A stretch of DNA of 64,000 bases from Dyella lipolytica (GTDB lineage: Bacteria; Pseudomonadota; Gammaproteobacteria; Xanthomonadales; Rhodanobacteraceae). The translations under genes and the position numbers were made by a program. The stretch is taken from positions 124,001 to 188,000 of the forward strand of contig NZ_BSNQ01000002.1 in assembly GCF_030160075.1 (NCBI RefSeq), read 5' to 3'. How positions within the stretch are numbered: the stretch's first letter is position 1; every line of letters begins with the position of its first letter. Positions 1 through 64,000 of this stretch are shown piece by piece. The notes beneath the pieces were generated by a model. The model was not told where the DNA came from and made no database searches. It saw only the letters and a list, made by a program, of their open reading frames with translations.

Positions 1-260
1 GCGCGCCTATGGCAAAAGTTTTCAACCGGGTACGGCTGAACTTCGTAAGCATGACTGGTTCTCCTGCTGGCGTTCTACCAGAGCCTGCAATCGAGTAATC
101 CCCCTGATTACGGTCTACGCGTGTTGACCACTCGTAGTCCGCTAGGAAGTGTGGTCCTCGTAGATGACGTAACGTTGGCAGGGGCGCGACATGTCGTCAT
201 CGTGTGATGACAATGTTGCGACAAATGTGACATCCGCACGACGGCGCATTCACGCACTCT
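1..260. other. Window edge, no gene supported
   Basis: This stretch lies downstream of the multicopper oxidase. Two plus-strand frames run in from the left edge and stop at about 98 and 127, so the tail of a gene outside the window is possible. Neither short peptide resembles anything I know. A weak hairpin (244-252 with 264-272) overlaps the oxidase stop codon and may help end its transcript. Confidence 0.4.
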
Positions 261-1913
261 TTATGAATGTGCGGGCAAGACCACGTACGGCCGCATCATG
301 TCGTTGTCTTCGTGCTCGAGGAAATGGCAGTGCCACACATAGCGGCCTGGCTCGCCTTCGAAACGCATGGCGATGCGCGTGACCATGCCTGGGTCGGCGC
401 GTACGGTATCTTTCCAGCCTGCTTCATGCGGTGGTGGCGGTTCTGCAGGCCCGGTGTATTTCAGTGTGCGATGCGCGTTCCATGCGAACAGATCGAACGG
501 CCGCCGATCGACGATCTGAAAACGCACCAGATGCAGATGGATCGGATGCGCATCGCCGGTGAGATTGACGAAGCTCCAGGTCTCGATGCTGTTCTGTCGC
601 GGGTTTTCGGTGATCGGATCGGACCAGTGCTTGCCGTCGAGCAACATCATCATGGCGTTGCCGTTGGCGTCGTCAACTTCGTTCAACGTCAATACGCGAT
701 CGCGCACAGCGCTGGCAGGATCGATGCGTGGAATGTTGCGCAGCGCCGCGGGTAGTGCGGCCGTGGTGCCGCGGCCGCTATTTTTCACTCGAAATTCCAG
801 AATGCCTTGCGCCTGATGAAGCAGTTGTACGGATTTCCCGGCCAGGGCGGAGAAATCGATCACGACGTCGGCACGTTCGGCCGGATACAACTCGATTCGC
901 GCACGCTCGAGCGGTGCGGATAACAATCCTTGATCGCTGCCGATCTGCTGGAACACGTGATCGTGCGATAGCGAGAGATCGAAGAAGCTGGTGTTGGCGA
1001 CGTTGATCAGTCGCAAACGGTAAGGCCTAGGCTCAACCTCGACATACGGGAAGATCTTGCCGTTGCACAGCGGCAGATTGCCGTTGCACTGCATGACCCA
1101 CGGTGCGGAGGGATCTTCCGACACGGGGTAATAGAGCTGGCCATCCTGCGCGAGCAGGCGATCGCAAAGGACCAACGGTATGTCGTATTCACCCGTCGGC
1201 AACCCCAGCGCCTGCTCTTCCGCATCGCGCACGATGAACGTACCGACCAGTCCGGCATAGATATTGAGCCGGGTGATACCCATCGCGTGATCGTGATACC
1301 AGAGCGTGGCCGCGTCTTGCGCGTTCGGATAGTGATAGAGCGCCGAATGACCGGGTGTGTACCAGTCTTCCGGATAGCCATCGGCATCCGCTTGGACACG
1401 TGCGCCGTGTACATGCGTGACCACGCGCACGTCGGGTTTGTCGTGCTCGGCGCCGTGGATGTTGTGGTCGATGGGAAGGAAATGCTGCGTCGGCAGCGCA
1501 TTGACCCATTCGATCAGCAAAGGCTCGCCGCGCCGAGTTTCAAACGTCGGGCCAGGAAACAAACCGTCGTAGCCCCACAGCGGCGTGGGTGGCACGTCAC
1601 GATGAAGACGTGCTTTGAACGCGCGCATTTCCATGCGGTAGTAAGGCAGCTCGCGGCCTGGATACGCCGGATGTGCGCGATGCCCGACGGAACGCGCGAT
1701 CGGCGGAACGGGCAACGGATCGACGAAGCGCGCCAGCGACGTGGGATTGATCAGCGGAACCTTGGGCGCCGCCAGCTTCGGCATGCTGGAACGCATAGGC
1801 ATGCTCATCTGCGCTGGAGCGAATGCCTTCGCCGTACGCCAAACATCGGCAAGCGCATAGGCACCTAACAGGCTGCCGGTGCTGCGCAAGAAGCCTCGCC
1901 GCGTCAGCGTCAT
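261..1913 (-). CDS. Tat-exported CotA/bilirubin-oxidase-like multicopper oxidase
   Basis: Oxidises phenolic, pigment or metal substrates with reduction of oxygen to water, probably in the periplasm. The N-terminus has a twin-arginine motif (TRRGFLR, residues 4-10) and a hydrophobic segment, so export would be folded through Tat. Four copper-site clusters are visible: HVHG at 167-170, WYHDHAMG at 205-212, HPIHLH at 456-461 and HCHFLEH at 528-534. The type 1 ligands are H456, C529 and H534, with M539 as probable axial ligand. The first two clusters have the spacing and wording of CotA laccase rather than CueO. At 550 residues it is a normal length. It stands alone on the minus strand. The natural substrate cannot be read from the sequence. 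Confidence 0.9.
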   Translation of the reverse strand: MTLTRRGFLRSTGSLLGAYALADVWRTAKAFAPAQMSMPMRSSMPKLAAPKVPLINPTSLARFVDPLPVPPIARSVGHRAHPAYPGRELPYYRMEMRAFKARLHRDVPPTPLWGYDGLFPGPTFETRRGEPLLIEWVNALPTQHFLPIDHNIHGAEHDKPDVRVVTHVHGARVQADADGYPEDWYTPGHSALYHYPNAQDAATLWYHDHAMGITRLNIYAGLVGTFIVRDAEEQALGLPTGEYDIPLVLCDRLLAQDGQLYYPVSEDPSAPWVMQCNGNLPLCNGKIFPYVEVEPRPYRLRLINVANTSFFDLSLSHDHVFQQIGSDQGLLSAPLERARIELYPAERADVVIDFSALAGKSVQLLHQAQGILEFRVKNSGRGTTAALPAALRNIPRIDPASAVRDRVLTLNEVDDANGNAMMMLLDGKHWSDPITENPRQNSIETWSFVNLTGDAHPIHLHLVRFQIVDRRPFDLFAWNAHRTLKYTGPAEPPPPHEAGWKDTVRADPGMVTRIAMRFEGEPGRYVWHCHFLEHEDNDMMRPYVVLPAHS

Positions 1914-2027
1914 GCCTGGTCCGCCTGACCGCGACGATCGTGAAATAAATGACTCATCCCGGTCACCCTAAGCAGCGGGGATGACAGAATTGTGGCAGCG
2001 ATGCGTGAATCGCGGTGAGCAGAAAAG

Positions 2028-2053
2028 ACAACGGGCGCCGAAGCGCCCGTTGT
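2028..2053 (-). terminator. Rho-independent terminator of glnA
   Basis: Perfect 11-bp stem (2028-2038 with 2043-2053). On the minus strand the loop is TTCG and the hairpin is followed by CTTTTCT. It lies 22 bp past the glnA stop codon. Confidence 0.85.
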
Positions 2054-2075
2054 TTCGCACAGTATGCAGACGCGA

Positions 2076-3488
2076 TCAGATCGCGTAGTACATCTGGAAT
2101 TCCAGCGGATGCGTGCTGGCGCGGTAGCGAGTGACTTCCTGCATCTTCAACGCGATATAGGCGTCGATGAAGTCGTCGTTGAACACGCCGCCGGCCTTGA
2201 GGAAGTCGCGGTCCTTGTCCAGCGCTTCCAGCGCGGCGTCGAGACTGGAGCACACCTGCGGGATGTTCTTCTCTTCTTCCGGCGGCAGATCGTAGAGATC
2301 CTTGTCGGCCGGCGCACCCGGATCGATCTTGTTCAGGATGCCGTCGAGGCCGGCCATCATCAGCGCGGTGAAGGTGAGGTAACCCGACTGCATCGGATCG
2401 GGGAAGCGCACTTCGATGCGGCGACCCTTCGGGCTGGACACATACGGAATGCGGCAGCTCGCCGAACGGTTGCGCGCCGAATAGGCCAGCATCACCGGGG
2501 CTTCGTAGCCCGGCACCAGGCGCTTGTAGCTGTTGGTGGTGGAGTTGGCGAAGGCGTTGATGGCCTTGGCGTGCTTGAAGATGCCGCCGATGTACCACAG
2601 CGCCGTCTGCGACAGACCGCCGTACAGATCGCCCGCAAACAGATTCTTGCCGTCCTTGCTGAGCGACTGGTGCACGTGCATGCCGCTGCCGTTGTCGCCG
2701 ACGATCGGCTTGGGCATGAAGGTGACGGTCTTACCGTTCTGGTGCGCGACGTTGCGAACGACGTACTTCATCGTCATCAGCTCATCGGCCTTCTGCACCA
2801 GCGTGTTGAATTTCACGCCGATCTCGCACTGGCCCGCGTTGGCGACTTCGTGGTGGTGCACTTCCACGCTCTGGCCGAGCGATTCGAGCACCTTGCACAT
2901 GTCGGCGCGCAGGTCGCCCAGCGAGTCGACCGGGCTGACCGGGAAATAGCCGCCCTTCACGCCCGGACGATGGCCGCTGTTACCTTCGTCGTACTTGAAG
3001 CGCGAACTCCACGCGGCTTCCTGCGATTCGATTTCGTAGAACACGCGGCCCATGTCGTTCTGCCAGCGCACGGAATCGAAGATGAAGAATTCTGGCTCCG
3101 GACCGAAGAAAGCGGTATCGGCAATACCCGTCGACTTGAGGAAAGCCTCGGCGCGCTTCGCGATGGAGCGCGGGTCGCGGCCGTATGCCTGCATGGTGCT
3201 CGGTTCCAGCACGTCGCAATGCAGGATCAGCTGCGTGTGGCCGCTGAACGGATCGAGGTAGGCCGTAGCCGGATCGGGCAGCAACACCATGTCCGACTCG
3301 TTGATGCCCTTCCAGCCCGAGATCGAGGAACCATCGAACATCTTGCCGTCCTCGAAGGTCGACTCGTCGATGGTGTGCGAGGGGAAGGTCACGTGATGGT
3401 GCTTGCCGAGCATGTCGGCGAAACGCAGGTCGACGAACTCGACGTCATGTTCTTGGATTAGGTCGAGTACTTTCTTGGCGGCGGACAT
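2076..3488 (-). CDS. glnA: Type I glutamine synthetase
   Basis: ATP-dependent condensation of glutamate and ammonia to glutamine, the entry point of nitrogen assimilation; cytoplasmic dodecamer. The 470-residue product is full length for the GSI-beta class. It has the N-terminal FDGSSISGW motif (about residues 51-59), the NGSGMHVH active-site stretch, and the adenylylation loop DLYDLPPEE with Tyr399 as the expected AMP-acceptor, so activity is probably controlled by GlnE. It is monocistronic here, with its own terminator at 2028-2053. A sigma-54 element (3530-3545) and two NtrC-like sites (3609-3647) lie upstream, consistent with induction under nitrogen limitation. Confidence 0.98.
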
Positions 3489-3529
3489 GGGAAAACCTCA
3501 GATGGGTTGAACGGGCACGCGTGCATATT

Positions 3530-3545
3530 GGCAAGCTCCGTACCA
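3530..3545 (-). promoter_or_regulatory. Sigma-54 (RpoN) promoter of glnA
   Basis: Read on the minus strand this is TGGTACG, four bases, TTGCC. The invariant GG (plus-strand 3543-3544) and GC (3531-3532) are exactly 10 nt apart, as in -24/-12 promoters. Transcription would start near 3519, about 30 bp before the glnA ATG. The base after TTGC is C where A or T is usual. Confidence 0.75.
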
Positions 3546-3608
3546 ACTGCACAAGCCAAACAAAATCAATCGTTTAAATCGCTCTTACGGGTTGACAGTA
3601 TGCTTTAT

Positions 3609-3647
3609 TGCACCAACTTGGAACGCCAAATGCAATATTTTGGTGCG
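3609..3647. promoter_or_regulatory. Two NtrC-like enhancer sites upstream of glnA
   Basis: TGCACCAACTTGGAACG (3609-3625) and TGCAATATTTTGGTGCG (3631-3647) each match the dyad TGCACYA-N3-TGGTGCA, one well on the left half and the other well on the right. Their centres are 22 bp apart (two helical turns) and lie about 98 and 120 bp upstream of the predicted sigma-54 start, a normal enhancer position. Confidence 0.65.
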
Positions 3648-3654
3648 GAACGGG

Positions 3655-4416
3655 TTAAGGCCTCAGATGCGCAAGAGCCTCCCGTAAGGGTGCCACGGAA
3701 ATATTGATGAACCCGTTCAACGGAGTATCCATCTCCAGGATGACAAAAATCGCACCCGCCGCCGAGAACGCGCACATCAGAAAGAAGAAGATCACCGTGC
3801 CGTTGTGAGGCGCAAATAATCCGAAAGCGCCGAAGATGATCGACAGCCAAGCCACCAGTACAAACAGCAATGGCACGGGAATCGAGCCTCGCCTCTGCAG
3901 CAGCGCAAGCCAGCGCGCGGTGAACACGTCATCCGCAAGGGAGATGCAGCGCGCCTGAAGTTGTTGCTGCATGGCCGTCTTGGGCGTGAGCTGCGCCAGC
4001 TCGCGTTGAAAACTTTCGATTTTGCCAACCAGCTCTGGATTTTCAAGCTGCGCGAGTTTTTTGGGATCGCCCGATCCAAGCATGTCCACCCATGTCGCAT
4101 AGCTTTGTTTGAGCTGTTCGCGCAGGCCTTGCGTTTCTGGGCCGTACTGCTCCAGGGTGCGATCGAGCCGAATGATGTTGACGGCATTGCGCACGAGATC
4201 GGCGTTGACCGTATCGAAGGAATTCTTTGCCGACGAAATCAGCAGTCCAAGCACGAGCGCAGCGATGGTCGCGATAAGACCCGTCGCAAGCTTGATCGAA
4301 CTGGTGGACTCGTCGCTGAAATGATGTTTCGGAAGCCGCTTGTGCAGCTCCAGGCCAAGCAAGGCCATCGCGAACACCCAGATGAAAACGGCCATTGCAA
4401 TCAGCAGATGAACCAT
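3655..4416 (-). CDS. DUF4239 (bestrophin-like) membrane protein
   Basis: Membrane protein of 253 residues with the DUF4239 layout: a transmembrane helix at about 4-22, a second at about 45-62 (ATGLIATIAALVLGLLISS), a long soluble middle section, and two closely spaced helices near the C-terminus (about 180-232). The family is a remote relative of bestrophin-like proteins, and no function is established that I know of. A clear ribosome site (GGAGAGG) precedes the ATG. The gene lies between the glnA control region and divergent uppP, with no operon partner. Confidence 0.75.
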   Translation of the reverse strand: MVHLLIAMAVFIWVFAMALLGLELHKRLPKHHFSDESTSSIKLATGLIATIAALVLGLLISSAKNSFDTVNADLVRNAVNIIRLDRTLEQYGPETQGLREQLKQSYATWVDMLGSGDPKKLAQLENPELVGKIESFQRELAQLTPKTAMQQQLQARCISLADDVFTARWLALLQRRGSIPVPLLFVLVAWLSIIFGAFGLFAPHNGTVIFFFLMCAFSAAGAIFVILEMDTPLNGFINISVAPLREALAHLRP

Positions 4417-4626
4417 GGGGCCCTCTCCGAAAGTACAACGCGCACGTTACGTCGTTCTCGATAGCCTGCGGTGGTCACGTTGGTACGTCGGCGACCATCG
4501 CCCTTGATGCCTCGGCGATGGTACTCCCGTCTATCAACCACGGCGCCGATAGCCGCTATGTCCGCGGTAGCGAATGCACGTAAGCTCCAGCCTGCGCCCT
4601 ACCTAACCTACGTGAGATATCGCGCC

Positions 4627-5424
4627 ATGCCTGATCTGATCCGCGTCATTGTGCTGGGCATCATCGAAGGCGTTACCGAATTCCTGCCGATCTCCAGCAC
4701 GGGGCATCTGCTTATCGCCGAAGACTTCGGCCTGGGCGCACGCTCCGAACTCTTCAACGTGGGTATCCAGGCCGGTGCCATCCTTGCGGTTACGCTGATT
4801 TATTGGAAGCGTATTTGGCAGTTGCTGACACAGTGGCAGGAGCGCGGCAATCGCGATTATCTCTTCAAGTTGGTGACCGCCTTTGCGATCACGTGCGTGC
4901 TCGGCGTTGTCGTCACGCACTACGGCTTCAAATTGCCGGAAACGATCACGCCCATCGCATGGGCGTTGCTGATCGGCGGCTTCTGGATACTGGGTGCCGA
5001 AGCGATCGCCGCACGACAAGCCGACCGCAAGGAAGTGACCTGGCGCGTGGCCATCCTGGTCGGCATCGCGCAGATCGTGGCGGGCGTGTTTCCCGGCACG
5101 TCGCGTTCGGGCGCCACGATTTTTACGGCGATGCTGGCAGGTACCAGCAATCGCCCCGCCGCCACCGAATTCTCGTTTCTGGTCGGTATACCGACGATGT
5201 ATGCCGCCACCGGCTACGAGCTGCTGAAAGTGCTTAAGCACGGGGCCGCGGCGCACGAGGATTGGACCGCGCTGATCGTCGGCTTCGTGGTGTCGTTGAT
5301 CGTGGCGTTTGTCGCGGTGAAATGGCTGCTCAGTTATATCCGCACGCACCGCTTCACGTGGTTTGCGGTGTATCGCATTGCACTGGGCATCGCGCTGTTG
5401 GCGCTTATTCCGGCCGGTGCCTGA
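4627..5424 (+). CDS. uppP: Undecaprenyl-diphosphatase UppP/BacA
   Basis: Integral membrane phosphatase that dephosphorylates undecaprenyl diphosphate to regenerate the lipid carrier for peptidoglycan and other cell-wall polymers; raised activity confers bacitracin resistance. Both signature stretches are present: EGVTEFLPISSTGH at about residues 14-27 and PGTSRSGAT at about 156-164. The rest is a run of hydrophobic helices typical of the family. I place the start at the ATG at 4627, giving the normal 265 residues. An in-frame upstream ATG at 4471 would add about 52 polar residues with no family counterpart. It appears to be a single-gene unit convergent with the LysR gene. Confidence 0.95.
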   Translation: MPDLIRVIVLGIIEGVTEFLPISSTGHLLIAEDFGLGARSELFNVGIQAGAILAVTLIYWKRIWQLLTQWQERGNRDYLFKLVTAFAITCVLGVVVTHYGFKLPETITPIAWALLIGGFWILGAEAIAARQADRKEVTWRVAILVGIAQIVAGVFPGTSRSGATIFTAMLAGTSNRPAATEFSFLVGIPTMYAATGYELLKVLKHGAAAHEDWTALIVGFVVSLIVAFVAVKWLLSYIRTHRFTWFAVYRIALGIALLALIPAGA

Positions 5425-5450
5425 GAGCCAGTCCTCCTGGCTCTGAGACG

Positions 5451-6428
5451 TTACTGGGTTCGCGAACCCGGCTTTGCGCGCGCAGGTGGACGGAAGGCTT
5501 CAACCACCGGCCCAGGCGCCACATGACACACCGACTCGAAGGGACGCTCGAACAACTCGCGCGCCCATTCGATAAACGCTTGCACGCGCGCGGACAGATG
5601 TTTCTTCTGCGGATAGACGATCCACACCGACTTACCGGTGGAGTTGGTGTCGGTCATGATCGGCTCGAGTTTGCCCAGGTCGAGCATGCAGGCTGCCAAT
5701 ACATGCGGTGCCTGGATGATGCCCAGCCCTGCCACTGCCGCCTGGATCACCGATTCGCCGTCGTTGATCAGCATGTGCGCATTGACGTCCACTTCTAGCC
5801 GGCCATTGGGCGTGTCGAACTGCCACTGCCGTGGACGGCCGTTAGGGTAGACGTAGTTGATGCAGCGATGATTCTTGAGGTCTTCGATGCTGGTCGGCGC
5901 GCCGTGGCGTTGCAGATATTCCGGCGAAGCCAGCAGCACGTTGCGGAAATAACCGATCTTGCGTGCGATCAGGCTGGAATCCTCCAGCTCGCCCATGCGG
6001 ATGGCGCAATCCACCCCCTCCTCATTGAGGTCGTAGGGGAAGTCGCACATCATCAATTCGAGCCGGATATCCGGATAGCGGCGCTCGAACTCGTTGAGCT
6101 GGGGAATGATCGCCGCCCGGCCCACGGACACCGACATGCCGACCCGCAATTTGCCCTTGGGCTTGCGGTGGGCATAGCCCAGCGCCTCGGTCGCTTCGGT
6201 GAGATCGGCGAGGATCTCCTTGCAACGTGCATAGAACGAGGCCCCATCGTCCGTTAACCGCAACGCACGGGTCGAGCGGAACAGCAGCCGGGCGCCCAGG
6301 TGTTCTTCCAGGCGGGATACGGCGCGGCTGACGCCCGAGGGGGTCATGCCCAGTTGGGCGGCCGCGCTCGCAAAACTTTTCGCTTCGACGACGCGGACAA
6401 AGGCTGATATAGCTGAAAAGTCTTCCAT
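5451..6428 (-). CDS. LysR-family transcriptional regulator beside an RND operon
   Basis: DNA-binding regulator of 325 residues. An N-terminal winged helix-turn-helix (about 1-60, with FVRVVEAKSFASAAAQLGMTP) is followed by a LysR substrate-binding domain with the family phrase KGKLRVGMSVSVGR near residue 92. The gene is divergent from the RND efflux operon with a 144-bp shared control region, the usual arrangement when the regulator controls the pump. That link is inferred from position. The C-terminal tail (about 300-325) is proline and arginine rich and probably not conserved. The inducer is unknown. Confidence 0.9.
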   Translation of the reverse strand: MEDFSAISAFVRVVEAKSFASAAAQLGMTPSGVSRAVSRLEEHLGARLLFRSTRALRLTDDGASFYARCKEILADLTEATEALGYAHRKPKGKLRVGMSVSVGRAAIIPQLNEFERRYPDIRLELMMCDFPYDLNEEGVDCAIRMGELEDSSLIARKIGYFRNVLLASPEYLQRHGAPTSIEDLKNHRCINYVYPNGRPRQWQFDTPNGRLEVDVNAHMLINDGESVIQAAVAGLGIIQAPHVLAACMLDLGKLEPIMTDTNSTGKSVWIVYPQKKHLSARVQAFIEWARELFERPFESVCHVAPGPVVEAFRPPARAKPGSRTQ

Positions 6429-6572
6429 GGGACCGATTATGCACCCATTCGTGATTCTGAGTCATGAGTGGCATGCGCAAGAAACGGATTTTCTAAACTG
6501 TACGGTATACCCATTATTCGTTTCCCCATCGTGCTGCATTGCGGCACGACCATCTCCAGGGAGCGAATAGTA

Positions 6573-7826
6573 ATGTTGAAGAAAGCCATCTTGGCCGGTC
6601 TCGTCGTTGCGGCGGTTGCCGGCAGTTGGGCGTTGTTGGGCAACCACGGCGCCCATGCGCAGTCCGCCACCCCAGGCGGCGGGCCGCTCGAAGTCACGGT
6701 AGCCCAGGCCATGCTGCGGCCGATCAGCGACAGCGCCGAATTCACCGGCCAGTTGCAGGCGGTGGACACCGCCGACGTGCGGCCACGGGTCGGCGGCTAC
6801 GTGGAATCCGTGCAGTTCAAGGAAGGTGCCGAGGTCCATCAGGGCGATGTGCTGTTCCGCATCGACCCGCGTCCGTTCCAGGCCGAAGTGGATCGACTGA
6901 GCGCCAACCGCGCCCAGGCGCAGGCGCAATTGGGGCTGGCCCAGGCCAACGCGGCACGCGCCAAGCGTCTGCTTGCGGCGCATGCGATCTCACAGGAAGA
7001 CGCCGACAGCATGAGCACGGGCGAGCAGAGCGCCAATGCTACGCTGGCGGCCGCCACGGCGGCACTCGCCTCGGCCAAGCTCAATCTCGACTGGACCCAG
7101 GTGCGTGCGCCGATCGACGGTCGCGTCAGCAACGCCCGCATCATGCAAGGCAATCTGGTCACCAGCTCGGACGTGCTGACCAGCGTGGTGTCGGTGAATC
7201 CGATCTACGTGTACTTCGACGTGGACGAGCAGACGTGGCTCAAGTTGGATCGCCTGCGCCGCGAGGCGACGAAGAACGGTCACACCGCGCGCATCGAAGC
7301 GGCCATGGCGTTGTCGGACGAGCAAGGCTATCCGCACACCGGGCGCATCGACTTCGTCGATAACCAGTTGCGCGTCGGCTCCGGCACGATGCGGCTGCGC
7401 GCCGTCTTCGACGACGAAGGCGGGTTGTTGACGCCAGGTCTCTATGCGCACGTGCATCTGCAAAGCGGCCAGCCGCATCCGCGTCTGCTGGTCGACGATC
7501 GCGCCGTCGGTACCGATCTCAGCAACCAGTTCGTCTACGTGGTCGATGGGCAGCACAAGGTGCAGTACCGCAAGGTCGACACCGGCCCGCTGTTTCACGG
7601 ACTGCGCGTGATCGACAGCGGCTTGAATCCTGGTGACGTGGTGGTGATCAACGGTCTGCAACACGTGCGCCCAGGCGCCGAAGTGGTACCGCAACAAGTG
7701 GCGATGGATGCCCGTCTCGACCCGCAAGACAAGGCGCTGGTGGATGCCGCCGCGACCGATCCCGATGGAAATGACGCGCGCACGGCGCAGGCCGTTACGA
7801 CTGCACCGAAGCGCCCGCAAGGCTAA
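6573..7826 (+). CDS. RND efflux periplasmic adaptor (MexE/AcrA type)
   Basis: Membrane-fusion protein linking the inner-membrane RND pump to the outer-membrane channel. Residues 1-30 form a signal peptide (MLKKAILAGLVVAAVAGSW then an AHA|Q-like cleavage site), with no lipobox cysteine, unlike AcrA. The body shows the split lipoyl/hairpin pattern, with DVRPRVGGYVESVQFKEGAEVHQG at the first lipoyl half and the alpha-hairpin after it. The ATG at 6573 has a good ribosome site (AGGGAG, 9 bp upstream); the reading frame is open further upstream from 6468 without one. First gene of a three-gene operon, with 3 bp before the pump gene. The charged tail after about residue 385 is variable in this family. 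Confidence 0.93.
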   Translation: MLKKAILAGLVVAAVAGSWALLGNHGAHAQSATPGGGPLEVTVAQAMLRPISDSAEFTGQLQAVDTADVRPRVGGYVESVQFKEGAEVHQGDVLFRIDPRPFQAEVDRLSANRAQAQAQLGLAQANAARAKRLLAAHAISQEDADSMSTGEQSANATLAAATAALASAKLNLDWTQVRAPIDGRVSNARIMQGNLVTSSDVLTSVVSVNPIYVYFDVDEQTWLKLDRLRREATKNGHTARIEAAMALSDEQGYPHTGRIDFVDNQLRVGSGTMRLRAVFDDEGGLLTPGLYAHVHLQSGQPHPRLLVDDRAVGTDLSNQFVYVVDGQHKVQYRKVDTGPLFHGLRVIDSGLNPGDVVVINGLQHVRPGAEVVPQQVAMDARLDPQDKALVDAAATDPDGNDARTAQAVTTAPKRPQG

Positions 7827-7829
7827 ATC

Positions 7830-10800
7830 ATGAAGAACATTGCACAGTTTTTCGTCGACCGGCCAATCATGGCCGCGGTGCTCTCGCTGATCTTCGTGAT
7901 CGCCGGCAGCATCGCGGTGTTCAAACTGCCGATCAGCGAATACCCCGAAGTCGTACCGCCCACCGTCGTGGTGCACGCCAGCTATCCCGGCGCCAACCCC
8001 GAGGTGATCGCCGAAACCGTCGCCACGCCGCTGGAAGAACAGATCAACGGCGTGGAAGGCATGCTCTACACCGCCTCGCAGGCCACCAGCGACGGCACGA
8101 TGACCTTGACCGTGACTTTCGCGCTGGGCACCGATCTCAACAACGCGCAGGTGGAAGTGCAAAACCGCGTGTCACAGGCCTTGCCGAAGCTGCCCGAAGA
8201 AGTGCAGCGGCTGGGCGTGACCACGCAGAAGAGTTCGCCTGATCTCACCATGGTGGTACATCTCACCTCGCCCGATAAGCGTTACGACATGCTCTATCTG
8301 TCGAACTACGCGCGTCTGCATGTGAAAGACCAGCTGGCCCGCCTCGACGGCGTCGGCGACGTGCAGATCTTCGGCGCAGGCGAATACAGCATGCGCGTGT
8401 GGCTGGATCCGCAGAAGCTGGCCCAGCGCAACATGACCACCGGCGATGTGGTGCATGCGATTCAGGAGCAGAACGTTGCCGTGGCCGCCGGTGCACTGAA
8501 TGCGCCGCCAGTACGGAGCAACACGGACTTCCAGCTCAACATCAACACGCAGGGACGTCTGAGCACGGTCGAGGATTTCCGCAACATCATCGTGCGCACG
8601 GACGCAAACGGCAGCGTCGTGCACTTGAGTGATCTCGCGCGAGTGGAACTAGGTTCCAACCAGTACGCGCTGCGCAGCTTGCTCAACAACCAGCCGGCGG
8701 TGGCGGTGCCGATCTTTGCGCGTCCTGGTTCCAATGCGATCCAGATTTCCAACGAAGTGCGCGCCACCATGGCGCAGCTGAAGAAGGAATTCCCGCAAGG
8801 CGTCGACTACAGCATCGTGTACGACCCGACCGTGTTCGTGCGCGGTTCGATCGAAGCAGTGGCGCACACGCTGCTGGAAGCGATCTTCCTGGTAGTGCTG
8901 GTGGTGATCCTGTTCCTGCAGACCTGGCGCGCATCGGTCATCCCGCTGGTGTCGGTGCCGGTGTCGCTGATCGGCACGTTCGCGGTGATGTACCTGGTGG
9001 GCTTCTCGCTCAACGCGCTGTCGCTGTTCGGCCTGGTGCTGGCAATCGGTATCGTGGTGGACGATGCGATCGTCGTCGTCGAAAACGTCGAACGCAATAT
9101 TGAACTCGGCTATTCGCCGCGCGATGCAACGCGACGCGCGATGAATGAAGTGACTAGCCCCATCGTTGCGACCGCGCTGGTGTTGTGTGCGGTGTTCATC
9201 CCCACCGCTTTCATCAGCGGCCTGACCGGCGAGTTCTACCGCCAGTTCGCGCTGACGATTGCGATCTCCACCGTGATCTCGGCGTTCAATTCGCTGAGTC
9301 TTAGCCCGGCGCTCGCCGCTGTGCTGCTGAAAGGCCACGATGCGCCGAAGGATCGCTTCACTCTGCTGATCGATCGCGCGTTTGGCTGGCTGTTCCGTCC
9401 GTTCAACAAGCTGTTCCATCGCGGTTCGGAACGTTACGTCGGCGGCGTGCGGCGCATCGTTGGCAAGGGTCCGGTCGCCCTGGTGGTGTATGCCGGCCTG
9501 ATCGGCCTGACCTGGTTCGGCTTCAACCATGTGCCACTGGGCTTCGTGCCGGCGCAGGACAAGCAGTACCTGGTGTCATTCGCGCAGCTGCCGGATGCAG
9601 CATCGCTGGATCGCACGGAAGACGTGATCCAACGCATGTCGGCTATCGCACTGAAGCAGCCGGGTGTGGAAAGCGCGGTGGCCTTCCCCGGCCTGTCGAT
9701 CAACGGTTTCACCAACAGCACCAACGCGGGCATTGTGTTCGTGACGCTGAAGCCGTTCGAGGAACGGCGTGATCCGTCCTTGTCGGCGGGTGCGATTGCC
9801 GGTGCGCTGAACCAGAAGTTTGCATCGATCCAGGATGCGTACATCGCGATCTTCCCACCGCCGCCGGTACAGGGCCTGGGCACGATCGGCGGTTTCCGTA
9901 TCCAGATCGAAGACCGTGGTCAGCTTGGTTTCGATGAGTTGTTCAAGCAAACGCAGAACTTGATTGCGCAGAGTCAGAAGACGCCAGCGTTGGCCGGCCT
10001 GTTCTCCAGCTACCAGGTGAGCGTGCCGCAGATCGACGCCGATGTGAATCGCGAAAAAGCGAAAGCGGAAGGCGTGGATCTGGCCGACGTGGATGAAACC
10101 ATGCAGGCCTATCTGGGCTCGTTGTACGTCAACGACTTCAACCGCTTCGGACGCATCTATCAGGTGAACGTTTCGGCCGAACCGGGTTCCCGTCATGAAC
10201 CGCAGGACATCCTGCAGCTCAAGACGCGTAACGCGAAGGGCGACATGGTGCCGCTGGGTTCGTTCGTTACCGTGCGGCGCACGGCCGGCCTCGAGCGCGT
10301 GATGCACTACAACGGCTACGCCACGGCGGAAATCAACGGCGGTCCGGCACCGGGCTTTAGTTCCGGCCAGGCACAAGCGGCGATGGAGAAGCTCGCGGCG
10401 GACAACCTGCCCAACGGCATGAGTTACGAATGGACCGAGCTGACCTATCAGCAGATCCTGGCGGGCAACACGGCGATTCTGGTGTTCCCGCTGTGCGTGC
10501 TGCTGGTGTTCCTGGTGCTGTCGTCGCTGTACGAAAGCTGGTCGCTGCCGCTGGCGGTCATCCTGATCGTGCCGATGGTGTTGCTGTCCGCGATTGCCGG
10601 CGTGTGGATGTCCGGTGGCGACAACAACATCTTTACCCAGATCGGCTTGATCGTGCTCGTCGGCCTAGCGTGCAAGAACGCTATCCTGATCGTGGAGTTC
10701 GCACGCGAACGCCAGCATGAAGGCATGAGCCGTCACGACGCGGTGCTGGAAGCGGCTCGCCTGCGACTGCGCCCCATTCTGATGACCTCGATCGCTTTCA

Positions 10801-11015
10801 TCATGGGCGTGGTGCCGCTGGTGACCTCGCACGGCGCGGGCGCAGAGATGCGTCATGCGATGGGCGTGGCGGTGTTCTCCGGCATGCTCGGCGTCACCAT
10901 CTTCGGTCTCATCTACACGCCGCTGTTCTACGTGCTGATCCGCGCGGTGGTCGAACGCCGCGAGGCACGCAAGCAGCAGCATGCATCCGCCTTGCCCGCT
11001 TTGGAGGGCCATTGA
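7830..11015 (+). CDS. RND multidrug efflux pump, inner-membrane subunit (HAE1, MexF type)
   Basis: Proton-driven exporter of 1061 residues, the normal length. The N-terminus is the family standard (FFVDRPIMAAVLSLIFVIAGSIA). Two groups of transmembrane helices flank two large periplasmic loops. Helix 4 carries the proton-relay acids in GIVVDDAIVVVENVER (about residues 405-420). The C-terminal half has the LIVLVGLACKNAILIVEFAR helix with its lysine. The wording is closer to MexF/BpeF than to AcrB/MexB, suggesting amphenicol, quinolone or trimethoprim-like substrates, but substrate prediction from this is weak. It starts 3 bp after the adaptor stop and its stop lies 1 bp before the outer-membrane gene start. 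Confidence 0.95.
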   Translation: MKNIAQFFVDRPIMAAVLSLIFVIAGSIAVFKLPISEYPEVVPPTVVVHASYPGANPEVIAETVATPLEEQINGVEGMLYTASQATSDGTMTLTVTFALGTDLNNAQVEVQNRVSQALPKLPEEVQRLGVTTQKSSPDLTMVVHLTSPDKRYDMLYLSNYARLHVKDQLARLDGVGDVQIFGAGEYSMRVWLDPQKLAQRNMTTGDVVHAIQEQNVAVAAGALNAPPVRSNTDFQLNINTQGRLSTVEDFRNIIVRTDANGSVVHLSDLARVELGSNQYALRSLLNNQPAVAVPIFARPGSNAIQISNEVRATMAQLKKEFPQGVDYSIVYDPTVFVRGSIEAVAHTLLEAIFLVVLVVILFLQTWRASVIPLVSVPVSLIGTFAVMYLVGFSLNALSLFGLVLAIGIVVDDAIVVVENVERNIELGYSPRDATRRAMNEVTSPIVATALVLCAVFIPTAFISGLTGEFYRQFALTIAISTVISAFNSLSLSPALAAVLLKGHDAPKDRFTLLIDRAFGWLFRPFNKLFHRGSERYVGGVRRIVGKGPVALVVYAGLIGLTWFGFNHVPLGFVPAQDKQYLVSFAQLPDAASLDRTEDVIQRMSAIALKQPGVESAVAFPGLSINGFTNSTNAGIVFVTLKPFEERRDPSLSAGAIAGALNQKFASIQDAYIAIFPPPPVQGLGTIGGFRIQIEDRGQLGFDELFKQTQNLIAQSQKTPALAGLFSSYQVSVPQIDADVNREKAKAEGVDLADVDETMQAYLGSLYVNDFNRFGRIYQVNVSAEPGSRHEPQDILQLKTRNAKGDMVPLGSFVTVRRTAGLERVMHYNGYATAEINGGPAPGFSSGQAQAAMEKLAADNLPNGMSYEWTELTYQQILAGNTAILVFPLCVLLVFLVLSSLYESWSLPLAVILIVPMVLLSAIAGVWMSGGDNNIFTQIGLIVLVGLACKNAILIVEFARERQHEGMSRHDAVLEAARLRLRPILMTSIAFIMGVVPLVTSHGAGAEMRHAMGVAVFSGMLGVTIFGLIYTPLFYVLIRAVVERREARKQQHASALPALEGH

Positions 11016-11016
11016 G

Positions 11017-12462
11017 ATGACACGTTTTATTCGTAACACCGCCCTGTTCGCCGCACTCGCGCTGGCCGGATGCGTCAGCGTGGGACCGGACTACAAAGCG
11101 CCGGCGACGCAAACGGCAAACGTGCAGGGTATCGACGCGGCGCGCGAAAGCGCCGCGCAGTTCCAAGCTACGTGGTGGGAGCAATTCCATGATCCAGTGC
11201 TGGATGCGTTAATCCAGCACGCTGCGAAGGGCAGTCTTGATCTGCGCATTGCGGCGGCACGCCTTCACGAATCGCGTGCGCTGCTCGGCAGCGCGAAGTC
11301 CGATCAGTTGCCGACGATCGACACTGACCTTGCTTACAGTCGCGCGATGGAGCAACAACCCGGCTTCACTAAGCAACGCGTCGCCATCACTACTTACGAA
11401 GCGGGCTTCGATGCTTCGTGGGAAGTGGATCTGTTTGGCGGCGTGCGGCGCTCCGTCGAGGCGGCGCGCGCCGATCTCGGCGCCAGCGAAGCTTCGCTGC
11501 ACGATGCACAAGTGAGCCTGTTTGCCGAGGTGGCGCGCAATTACTTCGAGTTGCGCGGTACACAGCAACGGCTGGCCATTGCACAGCGCAATATCGCCAA
11601 TCAGGGCGATACGTTGAAACTGATCCAGACACGTGCCGAGATCGGTACGGCGTCGGAACAGGACGTAGCGAGCGCCAGCGCACAGCTAAGCGCCGCCAAG
11701 GCGCAGCTGCCGGTGCTGGATTCGCAGGCCCGTGCCTACGAGTACCGGCTTGCGGTGCTGGTCGGCGAGCGCCCCGGTGAGCTGGATGTCGATGTGTCGC
11801 CGACGTCATTCAAGCCGATCGCTGCGGTGCTGCCGATCGGCGACGCGGGCGATGTATTGTCGCGTCGTCCCGATGTGCGTGTGGCGGAACGGCAATACGC
11901 CGCCGCTAACGCGCGCATCGGCGTCGCCAAGGCGGATTTCTTCCCGCATATCTCGCTGGGCGGTTTCTTCGGCTTTCTGGCCGGTCAAAGCAACGACTTC
12001 GGCGGTCCCGCATCGCGCGCATGGTCGTTCGGACCCAGCATCACCTGGTCCGGCCTCAATGTGGAGCGCGTGCGTTCCAATTTGCACGCGAGCGAAGCGC
12101 GTGCCGATGCAGCCGAAGCGAATTACCAGCGCACCGTGCTGCAGGCGATCGAGGATGTCGACAATGCCGTGGTCGGCTACAACGCCGAGCACGCGCGCGT
12201 CGAGCAGTTGATCGCGCAGAGCGAGCAAAGCCGCCGTGCTGCCGATCTGGCGCGTATCCGCTATCAGGAAGGCGCTACGGGTTATCTCGAACTGCTGGAT
12301 GCCGAACGTGTGCAATTGGCGGCCGAGGATGATCTGGCTCAATCGGAAAGCGCGATCGACACCCGTGCCGTGGCTTTGTACAAGGCGCTCGGCGGTGGCT
12401 GGCAGGCGTGTAACGATGCACGCTGCACGCAAGTGGCGGAGTCTGTTGCCACTGCACCGTAA
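11017..12462 (+). CDS. RND efflux outer-membrane lipoprotein (NodT/OprN family)
   Basis: TolC-like outer-membrane channel completing the tripartite pump. The N-terminus is a lipoprotein signal with lipobox LAGC (cysteine at about residue 19) followed by the family start VSVGPDYKAP. The two repeated outer-membrane-efflux halves follow, with WWEQFHDPVLDALI near residue 48 and DVLSRRPDVRVAERQ in the second half. The ATG at 11017 has GGAGG 9 bp upstream, inside the end of the pump gene; an earlier in-frame ATG at 10981 would destroy the signal peptide. Last gene of the operon; an inverted repeat follows at 12471. Confidence 0.95.
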   Translation: MTRFIRNTALFAALALAGCVSVGPDYKAPATQTANVQGIDAARESAAQFQATWWEQFHDPVLDALIQHAAKGSLDLRIAAARLHESRALLGSAKSDQLPTIDTDLAYSRAMEQQPGFTKQRVAITTYEAGFDASWEVDLFGGVRRSVEAARADLGASEASLHDAQVSLFAEVARNYFELRGTQQRLAIAQRNIANQGDTLKLIQTRAEIGTASEQDVASASAQLSAAKAQLPVLDSQARAYEYRLAVLVGERPGELDVDVSPTSFKPIAAVLPIGDAGDVLSRRPDVRVAERQYAAANARIGVAKADFFPHISLGGFFGFLAGQSNDFGGPASRAWSFGPSITWSGLNVERVRSNLHASEARADAAEANYQRTVLQAIEDVDNAVVGYNAEHARVEQLIAQSEQSRRAADLARIRYQEGATGYLELLDAERVQLAAEDDLAQSESAIDTRAVALYKALGGGWQACNDARCTQVAESVATAP

Positions 12463-12470
12463 CGTAAGTT

Positions 12471-12500
12471 ACGTCGTCCCGGCGCCAGCCGGGACGACGT
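12471..12500. repeat. Perfect 12-bp inverted repeat, REP-like, after the efflux operon
   Basis: Arms 12471-12482 (ACGTCGTCCCGG) and 12489-12500, with a 6-nt loop. There is no T-run, so it is either a weak terminator or a dispersed palindrome. Related CGTC-rich palindromes lie at 25897 and 35621. Confidence 0.6.
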
Positions 12501-12506
12501 AGCGGC

Positions 12507-12812
12507 TCAACGCTGCACCATCCGTGCAAACCATCCCCAGCCTCGCACCCGCTCGGCAATCAGCTTGGCACTGGTCAGCATCGGCACCGCCAGCAGTGTG
12601 CCGAGAACCACCCCACGGCTAGCCCTGATCAACAACCAATCGGGATCTTGATCGGACTGATGCGTATACGCCGCCCAAAGATCATCGGGAGTGAGGTTGC
12701 CTTCGACCGCGTTGATCTCCTCGAAGCATGGCGTCGGCAGCAAGGCGTGCTGCATATCGTGGAAATGCATCAGGCTTGCCAGCAACAGCGTAGTGGTGAA
12801 AATCGAGCTCAC
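12507..12812 (-). pseudogene. Decayed 3' fragment of an AI-2E/PerM-family transporter gene
   Basis: This stretch is a second copy of the 3' end of the intact gene at 14696-15862, in the same orientation. The last 29 encoded residues are identical in both (ending GWFARMVQR). The first 90 bases of the copy (12510-12600) differ at only about three positions, after which identity falls. The upstream part has compensating insertions/deletions: the copy reads DLWAAYT where the shifted frame would give the parental ILGRRMR-like sequence. No start of the parent gene is present, so the 101-residue open frame is almost certainly not a functional protein. It forms the left boundary of the AT-rich island. 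Confidence 0.8.
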
Positions 12813-13025
12813 GTGCGAAATGAAATTCGCCCATAAGTTCCAGAGTCAGAGTGCCCCTTCAGTTTCGTTATGTATGTCGAGTGCTTTCTTGTCAGGCGGC
12901 ACGTACGCAGCTTATGGCAATGTCCGATCAAGTAATCGCAGCGTACCTACATAAAGGTCTATCTTGGCCCAAATACGATTCAACCTTCATTGGAGTAGCC
13001 AAAATCTATAAACGGAGGAACAGAT

Positions 13026-13574
13026 ATGAAAGCTCTGGCATATGCCATCTTCGGCATCAGTTTTGCTCTAGCAGGAAGCGTCGCAGCGAATACTTCACAA
13101 GATAGTGTCAATATGAAGACCTCGGTAGTTGATGAACCGAAAATGACGAACGGTCAAATAGACCTGGCTACCGCCCCGATTGCATCCAAAGAACAGTTGC
13201 AGGCACATTTGGCTTCGACGCCAACATCACCCATCAATAAGCTGTCTCCAAGTGCACGGTTCAATTTTCTGAATTCGCTTGTTTTCACGCAGCGAGGTCT
13301 TGCTTCCTACTCTTATATCGACCTGGCAGGACTGCCAGTATCCGATGCATACAGCATATTGAGCCTTTTTGGTGCGCAATCAACGGTTGGCTTCATCCCC
13401 GACTTGCGGACGGATTCCGCACTAGATCAGTCCATCCTCGATAGAGCACAAAGTGAATCGACAAGTGGTTTCGTTCATCCAATGGCACAGCCCAAGGATC
13501 AGGTGTGTCACGTTGGGCCTAATGGCAGTGGGTGTGCGAGCAAGTACGGTTCATTGTGCATGGACGGTTGCTAA
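13026..13574 (+). CDS. Unrecognised secreted protein with four-cysteine C-terminal tail
   Basis: I do not recognise this 182-residue protein. A strong ribosome site (CGGAGGA, 13013-13019) fixes the start. Residues 1-21 are a Sec signal peptide (hydrophobic run to GSVAA|N). Residues 22-70 are polar and low in structure. Residues 74-128 form a compact-looking core with FLNSLVFTQRGLASYSYIDL and a predicted helix SDAYSILSLFGAQ. The only cysteines are 161, 170, 178 and 182, all in the last 22 residues, the last being C-terminal. The tail is glycine rich. The pattern suggests an exported protein whose tail is disulfide bonded or cleaved. Base composition is clearly more AT rich than neighbours. The gene is followed after 50 bp by a secreted thioredoxin-like gene. 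Confidence 0.8.
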   Translation: MKALAYAIFGISFALAGSVAANTSQDSVNMKTSVVDEPKMTNGQIDLATAPIASKEQLQAHLASTPTSPINKLSPSARFNFLNSLVFTQRGLASYSYIDLAGLPVSDAYSILSLFGAQSTVGFIPDLRTDSALDQSILDRAQSESTSGFVHPMAQPKDQVCHVGPNGSGCASKYGSLCMDGC

Positions 13575-13593
13575 GCATGGAAGGTTGCTAAGC
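13560..13593 (+). repeat. 17-bp tandem duplication over the stop codon
   Basis: ATGGACGGTTGCTAAGC (13560-13576) is followed at once by ATGGAAGGTTGCTAAGC (13577-13593), one mismatch. The first unit encodes the last residues and stop (Met-Asp-Gly-Cys-stop) of the secreted protein; the second repeats this as Met-Glu-Gly-Cys-stop outside the gene. Confidence 0.9.
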
Positions 13594-13608
13594 GATCGTA
13601 GGCCGAGC

Positions 13609-13639
13609 ATGCATCAGCGTTGCTATGACGCTGATGCAT
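13609..13639 (+). other. Perfect hairpin between the two island genes
   Basis: ATGCATCAGCG (13609-13619) and its exact reverse complement (13629-13639) enclose a 9-nt loop. The earliest ATG of the next gene (13625) lies inside the loop. It could act as an attenuator, an RNA-processing barrier or a translational control. No T-run follows, so it is not a standard terminator. Confidence 0.7.
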
Positions 13640-14572
13640 CGAGTAGTTCCAACCATTATTAATCATTACCACGTGCCCATGCTGGCTCTTACAGTATTAA
13701 GTTTCGCGCTGACAGGGCGTCCACTGCTCTCACCGGCTGCATCCTTATCAGACTTCTCAGCAATCAGCTCCGATGGAGTGATGGATGCAAAGCAAAAGGC
13801 AAGGGCGATTGCTAAGTTATACGGTGAACGCATTTCACCGATTCGAGAAAACTTATCTAGGCTCAGCAACTCTGATTTACATGCTGCATTTATCGTATCA
13901 AGTATGACCTATTTTTATTCGCAGGCGGCAAATGAAGGGCAAAAGCTTATGTACCTAAATGATCTAAAGATGTATTCAATAGAGCTTGATAAAAGAAAAG
14001 CATTGACGAGCATCGAAGTTAGCGAACAGTACTTGAATCTTGTCGCGGGCAGGCAATTCGAAGACGCCGAGGACCTCCGGCAATTGCATCCGAACATCAA
14101 GTTGCCGGAACTCCCCCGAATCGACATAGCAAGCGATTTCAATGCTTCCAAGCCAGGTCTGTATAGCTTAACTGGCGAAAAGAATGGACTGATGCTTCGC
14201 AATGTAAACGTTAATTCGAGATATTTCATTCTTGTAGTAGCGCAATGTCATGTCGCAAGAGATGCGGCATCGGCAATTCTAGGCGACGAAACATTATCTG
14301 GCGCCTTCAAGAAGGGAAATGCTGTATGGCTTAGTAGTGCAGGCGAGCAACTTGATATCGAAAAATTGAAGGAGTGGAGTGAATCGTTCCCTTCTCAACC
14401 TATAGCCATTGCTTACGACAACATTGCCTGGATGGGTGTGGACTTCTCATTTAGCCCGACTTTCTATTTCTATCGAGATGGGGTCGTTATTGGAAAGCAT
14501 GTGGGTTGGTCGCCTAGCACGGGTAAAGCGAAACTAATTGAGCTGCTTAGACTCCAGGGCGTGCTCGATTAA
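13625..14572 (+). CDS. Secreted thioredoxin-fold-like protein with a single cysteine, unrecognised
   Basis: The 315-residue product begins with a hydrophobic export signal (about 18-38, MLALTVLSFALTGRPLL). The start is uncertain: ATG at 13625, 13634 or 13679 are in frame and none has a good ribosome site. Residues about 50-170 look helical with no known motif. Residues 180-312 resemble a thioredoxin fold: a strand YFILVVAQC, then a helix, then SPTFYFYRDGVVIGKHVGW, where Pro278 fits the cis-proline strand pair. The usual CxxC is reduced to CHVA (Cys208), the only cysteine in the protein, so it would not be a classical dithiol reductase. Paired with the upstream cysteine-tailed secreted protein, it may bind or process it; that is inference. 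AT-rich like its partner. Confidence 0.75.
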   Translation: MTLMHRVVPTIINHYHVPMLALTVLSFALTGRPLLSPAASLSDFSAISSDGVMDAKQKARAIAKLYGERISPIRENLSRLSNSDLHAAFIVSSMTYFYSQAANEGQKLMYLNDLKMYSIELDKRKALTSIEVSEQYLNLVAGRQFEDAEDLRQLHPNIKLPELPRIDIASDFNASKPGLYSLTGEKNGLMLRNVNVNSRYFILVVAQCHVARDAASAILGDETLSGAFKKGNAVWLSSAGEQLDIEKLKEWSESFPSQPIAIAYDNIAWMGVDFSFSPTFYFYRDGVVIGKHVGWSPSTGKAKLIELLRLQGVLD

Positions 14573-14695
14573 AGGTCCCAGGATACATTCACATCGTTTG
14601 CTCGCGCAGGAAACACCTCTCTCTATTGCCACTGAAGGAAGCGCGCGCTGTATCACACGACGTTGGTTACTCTTTTCTAGCCAGAGCAGGCGGCC

Positions 14696-15862
14696 TTAGC
14701 GCTGCACCATCCGTGCAAACCATCCCCAGCCACGTACTCGCTCGGCAATCAGCTTGGCACTGGTCAGCATCGGCACCGCCAGCAGTGCACCGGGAATGCC
14801 CCATAGCCAGCCCCAGATAAGTAGCCAGATCAAAATGGCGATAGGGCTGATGCGCATGCGCCGCCCCAGGATCATTGGCGTAATCAGGTTGCCTTCGAAG
14901 GCGGTGATGCACGCAAAGCACAATGCCGGCAGTAGCGCGTGCGGCACATCTTCGAAATGAATCAAGCCGACCAGCATCAACGTGGTGGTGGTGACGATGG
15001 CGCCAAGATAGGGAATGAAGTTGGCGAACATCGCGACCGCTCCCCATAACAGCGGATCGGGCATGTGCAGCAGGAACAGCAGGCAGGCCGTCGTCAGGCC
15101 CAGCGTCGCGTTGATCACGACGGTAGTGAGAATGTAACGCGACACTTCGGTCTGAATACTGCGCACGATGCTCACCGCATGGCGCTTGTATCCGAAGTTC
15201 GGCGCGATCTCGACCAGGCGCCGCAAGATCAGGTCGCCATACACGAGAAAGAAATACACCAGCAGCAGGACGGTGAGTATCGCCGCGAGCGCTTTTGGTG
15301 CGTTGGCCAGCACATCCCACACGCTGATCGCGACATCGCCGGGATTCTGCCCGGCATTGGCCTGCGCCGGATGGCCGTTGACCAGCGTCTGCGTCGCGCG
15401 GCCCGCGGCCTCCAGCGGCCGGGTAAAGTGCTCGAGCTTCGGAATAAAGCTGCGAATGGCGGATGGTGCATCGTGCAGCCACGTCACCGCGGGTTGCGTC
15501 AGCATGCTGATGCCGGTGGAGATCGCGGCAATCAGCGAAATCATCAGCACACTGGCGCCGAGCCAGCGCGGGATGCGATGACGCGTACCGGCGGCGACGA
15601 TCGGGTTCAACGCGAGCCCGATAAACGCGGCCAGCAACAGCGGGATCACCAGCTCGCGCACGATGGTGATGGTGTAGAGCAAGGCCAATATCAGCAAGGC
15701 GCTGAGCAGCATGCGGATCGCGCGCAAATGCCCGCGCAGGCGATACACACTTTGCGTGGCTTGCTTGACCTGTTTGGATATGAGGGGGGTGACCGGTGGA
15801 CCCGGCGATGTTCCGGCTGCTGGCGCGCTGCTCGGCGGCGCCGCGGATTCGATACCGGTCAT
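14696..15862 (-). CDS. AI-2E family transporter (PerM/YhhT-like)
   Basis: Polytopic inner-membrane protein of 388 residues in the AI-2E exporter/PerM superfamily. After a proline-rich cytoplasmic N-terminus come paired helices (about 50-90, SALLILALLYTITIVRELVIPLLLAAFIGLALNPI), a soluble section, and C-terminal helices with the family stretch ILGRRMRISPIAILIWLLIWGWLWGIPG. Members export a range of small solutes, and the substrate here is unknown. Its ATGA start overlaps the stop of the upstream 102-residue gene by 4 bp, implying translational coupling. Its 3' end is duplicated as a decayed fragment at 12507-12812, with the island between them. Confidence 0.88.
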   Translation of the reverse strand: MTGIESAAPPSSAPAAGTSPGPPVTPLISKQVKQATQSVYRLRGHLRAIRMLLSALLILALLYTITIVRELVIPLLLAAFIGLALNPIVAAGTRHRIPRWLGASVLMISLIAAISTGISMLTQPAVTWLHDAPSAIRSFIPKLEHFTRPLEAAGRATQTLVNGHPAQANAGQNPGDVAISVWDVLANAPKALAAILTVLLLVYFFLVYGDLILRRLVEIAPNFGYKRHAVSIVRSIQTEVSRYILTTVVINATLGLTTACLLFLLHMPDPLLWGAVAMFANFIPYLGAIVTTTTLMLVGLIHFEDVPHALLPALCFACITAFEGNLITPMILGRRMRISPIAILIWLLIWGWLWGIPGALLAVPMLTSAKLIAERVRGWGWFARMVQR

Positions 15863-16167
15863 GTATCGCTGCTGTCGTTGTCGTTGCTGCCGTCGTCCAT
15901 GCCCAGTTCGGCGATTAGCCGAGTGCCTTCCGCCACGAGTTGCGCCAAACCACCGCTGAGCATCGAGGCTAATCCGGGTACGCGCAACGCACCCACACCG
16001 AGGCTACCCAGCACAAAACCCGCGCCTGCGGCGGTACCCACCGTGGTGAGCGGATGCCGATGGCCGCGCTCCAGCAGCGCCGCGGCGGGCACTACCATTT
16101 CGTTTCGATGCGACGCTACGCGCTCGCGTGCTTTGCGGACCTTTTCCAGTTGCCTGAGCAAGCTCAT
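15859..16167 (-). CDS. Small hypothetical protein with glycine-rich hydrophobic segment
   Basis: Protein of 102 residues. The basic N-terminus (MSLLRQLEKVRKARERVASHR) is followed by a hydrophobic, glycine-rich stretch (about 40-90, TTVGTAAGAGFVLGSLGVGAL and PGLASMLSGGLAQLV) and an acidic end. This fits a small membrane-associated partner of the neighbouring YqjE/YqjD-like proteins, but I cannot name the family. It overlaps the PerM-like start by 4 bp, and its start abuts the stop of the YqjE-like gene, so the genes are probably co-transcribed. Confidence 0.7.
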   Translation of the reverse strand: MSLLRQLEKVRKARERVASHRNEMVVPAAALLERGHRHPLTTVGTAAGAGFVLGSLGVGALRVPGLASMLSGGLAQLVAEGTRLIAELGMDDGSNDNDSSDT

Positions 16168-16632
16168 CTAGCCCTCCCCCTTGCTGGCCTCGACATCCTC
16201 GTCGGCTTTTTTCAGTGTGTCACGCATGATCGCACGCCATTCCTGCCGCGTGGCGGGCAGGCTCATCCAATGCATGCAGCGGCGGAACAGCAGGATCGCG
16301 CCGAATAACGACAACGCTTCCAGCACCGCCAGCACCACGAACGCCAGGATCCAGGAGTTGAACCACTTCGCCAGCAGCAGCCCGATCAAGCCCAGCAAGG
16401 TCAAGCCAAAACCGACGCCTGTTACGGTGGCGGCGAGACCGGCCACCAGCATCCACGATACGGCGCTGCGTGCCAGCCCCAGCTCGGCGGCAAGCAGCTG
16501 CAGTTGCGCGCCGAACAGGTGGCGCACCGCATGCGCAAGCTGGCCGAGTTCGTCGAGCAGGCCGCTCGGCGGTGGCCCGGTGGGTGGCTCGGATGGTCCG
16601 GCCGTTTCGTCATCGCGCACGGTATCGTGCAT
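16168..16632 (-). CDS. YqjE-like phage-holin-superfamily membrane protein
   Basis: Inner-membrane protein of 154 residues. An acidic proline-rich N-terminus is followed by an amphipathic segment (LLDELGQLAHAVRHLFGAQLQLLAAELGLARSA split over about 24-56), two transmembrane helices (about 58-82 and 92-114), and a cytoplasmic tail ending in a helix TRQEWRAIMRDTLKKADED. This matches the YqjE/putative holin (DUF1469) pattern, which typically sits beside a YqjD/ElaB protein, as here. The role is thought to involve the envelope in stationary phase; evidence for this is weak. Confidence 0.78.
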   Translation of the reverse strand: MHDTVRDDETAGPSEPPTGPPPSGLLDELGQLAHAVRHLFGAQLQLLAAELGLARSAVSWMLVAGLAATVTGVGFGLTLLGLIGLLLAKWFNSWILAFVVLAVLEALSLFGAILLFRRCMHWMSLPATRQEWRAIMRDTLKKADEDVEASKGEG

Positions 16633-16661
16633 CGCCCGCCTCCGTGCCTAAGGTCTGCACT

Positions 16662-17024
16662 TCAGCGACGCAGGATGCGGCCAAGCAACCAGCCCGCACC
16701 TAGCGCAATAGCGACTGCCTGCACGGGTTTCTCGCGCACGAACTCGCGCACTTCGTCCAGCCATTCGTCGGCGCGGTCTTTGGCCTGATCGTAAGCGGCA
16801 CGACTGCGCTCTTTGGCCTCGGCCACCTTTTCGGTAGTGCGGTTGGCCGCATGCGCCGCCTTGTCGGTGGCACGATGCAGACCTTCTTCGACATGGTCGG
16901 CAGCACGGTCGAATTTTTCCTTGCTGCTGGCCACGGCTTCGGATGTGGCTTGCTTGACGCGTTCGGCATGCTGCTCGATACGCCCATGCGTAGCGTTTTC
17001 GTTCGTCTGGACTTCTTTGTTCAT
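16662..17024 (-). CDS. DUF883 (ElaB/YqjD-like) C-tail-anchored protein
   Basis: Protein of 120 residues with a long alanine- and charge-rich helix (about 10-95) and a C-terminal membrane anchor (QAVAIALGAGWLLGRILRR). This is the ElaB/YqjD design; such proteins tether ribosomes to the membrane in stationary phase in Escherichia coli. I use the ATG at 17024, which has GGAGA five bases upstream, rather than an in-frame GTG at 17051 without a site. It is the first gene of a cluster reading YqjD-like, YqjE-like, 102-residue protein, PerM-like transporter. Confidence 0.85.
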   Translation of the reverse strand: MNKEVQTNENATHGRIEQHAERVKQATSEAVASSKEKFDRAADHVEEGLHRATDKAAHAANRTTEKVAEAKERSRAAYDQAKDRADEWLDEVREFVREKPVQAVAIALGAGWLLGRILRR

Positions 17025-17169
17025 GACGTTCTCCGATTGCGAGGTATTCACTCTAGCCGGTTAACGAGCCGTTGGCTGAACCGAGACCGCGTCGTTCAGC
17101 CAATGCGTCGGAAGCATAGACCACGGCATGTGCCATATATCGTGCCGTCTGCGCGTGAAGGTGACGCCT

Positions 17170-17793
17170 TCAGGCCGGCACACTGGGGTTGAGACTGTAC
17201 GTGCCGGTAAGCGTTGCCTCGGCCAGCACATGTCCCGTCATCGCCGCGCGCAACTCGGCGAGGGTAAATCCCGGTTTCAGCGATAGGTTTTCTGTGTCCA
17301 GCGCATGGATACGGAAATGATAGTGATGCACCAGCGTGTCGTTCCACGGCGGACAGGGGCCGTCGTAACCGAGGTAGGTACCGCCCATGTCCGCGTCGCC
17401 GGCAAACCAGTCGGTGTAGTTGTTGACGCCCTGTACGCTGCCGGGCGGTCCAAAGGGTTCCTTTTTGCCGTGCGGAGTGATTTCGTCGCTGCACGAACCC
17501 TCAGACAGTTCACCGCATTCGGCCGGAATGTTCGCCATCAGCCAATGCGCGAATTCGATCCGCGGCAAGTCGGCCGGAACCTTGCGGCCTTCTTGGTTGA
17601 CGTCGTCGGGCTTGCTCGGCACGTCGGGATCGATGCAGGTGAGCACGAAGGAACGGGTGCCGGTCGGTGCGTTCTTCCAGGCCAGGTGCGGATTGCGGTT
17701 GTCCGATAACGCCACAGGCTTGCCCGGTTTACCAAACGCGCACGCCGGCGGGATCGGCTTGCCGTGCTGAAAGTTATCGCTGCGTAGCTGCAT
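17170..17793 (-). CDS. YbhB/YbcL family PEBP (Raf kinase inhibitor-like) protein
   Basis: Phosphatidylethanolamine-binding-protein fold of about 207 residues. Recognisable pieces are the PHLAWKNAPTGTRSFVLTCIDPDVP strand pair (the DPD part of the ligand pocket), the FAHWLMANIP stretch, and the GYDGPCPPW and HHYHFRIHALD motifs. Bacterial members are poorly characterised; some affect signalling or act as small-molecule carriers. I chose the ATG at 17793, which has AGGAG eight bases upstream, over an in-frame start at 17829. No signal peptide, so probably cytoplasmic. Single gene. Confidence 0.93.
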   Translation of the reverse strand: MQLRSDNFQHGKPIPPACAFGKPGKPVALSDNRNPHLAWKNAPTGTRSFVLTCIDPDVPSKPDDVNQEGRKVPADLPRIEFAHWLMANIPAECGELSEGSCSDEITPHGKKEPFGPPGSVQGVNNYTDWFAGDADMGGTYLGYDGPCPPWNDTLVHHYHFRIHALDTENLSLKPGFTLAELRAAMTGHVLAEATLTGTYSLNPSVPA

Positions 17794-17935
17794 GAAAATC
17801 TCCTGGGGACGGGATCGGAAGCCTTTCACTTGGGGGCACGCAGGACGCGCCGCAAGTTGAGACGATTAGCTTACGCCCATCGCCATGATCCTTTCGCAAC
17901 GGCTCTGCTAACGTAGCGATCTCGCAGGAGGATGC

Positions 17936-19414
17936 ATGAGCGAACTGGATGATCTGAACACGCTGGTGCGGGCCGCAACACCCTTGCTAGTGATCGAAAC
18001 GGTGGACGAACAGCGGGTGATCGACTGCTTTCAGCATGTGATCGCCCAGGCGCTCCATCCGCTCTGGCGCTGGACGCTTACCGACGGGCTGGAGCGGCTC
18101 GATTTCAATGGTCCGCGGGATCAGCAGATCGCACCGGACGCCACCGCGACGATGACGGCCATTCGCGAGGCCGAGCAGCCCGGCATCTACCTGCTGTTCG
18201 ATTTCCAGCCCTGCCTGCAATATGCGATGACGCAGCGGCAAATGCGCGAGATCGTGCAACGGGAACGCTCGGCACCGCATACGTTGGTGCTGATCGGCGC
18301 AAAAGTGGAACTTCCGCAGGAACTGGACGCGCTGGCCACACGCGTGCCGCTTGCGCTACCCGACGTCAAGGAACTGGCCGGTATCATGCGCGGCGAGGCC
18401 GCAGCGTGGCAGCGCCAGAACAATCGCCCGCTGGAAGTGGACAACGATGCGGCGCGCACCATCGTGCGCAACTTGGTAGGTCTGACGGCGCAGGACGCGC
18501 GACGCATCGTGCGCAAGCTGATCTACAACGACGGCGCACTCAACGCCAACGACTTGCCCGAATTGATGCAAGCCAAGTTCGACCTGCTCAACCGCTCGGG
18601 CCTGCTGCATTACGAATACGCTACCGCCAGCTTTGCCGACGTGGCCGGCGTCAGCCATGTGCGCGATTGGGTGCAACGGCGGCGCGCGGTCTTTCTCGAC
18701 CCCAACCCGTCGCCCGCACTCGACCCACCCAAGGGCGTGCTGTTATTGGGCGTGCAGGGATGCGGCAAAAGCCTGGCGTCCAAGGCTATCGCCGGTGGCT
18801 TCGGTGTGCCCTTGATACGGCTGGACTTCGGTTCGCTGTACAACAAATACCAGGGCGAAACGGAGAAGAACCTGCGCGAAGCGCTTTCCAGTTGCGAGGT
18901 GCTGGCGCCGTGCGTGCTGTGGATCGACGAGATCGAAAAGGGTTTGGCGGGTGGCGGCGACGATGGTGGCGTATCGCGACGCGTGCTGGGTTATCTGCTG
19001 ACCTGGATGGCCGAACGCAAGGCCAAGGTGTTCGTTGTCGCGACCGCCAATGCGGTGAACGAACTCCCCGCAGAGTTGCTGCGCAAAGGGCGCTTCGATG
19101 AGATTTTCTTTGTCGACTTGCCCAGGACGGAAGTTCGCGCAGCGATCTTCTCCATGCATTTGGCGCGACGCAAACTCAAGGTCGAGTCATTCGATTTGAA
19201 TGCGCTGGCGGAAGCGAGCGACGGTTTCTCGGGCGCTGAGATCGAACAAGCGATCGTCAGCGCGCTCTACGATGCCGGCGGCAACGGTGCGGCGCTTGAT
19301 CAGCCGACTCTGCTCAACGCACTGCAGGTGACCAAGCCGCTTTCGGTGCTTATGCATGAACAGGTTGCCGCGTTGCGCGCCTGGGCGAACGGACGTTGCG
19401 TGCCGGCGGATTAA
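17936..19414 (+). CDS. Ycf46-like AAA+ ATPase
   Basis: Protein of 492 residues. The N-terminal domain (about 1-225) is the divergent region of Ycf46/YcjX-unrelated AAA proteins, where ELDALATRVPLALPD and an NLVGLTAQDARRIVRKL helix appear. A full AAA module follows: Walker A GVQGCGKS (272-279), substrate-loop region LYNKYQGETEKNLREAL, Walker B CVLWIDEIEKGL, and sensor-2 region ASDGFSGAEIEQAI. Plant-plastid and cyanobacterial Ycf46 proteins have this order; the bacterial function is not well defined, with links to inorganic-carbon use in cyanobacteria. A ribosome site (GCAGGAGG) precedes the ATG. It is a single gene convergent with the next. Confidence 0.85.
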   Translation: MSELDDLNTLVRAATPLLVIETVDEQRVIDCFQHVIAQALHPLWRWTLTDGLERLDFNGPRDQQIAPDATATMTAIREAEQPGIYLLFDFQPCLQYAMTQRQMREIVQRERSAPHTLVLIGAKVELPQELDALATRVPLALPDVKELAGIMRGEAAAWQRQNNRPLEVDNDAARTIVRNLVGLTAQDARRIVRKLIYNDGALNANDLPELMQAKFDLLNRSGLLHYEYATASFADVAGVSHVRDWVQRRRAVFLDPNPSPALDPPKGVLLLGVQGCGKSLASKAIAGGFGVPLIRLDFGSLYNKYQGETEKNLREALSSCEVLAPCVLWIDEIEKGLAGGGDDGGVSRRVLGYLLTWMAERKAKVFVVATANAVNELPAELLRKGRFDEIFFVDLPRTEVRAAIFSMHLARRKLKVESFDLNALAEASDGFSGAEIEQAIVSALYDAGGNGAALDQPTLLNALQVTKPLSVLMHEQVAALRAWANGRCVPAD

Positions 19415-19429
19415 ACGCCGGCACGCCTA

Positions 19430-21022
19430 TCAACCTGCTGGTTTACCGCCTGTCGTGGGTGACGTCGCCTGATCGACCAGACGCTGCACGTCCACCCACG
19501 GCGTCGGACCTTCGTGCATGGCATACACCGTATCGACCTGCAGGTGCTCACGTGCCACGGCTTGCATCACTTCATACATCAGGTCAGGATCGTAGAGCGA
19601 ATGATCGCTGTTTCTGGCCAGCGTGTCGCTGGCGTACAGCAGTTTGTATTGGGGGAAGTACACCATGTACTGGCGCTCGGTCGATGCGCCGCGCAAGGGA
19701 TACAGCACCACGCGATTTGCGCCTTGGCCCACCTCCACGCGATCGCCCACGACAACCCAATGCGCTGCTTTGGGGTTGGCCTGCAGCGCGTCCGGCTGCA
19801 AGCGGTGCGGCGCGCTTACCAGGTGGTCAAGCAGCGGCTTGTTGAGGTCGAGCACATAGACCGGCACACCTTCGGCCACCGCCTGCCTTACGCCGGCCAT
19901 ATGCGGCCAGGAATCGGAGGTGCTGAGCACGCCTTTGATCGGTACACCCGGATAGTCGTTGCGCACCTTCGCGAGTATGCCCTGCACGTAGTTGCTGGAG
20001 ATCGGCGCCTCCAGCACCAGCACGCCATCGTCTTGTTTGATCAGGGTGGTATTCCACGCGCCTTGGTAGAGTTCAACGCCGGGTGCAAGCTCGACGTGCT
20101 GCTTGTCGCTGAATACGCGATTCCAGCCTTTCGACTGCGCACTCTTGGCGGCGACGGCAGCATCCATCGCGAACATTTTCTCGTCGACGGCGACATTGAA
20201 AACCGGATCGAGCAGCTGGGTGGAGGCGTACCACATGCCATTACGTTGATCGATGCGATTGGTCGGAAACACCACACCTTGCACCACATGCCAGTTGTCG
20301 AAATAGATGCGCTGATCGACGTCGCCCCATACGAACCAGTAATCCTCGAAGGGGCGCGTGCGTTGCAGCGCATCAGGCAGATGGTTGTAGGCGTTGAGCA
20401 GCACTTTCACCGGCACGCCCTGCCACGTGAATTCGACCACGCTGTGCGGCGTGGCGCGCAGCCATTGCGATGGTGCGTAATGCAGGTCGGTGGCGGCCGC
20501 TGCGTTGAGCAGCAAACGCTCCGGCCCAAGCGCCAACGCGTCGCGCGTATCGTCGAGGTCCGATAGCGAACAAGGCGAATCGCCCTCTTTGCTCTGATAG
20601 ACGCCACCTTGCGGCGTGGCGATCAGCGTAAGAGCGAGATCTGAGCTATGCGGATCCGCTTCGGGCCAAGTGATGTGTACGTCGCGGACAAGGCGCTGCT
20701 TGTCGAAGTCCACCGTCACCTTGTCGCGCTCGTACGCCGTAATGAACGGCTGTTGTCGGTACGATTGCTCCGGCATCAGCGCGTGGCCAATCGTTTCGTA
20801 GCTTGCGCTTCGAATGTTGGTCAGTTTTTGTTGCCCGCCCATGGCATCGATGGCTTGTTCGACGCAGGCTTTGGCGTCGATGTGATCGCAACCCGGGCGC
20901 CCTCCTCCTCTCACGGCGTCACCGTCTTGCGGCAAGTTCGCGGCAAGTGCCGGCGTCGTCCATGCCAGCGCCAGCAGAACCGGAAACACGGAAAACATAC
21001 TGCGGTCGATGCGACGTTCCAT
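19430..21022 (-). CDS. Exported degenerate metallo-beta-lactamase-fold protein
   Basis: Exported protein of 530 residues (signal peptide about 1-28, ending ALAAN). The C-terminal half follows the metallo-beta-lactamase order but lacks the zinc motif. Where HxHxDH is expected it reads STSDSWPHMAGVRQAV, keeping only the last histidine. It retains LLYASDTL in the place of the bridging aspartate and YAMHEG in the place of the last histidine. The N-terminal half (about 50-270) resembles the outer-membrane-lipoprotein-like domain with the opening AIDAMGGQQKLTNIRSASYE. Metal-dependent hydrolysis looks unlikely, and a binding role is possible. It is a single gene with a ribosome site AGGGAAG upstream. 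Confidence 0.7.
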   Translation of the reverse strand: MERRIDRSMFSVFPVLLALAWTTPALAANLPQDGDAVRGGGRPGCDHIDAKACVEQAIDAMGGQQKLTNIRSASYETIGHALMPEQSYRQQPFITAYERDKVTVDFDKQRLVRDVHITWPEADPHSSDLALTLIATPQGGVYQSKEGDSPCSLSDLDDTRDALALGPERLLLNAAAATDLHYAPSQWLRATPHSVVEFTWQGVPVKVLLNAYNHLPDALQRTRPFEDYWFVWGDVDQRIYFDNWHVVQGVVFPTNRIDQRNGMWYASTQLLDPVFNVAVDEKMFAMDAAVAAKSAQSKGWNRVFSDKQHVELAPGVELYQGAWNTTLIKQDDGVLVLEAPISSNYVQGILAKVRNDYPGVPIKGVLSTSDSWPHMAGVRQAVAEGVPVYVLDLNKPLLDHLVSAPHRLQPDALQANPKAAHWVVVGDRVEVGQGANRVVLYPLRGASTERQYMVYFPQYKLLYASDTLARNSDHSLYDPDLMYEVMQAVAREHLQVDTVYAMHEGPTPWVDVQRLVDQATSPTTGGKPAG

Positions 21023-21157
21023 TTCGACTTCCCTGACAGCGCCCGGCGATATACCTGGGCAATGCGGCGCACGTTACGCGCGTAACTCGTCACCTCCACC
21101 TGCAGGAAGTCACGTCATGAGGGTGTCTCTTGGCAGGGGTTGCCGCGTACGTGTCGT

Positions 21158-22450
21158 TTAGAAGCGGCGCAACGTTGCTTCGATCACGTCGGCGGCAGTT
21201 GTCGCGCCGTGTTCGGCTCGCACCGCTTCAGCGCAGCGCCAAGCGTGCTGGCCGTACTGCGCGTCGTCGAGCAGCTCGCGTAACAACGGCGTCGCCGCTT
21301 CGACGCTGTAACTGCTCGCGTGCAGGACATGCGCCACGCCCAGGCGTTGCAACCTGGCGGCGTTGTCGAACTGATCGAATCCGTGCGGCACGACCAGCAT
21401 GGGGCGTCCGGCACGCAAGGCTTCGGTACTCGTGCCGATGCCGCCGTGATGCACGATGGCGGCGGCGTGCGGGAATACCGCCGCATGCGGCGCGTAATCG
21501 ACGGCGCGTATCGTTGCCGGCAATGGTGCCGGCAATTGCGCTCGCACGGCGGGCGTACCGGTGAACAACACTGCGCGCCGATTCAGGCGTTCGGCCACGG
21601 TGATGCTCGCACGCAGAAAATCGGCACCGATATGCACCGCTGCCGAGCCCAGCGTAAACACCAGCGGTGGCGACCCTTCACGCAGAAAGTTATCCAGCTC
21701 CGCGTCGAGCTTTGCGCCCGGCTGCGCATAGTGCGCGAAACCCGTGACGTGCGTGTTGGCTGGCCAATCCAACTGTGGCTTACCGATCAACGGGGAGAAC
21801 AGCGCCAACACGCCATCCGGCGAATGCTGTCCGCGATGGAACGGATCGCCGCCCGAGGAAACAGCCCGCAGGCCGAGCTCTCGCCGCAGTGCGCGCACCG
21901 GCGCCGTCCAGTGCCGCGTGCCCCACTCGAATAAGTGACGTATGACGCGAACGCGTCGCGGCGCATCGCGCGTCAGCGCATCGACCCAGGCCATGCCGGT
22001 CGTGGGCGGGTCATACGCGGAAACGAAACTGGCGGGCGCCAGCACCGCCGAGATCCATGGCAACTTGCCCGCGGCGCTCAGAGTTTCGCCGAGTATCTGG
22101 CCGGCGAAGGCAAGGCTTGAGGTGATGAGAACATCCGCGTCGTCGCAGATCGTCTTCAGCTTGGCGTAGCTCGCGCGCACGTCGCCGGCCGCCAGGTCGT
22201 GCACTACGAAGTGCGGGCCGCGACGATGATCAAACGCGCGCGCGGTGAATTGCGCGCGATCTTCCGGTTCCGGCATGCCGCTGGCATCGGCGAAGCGCAG
22301 ACCGGCCTGTGCCACCGTCGCGCGATGCGTCGTGTGCGTGGCGATGGTCACGCGATGGCCGCGTGCTTGCAGCACTTGCCCTACCGCCAGGAACGGGAAC
22401 AGATCGCCAAGCGAGCCGAAGGTGGTGATGACGATATGGGCGGATCGCAT
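21158..22450 (-). CDS. UGT/MGT-type glycosyltransferase (GT1 family)
   Basis: Glycosyltransferase of 430 residues with the GT-B fold. The N-terminal acceptor domain opens with the nucleotide-loop-like TTFGSLGDLFPFLAVGQVLQARGH. The C-terminal donor domain has FTLGSAAVHIG and the signature HHGGIGTSTEALRAGRPMLVVPHGFDQFDNA, whose histidine-glycine and final D-Q are the nucleotide-sugar binding residues. Relatives glycosylate sterols, rhamnolipids, macrolides or carotenoids (CrtX). No biosynthetic neighbours are present, so the acceptor cannot be inferred. No signal peptide. The ATG lies 78 bp upstream of the hydrolase stop on the same strand. Confidence 0.9.
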   Translation of the reverse strand: MRSAHIVITTFGSLGDLFPFLAVGQVLQARGHRVTIATHTTHRATVAQAGLRFADASGMPEPEDRAQFTARAFDHRRGPHFVVHDLAAGDVRASYAKLKTICDDADVLITSSLAFAGQILGETLSAAGKLPWISAVLAPASFVSAYDPPTTGMAWVDALTRDAPRRVRVIRHLFEWGTRHWTAPVRALRRELGLRAVSSGGDPFHRGQHSPDGVLALFSPLIGKPQLDWPANTHVTGFAHYAQPGAKLDAELDNFLREGSPPLVFTLGSAAVHIGADFLRASITVAERLNRRAVLFTGTPAVRAQLPAPLPATIRAVDYAPHAAVFPHAAAIVHHGGIGTSTEALRAGRPMLVVPHGFDQFDNAARLQRLGVAHVLHASSYSVEAATPLLRELLDDAQYGQHAWRCAEAVRAEHGATTAADVIEATLRRF

Positions 22451-22527
22451 GCTTGGACCTTGCCAGGACGGCTATCTTTCAAGCATAGCGTGCGCGTTGA
22501 CTTCTCTCCCTACGGAGAAAGAAAACG

Positions 22528-23532
22528 TCAGCCGCCGGCGTTCGCGTTGAAGCGCGCGGCGATGTAGTCGTCGCAAAAACTCGTCATATCCCAGCCGCGG
22601 ATAAAGCCGCAGTGACCGCCGTAGTCGGCGATATCGAGCTCGACACTACCGGGTAGCTCCAGCTTTTCAAAAGCGGTTACCGGAATCACGGGGTCATCGC
22701 GCGCGGTAAGAATAGTGGCTGGGATCTGCATGGCAGCCAGCGCGCGACCGGCCACCGAATACCCGTTCAGATACGCTTCGAGCGAATCAAAATCGGTATG
22801 GCGCAATACCATCGCCTCGGTAAGTCCGCGCAGACTTTGTTTCAGTTCCTGCAGCTCGAAGTATTCGCGTTGCGGGAACGCCGCCTGCTTCGCGCGCAGC
22901 GAGTGCCGCCACTTGCTCATGAAATACGCCTGGTAGAACCACGGCGCGGATTCCTCCAGCGAAAACAAGCCTTCGCTAGGATCAATGATGGGGCACACCG
23001 CCAATGCGTAGTTCAGTGGAATGCCCACCGCCGGCGCACGAAGCGCAACGCGCAAGGCAAAATTGCCGCCCAACGAGAATCCTGCCAAGGCCATCGCGCG
23101 CGACGGCCAGCGCCGCGCGATATCGCCTACCGCATGTACGACTTCATCGATGCGGCACGAATGGAACAGCGCTTCGTTGAGCGCATGGCTGTCGCCGTGG
23201 TCGCGGAAATTGAGCCGGAAGATATCCCACCCGTCCGCCAGCAAACGGCTGCCCGTTTGCAGCACGTAGGTGGAATCCACACTGCCTTCCCAGCCATGGA
23301 ACAGCACGGCCAGACCGCGCGAGGTGGCCTGCGCTTTCTGCGCGGTGAAGGCGCCGGTCAGACGCACGCCTTCGCCACCATCGACCACCACCGGTTGCGC
23401 ACCTTCCAACACGTTGTAGGCGTAGCGCGGAAGCAGCGTGCGGCGTATGCCGCTGGAGGAAAGCATGGTTTGAATATGGCCGCTCTTGAGCGGCCAAGGA
23501 GGACGGAAATCGCGTCCTTGCGGTAGGGTCAT
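22528..23532 (-). CDS. YheT-like alpha/beta hydrolase
   Basis: Hydrolase of 334 residues in the YheT/ABHD1-3 group. It begins with the family phrase FRPPWPLKSGHIQTM (9-23). The nucleophile elbow is GFSLGGN with Ser153, the oxyanion region is LFHGWEGS (78-85), and the acid and histidine are in TARDDPVIP and YGGHCGFIRG. Family members act on acyl or acetyl esters; the substrate is unknown. Its start overlaps the stop of the upstream acyltransferase gene by 4 bp (ATGA), so the two lipid-related enzymes are made together, as in several gammaproteobacteria. Confidence 0.92.
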   Translation of the reverse strand: MTLPQGRDFRPPWPLKSGHIQTMLSSSGIRRTLLPRYAYNVLEGAQPVVVDGGEGVRLTGAFTAQKAQATSRGLAVLFHGWEGSVDSTYVLQTGSRLLADGWDIFRLNFRDHGDSHALNEALFHSCRIDEVVHAVGDIARRWPSRAMALAGFSLGGNFALRVALRAPAVGIPLNYALAVCPIIDPSEGLFSLEESAPWFYQAYFMSKWRHSLRAKQAAFPQREYFELQELKQSLRGLTEAMVLRHTDFDSLEAYLNGYSVAGRALAAMQIPATILTARDDPVIPVTAFEKLELPGSVELDIADYGGHCGFIRGWDMTSFCDDYIAARFNANAGG

Positions 23533-24329
23533 GCCGCGCGATCCTCGAGCGCCGCAGCGATGCGTTCGCGCGCCAGATCGGCCATTCGCCGCCGGCCATC
23601 TACGGAAGTCTGGACCGGCTCGAGGAAGTGCACCTCGGCATCCATCGACGCGCCGCCGAGCATGCGCAGGATGTTCTGCATGAAGTTTTCGTGCTCGCGG
23701 AAACCCGCATCGATCACCCGCTTGCCGCCGCGCGCGAAGCGCAATGCGACAGGTTGCACAGGTACCCCGGCATCTACCGCGGCCTGGAAGATGCGCGCAT
23801 GGAACACTTTCAGCACACCGTTGTGGCCGGTGCCGCCTTCTGGAAACACGGCGACGGAACGGCCTTCACGCAGACGCTCCACCATCACCTGCATCACCGC
23901 CGCGAGGGAATGGTTGCTGCCGCGACGATGGAAGATCGTGCCGCCGCTGGCGGCCAGCCAGCCCACCAGGGGCCAATTGGCGATCTCGGCCTTGGCCACA
24001 AAGCACGCGGCGCGCTGGCTGTGCAGCAGCTCGATGTCGATCCATGACGTGTGATTGGCGACGAACAGTACCGGATCTGCCGATGGTTGCCCGACGCGCA
24101 CGGACCGCAAGCCGAACACGCGCATCAATCCGGTGGACCACGCGCGGATCATGCGATGCGTAAACGGTTCACGACCGTTCTTCATCACCGCATGGCGGTT
24201 CCAGGTGAGGATGAATCCACACAAAAAAATGCCGAGCACGATGTGCAGCAGCAACAACGGAACGCGCCACAAGTAACGCAGCGGGCGCAGCAGGTCTCGG
24301 TCCGGGACGGATACGGCTTCTATACTCAT
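23529..24329 (-). CDS. PlsC-like lysophospholipid acyltransferase
   Basis: 1-acyl-glycerol-phosphate acyltransferase family protein of about 266 residues. An N-terminal membrane helix (about 22-45) precedes motif I NHTSWID (His93 and Asp98 of the HX4D pair), motif II region GGTIFHRRGS, and motif III FPEGGTG. It would transfer an acyl chain to lysophosphatidate or a related lipid at the membrane. I use the ATG at 24329; an in-frame GTG at 24335 adds two residues and neither has a strong ribosome site. It is followed by a 4-bp-overlapping alpha/beta hydrolase. Confidence 0.92.
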   Translation of the reverse strand: MSIEAVSVPDRDLLRPLRYLWRVPLLLLHIVLGIFLCGFILTWNRHAVMKNGREPFTHRMIRAWSTGLMRVFGLRSVRVGQPSADPVLFVANHTSWIDIELLHSQRAACFVAKAEIANWPLVGWLAASGGTIFHRRGSNHSLAAVMQVMVERLREGRSVAVFPEGGTGHNGVLKVFHARIFQAAVDAGVPVQPVALRFARGGKRVIDAGFREHENFMQNILRMLGGASMDAEVHFLEPVQTSVDGRRRMADLARERIAAALEDRAA

Positions 24330-24358
24330 CAGCACATCATTTTAACGTTAGTCGCCGC

Positions 24359-24835
24359 TCAACGCTCTAGTTGGCCCAAAGGAAGCGAAGGCGAACGCTT
24401 GACGGTGCGCAGTACAAAGCTGGAATTGACATCGGCGACCCCGGCGTCGTTCAACAGCTGATCGAGCAGGAAGCGCGAGAAGTGCTCCAGGTCGGCCACG
24501 TAGACCTGCATGAGGTAGTCCATATCGCCGGTGAGGGCATGGCAGGCCACCACCTCGTCCCAGCCGGCCACGCGCTCCACAAATCGCTCGATGGCCGCCC
24601 CTTCGTGGCGAGCCAGCTGCACCCGCACGAACGCCTGCAAGCCCAGGCCCACCGCCTGGGGATCGATCTGGGCCGCGTATCCGCTGATCACTCCCTCGGT
24701 TTCTAGCCGCTGCAGACGGCGCAAACAGGCCGACGGCGACAGATTGACTCGCTCCGCCAGTTCCGCGTTGGTGACCCGCCCTTCGGCCTGTAGCACGGCC
24801 AGCATTCGCAGATCGGTGCGATCTAGATCAGCCAA
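24359..24835 (-). CDS. Lrp/AsnC-family regulator beside phhA
   Basis: Transcription factor of 158 residues. The N-terminal helix-turn-helix (about 5-55, LAERVNLSPSACLRRLQRLE) precedes the RAM ligand-binding domain with ALTGDMDYLMQVYVADLEHFSRF. It is divergent from the phenylalanine hydroxylase gene, with 158 bp between them, a conserved neighbourhood in this group, and is a likely amino-acid-responsive activator of phhA. That assignment is from position and family only. Confidence 0.92.
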   Translation of the reverse strand: MADLDRTDLRMLAVLQAEGRVTNAELAERVNLSPSACLRRLQRLETEGVISGYAAQIDPQAVGLGLQAFVRVQLARHEGAAIERFVERVAGWDEVVACHALTGDMDYLMQVYVADLEHFSRFLLDQLLNDAGVADVNSSFVLRTVKRSPSLPLGQLER

Positions 24836-24993
24836 TGCACGATTCCTCTATAAATGTTCTGATCTTTGAATGAATATTGCACACATGAGGGTAAAGTCAA
24901 CAATAAAACAACCACTGTGCATGGTCTGCGTCGTATGCTTTTGCTTGCCGCCCGGTCCTCGCCGGGTATCGAATGGCGTAGCCCGGAGCCTCC

Positions 24994-25887
24994 ATGGAAA
25001 ACAACACCCCTCGCCGCGTTGAGCACCATCAGACCGATCGTGGCTACGTACCGGTCTATGCCACCGGGGTGGTTGAGCAGCCCTGGGCCGACTACAGCCG
25101 CACCGATCACGAGGTGTGGGACACGCTGTTCAAGCGCCAGCGCGAACTGCTGCCCGGACGGGCCTGCAAGGAATTCCTGGCCGGCGTAGAGCGCTTCGGC
25201 CTCGGCGACGGCGGCATTCCGAAGTTCGCTGACCTCAACAAGGTGCTTGGCGAGACGACCGGCTGGGAGCTGGTCGCGGTCGAAGGTCTGCTTCCGGACG
25301 AGGTATTCTTCGATCATCTCGCCCATCGCCGCTTCCCGGTCAGCTGGTGGATCCGCAAGCCGGAGCAGCTGGATTACCTCAGCGAGCCCGATCTGTTCCA
25401 CGACCTGTTCGGCCATGTGCCGCTGCTGCTCAATCCGATCTTTGCCGATTACATGCAGGCTTACGGCCGCGGTGGCATGAAGGCGTTCGCCATTGGGCCC
25501 GAGGCGCTGATGAACCTCACGCGCCTGTACTGGTACACGGTGGAATTCGGCCTGATCAACACCGACGAAGGCATGCGCATTTATGGTGCGGGCATCGTCA
25601 GCTCCAAAGGCGAGTCGATCTATTGCCTGGATTCGCCCGCGCCCAATCGCATCGGTTTCGGGTTGGAGCGCGTGATGAGCACGCGCTACCGCATCGACAC
25701 CTACCAGCAGACCTACTTTGTGATCGACAGTTTCGAGCAGCTGTTCGATGCGACTCGACCTGACTTCACGCCGATCTACGAAAAGCTTAAGCAGCTTCCC
25801 GCACATACCGCTGCCGATGTGCTCGACAGCGATCGCGTGTTCAATCGCGGCACGCGCGAAGGCTTCGCCAGCAACGCGGATACGTGA
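24994..25887 (+). CDS. phhA: Phenylalanine 4-monooxygenase
   Basis: Pterin-dependent iron hydroxylase converting phenylalanine to tyrosine; cytoplasmic. The 297-residue protein lacks the regulatory ACT domain of animal enzymes, as bacterial forms do. The iron ligands are visible as the two histidines of DLFHDLFGHVPLL (about residues 133-145) and the glutamate of YWYTVEFGL. The pterin site phrase LERVMSTRYRID is present. No pterin-recycling phhB is adjacent. Control is probably by the divergent Lrp-type regulator at 24359-24835. Confidence 0.96.
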   Translation: MENNTPRRVEHHQTDRGYVPVYATGVVEQPWADYSRTDHEVWDTLFKRQRELLPGRACKEFLAGVERFGLGDGGIPKFADLNKVLGETTGWELVAVEGLLPDEVFFDHLAHRRFPVSWWIRKPEQLDYLSEPDLFHDLFGHVPLLLNPIFADYMQAYGRGGMKAFAIGPEALMNLTRLYWYTVEFGLINTDEGMRIYGAGIVSSKGESIYCLDSPAPNRIGFGLERVMSTRYRIDTYQQTYFVIDSFEQLFDATRPDFTPIYEKLKQLPAHTAADVLDSDRVFNRGTREGFASNADT

Positions 25888-25896
25888 GCGAGCCGA

Positions 25897-25926
25897 CCGT
25901 CATTCGGGCGAAGACCGGAATGACGG
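25897..25926. repeat. REP-like inverted repeat downstream of phhA
   Basis: CCGTCATTC (25897-25905) pairs with GAATGACGG (25918-25926), with a GC-rich 12-nt loop. It lies between convergent phhA and the SGNH hydrolase gene and may end both transcripts. There is no T-run. Its sequence belongs with the palindromes at 12471 and 35621. Confidence 0.6.
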
Positions 25927-25948
25927 CGCGGACATATCGCGCGAGCAG

Positions 25949-26614
25949 TCAACGCGCGTGCGCATCGACCCACGGCTTGATGATGCCAATCCACAGTTCA
26001 TAGCCCGTGCGATTCATGTGCAAGCCATCCTCGACAAACCACTTGGGCTGCGGCTGACCGTCCGCGCCCAACATCGGGGTGAACACATCGAGGAAGGCAA
26101 CCTCTTTCTGAGTCGCCGCATAGCTGCGAACGAGATCGTTGGCCTGCCTGATCTTCGGCAACAACACCTTGCGCGCCATGCTTGGTTTGATCGCGATGAA
26201 GGCGATCGGCACACCTGGATCGACGGATCGCGCTTTACGCACAAAGGCGGCGAAGTCGTCGCGCACCTGCTCCGGACGATGTCCATCCTGCAAATCGTTG
26301 TCGCCGGCATACATGACGATGGCGCGCGGATGATAGGGCGCCACGATGCGGTCGGCGAAATACGTGGAATCGCCCAGCTCCGAACCGCCAAAGCCGCGAT
26401 TGATCGTCTTTACTTCCGGAAAATCCTCCGCGACGGATTTCCAATGCTCGATCGACGAACTACCAATGAACAACACCGCAGCTTGCGGCGGCGGGTTAGC
26501 GCGATCGGCAGCCTCGAAGGCATCCATCGCTGAATTCCATTGCGCATGGCCGGTTTCGGTCGCGCAAACAAGACACGATGTCAGTGCGAACAACAGCGAT
26601 AACAGAATTCTCAT
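25949..26614 (-). CDS. Secreted SGNH/GDSL-family hydrolase
   Basis: Esterase-like protein of 221 residues with a signal peptide (about 1-18; a cysteine at 14 and another at 17 make a lipoprotein anchor possible but the lipobox is not standard). The SGNH blocks are present: block I FIGSSSIEHW with the nucleophile serine, block III YAGDNDL (Gly/Asn), and block V DGLHMNRTGY with the catalytic Asp and His. Substrates are likely acyl or acetyl esters. Single gene convergent with phhA. Confidence 0.9.
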   Translation of the reverse strand: MRILLSLLFALTSCLVCATETGHAQWNSAMDAFEAADRANPPPQAAVLFIGSSSIEHWKSVAEDFPEVKTINRGFGGSELGDSTYFADRIVAPYHPRAIVMYAGDNDLQDGHRPEQVRDDFAAFVRKARSVDPGVPIAFIAIKPSMARKVLLPKIRQANDLVRSYAATQKEVAFLDVFTPMLGADGQPQPKWFVEDGLHMNRTGYELWIGIIKPWVDAHAR

Positions 26615-26708
26615 GACGCTCCCGGGGATAGCTCTATAGCCAGCAACAGCCGGCGTAGATGATGGCCATGATAGTCCCGCTTCGCGTTCGACACGCCCGC
26701 GCCTGACA

Positions 26709-27395
26709 TCAGCTGCGCTTCAACTCGCTCACTTCCAGCACTTTCGCTATGCGTTTGCCATCCCAGCGGTAGATCAGATGCTGGGCCTGTACGCAGGGTG
26801 CGACGACATCGGGATAAAACGCCGCCAGGCATTCGCCACCGCGATGACGCACGCTGTCGTAGACGATGCCGTTGGAGCCGTCGGCGCGTAGCACGCGGGC
26901 GAGTTTGACACTTGCGACGTAGCTATCCGGATCATGGGCTTCGTGCCAATCGTTGCGCAGATCGTGCAGCTTGCAGTCGACGCTGGTGCGATAGCAGCGC
27001 ATTTCGATATCGCAGGCCGGCTCGGCGGTGGCGGCGAGAAAGCGCTCGCGGTGATAGACCGTTTCCTCCACGGCCGTGATGACGCTGCGCGCCGCATAGA
27101 ACACGCCCCACGTGCCATCTGAAAATCGGCTGCCTTCCGGGTTGAGATGCGTGAACGCGGCCATCACCGGCGTCGAACCCGGGCCGCTGATGCGGCGCTC
27201 CTTCGGCACCAGCTGCATGGTGTTGGCTTCTTCGCGCAGGCGCGGGTTGGTCAGCGCTTCGATCGCGAACACGGCATCCAGATCGGCGGGATCGGCGATG
27301 CGGTCGAACAAGCCGGCAGGCGGAAACCGGCTCGGCACGATGCGATAAGCCTGGCTCCAGCGGATCCGTCGAATGGGGGGCATGTCGATAGGCAT
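26709..27395 (-). CDS. RES-domain toxin of a RES/Xre toxin-antitoxin pair
   Basis: RES-domain protein of about 228 residues. Characterised RES toxins degrade NAD+ (phosphorolysis or hydrolysis). The conserved arginine-containing opening AYRIVPSRFPPAGLFDRIADP, the GVFYAARSVITAVEET stretch and later HRGGECLAAFYPD are visible. I prefer an ATG at 27395 (or 27383), where family members begin; the frame stays open to a GTG at 27494, which would add 33 residues. The antitoxin gene lies directly upstream and ends at 27502, the usual order for this class. Confidence 0.88.
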   Translation of the reverse strand: MPIDMPPIRRIRWSQAYRIVPSRFPPAGLFDRIADPADLDAVFAIEALTNPRLREEANTMQLVPKERRISGPGSTPVMAAFTHLNPEGSRFSDGTWGVFYAARSVITAVEETVYHRERFLAATAEPACDIEMRCYRTSVDCKLHDLRNDWHEAHDPDSYVASVKLARVLRADGSNGIVYDSVRHRGGECLAAFYPDVVAPCVQAQHLIYRWDGKRIAKVLEVSELKRS

Positions 27396-27501
27396 GGGCG
27401 TATCCCGCGGCACAAGCCGTGCCGTTTTTTGTTCTTCCCTGTTTGCCTGCAGAGTCTGCCGAAACGTGTTCTCGCCGACTGCGACGGCCGGCACCGTTTA
27501 C

Positions 27502-27900
27502 TCAGTTCCAGCCGCGCTGTGCATCCAGATACTGCCGCACTACGTAGAGATCGGAGACATTGCCCGACAGCATGCGCTCCAGCGCGGAGTGTCCGCCGAA
27601 CAGCGCCGATTGATTGGGTTTGTGCAGCCAGGCATCGGCCTGCTCCGGATCCGGAAAGAGGATCTGCAGTGCCTTGTAGATACCCAGCAGGTAGCTGATG
27701 CGCTCCAGCGTATCGCGCCCCAGCACGCCATCCTGCTGGCGCTTCCATTTGTAGAAGGTGGATTCCGGCGGATCACCCAGCAGCTTGCGCTGCTCGGCAA
27801 TGCGCAGGTTCCAGAGCTCGGCGAGCTTGAAGAACGTGCGCAGGGCAGGGCCGCCAAGGTCTTCGGCGGGTGCTGTCAGGGATAGGGCATGGGCTGTCAT
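27502..27900 (-). CDS. Xre/ParS (DUF2384)-type antitoxin
   Basis: Antitoxin of about 132 residues. The central part is a helix-turn-helix-like region (about 32-75, ELWNLRIAEQRKLLGDPPESTFYKWKRQ) and the C-terminus is the MbcA/ParS/Xre toxin-binding domain with PNQSALFGGHSALERMLSGNVSDLYVVRQYLDA. It should neutralise the RES toxin and repress the operon. The ATG at 27900 has GGGAG eight bases upstream; an in-frame TTG at 27915 is less likely. Confidence 0.9.
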   Translation of the reverse strand: MTAHALSLTAPAEDLGGPALRTFFKLAELWNLRIAEQRKLLGDPPESTFYKWKRQQDGVLGRDTLERISYLLGIYKALQILFPDPEQADAWLHKPNQSALFGGHSALERMLSGNVSDLYVVRQYLDAQRGWN

Positions 27901-27966
27901 GGCTAACTCTCCCAATAAAGCTTGAGGCCATTCTACTTCATTGGTGAAGTTTTAAGCAACCGGACC

Positions 27967-29748
27967 CTAGGGTGCCTTACCGCCTTTCGCCGCGTCATCG
28001 CCGACATCCGGCTCCGGGCCGCCTTCCGCAATGAATCGGTCGATCCGCTGCTCCAGCACGGGCAAGGGCACCGACCCTGTCGCGAGAACGGTGTCGTGGA
28101 ATGCACGAATGTCGAACTTCGGTCCAAGCGCTTTCTCGGCTTTTGCGCGCAGATCGAGCAGCTTCAGATACCCGAGTTCGTACGACAGCGCCTGGCCGGG
28201 CCAGCTGATGTAGCGATCGATTTCATTGGCGATTTCGCGATCCGATAGCGCGGTGTTCTGCGTCATGTAGTCGATCGCCTGCTGGCGTGTCCAACCCAGG
28301 TGATGGATACCGGTATCGACCACGAGTCGGCAAGCGCGCCACATCTGATACGTGAAAAAACCGAACCGCTGATAGGGCGTCTTGTAGATGCCCATCTCGT
28401 TGCCCAGGTACTCCGAGTAGAGGCCCCAGCCTTCGCCATAGGCGGAGATGTAGCCGTTGCGGCGGAACGCGGGTTGATCGTGTTCTTCTTCCGCCAGTTC
28501 CAATTGCAAAGCATGGCCGGGATACGACTCATGCAAGGTCAACGCCGGCATGTTGTAGAGCGGACGCGAGGGTAGGTCGTAGGTGTTGACCAGATAGACG
28601 TCCGGACCGCCGCGGCCAGAGGTGTAGTACGGCGCGATATCCGCCGGCACCGGCTCGATGGTGAAGCGCTTGCGCGGCAGGTGGCCAAAGAATTTGCCGA
28701 CTTGCCCATCCACTTCCTTAGCGACCCAAGCGGTGCGATCGAGCAATTCCTGTGGCGTCTTGGCGTAAAACTGCCGATCGGTGCGCAGGAAATGCAGGAA
28801 GTCGGTGAAGCTGCCCTTGAAGCCGGTTTCCTGCATGGTCTGCAGCATTTGTGCGTGGATCTTCGCCACCTGCTCCAGCCCGATCTTGTGAATGGTGTCG
28901 GGATCAAGATCGAGCGTGGTGTATTCGTGGATCTGCTGGCGGTAGTAGTTCTTACCGTCCGGTAGCGCCTCCGCCGCCAGCGTGGTGCGCGCATGCGGCA
29001 CATATTCATTGCGGAAGAAGGAGAGCAGCTTCGCGTAGGCGGGAATCACCTCGTGGGTGATTTTCTCGCGTGCGTCGGCCTGTATTGCTGCCGCCGTCGC
29101 CGCAGGTATGGTTGACGGCATGTGCTGCAGCGGCTCGTAGAAGCTGGTCTGCGTGGGGTCTTTTTCATTGGCTACGGATGCAATGGATACATCGCGCCCG
29201 GTCAGCACGGCACGCGGCACACTGAAGCCGCGCTGCAAGCCGGCACGCATGTTGTCGATCTGCTGGTCGAAATACGCCGGCACCTGGCCGAGGCGATCCA
29301 CGTAATGGCGATAGTCGCTTTCGGTGCGTAATCCTTCACTGTTCAGATCATCGCCGAGTTCGCTCCAGAACGCCGAGTCGCTATTGAACGGCATCTGCCA
29401 CTGCTTGAATTGCTGATCGGCGATGAAGTTGCGGATCTGCTCGCGATACACCGCGTAGTTCACCTGATCGGCGGGTGTGAGTTGCTTCGTATCGATGGCA
29501 TCGAGCTGGCTCATCACCTTGCGCCAGAGATCGAGGCGCTCCTGCTGGCTCTTCGCATCGACCTGATCCAGCCGGCCGTTGTTGGGCTGCGACTCGCCCG
29601 ATGCGCTGACGCCGGCCTGTCCGGTACGCCACGCCCACTCCTGCTGGTAGATCTGCTTGAAATGCAAGTCTGCATCCTGTTGCGCCCATGCCGGCATCGC
29701 CAGAGCAAGGCCCAAGGCCATGCATCCCCTACGTGTTGCGTTGTTCAC
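27967..29748 (-). CDS. Exported DUF885-family metallopeptidase-like protein
   Basis: Protein of about 593 residues, DUF885 (COG4805) family, thought to be zinc peptidases. The start is a GTG at 29748 whose GTGA overlaps the SulP stop; an internal ATG at 29721 is an alternative. The N-terminus is a signal peptide (NNATRRGCMALGLALAMPAWA). The zinc motif HESYPGH lies at about residue 406, followed by the downstream glutamate region AYGEGWGLYSEYLG. The protein is probably periplasmic. It is the last of three overlapping genes with a SulP transporter and a ParB-like protein; no common pathway is obvious. Confidence 0.88.
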   Translation of the reverse strand: MNNATRRGCMALGLALAMPAWAQQDADLHFKQIYQQEWAWRTGQAGVSASGESQPNNGRLDQVDAKSQQERLDLWRKVMSQLDAIDTKQLTPADQVNYAVYREQIRNFIADQQFKQWQMPFNSDSAFWSELGDDLNSEGLRTESDYRHYVDRLGQVPAYFDQQIDNMRAGLQRGFSVPRAVLTGRDVSIASVANEKDPTQTSFYEPLQHMPSTIPAATAAAIQADAREKITHEVIPAYAKLLSFFRNEYVPHARTTLAAEALPDGKNYYRQQIHEYTTLDLDPDTIHKIGLEQVAKIHAQMLQTMQETGFKGSFTDFLHFLRTDRQFYAKTPQELLDRTAWVAKEVDGQVGKFFGHLPRKRFTIEPVPADIAPYYTSGRGGPDVYLVNTYDLPSRPLYNMPALTLHESYPGHALQLELAEEEHDQPAFRRNGYISAYGEGWGLYSEYLGNEMGIYKTPYQRFGFFTYQMWRACRLVVDTGIHHLGWTRQQAIDYMTQNTALSDREIANEIDRYISWPGQALSYELGYLKLLDLRAKAEKALGPKFDIRAFHDTVLATGSVPLPVLEQRIDRFIAEGGPEPDVGDDAAKGGKAP

Positions 29749-31400
29749 TGCGCTTGATTCCCCGTGGACGATAGCGCGGCGGTGGATGCCGACACGGCAT
29801 CTTCCACGCTCCAGTTGTTGAGCGCCTGTGGCGAAAGCTGGGGCAGCGCGGCGCGCAACAGCAGGGCGCGTGTATCGTCTTTCAAGCGTGCGACGCGCAA
29901 ACCCACGCTGCGCGATTGCAGCCAACTGGAAAAATCGCTGAGCGATTCCAGGGCGGTACCGTCGAGATCCGGCGATTCCTCCAGACTCAGAACCACCTGC
30001 TTGAGATCCGCACGTTGCTCCACCTGCTGCCGCGCCAGTGCCAGCACGGACTCCGCATTGGCGAAGAACAGCGGCTCTTCCGGGCGCAAGATCAAGATGC
30101 CCGGCGGCTGTACGGCATCCGGATGCTGCGCGATATCGACGAAATCATGACCGTTGGCGAGACGGCCAAGCACGCTGAGCCGCGCGACGGCGAGCTGGCG
30201 CAGCAGCAGGATCAGGCTGAAGGCGATCGCGACCAACAGGCCGTTGAGAATGCCCAGTGACAACACTGCCACCACCGCAGCCAGCGCCAGCAGGCGATCG
30301 CGTTTCCACTGCAGATAAGGCCGGAATACCGACAGCCGCCACGATTTGCTCACCGCATGAATCACGATGGCGGCCAACACCGCGAGCGGGATGCGTTCGA
30401 TCCAGCGCAATAGCAGCAAGACCATCAGCAACACGCTGGCACCGGCGATCAAACCCGCCAGACGCGAGCGCGCACCGGCCGCCTCGTTGGCCGACGTGCC
30501 GGAATAACCGGCACCCACCGGCATGCCATGCAACAGGCCGCACAACACATTGGCGAGACCCAGCACGAGCAGATCGCGGTTCGGTTCCACCGGGTCGTTA
30601 TGTTTGAGCGCAAAGCCGCGGATGGAACTGTATGACTCGGCGTACAGAATCAACAGCAACGCCGCTGCCAGTTCCACGCTGGGCATCCATTGGCCGCTCG
30701 CCGGCCAGGTCGGCATGCCGAGATCCATATGCAGATTGATCGCGCCGGTCAGCGGCACGCCGCGCGCCTGCAGCCAGCCGGAGGCGATGACACCGAGGGC
30801 AATGACCAGCAGACTGCCAGGCAGCCGCGGTATGCGTTCGCACACGAACAACAAGGCCAACGCCAACACACCCGCACCGAGCGTAACGACCTGCACCTGA
30901 TTCGACGTCTGCACCAGATCCTTGATCAGCAGCGGCACGAAATCGCCATGCAACTCAGGCCAGCCGCCCAGATGCGGCAGCTGCTTCAGCGCGATAACGA
31001 TGGCCAGGCCAAAGGTGTATCCGCGCAACACCGGGCGCGCGATGAGATGCGACAGGCCGCCCAACCGCGCAAAGCCCGCGATCAGAAAACAGATGCCGCC
31101 GAACAACACCAGCGTGGCCGCGATAGCCACGCGCGCAGCCATGGAACCGCCCGCCAACGCAATCGTTCCCGCCGCCAACACGGCCGCCGAGGAGGAGGTT
31201 GACGAGACGATGGCGAAACGGCTGCGGCCCAGCAATCCGTAGCAGATCAGACCGATGAACAGCGCGATCACACCCGCTTGCGGCGGCATGCCGGCGATGC
31301 CCGAATACGCCACCGCTTCGGGCACTAGCAAGCCAGCGATCGCCAGACCCGCCAGCACGTCGGCAACGCGTGCCGACGACGACGCTGGCGTCGCGCTCAT
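29745..31400 (-). CDS. SulP-family anion transporter with STAS domain
   Basis: Inner-membrane protein of 551 residues. About ten or more transmembrane helices occupy residues 10-400, with the SulP opening AGLAIAGLLVPEAVAYSGIAGMPPQAG and the MPVGAGYSGTSANEAAGARS stretch near the substrate site. A STAS domain follows (about 430-540, with VLSLEESPDLDGTALESLSDF). Members move sulfate, bicarbonate or dicarboxylates; the substrate cannot be read. It overlaps the ParB-like gene upstream by 4 bp (ATGA) and the DUF885 gene downstream by 4 bp (GTGA). Confidence 0.93.
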   Translation of the reverse strand: MSATPASSSARVADVLAGLAIAGLLVPEAVAYSGIAGMPPQAGVIALFIGLICYGLLGRSRFAIVSSTSSSAAVLAAGTIALAGGSMAARVAIAATLVLFGGICFLIAGFARLGGLSHLIARPVLRGYTFGLAIVIALKQLPHLGGWPELHGDFVPLLIKDLVQTSNQVQVVTLGAGVLALALLFVCERIPRLPGSLLVIALGVIASGWLQARGVPLTGAINLHMDLGMPTWPASGQWMPSVELAAALLLILYAESYSSIRGFALKHNDPVEPNRDLLVLGLANVLCGLLHGMPVGAGYSGTSANEAAGARSRLAGLIAGASVLLMVLLLLRWIERIPLAVLAAIVIHAVSKSWRLSVFRPYLQWKRDRLLALAAVVAVLSLGILNGLLVAIAFSLILLLRQLAVARLSVLGRLANGHDFVDIAQHPDAVQPPGILILRPEEPLFFANAESVLALARQQVEQRADLKQVVLSLEESPDLDGTALESLSDFSSWLQSRSVGLRVARLKDDTRALLLRAALPQLSPQALNNWSVEDAVSASTAALSSTGNQAQ

Positions 31401-32011
31401 TGGATGTGGCCGCTCCAGCCCGGCAGATAAGCCGTTTCATGCGAGTGCGACAATAGCAAGGCATCTTGGAATTGCTTGGCGGTGACGCGACCGTTCTTGA
31501 GTTTCATATGTCGCCGGAAGAAATCGGCCCAGAGGAATTCCGAGTACGGCGTGGCGTCCTTGGAATAACCGCCAGCCATGCGCACGCGCGCGGCGAGTGT
31601 GCGGAATGGATCGTCCGCCATCCCGGTGAGGCTGCGCGGAATCGCGTCGTATTCCTGCCGTTGACCGTGCTCGTTATACGGATGCGCCCAGCGGTTGAAT
31701 TCCATGGTGTGCCAGAACACCGGCGTTTCCAGCCAGGAGAAATCGCGCTGGATCATCACCGGTACGGCTTTGACGCCTTCTTCATACAAGGCCAGCCCAA
31801 GGTGATGGTGGTCGACGATATAGACCTGATTCTTCGGACCCAAGACGCCGGGGAACCAGTGCTGGGAAAGCAGTTCCTTGCGCTTCTTTTTGCCGAGCTT
31901 TTCCCACTGGACGCGTTTTTGCGCCACTTCGGCCTTGCCCACCGTCATCTGGGTGGGGCGCAACTTACCCGGTGCAATCGACAACAGAGGATGACGCACG
32001 CCTGTGGACAT
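31397..32011 (-). CDS. ParB/Srx-superfamily-like protein, not a partition ParB
   Basis: Protein of 204 residues in a family often annotated ParB-like (COG4318). It opens with the N-terminal ParB/sulfiredoxin-like phrase LRPTQMTVGKAEV and contains VYIVDHHHLGLAL, the equivalent of the nucleotide-pocket GHHR-type segment. It lacks the DNA-binding helix-turn-helix and C-terminal dimer domain of a chromosome-partition ParB. The start at 32011 has GGAG upstream; the frame is open to 32278 but without any site. First gene of the ParB-like/SulP/DUF885 unit, with a 4-bp overlap to SulP. Function unknown. Confidence 0.75.
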   Translation of the reverse strand: MSTGVRHPLLSIAPGKLRPTQMTVGKAEVAQKRVQWEKLGKKKRKELLSQHWFPGVLGPKNQVYIVDHHHLGLALYEEGVKAVPVMIQRDFSWLETPVFWHTMEFNRWAHPYNEHGQRQEYDAIPRSLTGMADDPFRTLAARVRMAGGYSKDATPYSEFLWADFFRRHMKLKNGRVTAKQFQDALLLSHSHETAYLPGWSGHIQ

Positions 32012-32072
32012 GACATGACTCCTGCGGTGGCTCTGGTTTGCGCAGGGTACCCGAAGCGGAGAAACGGCGCGC

Positions 32073-32777
32073 CTATTCCAATCCGGAGTAATAGCCGCGC
32101 ATGGCTTGCAGGTAGGAAGCCAGGTTGCGGTCCGCGGCGCTCTCGAATATTTCGCCCGTGTGCTCGATCCGCTCGATGCGGTCCGGGCGGAAGTTGCGAA
32201 AATCCCGCCGCAAGCGACACCAGGTGCCCAGTGTCCACTTGCCGCCCCAGAAGGCCAGACACAGCGGTTCCACCTCACGCTCGCTTTCGCGACCTACCTC
32301 GTCGCGATAAAGCAGCCGCAATACGTTCTGCGCTTCGATCGCCGCATGCAGTTGATCGATGCGGGCGGCGAAGGCGACCGATTCCTCGTCGCGCCAGATC
32401 GGCGCGTAGATGCGCGTACGCGACGAGCGTTCGCGCAATTCGGGCGGCAGCACCGCTTCGATTTTCACCAGCGCCGCCTGGGCACCAGCCGCCAGTCTCT
32501 CGCCGGCAAAAGCGCGGACGAAGCGCGTGCCGACCACCAGCGATTCGAGTTCGTCGGCGGTAAACATCAGCGGCGGTATGTCCGAGCCCTTGCGCAGCAC
32601 GTAGCCGACGCCGGCCTCACCTTCGATCGGTACGCCCGACAACTGCAGGTCGGCCACGTCGCGGTAGACCGTGCGTAGCGATACGCCCAAGGTTTCCGCA
32701 AGCTGACGCGCCTGCAAAGCTGTGCGGCGTCCGCGCAGGGCGTTGATGATGAGGAAGAGACGGTCGGCTCGGCGCAT
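32073..32777 (-). CDS. YafY-type HTH/WYL-domain transcriptional regulator
   Basis: Regulator of about 234 residues. The N-terminal DeoR-like helix-turn-helix (about 1-55, RADRLFLIINALRGRRTALQARQLAETLGVSLRTVYRD) is followed by a WYL domain ending with AFWGGKWTLGTWCRLRRDFRNFRPDRI. WYL domains sense ligands, often nucleotides. I use the ATG at 32777; an upstream in-frame start at 32816 would extend the protein beyond the family start. It lies between the ParB-like operon and the GST gene; the target is not evident. Confidence 0.9.
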   Translation of the reverse strand: MRRADRLFLIINALRGRRTALQARQLAETLGVSLRTVYRDVADLQLSGVPIEGEAGVGYVLRKGSDIPPLMFTADELESLVVGTRFVRAFAGERLAAGAQAALVKIEAVLPPELRERSSRTRIYAPIWRDEESVAFAARIDQLHAAIEAQNVLRLLYRDEVGRESEREVEPLCLAFWGGKWTLGTWCRLRRDFRNFRPDRIERIEHTGEIFESAADRNLASYLQAMRGYYSGLE

Positions 32778-32900
32778 GGGTACATGATCGCCCACGCAGC
32801 CATGGCGGGCCAGCACCCAAAGTCATGCGCCGCAGTCGCAATGCGTGAGACAGACATGGGCGAGCCGTGTTGATGCATGGTCTCGACTCGCCCGCTGCGC

Positions 32901-33527
32901 TCACGCCGCCTGCTGCGCGGCGAATTCGGCATCCTTGGCCGCGGCACGCTGCATGGCGGGACGTGTGATCACACGATCGATGTACGCGCGGATCTCCGGG
33001 GTTTCCGGGACGAGATGGAACATCGTGGTCCAATGCAAGGCGCCACCCCACAACACATCTACCGCGGTGAATCGTTCGCCGAGCAGATACGGGCCCTTGG
33101 CAAGCTGCAGTGCGAGTGTGTTGAGCACATCGTCCCAAGTGCCGTAAGGCGACGTGGAAGGCGGCGCCGGATCACGCTGTTGTGAGCGGTCGACGATTGC
33201 TGGCTCGAAACAGGAACCGTAATAGACCATCCACCGCAGGTAGGGACCGCGCAGTGGATCGTCGATGGCCGGTGCCAGTCCTGCTTCCGGATAGAGATCG
33301 GCTAGATACAGAAATACCGCCGGCTGTTCGGTGATCAATGCCTCGCCGTGACGAATCGCCGGCACCTTGCCCATCGGGTTGATCGCCCGGTACGCCGACT
33401 GACGTTGTTCGCCGGATTTGAGGTTGACCAGATGCAAGTCGTAATCCACGCCAAGTTCTTCGAGCAGCGAAAACGTGCCGCCGGAGCGACTGTTCGGCGC
33501 GTGATAGAAGGTGATTCTCGGACTCAT
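32901..33527 (-). CDS. Glutathione S-transferase
   Basis: Cytosolic-type GST of 208 residues. The thioredoxin-fold N-domain opens ITFYHAPNSRSGGTFSLLEEL, with Ser14 as a candidate catalytic residue, and the glutathione-binding phrase is MGKVPAIRHGEALITEQPAVFLYLADLYP. The all-helical C-domain follows. Its start overlaps by 4 bp the stop of the 97-residue unknown gene, which follows the DJ-1-like gene, so all three form an operon, perhaps in detoxification of reactive carbonyls or electrophiles (inference). Confidence 0.93.
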   Translation of the reverse strand: MSPRITFYHAPNSRSGGTFSLLEELGVDYDLHLVNLKSGEQRQSAYRAINPMGKVPAIRHGEALITEQPAVFLYLADLYPEAGLAPAIDDPLRGPYLRWMVYYGSCFEPAIVDRSQQRDPAPPSTSPYGTWDDVLNTLALQLAKGPYLLGERFTAVDVLWGGALHWTTMFHLVPETPEIRAYIDRVITRPAMQRAAAKDAEFAAQQAA

Positions 33528-33817
33528 GATGCATGCCTCCGTGATGGATGAATCAGCGATGCGGCGGTTCGACGTACGCGTTCCGCCAACGACTTGGCCG
33601 TCACCGAAAACGCGTGCAAACCCGCGGGAGTGTTTGTGGTGGTTACCAACACGCGTCGAGGGCCGGATTTGAAAGCGGGCGTCAGATGGATGGCTTTGCT
33701 GCCCTTTGTCGGCGGCGCTTGCGGCGGCTTGGGCAGACGGTACTGGCCATCCATCAGCAAGCCACGGAGATAGAGCGGGCGATAAGCGGCCAGTACACGA
33801 TCGATCACGTTGTTCAT
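33524..33817 (-). CDS. Unrecognised 97-residue protein in the DJ-1/GST operon
   Basis: I do not recognise this protein. The ATG at 33817 has AGGGAG six bases upstream, 10 bp after the DJ-1-like stop, and the gene ends with a 4-bp overlap (ATGA) with the GST start. These features argue it is translated. It is basic, with a proline/lysine-rich middle (LPKPPQAPPTKGSK) and a C-terminal half RRVLVTTTNTPAGLHAFSVT. No signal peptide, no membrane helix, no cysteine. Confidence 0.65.
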   Translation of the reverse strand: MNNVIDRVLAAYRPLYLRGLLMDGQYRLPKPPQAPPTKGSKAIHLTPAFKSGPRRVLVTTTNTPAGLHAFSVTAKSLAERVRRTAASLIHPSRRHAS

Positions 33818-33827
33818 AACGAACTCC

Positions 33828-34448
33828 CTAAGCAGCTCGAACGATTTCAGTAGCCACACCGGGAAACCACGGCGGGGGAATGGCGTGCTTGAACAGGCGG
33901 TACCAGTGCTCGCGGTCGCTGGCGTTGTAGAGTTCCAGCGTGTGGATGACTTCGCGCGCGAACTCGACGCTGCCCAGATGACTGGCGGTCGTCACGCCAC
34001 CGTCACTCACGGCAAGCACATTCGCGTCGTATTGCTCGTGCCCGGCATAACTCGGCACTTCGCGGGCAATCTGGCTCGCCCAATTACCCGTATGGCGGCA
34101 GCGGTTGATCAGCCCGGCACGCGCCACCGCCAGCACGCCTTCATCGATGGCAGCGACCGGAGCGCCAGCGTCGTGCACGCGACGTGCAAGTGCGGCGACT
34201 TGATCGACCTGTGCGGGCAACCACAGGTGGCCACCGGGCAGAATGAGCAACGCCGCGGCATCCAGATCGAGCTGATCCACGCTGCCATCCGGCAACACCT
34301 GCAGCCCGCTCATCGATGTCACCGGTTCGCGGGAGAAACCGACGGTACGTACTTCCCACTCCCCGGGCCGGCGGACCTCGCTCAAGGCCAATGCCACCTG
34401 CCAATCCGCAAATCCGTCAAAAACCAGCACATAAACTGTGTCGCGCAT
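33828..34448 (-). CDS. DJ-1/PfpI-superfamily protein lacking the nucleophile cysteine
   Basis: Protein of 206 residues with the class I glutamine-amidotransferase-like fold of DJ-1/PfpI (YVLVFDGFADWQVALALSEV at the start and LLILPGGHLW). At the nucleophile elbow, where relatives read AICGAT, this reads AIDEGVLAVARAGL. The cysteine is replaced, while the following HTGN and the later catalytic region remain. Hydrolase, deglycase or chaperone activity depending on that cysteine would be lost or changed. First gene of the operon with a 97-residue protein and GST. Confidence 0.85.
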   Translation of the reverse strand: MRDTVYVLVFDGFADWQVALALSEVRRPGEWEVRTVGFSREPVTSMSGLQVLPDGSVDQLDLDAAALLILPGGHLWLPAQVDQVAALARRVHDAGAPVAAIDEGVLAVARAGLINRCRHTGNWASQIAREVPSYAGHEQYDANVLAVSDGGVTTASHLGSVEFAREVIHTLELYNASDREHWYRLFKHAIPPPWFPGVATEIVRAA

Positions 34449-34598
34449 GATCGTTTCTCCCTTTCGATGATGTGAGCTTGCGCCCCGCCTGCTGCCAGCG
34501 TGTTGTCAGCAGGAAGCCTGGCGGTCCATTCAGGCCTACGGCTGGCATCCCGCGGGCAGACCCGGGAAAATGGCTATCCCTTTGCCTGCAGATTCGCC

Positions 34599-35615
34599 AT
34601 GAAGCCCATTTCGCTGATCCAGTTCCTGATCGAGGAACGCCGTGCCGGCCGCATCAACGCCGAACTTTCCCTGCTAATCGAAGTGGTCGCGCGCGCCTGC
34701 AAGCGCATCGCGGTGGCCACGAACAAGGGCGCGTTGGGCGGGGTGCTGGGGAATGCCGGCAGCGACAACGTGCAAGGCGAGGCGCAAAAGAAGCTGGACG
34801 TGATCTCCAACGAGATCCTGCTGGAAGCCAACGCCTGGGGCGGTCATCTTGCCGCGTGCGCATCGGAGGAAATGGAAGATCCGCAGCCGATCCCCGATAT
34901 GTATCCGAAGGGCAATCACTTACTGATGTTCGATCCGCTCGACGGCAGTTCGAACATCGATGTGAATATCTCGGTGGGCACCATCTTCTCCGTACTACGT
35001 TGCCCCGACGGCATCACCGAACCCAAGGTCGAACACTTCCTGCAACCCGGTACCACTCAGCTGGCCGCGGGCTATGTGGTCTACGGCCCCGCGACTGTGC
35101 TGGTGCTCACCTTCGGCCACGGTACGCATGAGTTCACGCTGGATCGCGAAGTGGGCAGCTTCCTGCTCAGCCGCCGCGACGTGCGCGTTCCGGAAGAAAC
35201 CGGCGAGTTCGCCATCAACATGTCCAACCAACGCCACTGGGAAGCGCCGATGCAGCGCTACATCGGCGAACTGCTGGCCGGCACGGACGGCCCGCGCGGC
35301 AAGGACTTCAACATGCGTTGGGTCGCTTCGATGGTGGCCGACGTGCACCGCATCGTCACTCGCGGCGGCGTGTTCTTCTACCCGCTCGATGCAAAGATCA
35401 AGAGCAAGGGCGGCAAGCTGCGCCTGATGTACGAAGCCAATCCGATGGCCTTCATCATCGAACAAGCCGGCGGCGCGGCGACCACGGGGCGCGAGCGCAT
35501 TCTTGAGCTACAACCCACCGGGCTGCACCAGCGCGTGCCGGTGTTTCTTGGCTCGAAAAAGGAAGTCGAGATCGCCACGCATTACCACCGTGAAGCGGAC
35601 GGGGCGCAAAGCTGA
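34599..35615 (+). CDS. fbp: Class I fructose-1,6-bisphosphatase
   Basis: Gluconeogenic phosphatase converting fructose-1,6-bisphosphate to fructose-6-phosphate; cytoplasmic, magnesium dependent. The 338-residue protein has the metal-binding motif [12 protein letters not shown] at about residues 110-121 and the sugar-phosphate motif region [12 protein letters not shown] near 285. The start at 34599 gives family length; the frame is open upstream to 34500, with no family match. Single gene, ending at the nested hairpin at 35621. Confidence 0.97.
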
Positions 35616-35620
35616 GTTCG

Positions 35621-35670
35621 TCGTCCCGGCGAGGCGCTTCGCGACAGCGAAGCTGGTCGAGCCGGGACGA
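35621..35670. repeat. Nested inverted repeat between convergent fbp and oxygenase genes
   Basis: Outer arms TCGTCCCGGC (35621-35630) and GCCGGGACGA (35661-35670) enclose a second hairpin GCTTCGC (35636-35642)/GCGAAGC (35647-35653) with loop GACA. It sits between convergent genes and can form the same structure on both strands, so it may terminate both. Confidence 0.7.
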
Positions 35671-35687
35671 AAATGCTTGGTGGCTCT

Positions 35688-36584
35688 TCAGCTCGTTGCG
35701 GTCGCAGGCGACAGTGCTTCTCCATAACGCCGCTGTCGCATCCACTTGGTGACGATCCACTTCTCGCCGCGCGTCACGGGTGAGCCACCATGCAAGGTGA
35801 GGCGATCGAGCTGGTTCTGGCTGTTGGTGTATTCGAAATAGACGGCCGAACCTTTTTTCGGCACGACTTCCAGGCCGATCTCGGGGAAGATGGTGGTACC
35901 GCCCTCTTCCACGTCATTCAAGTACATCACGAGCGTGGAGACGCGCTGACCACCGATAGTCATCTGCACGTGGCTGCCGGGTTCTTCCGGCGGAAAATAA
36001 TCGAAGTGGGGTTTGTATTCACCGCCGGTGCCGTAATGCAATACCTGCAGGCCTTCGCCGTGGTCGACCGGCCAGTGCATGACTTCGCCGATGCGGCGAT
36101 CGAGGCGAGTGATGAAAGGATCCGCGTTGAGGGCGAAGAAGGTACCTTCGCTGCTGCGGTCGGCGATCACTTCATGTTTGCCGCTGATGGGATCGACCGT
36201 GGTGGAACGATGCATCTTGTCGGCGGAGAGACGAATGAGCTGGTCGCACTCCTCGTCGCTGAGTACGCCTTCGAGCACGGCGATCATCGGACGATTCACG
36301 CGTGTCACCACGCGCACGTCGCGGTCGGATGTGCGAATGATATTTCCAGCGGGTAAGCGTGGCATTTCGTAGACGTAACCGGTCCCGACTTTCGGCTTCA
36401 CTTCAAAAGGTGCCGCGACGGGTTCGTTGTTGGTCATGACGCCATTGACCGCTGCCCGCGCGAACACGGGATCGAAGCGGTTGCGCACCATGTCGTCGAC
36501 CAGCGATTGTGGCGCGCAGCCGCGTGCCAGGTTTTCGCGGATCCAGTTGCGCCATTCGGGCGACAGGTTAGTGATGCCGTTCAT
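35688..36584 (-). CDS. Prolyl-4-hydroxylase-like 2OG-Fe(II) oxygenase
   Basis: Dioxygenase of 298 residues with the P4H alpha-subunit C-terminal domain. The iron ligands are in YKPHFDYF (HxD) and in LHGGSPVTRGEKW (distal His), followed by the 2-oxoglutarate-binding lysine EKWIVTKW. A conserved YLNDVEEGGTTIFP strand lies between. The N-terminal about 90 residues are an unknown helical region. Bacterial relatives hydroxylate prolines in peptides or proteins such as EF-Tu; the substrate here is unknown. The ATG at 36584 has GGGGAG upstream. Confidence 0.9.
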   Translation of the reverse strand: MNGITNLSPEWRNWIRENLARGCAPQSLVDDMVRNRFDPVFARAAVNGVMTNNEPVAAPFEVKPKVGTGYVYEMPRLPAGNIIRTSDRDVRVVTRVNRPMIAVLEGVLSDEECDQLIRLSADKMHRSTTVDPISGKHEVIADRSSEGTFFALNADPFITRLDRRIGEVMHWPVDHGEGLQVLHYGTGGEYKPHFDYFPPEEPGSHVQMTIGGQRVSTLVMYLNDVEEGGTTIFPEIGLEVVPKKGSAVYFEYTNSQNQLDRLTLHGGSPVTRGEKWIVTKWMRQRRYGEALSPATATS

Positions 36585-36698
36585 TGCAGACTCCCCAGTC
36601 CACACTGTTGTCGTTTCGGTAGCGGTTTCCGCACTGCCGGCAACGATGGTGACAGGGCGAACCTCGCCCCATTGTGATCCCGTTTGCCACCTGCGTGC

Positions 36699-36722
36699 GA
36701 CCCCTCACCGAGGTGAAGGGTC
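36699..36722 (-). terminator. Hairpin after prlC
   Basis: A 10-bp stem with one mismatch (36699-36708 with 36713-36722) lies 10 bp beyond the prlC stop. No T-run follows on the minus strand, so it may only stabilise the 3' end. Confidence 0.4.
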
Positions 36723-36731
36723 GCTATACAT

Positions 36732-38789
36732 TCAGGCCAGGCCGTGGCTACGCAGCAGCGCTTCCGGCTCCGGCTTTCGGCCGCGGAAGGCGACAAAACT
36801 TTCCAGCGCGGGACGGCTGGCACCCACGGCCAGGATCTCGCGGCGGAAGCGCTCGCCGATGGCCGCGTCGATCACACTGTTGCCGCTGGCCGCTCGCTCT
36901 TCGAAGGCGCCGAAGGCATCCGCGCTGAGCAACTCCGCCCAGAGATAGCTGTAGTAACCCGCGGCGTACCCGCCCGCGAAAATATGGCTGAACGCATGCG
37001 GGAAGCGCTGCCAGGCGGGCGGATGCAGCACCGCTACTTCGCGTCGCGCTTCTTCCAGCACTTCGAGTGTGCGCGCACCCTTCGCCGGGTCGTATTCCAG
37101 GTGCAATAGAAAATCGAACAGCGCGAATTCGAGCTGACGCACCAGGAATAGACCCGCGTGGAAATGCCGCGCCGCCAACATGCGGTCGAACAACGCCTCG
37201 GGCAGTGGCTCACCGGTTTCCCAATGCTTGGCGAACAGATCCAGCGCTTCGCGGTTCCAGCCAAAGTTCTCCATGAATTGGCTGGGCAGTTCCACCGCAT
37301 CCCATTCCACGCCGTCGATGCCGCCGACGGAAGGCAACGGGACTTCGGTGAGTAGATGGTGGAAGCCGTGACCGAATTCGTGGAACAGCGTCAGCGCGTC
37401 GTCATGCGTGAGCAGGGCCGGGCGTCCTTCGGTGGGCGGTGCGAAGTTGCAGGTCAGGAAGGCCACCGGCAACTGCAACTGCTCGCCGTCATCGAAGCGT
37501 GCGCGGCAAACATCCATCCACGCGCCGCCGCGTTTGCCGCTGCGCGCATAGAGATCGATGTACGCGCCGGCGAACACGCGACCGTCGGCGTCGGTGACGT
37601 CGTAGTAGCGAACATCCGGATGCCACACGTCGACACCGTCGCGAGGATTCAGCGTGATGCCATAGAGCCGATGCACCAAACCGAACAAACCGTCGATGAC
37701 TGCGGGCAGCGGGAAGTAAGGCTTGAGCTGTTCTTCGTCGAGTGCGTATTGCTTCTGGCGCAGCTTTTCGGAGGCGTAGGCGACGTCCCAGGATTCGAGG
37801 TTGTCGAGCTGGAGTTCGGTCGACGCGAAGTCGCGCAACGTGGCGAGTTCCTTTTGCGCGACCGGCTTGGCGCGCGCCGCGAGATCGCGCAGGAAGGTCA
37901 GCACGTCGGAAGATGCAGTAGCCATCTTGGTGGCCAGCGACTCTTCCGCAGCGTTGGCGAAGCCAAGCAACTGTGCCGCTTCGTGGCGCAATGCCATGAT
38001 CCGCTCGATGCGCGCGGTGTTGTCGTATTTGTCGGCGTTCGGCCCCTGATCGGAAGCACGCGTCTGGTATGCCCAGTAGACGCGCTCGCGCAGTTGGCGA
38101 TTGTCGGCATAGGTCATCACCGCCTGCACGCTCGGTTGTTTGAGCGTCACCAGATAGCCATCCAAACCCTGCTCTTTGGCGTACTGGTGCAACACGGCGC
38201 GGCCGGATTCGGGAATGCCGGCCAGATCGCGTTCGTCGGTGATGTGTTGGCGCCAGGCATCGGTGGCATCGAGCACGGCATTGGAAAATTCGGTCGATAG
38301 TTTGCTCAGCTCCACGCCGATTTCGCGGAAGCGCGAACGTGCGGGTTCTTCCAGTGCGACGCCGGAGAGCTTGAAGTCGCGCAGCGCGTGCTCGACCAGG
38401 GCGCGTTGCGCGCGCGACAGCCTGGCGAATTCAGGTGCATCGGCCACGGCCTGTACAACAGCGTAGAGGTCGCGGTTCTGACCCACTTCAATGGCGTGGT
38501 CGGTGAGCTTTTCTTCGGCAGGACCATAAACCTTGCGCAGTGCCTCGCTGTCCGCCACCGAGTGCAGATGCGACACCGGCGACCAGGCCTGCGCGATGCG
38601 CTGATCGAGCCGTTCCTGGGGCAGCATCACCGAGGCAAAATCGCGTGGCGCGCCGGGTGCGGTCAATACGGCAATGCCAGCACGGCTGTCGGCCAGCAGG
38701 GCATCGATGGCAGGCGTCACTTGCTCGGGCTCGATCTGCGAAAACGCGGGGAGCGCGGTGTCGGCCAGTAGCGGGTTGTCTTGGTTCAT
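36732..38789 (-). CDS. prlC: Oligopeptidase A (M3 zinc metallopeptidase)
   Basis: Cytoplasmic zinc peptidase degrading short peptides, including cleaved signal peptides. At 685 residues it has the length of oligopeptidase A. The zinc site HEFGHGFHHLL lies at about residue 470, and the downstream glutamate is in the ENFGWNREALDLF region. The N-terminus (NPLLADTALPAFSQIEPEQVTPAIDALL) is characteristic of PrlC/OpdA. Single gene, divergent from the cyclic-nucleotide-binding lipase gene. Confidence 0.96.
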   Translation of the reverse strand: MNQDNPLLADTALPAFSQIEPEQVTPAIDALLADSRAGIAVLTAPGAPRDFASVMLPQERLDQRIAQAWSPVSHLHSVADSEALRKVYGPAEEKLTDHAIEVGQNRDLYAVVQAVADAPEFARLSRAQRALVEHALRDFKLSGVALEEPARSRFREIGVELSKLSTEFSNAVLDATDAWRQHITDERDLAGIPESGRAVLHQYAKEQGLDGYLVTLKQPSVQAVMTYADNRQLRERVYWAYQTRASDQGPNADKYDNTARIERIMALRHEAAQLLGFANAAEESLATKMATASSDVLTFLRDLAARAKPVAQKELATLRDFASTELQLDNLESWDVAYASEKLRQKQYALDEEQLKPYFPLPAVIDGLFGLVHRLYGITLNPRDGVDVWHPDVRYYDVTDADGRVFAGAYIDLYARSGKRGGAWMDVCRARFDDGEQLQLPVAFLTCNFAPPTEGRPALLTHDDALTLFHEFGHGFHHLLTEVPLPSVGGIDGVEWDAVELPSQFMENFGWNREALDLFAKHWETGEPLPEALFDRMLAARHFHAGLFLVRQLEFALFDFLLHLEYDPAKGARTLEVLEEARREVAVLHPPAWQRFPHAFSHIFAGGYAAGYYSYLWAELLSADAFGAFEERAASGNSVIDAAIGERFRREILAVGASRPALESFVAFRGRKPEPEALLRSHGLA

Positions 38790-38905
38790 GGAAACTCCTT
38801 CAGGCCTGACAGCGTGCTGGCGCCCCGCACCGAAATCAAGCGGGATGGTGGCTGTTTGGGAGACGACGCGTACCGTGTCACCACCGGCGTCGTACCATCG
38901 CGTGC

Positions 38906-40669
38906 ATGCTGCCCACCGATATCCCCGCCCTGATCGGTCGCATTCCGCTTTTTGCGCATCTGAACGACGCGCAACGAACCGCGCTGGCCGGAAGTCTGCG
39001 CTGGATCTGCCTGCCCGGCGGGCAGTACCTGTTCAAAGCAGGTGAGGTCGCGGAGGCGCTGTATTTACTGCGCAGCGGAAGTCTGGGCGTGTTTGACGGC
39101 CCGACCAGCCTAATTCGCCAGGTTTCTGCGGACGATTGCGTGGGCGAGATCGGCCTGCTCAGCGGCGAAGCGTTGCGCTATAGCGTGCGCGCCCTGCGCG
39201 ATTCGGAATTGCTGCGGCTGGATCGCGATCTGTTCGAACACCTGATCGAACGCCATCCGCGCGCCATGCTCGCCGTGGCACGGCAGGCGATGGACCGACT
39301 GCTGCGCCGCGAGCGCCATGTGGAAGCGCCGGACAAGCCGCGTACGTTTGCGATCCTGCCCGTCGACAATGGCGTGCCGGTGCGCGGCCTGGCCATGCAG
39401 CTGGCGCAGGCGCTGGAAGCCTATGGCAACTGCGTAGTGATCGATGCCGAGCACGGTGCCAACCGCGGCAGCGACTGGTTTGCCGAACGCGAAGCGCAGG
39501 CGCGCTTCGTGATCTATCTGGACAGCACCGGCGATGCCTCGTGGCGACTGCGCTGTCTGCGTCAGGCTGATGTGCTGTTGCTGCCTGCGCTGGCCGCACA
39601 ACAGGCCCGGCCTTGGCCCGAAGCAGCACCTGGGCATCCAGCACGCGTGCGTCATCGCCCGCGCCATCTGCTGCTGATACATCCCGCACATCGGGTTTTA
39701 TCCGGTTCGGCGCGCCGCTGGCGCTCGCAATTCAGCGGCGAATTGCAGCATCACCACATTTGCGGCGAGAACGATATCCCGCGCATCGCTCGGCTGATCA
39801 GCGGCCATGCCAACGGGCTGGTGCTCGCGGGAGGCGGTGCACGCGGGCTAGCCCATCTTGGCGCGTTGCGTGCGTTGCGTGAGGCCGGACACGCATTCGA
39901 TGCGGTGGGTGGCACCAGCATCGGTGCGATCATCGGTGCTGGCGTCGCCAACATGTGGGACACCGACGACATGATGCGCATCTATTACGAAGCCTTCGTG
40001 CGCGGCAAACCGCTGTCGGACTGGACACTACCGTTCGTCGCCCTCACGCGTGGCCGACGTGCGGCGATGATGCTGCGGCGCGCGTTCGGGGCGCTCGACA
40101 TCGAGGATCTGGAACGCCCTTTCTTTTGCGTTTCGACGAATCTTTCCGGCGAGGGCAGGGTGGTGCATCGCCACGGGCCGTTGTGGCTGTGGCTGCGCGC
40201 GAGTAGCTCGATCCCCGGCATCCTGCCGCCGGTCTTGCATCACGGACATGTCTTCGTGGACGGTGCGCTGGTCGACAACTTGCCCACCGATGTGATGGCC
40301 GAAGACGGGATCGCGCACATCACCGCGGTGAGCATCCGCGCCGACATCGAACTGCGCGCTCAGGCGGAGGAATTCGCCACGCCGCCGTGGTGGCGGCTAT
40401 GGATGCGCCAGCGCCGCGGCACCGGCTGGCCGGGACTGGTGTCCACGCTGACCCGCGCGGCGATGGTCAACAGCGAGGAAACCAGCCTGCACTGCCTGGA
40501 GCGCGCGCATCTGCTGATCACGCCACCGCTGGAGCATGTGGGAATGCTCGACTGGAAGGATTGGCAGCTTGCGGTGGATTCCGGCTACCAAGAAACCCTG
40601 CGCGTGCTGGAAGCGCGCGAACGCGACGGTCTGCCGCCCGGCAACGAGAACATTACGGTTGCCGGCTAA
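38906..40669 (+). CDS. Patatin-like phospholipase with N-terminal cyclic-nucleotide-binding domain (NTE family)
   Basis: Protein of 587 residues. Residues about 12-130 form a cNMP-binding domain (GQYLFKAGEVAEALYLLRSGSLGVF and a CVGEIGLLSGEALRYSVRA phosphate-cassette-like part). A middle region (about 145-300, RTFAILPVDNGVPVRGLAMQLAQAL) is typical of NTE/PNPLA6-7 proteins. The patatin domain has the oxyanion loop GGGARG, the nucleophile GTSIG and the dyad DGA. It would hydrolyse lysophospholipids or acyl esters at the inner membrane, perhaps in response to a cyclic nucleotide. Ends 9 bp before the next gene. Confidence 0.93.
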   Translation: MLPTDIPALIGRIPLFAHLNDAQRTALAGSLRWICLPGGQYLFKAGEVAEALYLLRSGSLGVFDGPTSLIRQVSADDCVGEIGLLSGEALRYSVRALRDSELLRLDRDLFEHLIERHPRAMLAVARQAMDRLLRRERHVEAPDKPRTFAILPVDNGVPVRGLAMQLAQALEAYGNCVVIDAEHGANRGSDWFAEREAQARFVIYLDSTGDASWRLRCLRQADVLLLPALAAQQARPWPEAAPGHPARVRHRPRHLLLIHPAHRVLSGSARRWRSQFSGELQHHHICGENDIPRIARLISGHANGLVLAGGGARGLAHLGALRALREAGHAFDAVGGTSIGAIIGAGVANMWDTDDMMRIYYEAFVRGKPLSDWTLPFVALTRGRRAAMMLRRAFGALDIEDLERPFFCVSTNLSGEGRVVHRHGPLWLWLRASSSIPGILPPVLHHGHVFVDGALVDNLPTDVMAEDGIAHITAVSIRADIELRAQAEEFATPPWWRLWMRQRRGTGWPGLVSTLTRAAMVNSEETSLHCLERAHLLITPPLEHVGMLDWKDWQLAVDSGYQETLRVLEARERDGLPPGNENITVAG

Positions 40670-40678
40670 AATACGCCG

Positions 40679-41224
40679 ATGAACCATTTACGCAGTTACA
40701 AGGGCATCGCGCCCACGCTGGGCGCCCGCGCCTATGTCGATCCTGCCGCTACCGTCATTGGCGACGTCGTGTTGGGCGACGATGTGTCGATCTGGCCCGG
40801 TGCCGTGTTGCGCGGCGATGTGCACTACATCCGCATCGGTGCGCGCAGCAATGTGCAGGACGGCACCATCGTCCACGTCACGCACGATGGTCCATATTCG
40901 CCCGGCGGCTTCCCCACCCTTGTCGGTGAAGGCGTGACTATTGGGCATGCCGCGGTGATTCACGCTTGCACGATCGAGGACTACTGCCTGATCGGCATGC
41001 ATGCCACGGTGCTCGATGGCGCAGTAGTGAAGAAGTACGGCTTCGTCGGAGCGGGCAGTGTGGTGCCGCCCGGCAAAATCGTAGGCGAGCGTGAGCTATG
41101 GCTGGGCAATCCGGCGCAGCGCATACGACTGCTTACGGACAAGCAGATCGAGCAGCTGCATTACTCCGCCGATCACTACGTGCGCCTGAAAGACGCTTAC
41201 CTCGCCGACATAGCGAGCGCTTAG
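40679..41224 (+). CDS. Gamma-carbonic-anhydrase-like hexapeptide protein (YrdA family)
   Basis: Left-handed beta-helix protein of 181 residues. Hexapeptide turns run through residues 18-125 (VIGDVVLGDDVSIWPGAVLRGDVHYIRIG). The zinc ligands are the histidines of VHVTH, TIGHAAVIHAC and CTIEDYCLIG-adjacent residues. YrdA/CaiE-like proteins are common; most have not been shown to be active carbonic anhydrases. The gene starts 9 bp after the lipase, likely co-transcribed. Its stop codon overlaps by 4 bp the stop of the convergent gene. Confidence 0.92.
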   Translation: MNHLRSYKGIAPTLGARAYVDPAATVIGDVVLGDDVSIWPGAVLRGDVHYIRIGARSNVQDGTIVHVTHDGPYSPGGFPTLVGEGVTIGHAAVIHACTIEDYCLIGMHATVLDGAVVKKYGFVGAGSVVPPGKIVGERELWLGNPAQRIRLLTDKQIEQLHYSADHYVRLKDAYLADIASA

Positions 41225-41745
41225 TTGGCGCTCTGCCCGCCCGACGCCTGCTGCGCCTGAATACGCGCAGCCTCGGCTTCATGCTGACGACGTTCGATCA
41301 CGAGCTGCGCATCCAGCACACTGCCGAGCAGGGCTAGCTTGTAGTTGTGCGGATCGTACATGCGCAGCAACAAAAGCTCGCGCTGCGCCTCGTCGAGATC
41401 GCCGCTGTTGATGGTGCTTTCAACCACGTCGCACGCAGGCTTGAAGGAATCGCGCATGCGCTGCACCGCGATCGCGTTGTTCGGATCGGCCTGCAGCACG
41501 CTGAAATAGAACTCGTACACATTGCTGCCGACCGGCGCGACCAGCTGCTTATCGTGATAGGCCGTGTCAGCCAGCCCGAGCAGGATGCCTACGTCGCTGC
41601 CGTCGTTGGCCGTATGGCCGACAGGTTTGGCGCTCATCGATGCATGCGCGTACCAAAACCCGCCGCCGGCAATCGCCACGACGGCGGCCAACACAACGAA
41701 AATCAACCCGCGCCGATCCGGTGCGGTGGAAGTTGAAGAGGACAT
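41221..41745 (-). CDS. Membrane-anchored protein resembling a TonB N-terminal helical region, without TonB domain
   Basis: Protein of 174 residues with one N-terminal membrane anchor (about 13-33) and a periplasmic helical region (about 50-150) containing LVAPVGSNVYEFYFSVLQADPNNAIAVQRM and LDEAQRELLLLRMYDPHNYKLALLGSVLDAQL. I remember a similar helical, TPR-like region preceding the TonB domain in some Xanthomonadales energy transducers. Here there is no proline-rich or C-terminal TonB domain, so it is either a shortened relative or a partner. The glutamine-rich tail (EAEAARIQAQQASGGQSAN) is probably disordered. Confidence 0.65.
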   Translation of the reverse strand: MSSSTSTAPDRRGLIFVVLAAVVAIAGGGFWYAHASMSAKPVGHTANDGSDVGILLGLADTAYHDKQLVAPVGSNVYEFYFSVLQADPNNAIAVQRMRDSFKPACDVVESTINSGDLDEAQRELLLLRMYDPHNYKLALLGSVLDAQLVIERRQHEAEAARIQAQQASGGQSAN

Positions 41746-41881
41746 GGCACCCGCGCGCTAGCAATGGTATCGAAGGCAGCCGCTCTCGAACCGAGGCGAC
41801 TGCCGCTACCGCGCCAGATTAGTCGTGCAACATGTCAGTAAAATGACCTGGGCTGTCGATTATGACAGTGCCGTGATGCGC

Positions 41882-42178
41882 TTAATGAAAATCGCCGCCG
41901 ATGATGCGGCCGTCCTTGTCCATCTGGGGAAAGAAGCGACTGTTGTCGTAGCGTATTTCCATCGTGCTGATCATCCCCGGCAGCATCAGCAGCACGCCTG
42001 GATACATCGCCTTGAACTGTTGTTGCGTAGGATGCGTGGCGATGAAGGCCTCGAAGCCTGCCATGTCGGTCACCCCAGCCTTGGAAATGCGTGAACCGTC
42101 CGGACGCGTACCGTGATGGCAACCGCCGAGTGCGACGGCCACGCCAAGAATGGAAAGTGCAAGCAGACGGGTACGCAT
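41882..42178 (-). CDS. Small lipoprotein, function unknown
   Basis: Protein of 98 residues. The ATG at 42178 starts a lipoprotein signal MRTRLLALSILGVAVALGGC, with the lipidated cysteine at 20. The mature part contains DMAGFEAFIATHPTQQQFKAMYPGVLLMLPG and an acidic-aromatic end. I do not recognise a family. The frame is open to 42232, but the upstream start would bury the signal. Confidence 0.7.
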   Translation of the reverse strand: MRTRLLALSILGVAVALGGCHHGTRPDGSRISKAGVTDMAGFEAFIATHPTQQQFKAMYPGVLLMLPGMISTMEIRYDNSRFFPQMDKDGRIIGGDFH

Positions 42179-42235
42179 CGGTAGGGACTCCATGGAGCGG
42201 GGTGCTCTGTCATAAGCCGATAAAACTAGCATGCC

Positions 42236-42264
42236 GGTACCCCCTCAGACCATGAGGGGGTACC
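42236..42264 (-). terminator. Perfect 12-bp hairpin after the PNGase gene
   Basis: GGTACCCCCTCA (42236-42247) and TGAGGGGGTACC (42253-42264), loop of five. It follows the PNGase stop by about 9 bp on the minus strand; a TTTT run comes about nine bases after the stem. Likely a terminator. Confidence 0.7.
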
Positions 42265-42273
42265 GCTCGTTCC

Positions 42274-44046
42274 TTACCAGCCCAGCGCGGCGTCGCCGAG
42301 ATACGGCGAACCGTCCGGGTGGGTGAACCAGAACACCCGGTTGCGCTGGCCCGGGCAGCCCTGCCCACTGCTGTAGGCGGTGACGACGTCGTTCGCCGAG
42401 CTCACGCTGCCGCTATAGCAGCCACCCAGGGAGTCGCTAAACGCATAGGTTTGCTTGGTCTGCTGGCCGCTATGGCTGACGATCTGAAAGCCGGAGTTCA
42501 GAACCAGCGTATCGGAACCTTCCACCTTGTTATGCACGTCGGCCGAGTACAGCGGAAAACCGTCGATGCTCACGCCCGAGTGCTGCTCGTAACCCTGGCG
42601 AATGGTGGTCAGGATCGAGTAACCGCCGCTCGACAACGTGGTCTGGTTGTAGTCCACGTGCAAGGGATAACGGAAACGCTCCTTGAACTCGCCGCTGATA
42701 AACGTACCGATTCGGCTGCGACTCACACCTTCCACGCTGGTCAGCTGGTCGCTGGTCTGATCGTAGAGGCTGCCCTGGATCGTAAAGCCTTGCGTATCGG
42801 CGAAAGCGACCGTCTGGTCCACCGTGGTATGCACGCGGCCGTGCGATGTATCGACGTAACCTTCGATCGTGAAGTGGCGACTCAGATCCGTGGTGATGTT
42901 GCCGGTCACATTGCCGGACGCATCCTGGCTCAGCGTGCTGCCGATGGTTGGCGTGGGCGGCTGATTTGCCAGGGTATTGCTGACAAGCTGTCCGCTCACT
43001 TGCTTGGCACCGGCATCCTGATAAACCAGCAAGCTCGCGGTGGCCGAGAAGTAGTTGTTCGCGCCTTGCACGTTGACGGCGACCGTATGCGGCGAGCCAT
43101 TGCTGAGGATGCCAGCGAACGGCGTGAGGTCGACGCGATACGGCATGAAGTTGAGCGCCTGCACGCCGGGCGTCGGTTTCCAGATGTAAAGATCGATGCC
43201 GCCGGTGTAGATCCATGGATACACCGGCGCCACGCCGGCTGGCTGGCCATCGATGCTGACCTCGGCCTCGCGGAAATTACCGCCGCCGCATTCGCTGGTC
43301 TCCGCGGCATATTGATCCGGCACACAGGTGTACCAGAACTCATCGGCATACTGGCTTTGCGTGAACACATCCAGATACGCGCGTTCGACATTGCGCGGCA
43401 ACGTCAACGTCGCGGCCATCTGACTACTGGAGTTGTTCAAGGTCACGGTGCTGCCGATCGGATCGCTGCTCAGCGGGTACACCGCATCCGGTGCTTTCGC
43501 CGCAGGTGCTACGACGGATGCCGGATAGAACAGCAAACGCGCGCTGCCATAGATCACACCTGTATAGGTGCTGTTGACGATATTGCCAATGAACACTTGG
43601 CCCTGACCCGCGTTGCGAAACAGCGCGCTGTAATCCGTCAGATCGCGTTCCACATGCCAGCTCCGTCCCTCGGTGGAGGCGGGTTCCTGTGTGGTACCGA
43701 AATAAAGATTCACACCGCCGAGGAAGATGGTGGCGGTACGGTCGTACTGCTCGCCGGCAGAAACGGAGAAATCACCCTCCAGCACCACTTTCGACCAGCT
43801 CGTACCGCAGCTCGCCGGCGGCGTATAGCTGAAAGGTCGTGGGCTGTAGTCATTGAATGTGTCATTGCTGAAAAGCTGCACCACACAAGGCTGGCCCGGC
43901 GGGCGCGGCACGGTGGGGTCGGCCACGGTGACATTGGCCGAACCGACTGGACTACTCGTATCCGGCGCGGCTTCCGCAACGCCGGCGAAACACAGTGCAA
44001 GCCCGGCCACAACCAGGCAACGACGGAAACTGCCCTTCGGTAACAT
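42274..44046 (-). CDS. Exported peptide-N-glycosidase of the PNGase A type
   Basis: Exported protein of 590 residues (signal peptide about 1-26, ending GVAEAA). The mature sequence follows the peptide-N4-(N-acetyl-beta-glucosaminyl)asparagine amidase A family: YDRTATIFLGGVNLYFGTTQEPASTEGRSWHVERDLTDYSALF, then WFYTCVPDQYA-like and a later EAEVSIDGQPAGVAPVYPWIYTGGIDLYIWKP. Enzymes of this type release N-glycans, including plant glycans with core alpha-1,3-fucose. Acid-active bacterial forms from Terriglobus and Dyella were reported, as I remember. The ATG at 44046 has GGGGAG upstream. No glycan-use neighbours are present. Confidence 0.88.
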   Translation of the reverse strand: MLPKGSFRRCLVVAGLALCFAGVAEAAPDTSSPVGSANVTVADPTVPRPPGQPCVVQLFSNDTFNDYSPRPFSYTPPASCGTSWSKVVLEGDFSVSAGEQYDRTATIFLGGVNLYFGTTQEPASTEGRSWHVERDLTDYSALFRNAGQGQVFIGNIVNSTYTGVIYGSARLLFYPASVVAPAAKAPDAVYPLSSDPIGSTVTLNNSSSQMAATLTLPRNVERAYLDVFTQSQYADEFWYTCVPDQYAAETSECGGGNFREAEVSIDGQPAGVAPVYPWIYTGGIDLYIWKPTPGVQALNFMPYRVDLTPFAGILSNGSPHTVAVNVQGANNYFSATASLLVYQDAGAKQVSGQLVSNTLANQPPTPTIGSTLSQDASGNVTGNITTDLSRHFTIEGYVDTSHGRVHTTVDQTVAFADTQGFTIQGSLYDQTSDQLTSVEGVSRSRIGTFISGEFKERFRYPLHVDYNQTTLSSGGYSILTTIRQGYEQHSGVSIDGFPLYSADVHNKVEGSDTLVLNSGFQIVSHSGQQTKQTYAFSDSLGGCYSGSVSSANDVVTAYSSGQGCPGQRNRVFWFTHPDGSPYLGDAALGW

Positions 44047-44142
44047 GTCTAGCTCCCCGCAAGTGTTACCCCTGTCCGCTGAAGCTAGCACGACCCGAAA
44101 TTTAGAGATGCCAAATGGTTCGGATGGCGCAGCAGTTCACAT

Positions 44143-44979
44143 TCAGACGCTGCGAGCGCGCAACGATCGGTACACCGGTTCGGTATCGGGTCGCTTGCCA
44201 TGCCACAGTTCGAACGCATCGGCCGCGGTTTCCACCAGCATGCCTAGGCCGTCATACGCGTAGCGCGCACCGGCTGCCTGTGCCCAGGCGAGGAAGCCGA
44301 TGGCGGATTTGCCATAGCCCAGGTCGTAGCAGAGCGCCCGTGACGCGGCGAGGGAAAAGGGTAGCGTGAGCGATTGCCCCAAGGTGCCTGCCGACGTGGC
44401 GTTGACGATCAAATCGTAACTGCCGATGTTGTCGAGGTCTTCCCAGTAGCGTGTGTGCACGCGTGACGGTTCGCCGATCGCGTCGGCCAGTGCATCGGCC
44501 GGTTCGGGCGAACGGTTGACGATAGTGAGCGTCGCTACGCCCGCGTCGAGCAGCGACCACGCCACACCGCGCGCGGCGCCGCCCGCGCCGAGCATCAACG
44601 CATCGTGACCGCGAAGATCGATGCCGTGACGATCGGTGAGGTCGCGCACCATACCGGCGCCGTCGGTGTTGTGTGCGGCGATGCGGCCGTCGGCAAGACG
44701 CGTCAGCACGTTGGCAGTACCTACGCGCGCGGCCGCTTGCGTGCGTTCGCCAGCCAAGGCGAACGCGGCGGCTTTGTGCGGCAGCGTGACATTCGCGCCG
44801 CGACCGTCTTCGTCGTCGAAGAAGCGCCGCACGGCGTCGGCGAATGCCGCGGGTGCGGCATCGATCGTGCGGTATTCCAGTGCGATGCCGAACTGTTGCG
44901 CAAACGCCTGATGGATCTGCGGCGAAAGGCTATGCGCAATCGGATGACCGAACACGGCGAACTGGGCGGGTCGTGGCAT
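44143..44979 (-). CDS. aroE: Shikimate dehydrogenase
   Basis: NADPH-dependent reduction of 3-dehydroshikimate to shikimate in aromatic amino-acid synthesis. The 278-residue protein has FGHPIAHSLSPQIHQAF with the shikimate serines, NVTLPHK with the catalytic lysine, NTDG with the aspartate, and the nucleotide loop GAGGAARG. I use the ATG at 44979, seven bases after AGGAG; an in-frame TTG two codons earlier is unlikely. Apparently monocistronic. Confidence 0.97.
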   Translation of the reverse strand: MPRPAQFAVFGHPIAHSLSPQIHQAFAQQFGIALEYRTIDAAPAAFADAVRRFFDDEDGRGANVTLPHKAAAFALAGERTQAAARVGTANVLTRLADGRIAAHNTDGAGMVRDLTDRHGIDLRGHDALMLGAGGAARGVAWSLLDAGVATLTIVNRSPEPADALADAIGEPSRVHTRYWEDLDNIGSYDLIVNATSAGTLGQSLTLPFSLAASRALCYDLGYGKSAIGFLAWAQAAGARYAYDGLGMLVETAADAFELWHGKRPDTEPVYRSLRARSV

Positions 44980-45141
44980 GTGCAAGCTCCTGCATTCAGC
45001 CGTTTAGTGTAAGTGCTCGATCGCGCTCGCGCCGTATCGGCTTTGCTCCGGCGTGCTTGATGGAACCAGATCTCGATGCAATCGCAGCCTATGAGATCGC
45101 CGACGCGCAGGCTTTGTCCATCGCCTCTTCCGGAGTTTCCC

Positions 45142-45399
45142 ATGCGTCCGCAGGTCAATGATTCCGATCGTCGTTCGCGGCTGCTGGCCGTGTCCCTGTT
45201 GTGGCTGCTCGGCGGCAGCCTGCTGATGCTGAGCACGCTGGTGCCTGCGCATACCGAATTATTTGGATGGGCGCCGATGTTCTGGTTGTTGGGGGCGCCG
45301 CTCGCGGTGACGCTGACGCTGGAGCCCAGGTTGCCGCGACAGCTTTTGGCGCTACGCCGTTCGCGCCGCCGGGCTGCATCGCATGTGATCTGGAACTAA
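45142..45399 (+). CDS. Small two-helix membrane protein, unknown
   Basis: Protein of 85 residues. The ATG at 45142 follows GGAG. After a basic N-terminus come two transmembrane helices (about 15-36 and 44-61), then a basic tail LPRQLLALRRSRRRAASHV. No family is recognised. It faces the RimK-like gene, with a strong hairpin between the stops. Confidence 0.6.
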   Translation: MRPQVNDSDRRSRLLAVSLLWLLGGSLLMLSTLVPAHTELFGWAPMFWLLGAPLAVTLTLEPRLPRQLLALRRSRRRAASHVIWN

Positions 45400-45515
45400 A
45401 CCGACGAAATCCGCTTGGCAGTGGAGTCGGTACGGCCGGAGTGCCGTACGTGGGCGTCGCCGGCTCGGTATGGAACGGTCGCTTGCCGGCGGCCAGCGCA
45501 AGGGATCGCGCAGTG

Positions 45516-45549
45516 GTTCCGGCCCACCCATGGATGGGTGGGCCGGAAC
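45516..45549. terminator. 15-bp bidirectional hairpin before the RimK-like stop
   Basis: GTTCCGGCCCACCCA (45516-45530) pairs perfectly with TGGGTGGGCCGGAAC (45535-45549), loop TGGA. It is placed between convergent genes, six bases past the RimK-like stop. No long T-run on either side. Confidence 0.7.
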
Positions 45550-45554
45550 GACCC

Positions 45555-47039
45555 TTACGTGATGATGCCTAGGCGCTTGCGTTCCATCCGACGCAGGAAC
45601 TCCTGCATGATGCGGCGATAAAGATCTTCGCCCAGATAAGCGTCTTCCACACCGGCATCGATCGACGGGTTGTCGTTCACTTCGATGACCACCGGCTTCT
45701 CGCCGACCTGCTTGAGATCCACGCCATACAAGCCATCGCCGATAGCGCTGGTGGCCTTGAGCGCCAGCTTGATGACTTCAGCGGGTGCGTCGCGCGCCGG
45801 AATGGTTTCGAATCCGCCGGATTTGGCGGTGCCTTTCGCGCCATGGTTGTAGATCTGCCAGTGACCGCGCGACATGTAGTACTTGCACGCGTACAACGGC
45901 TCGCGATTCAACACGCCCACGCGCCAGTCGAATTCGGTGTAGACGAATTCCTGCGCCAGCAGCAATGCGCTGTGTTGGAACAGTTCGCCGGTGGCTTTTT
46001 CCAGCTGATCTTCGCTTTCCACCTTGACCACGCCGCGCGAGAACGATCCGTCGGGGATCTTCAGTACCAGCGGGAAACCAAGCCGGGTGGCGACTTCCTT
46101 CAGACCCTTGGTGTCGTCGCGATAAAGAATTTCGGTACGCGGCACGGCAAGTTTGCGCGACACCATCAAGTCGTTGAGGAAGATCTTGTTCGTGCAGCGC
46201 AGGATCGAACTGGGATCGTCCATCACCACCATGCCTTCACGCTCGGCGCGATGCGCAAAGCTGTAGGTGTGGTTGTCGCTCGCGGTCGTCTCGCGGATGA
46301 ACAGGCCGTCGTATTCGGCCAGGCGCTGGTAGTCGTTCTTGCCGATGGGATCGACTTCGATACCCAGCTCCTTGCCGGCGGCGATAAACGACTTCAGCGC
46401 CTTCTTGTTGGAAGGCGGCATGGCTTCGTTCGGATCCACCAGCATCGCCACGTCATAGCGATACAGCTTGCGCGTGCGCGGTTTGCGCCACAGCTTTTTG
46501 GAGAAGCGATCCAGCTCGGCGGCGAAGGCGTCTTCCTGCGCGTCGTCCAATGTGTGCAGGCCTACCGGCTTGATCGAGGCGATCTGCCACACGCGCTCGC
46601 GCTCGAACTCGATGCGCAACAGCGGGCAGGGATACATTTCGAACAGCTGCCGCGCCAGATCCTGCAGCGCCGGGTAAGCGGTCTCGCCGAAGTAGACGAG
46701 GGTGCCGAAGTCAGTGGTGTCGCGCCCGCCAGCGGGCAGGAAGTGGGTGAGCTTGGCGTTGAGATCGTCGATCGCCAGGCCGTACAGCGAACGGCGGCGC
46801 AGATCGTTCACCGTGCGCACCGAGGGCATCACGCGGTGCCCGCGCGCTTCGGCCAGCAGCGACACGTAGTAGCCCGTACCCAGGTACTTGTAGCTGCGGC
46901 ACAGGTTGATCACATGGGTGCGCTCATCGTCGCCGCCCACCGGTTCGCGCAGGTAGTCCATCGCGGTAACCACGTCGACGGACGGATAGTAGGAGCCCCA
47001 GTCGGAAGCTTTCTCGACGACAATGACGAGTCGGGTCAT
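45555..47039 (-). CDS. RimK-family ATP-grasp ligase with RLAN N-domain
   Basis: Protein of 494 residues. The N-terminal about 190 residues are the RLAN domain found before some RimK proteins (RSLYGLAIDDLNAKL and LYRYDVAMLVDPNE). The ATP-grasp core follows (about 280-480) with FPLVLKIPDGSFSRGVVKV, the YTEFDWRVGVL strand and the metal-binding VVIEVNDNPSIDAGVED. ATP-grasp RimK relatives add glutamate residues to proteins or make small peptides; the substrate is unknown. It is divergent from a GNAT acetyltransferase across 264 bp, a pairing I recall as frequent. The ATG has GAGG upstream. Confidence 0.9.
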   Translation of the reverse strand: MTRLVIVVEKASDWGSYYPSVDVVTAMDYLREPVGGDDERTHVINLCRSYKYLGTGYYVSLLAEARGHRVMPSVRTVNDLRRRSLYGLAIDDLNAKLTHFLPAGGRDTTDFGTLVYFGETAYPALQDLARQLFEMYPCPLLRIEFERERVWQIASIKPVGLHTLDDAQEDAFAAELDRFSKKLWRKPRTRKLYRYDVAMLVDPNEAMPPSNKKALKSFIAAGKELGIEVDPIGKNDYQRLAEYDGLFIRETTASDNHTYSFAHRAEREGMVVMDDPSSILRCTNKIFLNDLMVSRKLAVPRTEILYRDDTKGLKEVATRLGFPLVLKIPDGSFSRGVVKVESEDQLEKATGELFQHSALLLAQEFVYTEFDWRVGVLNREPLYACKYYMSRGHWQIYNHGAKGTAKSGGFETIPARDAPAEVIKLALKATSAIGDGLYGVDLKQVGEKPVVIEVNDNPSIDAGVEDAYLGEDLYRRIMQEFLRRMERKRLGIIT

Positions 47040-47303
47040 GACACCTCAGTAGACCAACAACGAAGAGGACGTCGTCGCGTAGGGGAACGAGGCGGCGCAG
47101 CGCAAGGCGGCAGTGTCTTTCACCTCGGCGAGGTGCACAAGGGCAAGCACTGAAGCTGGACTAAACACGTTCGCTCCGAAAGGTGCAGCCGGTGACCCTG
47201 GCGGGATGCTTTCCTGCGCGCAGTGGACTAGAGTGCCGCGCTACTTCAAACCCTTAGCACCCGCGTCCGGCCCGCCACCGGCGCGTTCCGACGAGAACCC
47301 CTG

Positions 47304-47780
47304 ATGACCCCATCGCCAGCCACCGCCGCCGTGCGGGTGCGCCGAGCCGAACTTTCCGATCTCGATGATCTGGTCGCGCTGGAGCAAGCCACTTTCGACC
47401 ACGATTTGGTGAGTCGCGCTCAATTCCGCCGCCATCTGGACAGCGACAGCGCGCGGGTGCTGGTGGCCAGCGCCAACCATCGCCGCTTCCTTGGAACGGC
47501 GCTGGTGTTTTTCCGCAAGGGCAGCCGGGTGGCGCGGCTGTACTCGATCGCCAGCCTGCCCGAGGCGCGCGGCAAGGGCGTAGGTACGGCGTTGATCGAA
47601 GCCGCTGAGGCGGCCGCCCGGCAAAGGCGCTGCCAGTCGCTGCGGCTGGAGGTGCGCATCGACAACGAGAGTGCGATCCGTCTCTACGAGCGGCTGGGCT
47701 ATCGCCGCATCGGTCCGGTCGAAAAAGGGTTCTACGAGGACGGTTCGGACGCCTTCCGGTACGCCAAGACGCTGGCATAA
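47304..47780 (+). CDS. GNAT-family N-acetyltransferase
   Basis: Acetyltransferase of 158 residues with the RimI-like core. Motif A is RLYSIASLPEARGKGVGTALIEAAE (acetyl-CoA loop, about 78-102), and motif B ends with LRLEVRIDNESAIRLYERLGYRRIG. It could acetylate an amino group on a peptide or protein. It is divergent from the RimK-like ligase, so the two may act on one peptide product (inference). Followed by a strong bidirectional terminator. Confidence 0.93.
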   Translation: MTPSPATAAVRVRRAELSDLDDLVALEQATFDHDLVSRAQFRRHLDSDSARVLVASANHRRFLGTALVFFRKGSRVARLYSIASLPEARGKGVGTALIEAAEAAARQRRCQSLRLEVRIDNESAIRLYERLGYRRIGPVEKGFYEDGSDAFRYAKTLA

Positions 47781-47781
47781 A

Positions 47782-47808
47782 AAAGGCCTCCCTGATCGGG
47801 AGGCCTTT
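47782..47808. terminator. Bidirectional rho-independent terminator
   Basis: AAAGGCCTCCC (47782-47792) with GGGAGGCCTTT (47798-47808), loop TGATC. It has a T-run on the plus strand and the reverse A-run, so it serves both the GNAT gene and the convergent small gene. Confidence 0.9.
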
Positions 47809-47835
47809 GGACTTGCGCGTCGCTGATGCAAAAAC

Positions 47836-48126
47836 TCAGTGACGATCGTGGTCGTGGTCTTCGTTGGAAGCCTCGGCCGCCCGCTTGAGCTCTTGGTTGG
47901 CCTGATCGAGCAGTTCCTTCGCCCGCTGCGCATGACCGTCCAGGTCGAATTCGTTGGCCTGCTGCGCGTCGGTGATGCGCTTGTACGCCTGATCGACAAG
48001 GCGCTGTGCCGCGGCGATGTTCGGATGACGCCTGCCGCTGACATCGCGGACCGGCATCTGCTGAGCGATAGCAGCCGTGGTCATGGCAAGGCCGGCGATA
48101 ACTGCTGCAGTTGCAATGCGCTTCAT
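47836..48126 (-). CDS. Small exported helical protein, unknown
   Basis: Protein of 96 residues: signal peptide (1-21, AAIAQQ), then a mostly helical segment (IAAAQRLVDQAYKRITDAQQANEF and AQRAKELLDQANQELKRAAEA), ending in a histidine/aspartate-rich tail EDHDHDRH that might bind metal. No family is recognised. Its stop faces the terminator at 47782-47808. Confidence 0.7.
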   Translation of the reverse strand: MKRIATAAVIAGLAMTTAAIAQQMPVRDVSGRRHPNIAAAQRLVDQAYKRITDAQQANEFDLDGHAQRAKELLDQANQELKRAAEASNEDHDHDRH

Positions 48127-48232
48127 GCGTGTCTCTCATGATTGGGTGGATGGTGGCGCGAATCTAGCAGCGCGCAATGACTGCGCGCCTACAGAGATTT
48201 CTTGCGATTTATCCGCAGTTAGGCGTGACCGC

Positions 48233-48922
48233 TCATCCGCCCAGCGGCTGCCCGATGCGTTGGGTGGTCGCCTCGTCCGGGCGCGCGACCAGTGCGCCGG
48301 TGCGCATCAGATCCACGCTGTAATGGCCGCCGTCGACCAGCGGCAGATAGGCGCCGCTACCGAACAGCGTGTCGACCCCAGGCAACCAACGCGGGTATTG
48401 CTTTTTGAGGTCCAGCAGATCACCCCGGCCAGCGTGGCTGAAATCGATCACGGTGCGAGGTGCGCTCATTTCCTGGGTTGCATCGTCGTAGCGCCCGGCA
48501 ATCCGGTCGAGTCGATACAAGGGCGGCAACCCCGCGAGGATGGCGGGCAGTTTCCACTTGAGCACGACCGCCTCGATCTGGAAGTCGTCGCCCGCGAGCA
48601 TCACGATGCGGGTGTCGCCATCCGGCCAAGTAAGCGCGAGGGCCCATCGCTGCGGAGCAAGAATGCGCGAGTCGACCTGCACCACCGGTGCTTCCTCGCT
48701 GAGAAAACGATAGCCGCGCAGCGAAACGGCCAAGCCGGCCAGAAACAACCCCAGCAGCATAAAGACCAACAGCAGCAAGGCGTGCCCACTGGCAGCGAGG
48801 TGACGACGATGGCGAACATGCTGACGCGCCGCCACCAGCTGGATCAGTGCAAGCAGCAGGACCACCGCGGCCGCAATGGCCAGCAGCGTGGTGGGCAAAC
48901 GCAGTAGTTCATTCCAGTTCAT
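48233..48922 (-). CDS. Two-helix membrane protein with periplasmic domain, unknown
   Basis: Protein of 229 residues with helices at about 10-32 (LPTTLLAIAAAVVLLLALIQLV) and about 45-70 (GHALLLLVFMLLGLFLAGLAVSL), then a soluble domain of about 150 residues with LKWKLPAILAGLPPLYRLDRIAGRY. I do not recognise the family. The ATG at 48922 has GGAG upstream; an upstream in-frame start at 48943 is less likely. Confidence 0.7.
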   Translation of the reverse strand: MNWNELLRLPTTLLAIAAAVVLLLALIQLVAARQHVRHRRHLAASGHALLLLVFMLLGLFLAGLAVSLRGYRFLSEEAPVVQVDSRILAPQRWALALTWPDGDTRIVMLAGDDFQIEAVVLKWKLPAILAGLPPLYRLDRIAGRYDDATQEMSAPRTVIDFSHAGRGDLLDLKKQYPRWLPGVDTLFGSGAYLPLVDGGHYSVDLMRTGALVARPDEATTQRIGQPLGG

Positions 48923-49036
48923 CGGGTACTCCACGTGCCGCACGTCCTATGCGGTAAGGCCCGCATGATAACGGGTACGACGTTGGCATCTGGGCAGCTT
49001 GGCTATACTGCGATCGTTTCCCGAGGACTTCGCATC

Positions 49037-49243
49037 ATGCGCCGATCGATTTTGCTGCTGCCGGCTTGTCTTGTTTTCGCCGCGGTTTCCGGCTGCGGCA
49101 ACAAAGGCCCGTTGTACTTGCCGCCCAAACCGGCGCTCACGCCCGCCCCGGCGAAGTCCGCTCCCGCTCCGGCACGCGCAAGCACGGTGGCGGCACCGGC
49201 CAGTGCCAGTAGTGTCGTCACCAAGCCGCTTAACGGTGGCTGA
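49037..49243 (+). CDS. lptM: LPS translocon maturation lipoprotein LptM (YifL)
   Basis: Small lipoprotein of 68 residues. Signal peptide MRRSILLLPACLVFAAVSGC ends with the lipobox cysteine, followed by the invariant GNKGPLYLPP that defines YifL/LptM. It helps LptD assemble in the outer membrane. The rest is proline and alanine rich. It lies 17 bp before dapF, as in Escherichia coli. The ATG at 49037 gives a proper lipoprotein signal; the open frame upstream to 48935 does not. Confidence 0.93.
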   Translation: MRRSILLLPACLVFAAVSGCGNKGPLYLPPKPALTPAPAKSAPAPARASTVAAPASASSVVTKPLNGG

Positions 49244-49260
49244 GAGTACCGGTTGAAGCG

Positions 49261-50100
49261 ATGGCGCTGCGATTTTCCAAAATGCACGGCAGCGGCAATG
49301 ACTTTCTCGTGGTCGATGGCCGCGGTGGTGGGTTAGCGCTGAACCCGGCAGTCATCCGCGCGATGGCTGACCGCCATACCGGCGTCGGCTTCGATCAATT
49401 GCTGAGCATCGAACCAGCGCGCGATGGTCGCAGTGCCTTCTATTACGGCATCTGGAATGCCGACGGCTCCTTCTCGGGGCAGTGCGGCAACGGCGTACGC
49501 TGCGTAGCCGCGTGGTTGCATCGTGCGGGTGCGCTGGCGATCGGCGACACGGTGCAGATCCAGAGTCCGTCCGGGCCGGTGGCCGTGCGTTTGATCGATG
49601 CGCACCGGGTCACTGTCGACATGGGCGAGCCGATCTTCGATCCGCCCCGCATTCCGTTCGATGCCCCGAACTCGGCGGACCACTACACGCTGGAAGTGGA
49701 TGGCCAGGCGCTGGAGATCGGCGCGGCCTCGATGGGTAATCCGCATGCGGTCGTGGTGGTGGAAAATCTTGCGGCACCTGCCCTGGCCCGGCTCGGTCCG
49801 GCATTGACCGGACACGCACGTTTTCGTGAAGGCGCCAACGCCGGCTTCGTACAAAAGCTCGACCGGCAGCACGTGCGCCTGCGTGTGCACGAGCGCGGCG
49901 CCGGCTGGACCCTCGCCTGCGGCACCGGTGCCTGCGCCGCCATGGCGGTGCTGCGGCGGCGCGGCGATGTCGATGCGCGGGTACAGGTCGACCTGCCCGG
50001 AGGCAGCCTAGAGATCGAGTGGGCCGGTCCCGGCGAACGGCTATGGATGACCGGTCCGGCCACGTTCGTATTCGAAGGCGAATGGTTAGGGATGCTCTGA
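49261..50100 (+). CDS. dapF: Diaminopimelate epimerase
   Basis: Isomerises L,L- to meso-diaminopimelate for lysine and peptidoglycan. The 279-residue protein has both catalytic cysteines, in GQCGNGVRC (about residue 75) and ACGTGACA (about residue 219). The usual glutamate pair after NADGS is replaced by FSG (NADGSFSGQCGNG). It follows lptM and precedes DUF484 and xerC. The last four codons and the stop (from 50087) form one arm of a large inverted repeat. Confidence 0.97.
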   Translation: MALRFSKMHGSGNDFLVVDGRGGGLALNPAVIRAMADRHTGVGFDQLLSIEPARDGRSAFYYGIWNADGSFSGQCGNGVRCVAAWLHRAGALAIGDTVQIQSPSGPVAVRLIDAHRVTVDMGEPIFDPPRIPFDAPNSADHYTLEVDGQALEIGAASMGNPHAVVVVENLAAPALARLGPALTGHARFREGANAGFVQKLDRQHVRLRVHERGAGWTLACGTGACAAMAVLRRRGDVDARVQVDLPGGSLEIEWAGPGERLWMTGPATFVFEGEWLGML

Positions 50101-50322
50101 CCTATTCTGCATAGGTGTCACCGGCACTGTCTGTTCGCAGACCACAGGGGCGACGGCGAAGGCAGACTGGCCGTCTGTCGAGCCGGCGCACCGAAGGTAT
50201 GCGGACAGACAGTGCCGGCCCCAACGAATTGAATTTGAATGACGGGGTGATGCCCAGAAGGCCCGCAGGCGGCGCCTTCTGGGCATCATGCCACCTATGC
50301 AGAATAGGTCGGAGCATCCCTA
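50087..50322. repeat. 236-bp nested inverted-repeat element at the dapF 3' end
   Basis: Outer arms of 31 bp (50087-50117 and 50292-50322) match with one mismatch. Inside are two more stems: CCGGCACTGTCTGT (50121-50134) with its complement at 50205-50218, and TGATGCCCAGAAGGC (50248-50262) with 50274-50288. A smaller CAGAC/GTCTG pair lies inside the first. The folded form would be a cruciform or three-way junction. The left arm contains the dapF codons, so the right arm carries a reverse copy of the dapF end. No open reading frame of note; the remaining bases to 50416 hold only the DUF484 leader. Confidence 0.9.
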
Positions 50323-50416
50323 GATCCGCAACGCGGTGATTGATGCGCGGGCGCGTCCATCGCACACTCGGACCCGACGGCTTGCCGTCCCACGTTTCCG
50401 GATCGAGGTTCCGCGC

Positions 50417-51100
50417 ATGTCCAACGCCCTGCTCGAAGACACGATGAAAGCCAGTGATGTAGCGGCCTATCTGCGCCGGCATCCGGACTTTCTCAGCGGT
50501 TATCCGGAGCTGGCCGCGCTGCTGACGATGCCGCGCGAGCAAGGCGCGGTCGCTTCGCTGGCGGCTTACCAGCTGCAGACGCTGCGCGACCGGAACGCCG
50601 AACTGGAGCGAAAGCTCAGCGAGCTAACCGCGATTGCGGCCGAAAACGAACGCCTGATGCAGCGCGTGCACGATCTCAATGTCGCGGTATTGCGCGCCAA
50701 CACACCGGCCATCGCGGCGCGCAGCGTCGTGGCCAAGTTGTCGGAAGATTTCGGCACCGACCAGATCCGTCTGGTGCTGTTCGGCGATCTGACGCTACCG
50801 CCGGCGGATTGGTTGCTGCACGAACAGGGCGGCCGTGCCGCCATGCCCGAGTTCACGGACTTTCTGGCGCATCACGAACCCATCTCCGGGCGACTGTCTG
50901 CCGAGCGCCTGTATCGTCTGTTCGGTCAGCACGCGCCCGAGATTCGTTCGGCCGCCGTCATGCCGTTGGGCGAATATGGTTTGCTGGCGATCGGCAGCCA
51001 CGATCCAGATCACTTCCAGCCCGGCATGGGCACGATGTTTCTGAAGATGATCGCTGCGACCATCACAGCCGCTTTGGCGCGCCTGCAGGACGGCGCCTGA
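50417..51100 (+). CDS. DUF484 family protein
   Basis: Protein of 227 residues, DUF484 family, always near xerC and dapF in gammaproteobacteria. The N-terminus holds the family phrase DVAAYLRRHPDFLSGYPEL, a coiled-coil segment follows (about 42-80, LQTLRDRNAELERKLSELTAIAAENE) and the C-terminal half is GAF-like (about 90-225). Function unknown; the neighbourhood suggests a link with chromosome-dimer resolution. The ATG at 50417 has GAGG upstream. It lies 8 bp before xerC. Confidence 0.92.
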   Translation: MSNALLEDTMKASDVAAYLRRHPDFLSGYPELAALLTMPREQGAVASLAAYQLQTLRDRNAELERKLSELTAIAAENERLMQRVHDLNVAVLRANTPAIAARSVVAKLSEDFGTDQIRLVLFGDLTLPPADWLLHEQGGRAAMPEFTDFLAHHEPISGRLSAERLYRLFGQHAPEIRSAAVMPLGEYGLLAIGSHDPDHFQPGMGTMFLKMIAATITAALARLQDGA

Positions 51101-51108
51101 GCGCAGCC

Positions 51109-51996
51109 GTGGACGCTCAAGGCCAGATCGAGGCATGGCTCACGCGACTGGCTCGTGAACGCAAAGCTTCACCGCACACGATAGACGGCTATCGCCGCGA
51201 TCTCGCCAAGTTGCTGCGCTATATGCAGGCGCAGCAGATCACCGCGTTCGAATCGCTCGAACCCAACCGCATGCGCGGCTTTGTCGCTGCCGAACATCGC
51301 GCCGGATTGTCGCCGAAGAGTTTGCAGCGTTTGCTTTCTTCTTGCCGCAGCCTGTTTCGACAGCTCACCCGCGAAGGTCTGCTCGCGCACGATCCGCTCG
51401 CCGGCGTGCGCGGTCCGAAGGTGCATCGCACGTTGCCGCAGGTCTTGGACGTCGATGAAGCCACTGCGCTGGTGGAAGGCGATGGCGACGGCGCGCTGGG
51501 TGTGCGCGACCGCGCCATGCTGGAGCTGTTCTATTCCTCGGGCTTGCGCTTGTCCGAGCTGATCGGATTACGTTGGCTGGATTTGGATCTCGAAGCGGGC
51601 GAAGTGCGTGTACTGGGCAAAGGCCGCAAGACACGCATCGTGCCGGTCGGACGCCATGCAGTTGCCGCGCTGCGCGCGCTAGGCGAGACGGAAGGTCGCG
51701 AAGCGGAATCGCCGGTGTTTCGCGGCCGCAACGGTGCGCCGATCAGTCCGCGCACGGTGCAGGCACGCTTGAAGACGCTCGCCATGCGCCAGGGTTTCGC
51801 CAAGCACGTGCATCCGCATTTGCTGCGCCACACGTTTGCCAGCCACATGCTGGAATCCTCCGGCGATTTGCGTGCAGTGCAGGAGTTGCTCGGCCATGCC
51901 GACATCGCCACCACACAGATCTATACGCACCTGGATTTCCAGCACTTGGCGAAGGTGTACGACGCCGCGCATCCGCGTGCGCGGCGTAAAGGGTAG
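51109..51996 (+). CDS. xerC: Tyrosine recombinase XerC
   Basis: Site-specific recombinase that resolves chromosome dimers at dif with XerD. The 295-residue protein has the N-terminal SAM-like core-binding domain (about 5-85) and the catalytic domain with R (SGLRLSELIGLRW), the HPHLLRHTFASHML box, and the nucleophile region LLGHADIATTQIYTHLD with the tyrosine. The start is a GTG at 51109, 8 bp after the DUF484 stop, and gives the usual length. The frame is open upstream without support. Confidence 0.96.
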   Translation: MDAQGQIEAWLTRLARERKASPHTIDGYRRDLAKLLRYMQAQQITAFESLEPNRMRGFVAAEHRAGLSPKSLQRLLSSCRSLFRQLTREGLLAHDPLAGVRGPKVHRTLPQVLDVDEATALVEGDGDGALGVRDRAMLELFYSSGLRLSELIGLRWLDLDLEAGEVRVLGKGRKTRIVPVGRHAVAALRALGETEGREAESPVFRGRNGAPISPRTVQARLKTLAMRQGFAKHVHPHLLRHTFASHMLESSGDLRAVQELLGHADIATTQIYTHLDFQHLAKVYDAAHPRARRKG

Positions 51997-51998
51997 CG

Positions 51999-52349
51999 AT
52001 GCTTTCCGCGTCCACCATGAACCTGGCTTTGAAGGCGCTGATCGGCGCGCTGATGGTGCTGTTGATCGGCGTGCTATCGCGCACGCGCAACTATTACATC
52101 GCTGGATTGCTGCCGCTGTTTCCCACGTTCGCGCTGATGGCCCATTACATCGTCGGCAGCGAGCGCGGCGTGGCCGATTTGAAGGCAACTATCGTGTTCG
52201 GCGTGTGGGCCATGGCGCCTTATCTGGCGTACTTGATAAGCCTTTATTGGCTGGTCGATCGCCTACCGCTGGTGCCGGCACTGCTGGTGGCCCTGATCGT
52301 GTGGTGCGGTGTGGCCGCCGCAGCGGTGCTTTTGTGGCAGCGCCATTGA
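51999..52349 (+). CDS. glpM: GlpM-like small membrane protein
   Basis: Protein of 116 residues with four predicted helices. It matches GlpM of Pseudomonas in the stretch KALIGALMVLLIGVLSRTRNYYIAGLLPLFPTFALMAHYIVGSER (split over residues 11-55). GlpM was tied to alginate and glycerol metabolism, but its role is not settled. A ribosome site (AAGGG) overlaps the xerC end, so it is co-translated. An in-frame ATG at 52017 is an alternative start. Confidence 0.85.
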   Translation: MLSASTMNLALKALIGALMVLLIGVLSRTRNYYIAGLLPLFPTFALMAHYIVGSERGVADLKATIVFGVWAMAPYLAYLISLYWLVDRLPLVPALLVALIVWCGVAAAAVLLWQRH

Positions 52350-52378
52350 ATCGATGACCTCCGTCGCCCGCTGCGCGG

Positions 52379-52405
52379 CTTGGAATTGAACGCAGCGGCC
52401 CCACG
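52379..52405 (+). promoter_or_regulatory. Sigma-32-like heat-shock promoter of hslVU
   Basis: CTTGGAA (52379-52385) resembles the sigma-32 -35 element CTTGAAA and CCCCACG (52399-52405) the -10 element CCCCATNT, with a 13-bp spacer, within the known range. Transcription would start near 52412, 25 bp before the hslV ATG. Confidence 0.6.
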
Positions 52406-52436
52406 TTTCCGGTCTTGGCTTTTTTCGGAGACATCC

Positions 52437-52970
52437 ATGGAATCCTTCCACGCCACCACCATCATTTCGGTGCGCCGCCAGGGTCGCGTCGTGATCGGCG
52501 GCGACGGCCAGGTCACGCTGGGCAATACGGTGATGAAGGCCAATGCGCGCAAGATCCGCCGCCTCGGCAAGGGCGACGTGCTGGCCGGTTTCGCGGGCGC
52601 CACCGCTGACGCGTTCACCTTGTTCGAATTATTCGAGCAGAAGCTGGACAAGCACGGCGGCAACCTCACCCGCGCCGCCGTGGAAATGGCCAAGGAATGG
52701 CGCACCGACCGTCGCCTCGGCCGCCTGGAGGCGATGCTCGCCGTCGCCGACAAGGAGGCCTCGCTTTTGATCTCCGGCAACGGCGACGTGCTGGAGCCTG
52801 AGCACGGTCTGATCGCCATCGGCTCCGGTGGACCGTATGCGCAGTCGGCCGCGCTGGCGCTGATGGAAAGCACGGATCTGGATGCGCGCGCCATTGTCGA
52901 GCGCGCATTGAAGATCGCCGGTGATATCTGCATCTACACCAATCACAACACGACGATCGAAGAGCTGTAA
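52437..52970 (+). CDS. hslV: HslV peptidase subunit of the HslUV protease
   Basis: Threonine peptidase of 177 residues, proteasome beta-like. The mature N-terminal threonine is in [11 protein letters not shown]; the stretches [17 protein letters not shown] and [16 protein letters not shown] are invariant in the family. It forms the double ring capped by HslU and degrades misfolded proteins. The ATG at 52437 is preceded by CGGAG and lies behind a sigma-32-like promoter; the frame is open upstream to 52380 but that is not used in relatives. The hslU gene follows after 77 bp. Confidence 0.97.
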
Positions 52971-53047
52971 GCGCCACGCGCTATCACGACAACATCATTC
53001 CGGCTCACGCTGGAACGACACGATAACTTTCTTTACCCGGTGAACCC

Positions 53048-54388
53048 ATGTCTGAACTCACCCCTCGCGAAATCGTCAACGAACTCGACCGCTACATCAT
53101 CGGTCAACACAACGCCAAGCGCGCCGTTGCCATCGCGCTGCGCAACCGGTGGCGCCGCATGCAGCTAGAACCGATGCTGCGCGAGGAAGTGACGCCGAAG
53201 AACATCCTGATGATCGGTCCCACCGGCGTGGGCAAAACCGAAATCGCGCGCCGGCTCGCCACATTGGCCAACGCGCCGTTCGTGAAAGTGGAAGCGACCA
53301 AGTTCACCGAGGTCGGCTATGTCGGCAAGGACGTGGAGTCGATCGTGCGCGATCTCGCGGACGTCGCCTACAAACTTACCCGCGAGCAAGCCATGAAACG
53401 TGTACGCACGCAGGCGGAAGATCATGCCGAGGATCGCATCCTCGATGCGTTGTTGCCGCGTCGCCAATCCCCTAGCGACTGGAGCCACGATCCGGCGCCC
53501 GCCGCATCGACCGAAAGCGACACGCGCCAGAAGCTACGCAAACAGCTGCGCGAAGGTGCGCTGGACGATCGCGAGATCGAACTGGATGTCAGCATGAATG
53601 TGGGCGTGGAGATCATGTCGCCGCCCGGCATGGAGGAAATGGGTCAGCAGCTGCGCCAGATGTTCCAGAACCTCGGCGGCGGCAAGACGCAGAAGCGCAA
53701 GCTGGCGATCAAGGCGGCCCGCCCGCTGTTGATCGAGGAAGAAGCCGCCCGATTGCTCAACGACGATGAAGTGCGCGCGCAGGCGATGGAGGCGGCCGAG
53801 CAGAACGGCATCGTCTTCATCGACGAAATCGACAAGATCGCGCAACGTTCGGAATGGGGCGGCGCGGGCGTCAGTCGCGAAGGCGTGCAGCGCGATCTGC
53901 TGCCGCTGGTGGAAGGCTCCACGGTGTCCACCAAGTACGGTCCGATCAAGACCGATCATATGCTGTTCATTGCTTCCGGCGCGTTCTCACTGGCCAAACC
54001 CTCCGACCTGATTCCGGAACTGCAGGGACGACTGCCGATCCGCGTGGAGTTGTCGGCGCTGTCCGTGGACGACTTCAAGCGCATCCTGCGCGAGCCGCAC
54101 AACGCCTTGACCAAACAATACGTCGCCCTGCTCGGCACCGAGGGCGTCACGCTGAGCTTTGACGACACCGGCATCGACCGGTTGGCCGAGGTCGCTTTTC
54201 AGGTCAACGAACGGACCGAAAACATCGGCGCCCGGCGCCTGCATACCGTAATGGAACGGCTTCTGGAGAAGATCTCCTACGAAGCTGCTGACAAATCCGG
54301 CGAAAACTACTTGATCAACGCCGAATATGTAGATAAAAACCTCGGCAGCCTGGTCAAGGACGAGGATCTCAGCCGGTATATCCTCTGA
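53048..54388 (+). CDS. hslU: HslU ATPase subunit of the HslUV protease
   Basis: AAA+ unfoldase of 446 residues that feeds substrates to HslV. It has the N-terminal [34 protein letters not shown], Walker [10 protein letters not shown], the inserted I domain (about 110-245), Walker [12 protein letters not shown], and the C-terminal DEDLSRYIL tail that docks into HslV. A REP-like palindrome (about 52995-53018) lies in the 77-bp gap from hslV. Confidence 0.98.
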
Positions 54389-54439
54389 TGGCGGTCTTTT
54401 TTATCAAGTCTTTGGTTTTGAAGGATAAAATTTTCAGGG

Positions 54440-54458
54440 AGCCCGCACTTAGCGGGCT
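54440..54458. terminator. Short hairpin after hslU
   Basis: AGCCCGC (54440-54446) with GCGGGCT (54452-54458), five-base loop. A U-rich region lies before rather than after it (plus strand), so termination by it is doubtful; it might function as an mRNA 3' stabiliser. Confidence 0.4.
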
Positions 54459-54499
54459 ATGAACAATGGCCCGGGACCCCATCTGGTAAAATTTTGACC

Positions 54500-55114
54500 A
54501 TGGGTAAGATCATTGAACTGAAGACCACCGGTCAGCGTGCGCAGCTCCGCGAAGCGCAACAGAAGCAGCAGCTGGTGCGGTTATGGCGCGGCGAACTCGA
54601 ACACGGCAGCTTCTGCGGTTATGTAGGCGGTGTGGGGCGTGAGTTTTTGTTGTTGTGGGTGGTCGGCGACGGCATTACCTACGACGGCATGTATGTCATG
54701 CGGCATCGCGACATCAGCGAACTGGAAGCACCTGACAAGCATAACGACTTCATGCAAAAGGCGCTGACGCTCAAGCAGCTGCTGCCGCGTCCGCCGCGCG
54801 GGTTCCCGCTCGACAACATCCGCGAGGTGGTGCAGGCCGCCAATGCGATGGCGCCGATCATTGGTGTGCACGTGGACAGCGAGGACGAAGCGGAAGTCTG
54901 TTACATCGGGCGACTGGTCAGTGTCGAAGAAGACGGCTTCAACATGCAGGAGATCACTCCCGATGCGGAGTGGTTGCGCGAGCCTTCGTTCTTCGCATGG
55001 GATGAAGTGTCCACGGTGACCATCGAGGATGGTTACGCGACCTCGCTACTCGCCGTGGCCGGTGCGCCGCCACCGCTGCTGCAAGGTGATTCCGGTATCG
55101 GTCACGCTAGCTGA
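54500..55114 (+). CDS. Conserved-looking protein of unknown function
   Basis: Protein of 204 residues with no signal peptide. It contains LVRLWRGELEHGSFCGYVGGVGREFLLLWVVGDGITYDGMYVMRHRDISELE and a later EVCYIGRLVSVEEDGFNMQEITPDAEW; the alternating strands suggest an Sm- or OB-like beta barrel, but that is a guess. I do not recognise the family. The ATG at 54500 is used in place of a TTG six bases before. A strong terminator follows at 55133. Confidence 0.7.
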   Translation: MGKIIELKTTGQRAQLREAQQKQQLVRLWRGELEHGSFCGYVGGVGREFLLLWVVGDGITYDGMYVMRHRDISELEAPDKHNDFMQKALTLKQLLPRPPRGFPLDNIREVVQAANAMAPIIGVHVDSEDEAEVCYIGRLVSVEEDGFNMQEITPDAEWLREPSFFAWDEVSTVTIEDGYATSLLAVAGAPPPLLQGDSGIGHAS

Positions 55115-55132
55115 CGATGCAACGACCGTATA

Positions 55133-55160
55133 AAAAAGCCCGCCATTCGGCGGGCTTTTT
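55133..55160. terminator. Bidirectional rho-independent terminator
   Basis: AAAAAGCCCGCC (55133-55144) with GGCGGGCTTTTT (55149-55160), loop ATTC. Serves the plus-strand unknown gene and the convergent GST gene. Confidence 0.92.
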
Positions 55161-55170
55161 CATACTGGTG

Positions 55171-55857
55171 TCAGCGACCGAACAAGTTGCGTCGTGCTTC
55201 CTCATCCGTGCGCGCATCGAGCTTGCCATCGATGGTATCGGCCAACGCATAAGCTCGTCGCGTCGCGTCGCGGTCACGAATGTGTTCGTGCCAGCGCTTG
55301 AGATGCGGGAAATCGTCCAAGTTCATACCTTGATCGGCGTACGACACCGTCCACGGGTAAGCAGCCATATCGGCAATGGTGTAGTCGTTGCCGGCGATGA
55401 AGACGCGCCCCTCCAGCCGCTTGTCCAGCACGCCGTAAAGACGGCGCGTTTCGCGCACGTAGCGGTCGATCGCGTAAGGGATCTTTTCCGGCGCGTAGCG
55501 ATTGAAGTGATGATTCTGGCCCAGCATCGGGCCCAGGCCTCCGACTTGCCAGAACAACCATTCCATCACCGTGGCGCGGCCGCGCAAGTCCGCGGGCAAA
55601 AAGCGACCGGTCTTTTCGGCGAGGTATTGCAAGATGGCGCCCGACTCGAACACGCTGATCGCCGCGCCGCCGTCGGCTGGCGCTGTATCGACGATGGCCG
55701 GCATGCGGTTGTTGGGTGAAATCTTCAGGAACGCGGGTTCGAATTGCTCGCCCTTGCCGATGTTCACCGGCTTGATGGTGTAGGGCAAACCGCTTTCTTC
55801 CAGGAATACGGTGATCTTGTGGCCGTTCGGGGTTGGCCAGTAGTACAGCTCGATCAT
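55171..55857 (-). CDS. Glutathione S-transferase, nu-class (YfcG/YghU-like)
   Basis: GST of 228 residues. The N-terminus IELYYWPTPNGHKITVFLEESGLPYTIKPVNIGKGEQFEPAFLKISPNNRMPAIVD (start split) has the TPNGHK motif of YfcG-type disulfide-bond reductases, with glutathione bound by the N-domain loop and FESGAILQYLAEK. The helical C-domain is normal. The ATG at 55857 gives the family start; the open frame to 56121 is not used. Convergent with the gene upstream of the terminator at 55133. Confidence 0.93.
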   Translation of the reverse strand: MIELYYWPTPNGHKITVFLEESGLPYTIKPVNIGKGEQFEPAFLKISPNNRMPAIVDTAPADGGAAISVFESGAILQYLAEKTGRFLPADLRGRATVMEWLFWQVGGLGPMLGQNHHFNRYAPEKIPYAIDRYVRETRRLYGVLDKRLEGRVFIAGNDYTIADMAAYPWTVSYADQGMNLDDFPHLKRWHEHIRDRDATRRAYALADTIDGKLDARTDEEARRNLFGR

Positions 55858-56030
55858 GAGGGACTCCAGGGCTGAAGCACAGATCGTCGGGGCCGCGACG
55901 TGTCGTTTCAAGGTTCGGCGGGCCGACGCCACCAGCGCCGAAGTAAACCTCGCGCCGGTTTCATCGTTTCCAGTCTGCCGGCCTTCGGCAAACGCTCCAC
56001 CCACGGATTCACTTCGCCTGGAGAAATCGC

Positions 56031-56501
56031 ATGAACAAGCTCGCCCCGCGTTTTGTCTTGCTCGGCCTGGCCTTTGGCGCCATGACTCTGACGTCGGCCG
56101 CCTTCGCGCAGGACAACGCACCTGCCACTAGCGGCAGTTCATCATCCTCCGCACCGCAACACGCTGCACCCGATCCGCAAAAACAGGCCGCAAGGCTTAC
56201 GCGAAAGCTGGGATTGAGCTCCGATCAGTCGGCCAAGATCACAGGGATCTTGCAAGATCGCCAGCAGCAGCTTGCCGCGGCGCGCGGCGACAGCACGCTT
56301 GCGCCGCAGGATCGCCGCGCCAAAGTGCGTTCGATCCAGCAGAGCACCGACGCGCAGATTAACGCCATGCTCACGCCGGCTCAGCAGACGCAATACGCGA
56401 CCATGAAGCAAAACATGAAGAATCGCTGGCAAAACAAACATGCGGCACCGGCTTCGTCCTCCAGCAGTTCCGGTGGCGGTTCCGATAACGACAGCAACTG
56501 A
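56031..56501 (+). CDS. Exported Spy/CpxP-like helical protein
   Basis: Protein of 156 residues with a signal peptide (about 1-26, SAAFAQ), a serine- and proline-rich linker, and a helical middle (about 50-130) containing LTRKLGLSSDQSAKITGILQDRQQQL and later INAMLTPAQQTQY, the LTxxQ-like pattern of Spy/CpxP periplasmic chaperones. The serine- and glycine-rich tail is probably disordered. Likely stress related. Single gene upstream of rbsK by 110 bp. Confidence 0.72.
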   Translation: MNKLAPRFVLLGLAFGAMTLTSAAFAQDNAPATSGSSSSSAPQHAAPDPQKQAARLTRKLGLSSDQSAKITGILQDRQQQLAAARGDSTLAPQDRRAKVRSIQQSTDAQINAMLTPAQQTQYATMKQNMKNRWQNKHAAPASSSSSSGGGSDNDSN

Positions 56502-56509
56502 TCGGCCAT

Positions 56510-56545
56510 GCCGATACGTATCGGCGAATTGTCGGTACGTATCGG
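56510..56545. promoter_or_regulatory. Twin palindromes upstream of rbsK, operator-like
   Basis: GCCGATACGTATCGGC (56510-56525) is a perfect 16-bp palindrome. TCGGTACGTATCGG (56532-56545) is a near copy starting 21 bp after the first core, two helical turns. The pair lies about 65-100 bp before the rbsK ATG, a usual place for a repressor to bind. The regulator is unknown. Confidence 0.6.
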
Positions 56546-56611
56546 TGCACGAGCTACCACCTTCGCGCTTCTGCCTATACGCTCTCCAGTGTCGCCATTG
56601 CGAGAGCACTC

Positions 56612-57508
56612 ATGACTCGTCTCGTCGTCGTAGGCAGCATCAACATGGACCTGGTTACCGTGGCGCAGCGTTTCCCTGCGCCCGGCGAAACGCTTCTCGG
56701 CGAACGTTTTCTTTCTGTGCATGGCGGCAAAGGCGGCAACCAGGCGGTGGCCGCCGCGCGTTTGGGCGCGGAAGTGCATATGGTTGGTGCGGTCGGCGAC
56801 GATGCTTTCGCGCAGCCTCTGTGCGATGCACTCGCGGCGGAGGGTGTCGGACTCGAGCATGTTGCGCGTATTGAAAACTGCAGCAGCGGAACGGCGTCGA
56901 TCACGGTGTCGTCTGGCGAAAACCAAATCATTGTCGTGCCAGGCGCTAATGCACGGTTGACGCCCATGCACGTAGCGAACGCGCAAAGCCTGATCGCCTG
57001 CGTTGATGCGGTTCTGGTGCAGATGGAGATTCCGCTGGAAACCGTGGAGGCCACGCTGCGCATCGCGCATCGGCTGCACGTGCCGGTGATCCTCAATCCC
57101 GCACCGGCGCAACCGTTGCCGGAGGAATGGTTGCGACTCGCACGCTACATCACACCTAACCAGCATGAACTGGCAACCTTGCTTGCTGCCGATCCCTCTG
57201 CAGACTTTCGCAGCTTGATGCGCAGAGCACCGTGCCCGGTCGTGCTGACACGCGGCGCTGAAGGCGCGTGGTTTCGGGAAGAGGGTGAACCGCAATACCA
57301 ACATGGTTTCAAAGTGGAGGCGGTAGACAGCACGGGTGCCGGTGACACCTTCAATGCTGCACTAGCTGTCTTTCTGCACGAAGGATTGCCGCTTGCCGTG
57401 CGCAGAGCATGCGCCGCCGCCGCACTTTCTGTAACGCGTTTAGGCGCGCGCGGCGGCATGCCGCATCCTGCTGAAGTCGATGCGTTGCTCGCTCGGCACC
57501 GCGATTGA
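56612..57508 (+). CDS. rbsK: Ribokinase
   Basis: PfkB-family kinase of 298 residues that phosphorylates D-ribose. Ribose-binding region VHGGKGGNQAVAAARLGA (about 36-53), an acceptor-site INMDL at the start, and the ATP/anion-hole motif DSTGAGDTFNAAL with the catalytic aspartate. No rbsD or ABC transporter adjacent. It ends against the mnmE stop with no gap; the two are convergent. Confidence 0.93.
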   Translation: MTRLVVVGSINMDLVTVAQRFPAPGETLLGERFLSVHGGKGGNQAVAAARLGAEVHMVGAVGDDAFAQPLCDALAAEGVGLEHVARIENCSSGTASITVSSGENQIIVVPGANARLTPMHVANAQSLIACVDAVLVQMEIPLETVEATLRIAHRLHVPVILNPAPAQPLPEEWLRLARYITPNQHELATLLAADPSADFRSLMRRAPCPVVLTRGAEGAWFREEGEPQYQHGFKVEAVDSTGAGDTFNAALAVFLHEGLPLAVRRACAAAALSVTRLGARGGMPHPAEVDALLARHRD

Positions 57509-58861
57509 TCACTTGCCGATGCAGAACGAGCTGAAGATGGCTCCGAGCAGGTCATCGCTGGTGTACGTACCCGTAATTTCACCGAGCGCGTGCTGCGCTT
57601 GACGCAGCTCTTCTGCAGCGAGTTCTCCGGCATGCGTATCGGCTAGCACGCCGGCCGTGCGATCCAGGTGACCGGCCACCTGTTCCAGTGCCGATACATG
57701 TCGTCGCCGTGCGCTGAAAGCGCCTTCGCCGCTGCCAGCGCCGGCCAGTTGCTTGAGATGTTCGCGCAACGAATCCAGGCCTTCGCCGGTTTTCACGGAA
57801 AGCCACAACCAACATGCATCAGCACGCTGTTCGGCATGCGCGTTGGCGGTATCAAGGTCGATTTTATTGACGACGACTATGCGTTCAACGCCGGATGGCA
57901 GATCGTGCAACCAGGCAAGGTCGGTTTCGGCGTGTTGCGCTTCGGTGACCAGCAGCACGACATCGGCTCGCTCGCGTTCGCTGTGCGCCCGACGTACGCC
58001 CTCGCGTTCGACCGGATCGTGCGTATCGCGCAAGCCGGCGGTATCGGCCAGTTCCAGCGTGATGCCGTCGAGGCTGATGCTTTCGCGCAAGACATCGCGC
58101 GTGGTGCCGGCGATATCGGTCACGATGGCGCGCTCGGTACCGGCCAGTGCATTCAACAAACTGGATTTGCCGGCATTGGGCCGGCCAATGATCGCCACGC
58201 GCAAACCGTCGTTGAGTCGAACGCCGCGTTGCGCTTCGCGTAACAAATCGGCGAGCTGCGAGCGCAAGGTGTGTAGCTGTCGTGCGATGGCGGGGTCGGC
58301 CAGAAAGTCGATTTCTTCTTCGGGAAAATCGATCGCCGCTTCGATGTGTACGCGTAGTGCGATCAGGGCCTGCAGCAATGCATCGACCTTACGCGAGAAC
58401 ACGCCTTCCATCGATTGCAGCGCAGCGCGCGCACCGGCTTGCGATCGGGCAGCAATCAGGTCGGCTACCGCTTCGGCTTGCGCGAGATCGAGCTTGCCGT
58501 TGAGGAAGGCTCGTTCGGTAAATTCGCCGGGTCGTGCAAGGCGTGCGCCGAGCTCGCATATGCGGCGCAGCAAGGCATCGAGCAATACGGAACTGCCGTG
58601 CCCTTGTACTTCGAGCACGTGCTCGCCGGTGTAAGAGGCAGGGGCCGGGAAGTGCAGCAGCAATCCGCGGTCGATCAGGTGATTGCCTGCGTCGCGGAAC
58701 GCAGCGAAGTGCGCATAACGCGGTGTTGGCGCTCGGCCGAGCAGAGCTTGGGCGATGGCGGGTACACGTGGTCCCGATACACGCACGACACCAATGCCGG
58801 CGGCGCCAGGCGCGCTGGCGACGGCGGCTATCGTGTCTTCATGCGGTGCATGGGCGGTCAT
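57509..58861 (-). CDS. mnmE: tRNA uridine-5-carboxymethylaminomethyl GTPase MnmE
   Basis: With MnmG it modifies the wobble uridine of certain tRNAs. The 450-residue protein has the N-terminal tetrahydrofolate-binding domain (DTIAAVASAPGAAGIGVVRVSG), the G domain with GRPNAGKSSLLN (about 226), DIAGTTRD and NKID, and the C-terminal FCIGK whose cysteine acts in the modification. Next to yidC and rnpA as in most proteobacteria, separated from yidC by 50 bp. Confidence 0.97.
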   Translation of the reverse strand: MTAHAPHEDTIAAVASAPGAAGIGVVRVSGPRVPAIAQALLGRAPTPRYAHFAAFRDAGNHLIDRGLLLHFPAPASYTGEHVLEVQGHGSSVLLDALLRRICELGARLARPGEFTERAFLNGKLDLAQAEAVADLIAARSQAGARAALQSMEGVFSRKVDALLQALIALRVHIEAAIDFPEEEIDFLADPAIARQLHTLRSQLADLLREAQRGVRLNDGLRVAIIGRPNAGKSSLLNALAGTERAIVTDIAGTTRDVLRESISLDGITLELADTAGLRDTHDPVEREGVRRAHSERERADVVLLVTEAQHAETDLAWLHDLPSGVERIVVVNKIDLDTANAHAEQRADACWLWLSVKTGEGLDSLREHLKQLAGAGSGEGAFSARRRHVSALEQVAGHLDRTAGVLADTHAGELAAEELRQAQHALGEITGTYTSDDLLGAIFSSFCIGK

Positions 58862-58911
58862 GGCGTATCAGCATAACCGTGGCGGGCGGCGCGTGGCCGC
58901 CCGCGCGAACA

Positions 58912-60606
58912 TCAGGCTGCCGCTTTGGCGGGCGGGGGCGCAGCATCGTGACGACGCATCATCCACCATTGCTGCAGAAGGCGGCATAGGCCGTTGACCA
59001 CGTAATACAGCACCAGGCCCGACGGGAAGAACAGGAAGATCACCGCGAACATCAGCGGCATGAACTTCATCATCTTCGCCTGGGTGGGATCCATGCCGGC
59101 CGCCTGCGGCATCAGCCATTGCTGTGCCAGCATGACGATGGTGTAGAGCACCGGCAGCACGAAATAAGGATCAGCCGCGGATAGATCGTGAATCCAACCG
59201 AAGAACGGCGCCTGGCGCAGTTCCACGCTGTCACGCAGCACGTAATACAAGCCGTAGAAAATCGGAATGGTGATCAACAGCGGCAAGCAGCCTGCCACCG
59301 GATTGATCTTTTCCTTCTTGTACAGCTCCATCGTCGCCTGCTGCATCTTCTGGCGATCGTCGCCGTAGCGTTCTTTCAACGCATCCATGCGCGGCTTGAG
59401 CTTGCGCATCTTCGCGGCAGATTCGAACTGCGCGTTGGTGAACTTGAAGGTGACAAGGTTGATCAGCAGCACCAACAGGATGATCGACACGCCCCAGTTG
59501 CCGGTGAGCTTGTCGAGTTGCGCGAGCACCCAGTGCAGCGGTTCCGCGAAGATCTTGAGCATGCCGTAATCGATGGTCAGCTCAAGGCCCGGCGCGACGT
59601 TCTTCAACACGTCCGGCAGTTTCGGACCGATATAAAGCTGCGCGCTGCTGCTGACGTGCTGGCCTGGCGCGACGCTGATTTGCGGGCCGACGCTGCGGAT
59701 GACGTAACGCGGTGCATTGCCGTCGTCGTTCACGACCGTCGTTGAAAAGGTTTCGGCTTCCTTGGCCGGCGGAATCCACGCGCCGAGGAAGTACTGCTGC
59801 ATCATCGCTACCCAGCCGCCGGTGACCTGGCTTTGCAGCGGTTCTTTTTCGAATTTGTCGTAGCCCAGCTTGTTGAATTTCTGCTCGGGGCTGTACCACG
59901 CGGCGCCGAAGAAGCCGTATTGCGACTGATCGGACATGCGTTGCAGGTAGTTGCTATAGACCGGCACCGGACGATTCACGCGCTGCAGCTGGCGGTACGC
60001 GTTGCCATCCCAGGTTTTGCTGCTGCCGTTGTCGATCTGCTGGTCGAGATCGATCGCGTAGCTGCCGCGATGCAGGGTGTAGCGCTTCAGTACCTTGATA
60101 CCGGACGGATCGGTCCAGGTGAGGTCTACGTTCAAGGCATCTTGGCCAGCCGCCAACTCATAGCTGGTCTGTGCTGCCTGGAAGATCGCGCGATGATCGG
60201 GCGCGGCGCCGTCGGCACTCACCAAGCCCGTTTGCGCGGCGAAATAATCGGTAGCGCCATCATCGAGCAGTCGGATCGACGCCGGCTCGGGATCTTTCTT
60301 GGTGCGCGGCGTGACCGGGTACTTCAGCAGTTCGGAACGCACGACGCTGCCGCCGCGCGTGTCGATGGTCAGGCGCAGCACATCGGTCGTGACGGTAATC
60401 AGCTGGGCCGTGGCTGTCGCACTCTCTGCACCACCGTTTGCAATCGCAGGTGCGGCGCCAGGCACTGGATTGCCGCCCGCTGCTGTCGTCGATGTCGTAG
60501 TCGGCGTGTTGGTCGGATGCGGGGCGTAGTCTTGTTCCCAGGCCATCCATAGCAAATACGCCACGGCCAAGAGGGCGAACAAGAGGAAGGTGCGCGTTTG
60601 ATTCAT
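58912..60606 (-). CDS. yidC: Membrane protein insertase YidC
   Basis: Inserts and folds inner-membrane proteins, with or without SecYEG. The 564-residue protein has the gammaproteobacterial layout: an N-terminal helix (about 5-17, FLLFALLAVAYLLWMAWEQ), a large periplasmic beta domain to about residue 350, then five transmembrane segments with KLTGNWGVSIILLVLLINLVTFKF and MKLMPLMFAVIFLFFPSGLVLYYVVNGL (MMKFMPLM here). It ends with a basic tail. The rnpA gene lies 61 bp upstream without a yidD between. Confidence 0.97.
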   Translation of the reverse strand: MNQTRTFLLFALLAVAYLLWMAWEQDYAPHPTNTPTTTSTTAAGGNPVPGAAPAIANGGAESATATAQLITVTTDVLRLTIDTRGGSVVRSELLKYPVTPRTKKDPEPASIRLLDDGATDYFAAQTGLVSADGAAPDHRAIFQAAQTSYELAAGQDALNVDLTWTDPSGIKVLKRYTLHRGSYAIDLDQQIDNGSSKTWDGNAYRQLQRVNRPVPVYSNYLQRMSDQSQYGFFGAAWYSPEQKFNKLGYDKFEKEPLQSQVTGGWVAMMQQYFLGAWIPPAKEAETFSTTVVNDDGNAPRYVIRSVGPQISVAPGQHVSSSAQLYIGPKLPDVLKNVAPGLELTIDYGMLKIFAEPLHWVLAQLDKLTGNWGVSIILLVLLINLVTFKFTNAQFESAAKMRKLKPRMDALKERYGDDRQKMQQATMELYKKEKINPVAGCLPLLITIPIFYGLYYVLRDSVELRQAPFFGWIHDLSAADPYFVLPVLYTIVMLAQQWLMPQAAGMDPTQAKMMKFMPLMFAVIFLFFPSGLVLYYVVNGLCRLLQQWWMMRRHDAAPPPAKAAA

Positions 60607-60667
60607 CGCGTAGCGATCCGGTGGAGGGCGCCGCGACGGCGGGCCGCTGAAGATGGAAAAGGTGTGG

Positions 60668-61048
60668 TCAACACGCGATTGTGGAGGTGTCGCCGTCGCG
60701 CTTCAACGGTAAGAGTTTGCGCCAGAGGGTTTCGAGTTCGGCCAGAAGCTCCGGACCCGGTACGCCGGATGCTTGCTCTCGGGCCATGACCACGAGATCC
60801 AGTGCCGGGAGCTGGTTGCGGACGCGACGGAACGACTCTCGCGCCAGCCGCTTGATGCGGTTGCGCTCCACGGCGCGTTTGGAAACCCGCTTGGAGATGG
60901 CTAGACCCAACCGGGCATAGCCCAGTTCGTTCTGGCGATAGCGCACAGAAAAACAGCGGCCGCCGAGGCGGCCGCTGGCTTGACGCAAGACGGCAAAGTC
61001 ACCGGCTCGGCGAATCCGCGCCTCGCGCGGTAGGCCGGCGGCACCCAT
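60668..61048 (-). CDS. rnpA: Ribonuclease P protein component
   Basis: Protein subunit of RNase P for tRNA 5'-end maturation. The 126-residue protein contains the conserved RNR motif in LGLAISKRVSKRAVERNRIKRLARESFR. It follows rpmH after 12 bp, the standard arrangement. The C-terminal part is less conserved. Confidence 0.97.
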   Translation of the reverse strand: MGAAGLPREARIRRAGDFAVLRQASGRLGGRCFSVRYRQNELGYARLGLAISKRVSKRAVERNRIKRLARESFRRVRNQLPALDLVVMAREQASGVPGPELLAELETLWRKLLPLKRDGDTSTIAC

Positions 61049-61060
61049 ATGCGTGAACGC

Positions 61061-61195
61061 TTATGGGATCAGGCGCTTGCGACCCTTGGCGCGGCGTGCG
61101 CTAAGGATCTTGCGGCCGTCGGCCGTGGCCATGCGTGCACGAAAGCCGTGGGTGCGGGCGCGCTTGAGCTTGCTGGGCTGGAAGGTCCGCTTCAT
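61061..61195 (-). CDS. rpmH: 50S ribosomal protein L34
   Basis: Forty-four residues, very basic. It begins [20 protein letters not shown] and ends KGRKRLIP, the L34 signature. AGGAGG six bases upstream is an ideal ribosome site. It is too short for ordinary ORF cut-offs but unmistakable, and heads the rpmH-rnpA-yidC-mnmE cluster. Confidence 0.98.
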
Positions 61196-61281
61196 GGCTT
61201 CCTCCTAAGTGTATGGGTGAAAAGATCGGAAATTATGCGGAATGAAGCCGGTTCGTGTCAAATGGGGGTATGGTGGCTACT

Positions 61282-61302
61282 TGTGGATATCCGTGTGGAT
61301 AG
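61282..61302 (-). promoter_or_regulatory. Two DnaA-box-like sites upstream of dnaA
   Basis: TGTGGATAT (61282-61290) and TGTGGATAG (61294-61302) each differ by one base from the reverse complement of TTATCCACA. They are 12 bp apart and about 75-95 bp before the dnaA ATG, suggesting dnaA autoregulation. Confidence 0.7.
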
Positions 61303-61376
61303 TTGGCCTGTGCGTGCTGCTAGACTTCCCGGTCCACCCCGCGCGAAAGCGCCCTTGCTGTGGTTGAAGAGTATCC

Positions 61377-62711
61377 ATGAGTGACCTGTGGCGGCGCTGT
61401 CTCGAGCGTCTGGAAGGCGAGTTGAGCGCTGAGGATCTGCACACCTGGCTGATGCCCCTGCAGGCACGCGATGACGCGGACGGTCTGCAGCTTTACGCGC
61501 CTAATCCCTACACCCTGGATGCCGTTCGCGATCGCTACCTGACTCGGATCGAGGCCGTACTGACCCTGCTCAACGGTCATAGCCTGCCCGTGCGGCTGGA
61601 AGTTGGATCCAGCGCGATCGCAACCAGCAACGCTCGCACACCATCCCCCTCCCGGCCGGCGACGGTCGTGGAACCGGTGGCAGCGAGCTTCAACCACAAC
61701 CTCGACCCGCACTACACCTTCGAGACGTTCGTCGAAGGTAAATCCAACCAGCTCGGCAAAGCGGCGGCGATGCAGGTGGCACAGAACCCTGGCCGCGCTT
61801 ACAACCCGCTCTTGCTGTACGGCGGCACCGGCCTGGGCAAGACGCATCTGATGCATGCAGCTGGCAATCTCATGCGCGAGCACAATCCGAATTGCAAGGT
61901 GATGTACCTGCGTTCGGAACAGTTCGTGGGTTCGATGATCGAAGCACTGCGCACCAAGAGCATGGACGAATTCAAGCGACGCTTCCGTTCGGTGGACGCG
62001 CTGCTGATTGACGATATCCAGTTTTTTGCGGGCAAAGACACTACGCAGGAAGAGTTTTTCCACACCTTCAATGCGCTGTTCGAATCCAAGCAGCAGATCA
62101 TCCTTACGTGCGATCGTTATCCGAAGGAAGTGGACAAGCTCGAGCCGCGATTGAAATCGCGCCTGGGTTGGGGCTTATCCGTAGCCATCGAACCGCCGGA
62201 CTTCGAAACGCGCGCAGCTATTTTGTTGGCCAAAGCACACGATAAGGGTGTGTTGGTCAGCGAGAACGTAGCGATGCTTTTGGCCAAGCGCATTCGTTCC
62301 AACGTGCGTGATCTGGAAGGTGCGCTCAATACGCTTGCCGCACGCGCCAACTTCTATGGCAAACCAATCACCACCGATTTCGCGGAAGAAACGTTGCGCG
62401 ATTTGCTTGCCACGCACGCACAAGCCGTGACGGTACCGAACATCCAGAAGATCGTCGCCGAGTACTTCGGTGTGCGCTTGCAGGACCTGCTCTCCAAGCG
62501 TCGCGTGCGTTCACTGGCACGGCCTCGACAGATGGCGATGGCTCTGTCCAAAGAACTTACCGAGCACAGCCTACCCGAGATCGGGGATGCCTTCGGGGGG
62601 CGCGATCACACGACCGTATTGCATGCCTGCCGCACCATCCGCAAGTTGTGCGAAACCGACACACGGATGCGGCAGGATTGGGAACAGCTGATTCGTACTT
62701 TGACGGGTTGA
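61377..62711 (+). CDS. dnaA: Chromosomal replication initiator DnaA
   Basis: Origin-binding ATPase that opens oriC. The 444-residue protein has domain I (about 1-75, [28 protein letters not shown]), a short linker, the AAA+ domain with GGTGLGKT (149-156) and [26 protein letters not shown], and the domain IV helix-turn-helix with [15 protein letters not shown]. Control of its own expression is suggested by the two boxes upstream. The dnaN gene follows after 245 bp. Confidence 0.98.
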
Positions 62712-62956
62712 TCGCGCAACGTTGAATAAGCGCTTGAAAACCGGCAGGGTATCCTGTGGATAATATGAAGACACTTTGAGGCGCCAAAGTTATCCACTGA
62801 CGATACACAGATCGAAGGTGCTTCAAGGCACAGGGGCATTTACCACAAGTCTTTGTTTATAAAGGATAATTTGAGCTTATCAAGTTATCCACGGTGCCTA
62901 CTGCAACCACTACTCTTCTTTTAAAAACAGAACTGCAGGATAGGGAAAGCACACAC
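62712..62956 (+). other. Candidate oriC in the dnaA-dnaN gap
   Basis: A 245-bp gap with a perfect DnaA box on the minus strand (TGTGGATAA, 62755-62763), and one-mismatch boxes TTATCCACT (62790-62798) and TTATCCACG (62885-62893). An AT-rich part lies around 62840-62885 and TTTTAAAAACAG at about 62918. The layout fits a bacterial origin. The boxes are few, so part of the origin may lie upstream of dnaA. Confidence 0.65.
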
Positions 62957-64000
62957 ATGCAATTCAGCATCCAACGAGAAGCTCTGCTTAAACCCTTGCA
63001 GCAGGTCGTCGGAGTGGTCGAGCGTCGTCAGACGCTTCCGGTACTTGCCAACCTCTTGGTGAAAGTAAGCGACGGGAAACTGTCGTTCACCGGCACCGAC
63101 CTTGAAGTGGAAATGGTCGCATCCACCGACGCAGATAAATTGGTCGATGGTGAAACCACCATTCCCGCGCGGAAATTGTTCGATATCGTGCGCGCGCTAC
63201 CGGATGGCGCGAAGATCGAGCTGAAACAGAATGGCGATCGTGTAGCGCTGAATGCCGGTCGCAGTCGCTTCACGCTTGCCACCCTGCCTGCTACCGAATT
63301 TCCGACCATCGACGAAATCGAGTTGGTCGAACGTGTCAGCCTTCCAGAAGAAGTCTTGCGCGATCTGATGGACCGCACCTCGTTCGCGATGGCCAATCAG
63401 GATGTGCGTTATTACCTCAACGGCATGTTGCTCGACTTGCAAGAGCACGCACTGCGCTGTGTTGCAACCGACGGGCACCGCCTTGCTCTGAAGGAAACGC
63501 ATCTAGACAGCAAGGTTTCCTCTCGCCGCCAAATCATCATTCCGCGTAAAGGCGTGAATGAGTTGGTGGGCTTGTTGGAGTCGGGCGAGGGCACCGTCGA
63601 ACTCGAGTTCGGCCGGAATCACCTCCGCGTTCGACGCGGCCAGGTCGTTTTCACTTCGAAGCTGATCGACGGACGTTTCCCTGATTACGAAGCCGTCATC
63701 CCACTCGGCGCCGACAAGCGCGCGACGCTCGATCGGGAAGTGCTACGTGGAGCCTTGCAGCGTGCGGCGATTCTCTCGAACGAGAAGTACCGCGGCGTAA
63801 AGCTGGAGTTTTCGCCGGGCAAGCTGCGTATCGTCGCGCACAACCCGGAGCAGGAAGAGGCGGTCGAGGAAGTCGAAGCGGAAACCGGTGTTTCGGATCT
63901 GACGGTGGGCTTCAACGTCGGCTATTTACTGGATGCTTTGGCGGCGCTGCGCGGCGATAAAGCACGGCTCAGCTTGCGCGATGCGCAGTCCAGCTGCCTT
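62957..64000 (+). CDS. dnaN: DNA polymerase III beta (sliding clamp), 3' end outside the window
   Basis: Ring-shaped clamp that holds the replicative polymerase on DNA. The frame is open from the ATG at 62957 to the window edge, 348 codons of about 366. It shows MQFSIQREALLKPLQQVVGVVERRQTLPVLANLL (split here), the TATDLE-equivalent TGTDLEVEM, and ATDGHRLA in the middle domain. The usual dnaA-dnaN order supports the call. Confidence 0.97.
   Translation, partial: MQFSIQREALLKPLQQVVGVVERRQTLPVLANLLVKVSDGKLSFTGTDLEVEMVASTDADKLVDGETTIPARKLFDIVRALPDGAKIELKQNGDRVALNAGRSRFTLATLPATEFPTIDEIELVERVSLPEEVLRDLMDRTSFAMANQDVRYYLNGMLLDLQEHALRCVATDGHRLALKETHLDSKVSSRRQIIIPRKGVNELVGLLESGEGTVELEFGRNHLRVRRGQVVFTSKLIDGRFPDYEAVIPLGADKRATLDREVLRGALQRAAILSNEKYRGVKLEFSPGKLRIVAHNPEQEEAVEEVEAETGVSDLTVGFNVGYLLDALAALRGDKARLSLRDAQSSCL

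Follow-up and report, generated by a model that had tools for sequence, protein, structure and literature searches.

A patchily distributed bacterial gene pair for a cysteine-tailed protein and a single-cysteine thioredoxin-like partner

The analysed stretch of 64 kb (hereafter, the window) carries a small inserted island on which two genes, A and B, lie side by side; A is predicted to encode an exported protein that ends in a four-cysteine tail, and B an exported thioredoxin-like protein with a single cysteine. This juxtaposition recurs elsewhere: a profile search of 60 loci of 9–16 kb, drawn from 54 of the 61 genomes with B and from two genomes with A only, placed A next to B in 20 loci and found both in one open reading frame (ORF), with A first, in 29; a further nine hold B only and two A only (the genomes with B that lie outside this set are G028, G029, G092, G170, G201, G212 and G227). 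Such adjacency and fusion argue that A and B are real partners, and we consider it very probable that they act together. They form a pair that is unnamed in the libraries searched and is related to known thiol-exchange partnerships. An earlier, sequence-only reading had proposed a paired peptide system in which the second protein binds, carries or oxidises the cysteine tail of the first: the partnership and the thioredoxin fold stand, whereas catalytic oxidation and a toxin, bacteriocin or signal are not favoured by the results below.

The gene pair and the predicted structure of its products

Genes A and B are co-directional and both intact (Table 1), and the earlier description of two adjacent AT-rich ORFs is accurate, their GC contents being 0.495 and 0.458, respectively, versus 0.614 for the window. 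The sequence GGAGG precedes the start codon of A; a ribosome site is not obvious at the start of B (13625), for which Met19 (13679) offers an alternative. The N-termini of both products, read by eye, resemble signal sequences, which suggests that A and B are exported. A has four cysteines, at residues 161, 170, 178 and 182, and ends with the last of them, exactly as had been noted. Directly after the stop codon, the final 17 nt of the gene, comprising the end of the cysteine tail and the stop, are duplicated with 94% identity (13558–13591).

Table 1. Features of the A/B island and its borders (window coordinates)
Feature	Position	Strand	Basis
Left border of the island: decayed copy of the AI-2E transporter 3' end	12506..12830	-	Sequence comparison
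Gene A, cysteine-tailed, probably exported, 182 aa	13026..13574	+	Intact ORF
A domain, approximately residues 45-122, SPLxxLSPxAxxRFLxSLxFNxxGLxxxxYxDLxxEL...LFGxQ	13158..13391	+	Fused ahead of the B domain in 29 loci
C-terminal four-cysteine tail, C161-x8-C170-x7-C178-x3-C182-stop	13506..13574	+	Sequence; conservation in relatives
Gene B, single-cysteine, thioredoxin-like, probably exported, 315 aa	13625..14572	+	ORF; start may be 13679
B helical domain, residues 37-154	13733..14086	+	AlphaFold2 model
B thioredoxin-fold domain, residues 165-310, ResA/TlpA type	14117..14554	+	Model; sequence and structure comparison
Cys208 codon (CHVA in the window; CHFS is commonest in the family)	14246..14248	+	
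Pro278 codon, thioredoxin cis-proline position	14456..14458	+	Alignment; conservation
Right border: AI-2E family transporter gene of the host, outside the pair	14696..15862	-	Family match

Cys208 is the sole cysteine of B, and Pro278 is present. An AlphaFold2 model (pLDDT 88) predicts a helical domain followed by a thioredoxin fold of the kind that characterizes ResA/TlpA-type proteins; the best structural match of the former is a designed protein and is uninformative, whereas residues 175–315 match folds of the ResA/TlpA/CcmG type. The cysteine and the cis-proline are in register with those of ResA/TlpA-type proteins, with Pro278 aligned to the thioredoxin TPTF segment, such that model, alignment and structural matches agree with the earlier view of a CxxC motif reduced to Cys208. 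Among 83 distinct B sequences, this proline, which precedes the strand facing the active site, is found in 81 (the other two ORFs end before reaching that column), and Cys208 is also found in 81, the exceptions being one Asp and one sequence cut by the end of its locus. The position three residues on, where a resolving cysteine would lie, is Ser, Thr or Ala in 77 of the 81 sequences having the first cysteine, and Cys in only two; the CxxC of TlpA/ResA-type proteins is, therefore, generally missing from B. This retention of the nucleophilic cysteine with replacement of the resolving one is the hallmark of natural trapping (CxxS) proteins, although the window protein itself has CHVA and not CxxS. 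It also makes it unlikely that B catalytically oxidises the tail of A, as had been suggested. Cys208 is kept in 29 of 29 fusions and in eight of nine solo B proteins, all of which lack the tail (apart from a remnant beside one solo B); the client of Cys208 thus cannot be the tail of A alone. Variants of the active site include CHFC, i.e. a CxxC motif, in one fused protein (L102, 7611–8900, minus strand), and DAAT, in which the conserved cysteine is lost, in a solo B (L114).

An inserted island

All 16 genomes of the genus carry the AI-2E transporter gene of the right border. Of the 15 apart from the window's own, 12 have it just 37–230 bp from an outer-membrane-factor gene, with no match to A or B in the stretch examined (in the remaining three, the outer-membrane-factor gene is farther off or beyond that stretch). 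In the window, the flanking genes are ~2.2 kb apart, and the intervening DNA consists of a decayed copy of the AI-2E 3' end, in blocks that are 73–83% identical to the 3' end of the right-hand gene, and the A/B pair. Given both the close spacing of the flanking genes in relatives and the duplicated 3' end, the small island in a GC-rich chromosome that had been recognized from the sequence is a real insertion of ~2 kb, accompanied by a partial duplication of the neighbouring AI-2E gene. In the window, the interval bounded by the two host genes contains no exporter, protease or immunity gene.

The same chromosomal place is found in three states within the genus: an intact pair (L091); a locus that has lost the A tail and most of B (L119); and a locus in which the end of the A tail together with B is replaced by an HlyD/C39-ABC exporter set (L120). 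In the last of these (L120, 2348–8430; genome G073), genes for an HlyD-type fusion protein and a C39-peptidase ABC transporter lie downstream of the damaged-tail A, along with an ORF that appears ATP-grasp-like by eye (without a Pfam match) and a gene for a DUF6624 protein; this set is possibly a peptide-export cluster that replaced B. A second A-like match, weak (E 0.007) and with an internal stop, is present in the genome from which the window derives.

Adjacency, fusion and neighbourhood

The fused forms are not one lineage: on a tree built from 81 B domains, five changes are needed to explain the fused label, at least three of them forced by supported branches, and monophyly of the fused forms is rejected (p-AU 1.5e-11). 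The number of changes does not in itself separate fusions from splits; we read most of them as fusions, since it seems unlikely that a split A would have regained the same tail. Across 19 separate pairs, the distances among A proteins correlate with those among B proteins (r 0.76, with none of 2000 permutations as high), a correlation to which shared descent also contributes.

Among the neighbour families listed (ORFs of at least 90 aa within 5 kb), all those found in more than three genera belong to one syntenic block; A and B thus seem to act together and to need no further gene from the locus. The block, which we take to be an accA-type gene with its neighbours, surrounds a single fused lineage (L066, L068, L069, L071 and relatives) that lies just downstream of the accA-type gene in eight genera (12 loci) and has apparently been inherited vertically. 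Tandem A genes, two each, are seen in L077 and L147.

Distribution and family searches

The pair is rare and patchy. Within the Rhodanobacteraceae, homologues of B and A are found in 61 and 49 of 233 genomes, respectively. In wider searches, in which at most eight candidates were scored per genome, A was detected in three of 398 Pseudomonadota genomes from a spread sample, all of the same order and one being the window's own genome, and, among 395 Bacteroidota genomes, only in that used as the centre of the search. A DNA pattern for the tail, which fixes the 5-7-3 spacing and D, H/Y, F/Y and I positions, matched 51 stretches when run against 84,980 species: 36 of them carry B alongside the tail (two of these, L137 and L154, were counted after a longer sequence was read), ten carry a tailed A without B (eight from Bacteroidota, one from Acidobacteriota and one from an alphaproteobacterial MAG), and five with neither A nor B are chance matches and were dropped (L125, L129, L130, L131 and L142). 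Because the pattern fixes those positions, their conservation in alignments of the tails it found is partly by construction; the set also includes near-duplicates (L136/L144).

Neither window protein has a Pfam or NCBIfam match at E values up to 10. When 37 A proteins and two B alignments (27 and 32 members) were scanned, the matches obtained were weak and scattered, and for B none passed the Pfam/NCBIfam cut-offs; those to Thioredoxin or Thioredoxin_2 were confined to a few B relatives, with a best E value of 0.021. For the A domain and its tail, there were likewise no matches above the family cut-offs in Pfam and NCBIfam, at E 0.1 in PADLOC or at E 1 among solved structures, and this combination therefore looks like an unnamed protein family. 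The libraries searched, then, supply no known unrelated function for either protein, and searches of open-access text yielded no paper recognized as a description of the pair. A defence system was considered and rejected, PADLOC giving no match for six proteins, and a similarity to the BSAP-5i immunity protein in one of the 37 A members (E 0.017) was read as chance. No sign of carriage by phages or plasmids was seen within the scope of these searches: B had no plasmid match; patterns from window B, which reach close relatives only, matched no viral contigs; and the three viral contigs with matches to the tail pattern are devoid of A or B by profile.

The cysteine tail

Among the loci drawn from protein similarity, where the motif was not used for selection, four cysteines close 20 of the 24 stand-alone A ORFs; the tail is thus beyond chance, and it is retained in relatives. 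The last two spacings are 7 and 3 in 19 of these 20, and 7 and 4 in the other, whereas the first ranges from 5 to 12. The four proteins without a tail are those of the two A-only loci, a fragment and A of L103, where A and B are adjacent and unfused. In a larger set of 57 distinct stand-alone A proteins, the motif is terminal in 49, with spacings of 7 in 49 and of 3 in 48. Outside the cysteines, the information content of the tail is 1.91 bits a column, versus 2.41 for the A domain and 1.44 for the linker, the 20 tailed proteins in this comparison having been picked by their four cysteines.

The four-cysteine motif is found in none of the 29 fused proteins. Most members of one fused subgroup have a linker with two cysteines (CxxxxCPES or close to it), and the other fusions have no linker cysteine. 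A tail-profile search of 39 genomes with a fused or long-ORF B, or a solo B, gave nothing better than E 0.13 apart from one remnant, both controls being detected; within this set, G028 and G029 were classed as fused by ORF length only, and G092 and G170 by match coordinates. The remnant, of 59 aa, adjoins a solo B in G085. In an Aquimarina protein of 381 aa (L133, 4848–5990), the motif lies mid-protein and is followed by a second cysteine-rich stretch; the tail motif, therefore, need not be C-terminal.

Other thioredoxin-type partners of tailed A proteins

Four of the ten loci with a tailed A but without B encode a different thioredoxin-type protein next door. In three from Flavobacteriaceae (L150, L156 and L166), the tailed A is lipoprotein-like, and ~55–65 bp beyond it lies a gene for a TlpA/AhpC-TSA-type protein whose CxxC is intact, whereas in L159 (Acidobacteriota), an AhpC-TSA-type protein with a single cysteine at its active site begins ~70 bp downstream. 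The three Flavobacteriaceae partners are 52–79% identical and constitute one family, such that the argument from a second partner amounts to about two independent cases. No thioredoxin neighbour was seen by eye in the other six loci.

Possible roles of the pair

The occurrence of TlpA/AhpC-type genes beside tailed A proteins in other phyla makes it plausible that B binds the tail of A. We suggest that A and B could be two halves of one exported thiol module, in which the single cysteine of B would be able to form but not resolve a mixed disulfide, making B a natural trapping protein, and A would be its dedicated partner, with the A domain working next to B. The four-cysteine tail might then serve as a flexible covalent docking arm for a thioredoxin-type partner, presumably through a disulfide to Cys208 of B in Proteobacteria; where the A domain is fused ahead of B, the arm would be dispensable and, hence, absent. 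Such a module may capture a cysteine-bearing client in the periplasm, acting as a thiol-dependent adaptor or holdase. We hold the account of the tail as a docking arm tentatively, and its probability falls somewhat short of even. Docking by the tail is not universal, given the tail-less fusions, the solo B proteins and the tailed A proteins without a thioredoxin neighbour, and several observations count against it: Cys208 is conserved where the tail is absent; the adjacent, unfused pair of L103 is tail-less; six of the ten tailed A loci without B show no nearby thioredoxin gene; and the tail is less conserved than the A domain outside its cysteines. Moreover, an obligatorily C-terminal tail would vanish on fusion whatever its role, the CHVA of window B departs from CxxS, and TlpA-type genes are common in Bacteroidota, which weakens the roughly two events of second-partner support.

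Alternatively, the tail could be a thiol or metal site, or a redox sensor, that the thioredoxin-type partner keeps reduced or loads with metal, much as TlpA acts on the copper chaperone ScoI. The four cysteines would suit such a site, as would the DH that precedes the first cysteine in most pattern-found members (in the pattern-free set, D and H occupy these places in 14 and 10 of 20, respectively) and the TlpA-type partner with an intact CxxC in Flavobacteriaceae. However, the DH conservation is partly imposed by the search pattern, the window tail has no DH, and the first spacing is variable; B, mostly lacking the resolving cysteine, could not catalytically reduce a disulfide, the neighbours listed include no recurrent metal gene family, and the fusions retain A and B but not the tail. 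We regard this explanation as unlikely. The C-x7-C-x3-C spacing, constant and at or close to the C terminus, and again the CxxC of the Flavobacteriaceae partner, might instead point to a relay in which the C-x3-C end shuttles electrons or disulfides between A and its thioredoxin-type partner, as the C-terminal shuttle tails of Erv2-type enzymes do; but no cofactor or redox domain is recognized in A by the libraries searched, and a B protein with CxxS/T/A cannot alone turn over dithiol exchange, so a relay of this kind is decidedly improbable.

The earlier suggestion that the tail is an exported bioactive peptide (a toxin, bacteriocin or signal) matured by B draws on its compact four-cysteine form, on the patchy occurrence and insertion of the gene pair and on the exporter set that adjoins the damaged-tail A of L120. 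Nevertheless, the 25 most widespread neighbour families listed (ORFs of at least 90 aa, within 5 kb) include no recurrent exporter, protease or immunity family, the HlyD gene of L120 has no match in the other loci, and the ABC matches elsewhere are to the ATPase domain, except for a C39-type domain ~5 kb away in L091. Additionally, different phyla share the cysteine framework (although the search pattern accounts for part of this), PADLOC gave no match and all 29 fusions have dispensed with the tail while keeping both domains; we consider this suggestion very unlikely to be correct. A bacteriocin or RiPP precursor with its own exporter was rejected, since no such family recurs around the 60 loci (ORFs of at least 90 aa); an exporter set lies directly beside A in one locus, L120.

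Relationship to known systems

Compared with the envelope thioredoxins ResA, TlpA and CcmG, residues 175–315 of B share the predicted fold, the register of the cysteine and cis-proline and a presumed envelope location. B differs in the replacement of its second active-site cysteine, in its extra helical N-terminal domain and in having a dedicated cysteine-tailed partner; moreover, window B has no Pfam match, the weak thioredoxin matches being limited to some relatives. In its single cysteine, with Ser, Thr or Ala at the resolving position, B resembles the PDI-family trapping proteins ERp44 and TMX5. The active site of ERp44 is CRFS. That of TMX5 has also been described as CRFS. Secretory IgM engages ERp44 through the cysteine of its C-terminal tail (PMC3893805). 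By analogy, the proposed client of B would likewise engage by a C-terminal tail cysteine. Unlike ERp44 and TMX5, A and B are bacterial, the partner is encoded next door, no retention pathway is known and the mixed disulfide is a conjecture; nor does B have the multi-domain architecture of eukaryotic PDI proteins, as it combines one thioredoxin domain with a helical domain. It is thus possible, but on the doubtful side, that the pair is a bacterial envelope counterpart of ERp44-type retention, with a trapping thioredoxin, a partner docked by its cysteine tail, a dock that was replaced by fusion in more than one lineage, and a separate TlpA-type thioredoxin that has taken up the same tailed partner in Bacteroidota and Acidobacteriota. 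Bacterial envelope CxxS thioredoxins with a dedicated partner would provide a simple model of trapping-type thiol chaperones, and the separate (tailed) and fused (tail-less) forms offer a natural, direct test of the purpose of a C-terminal cysteine tail.

The pairing of a thioredoxin-fold protein with a dedicated protein partner is also reminiscent of thiol exchange between DsbD and CcmG and in further partner-specific pairs, although A carries its cysteines on a short C-terminal tail and the fused A–B forms lack this tail. Among the structural matches of B is the disulfide-linked DsbD complex 1z5y.
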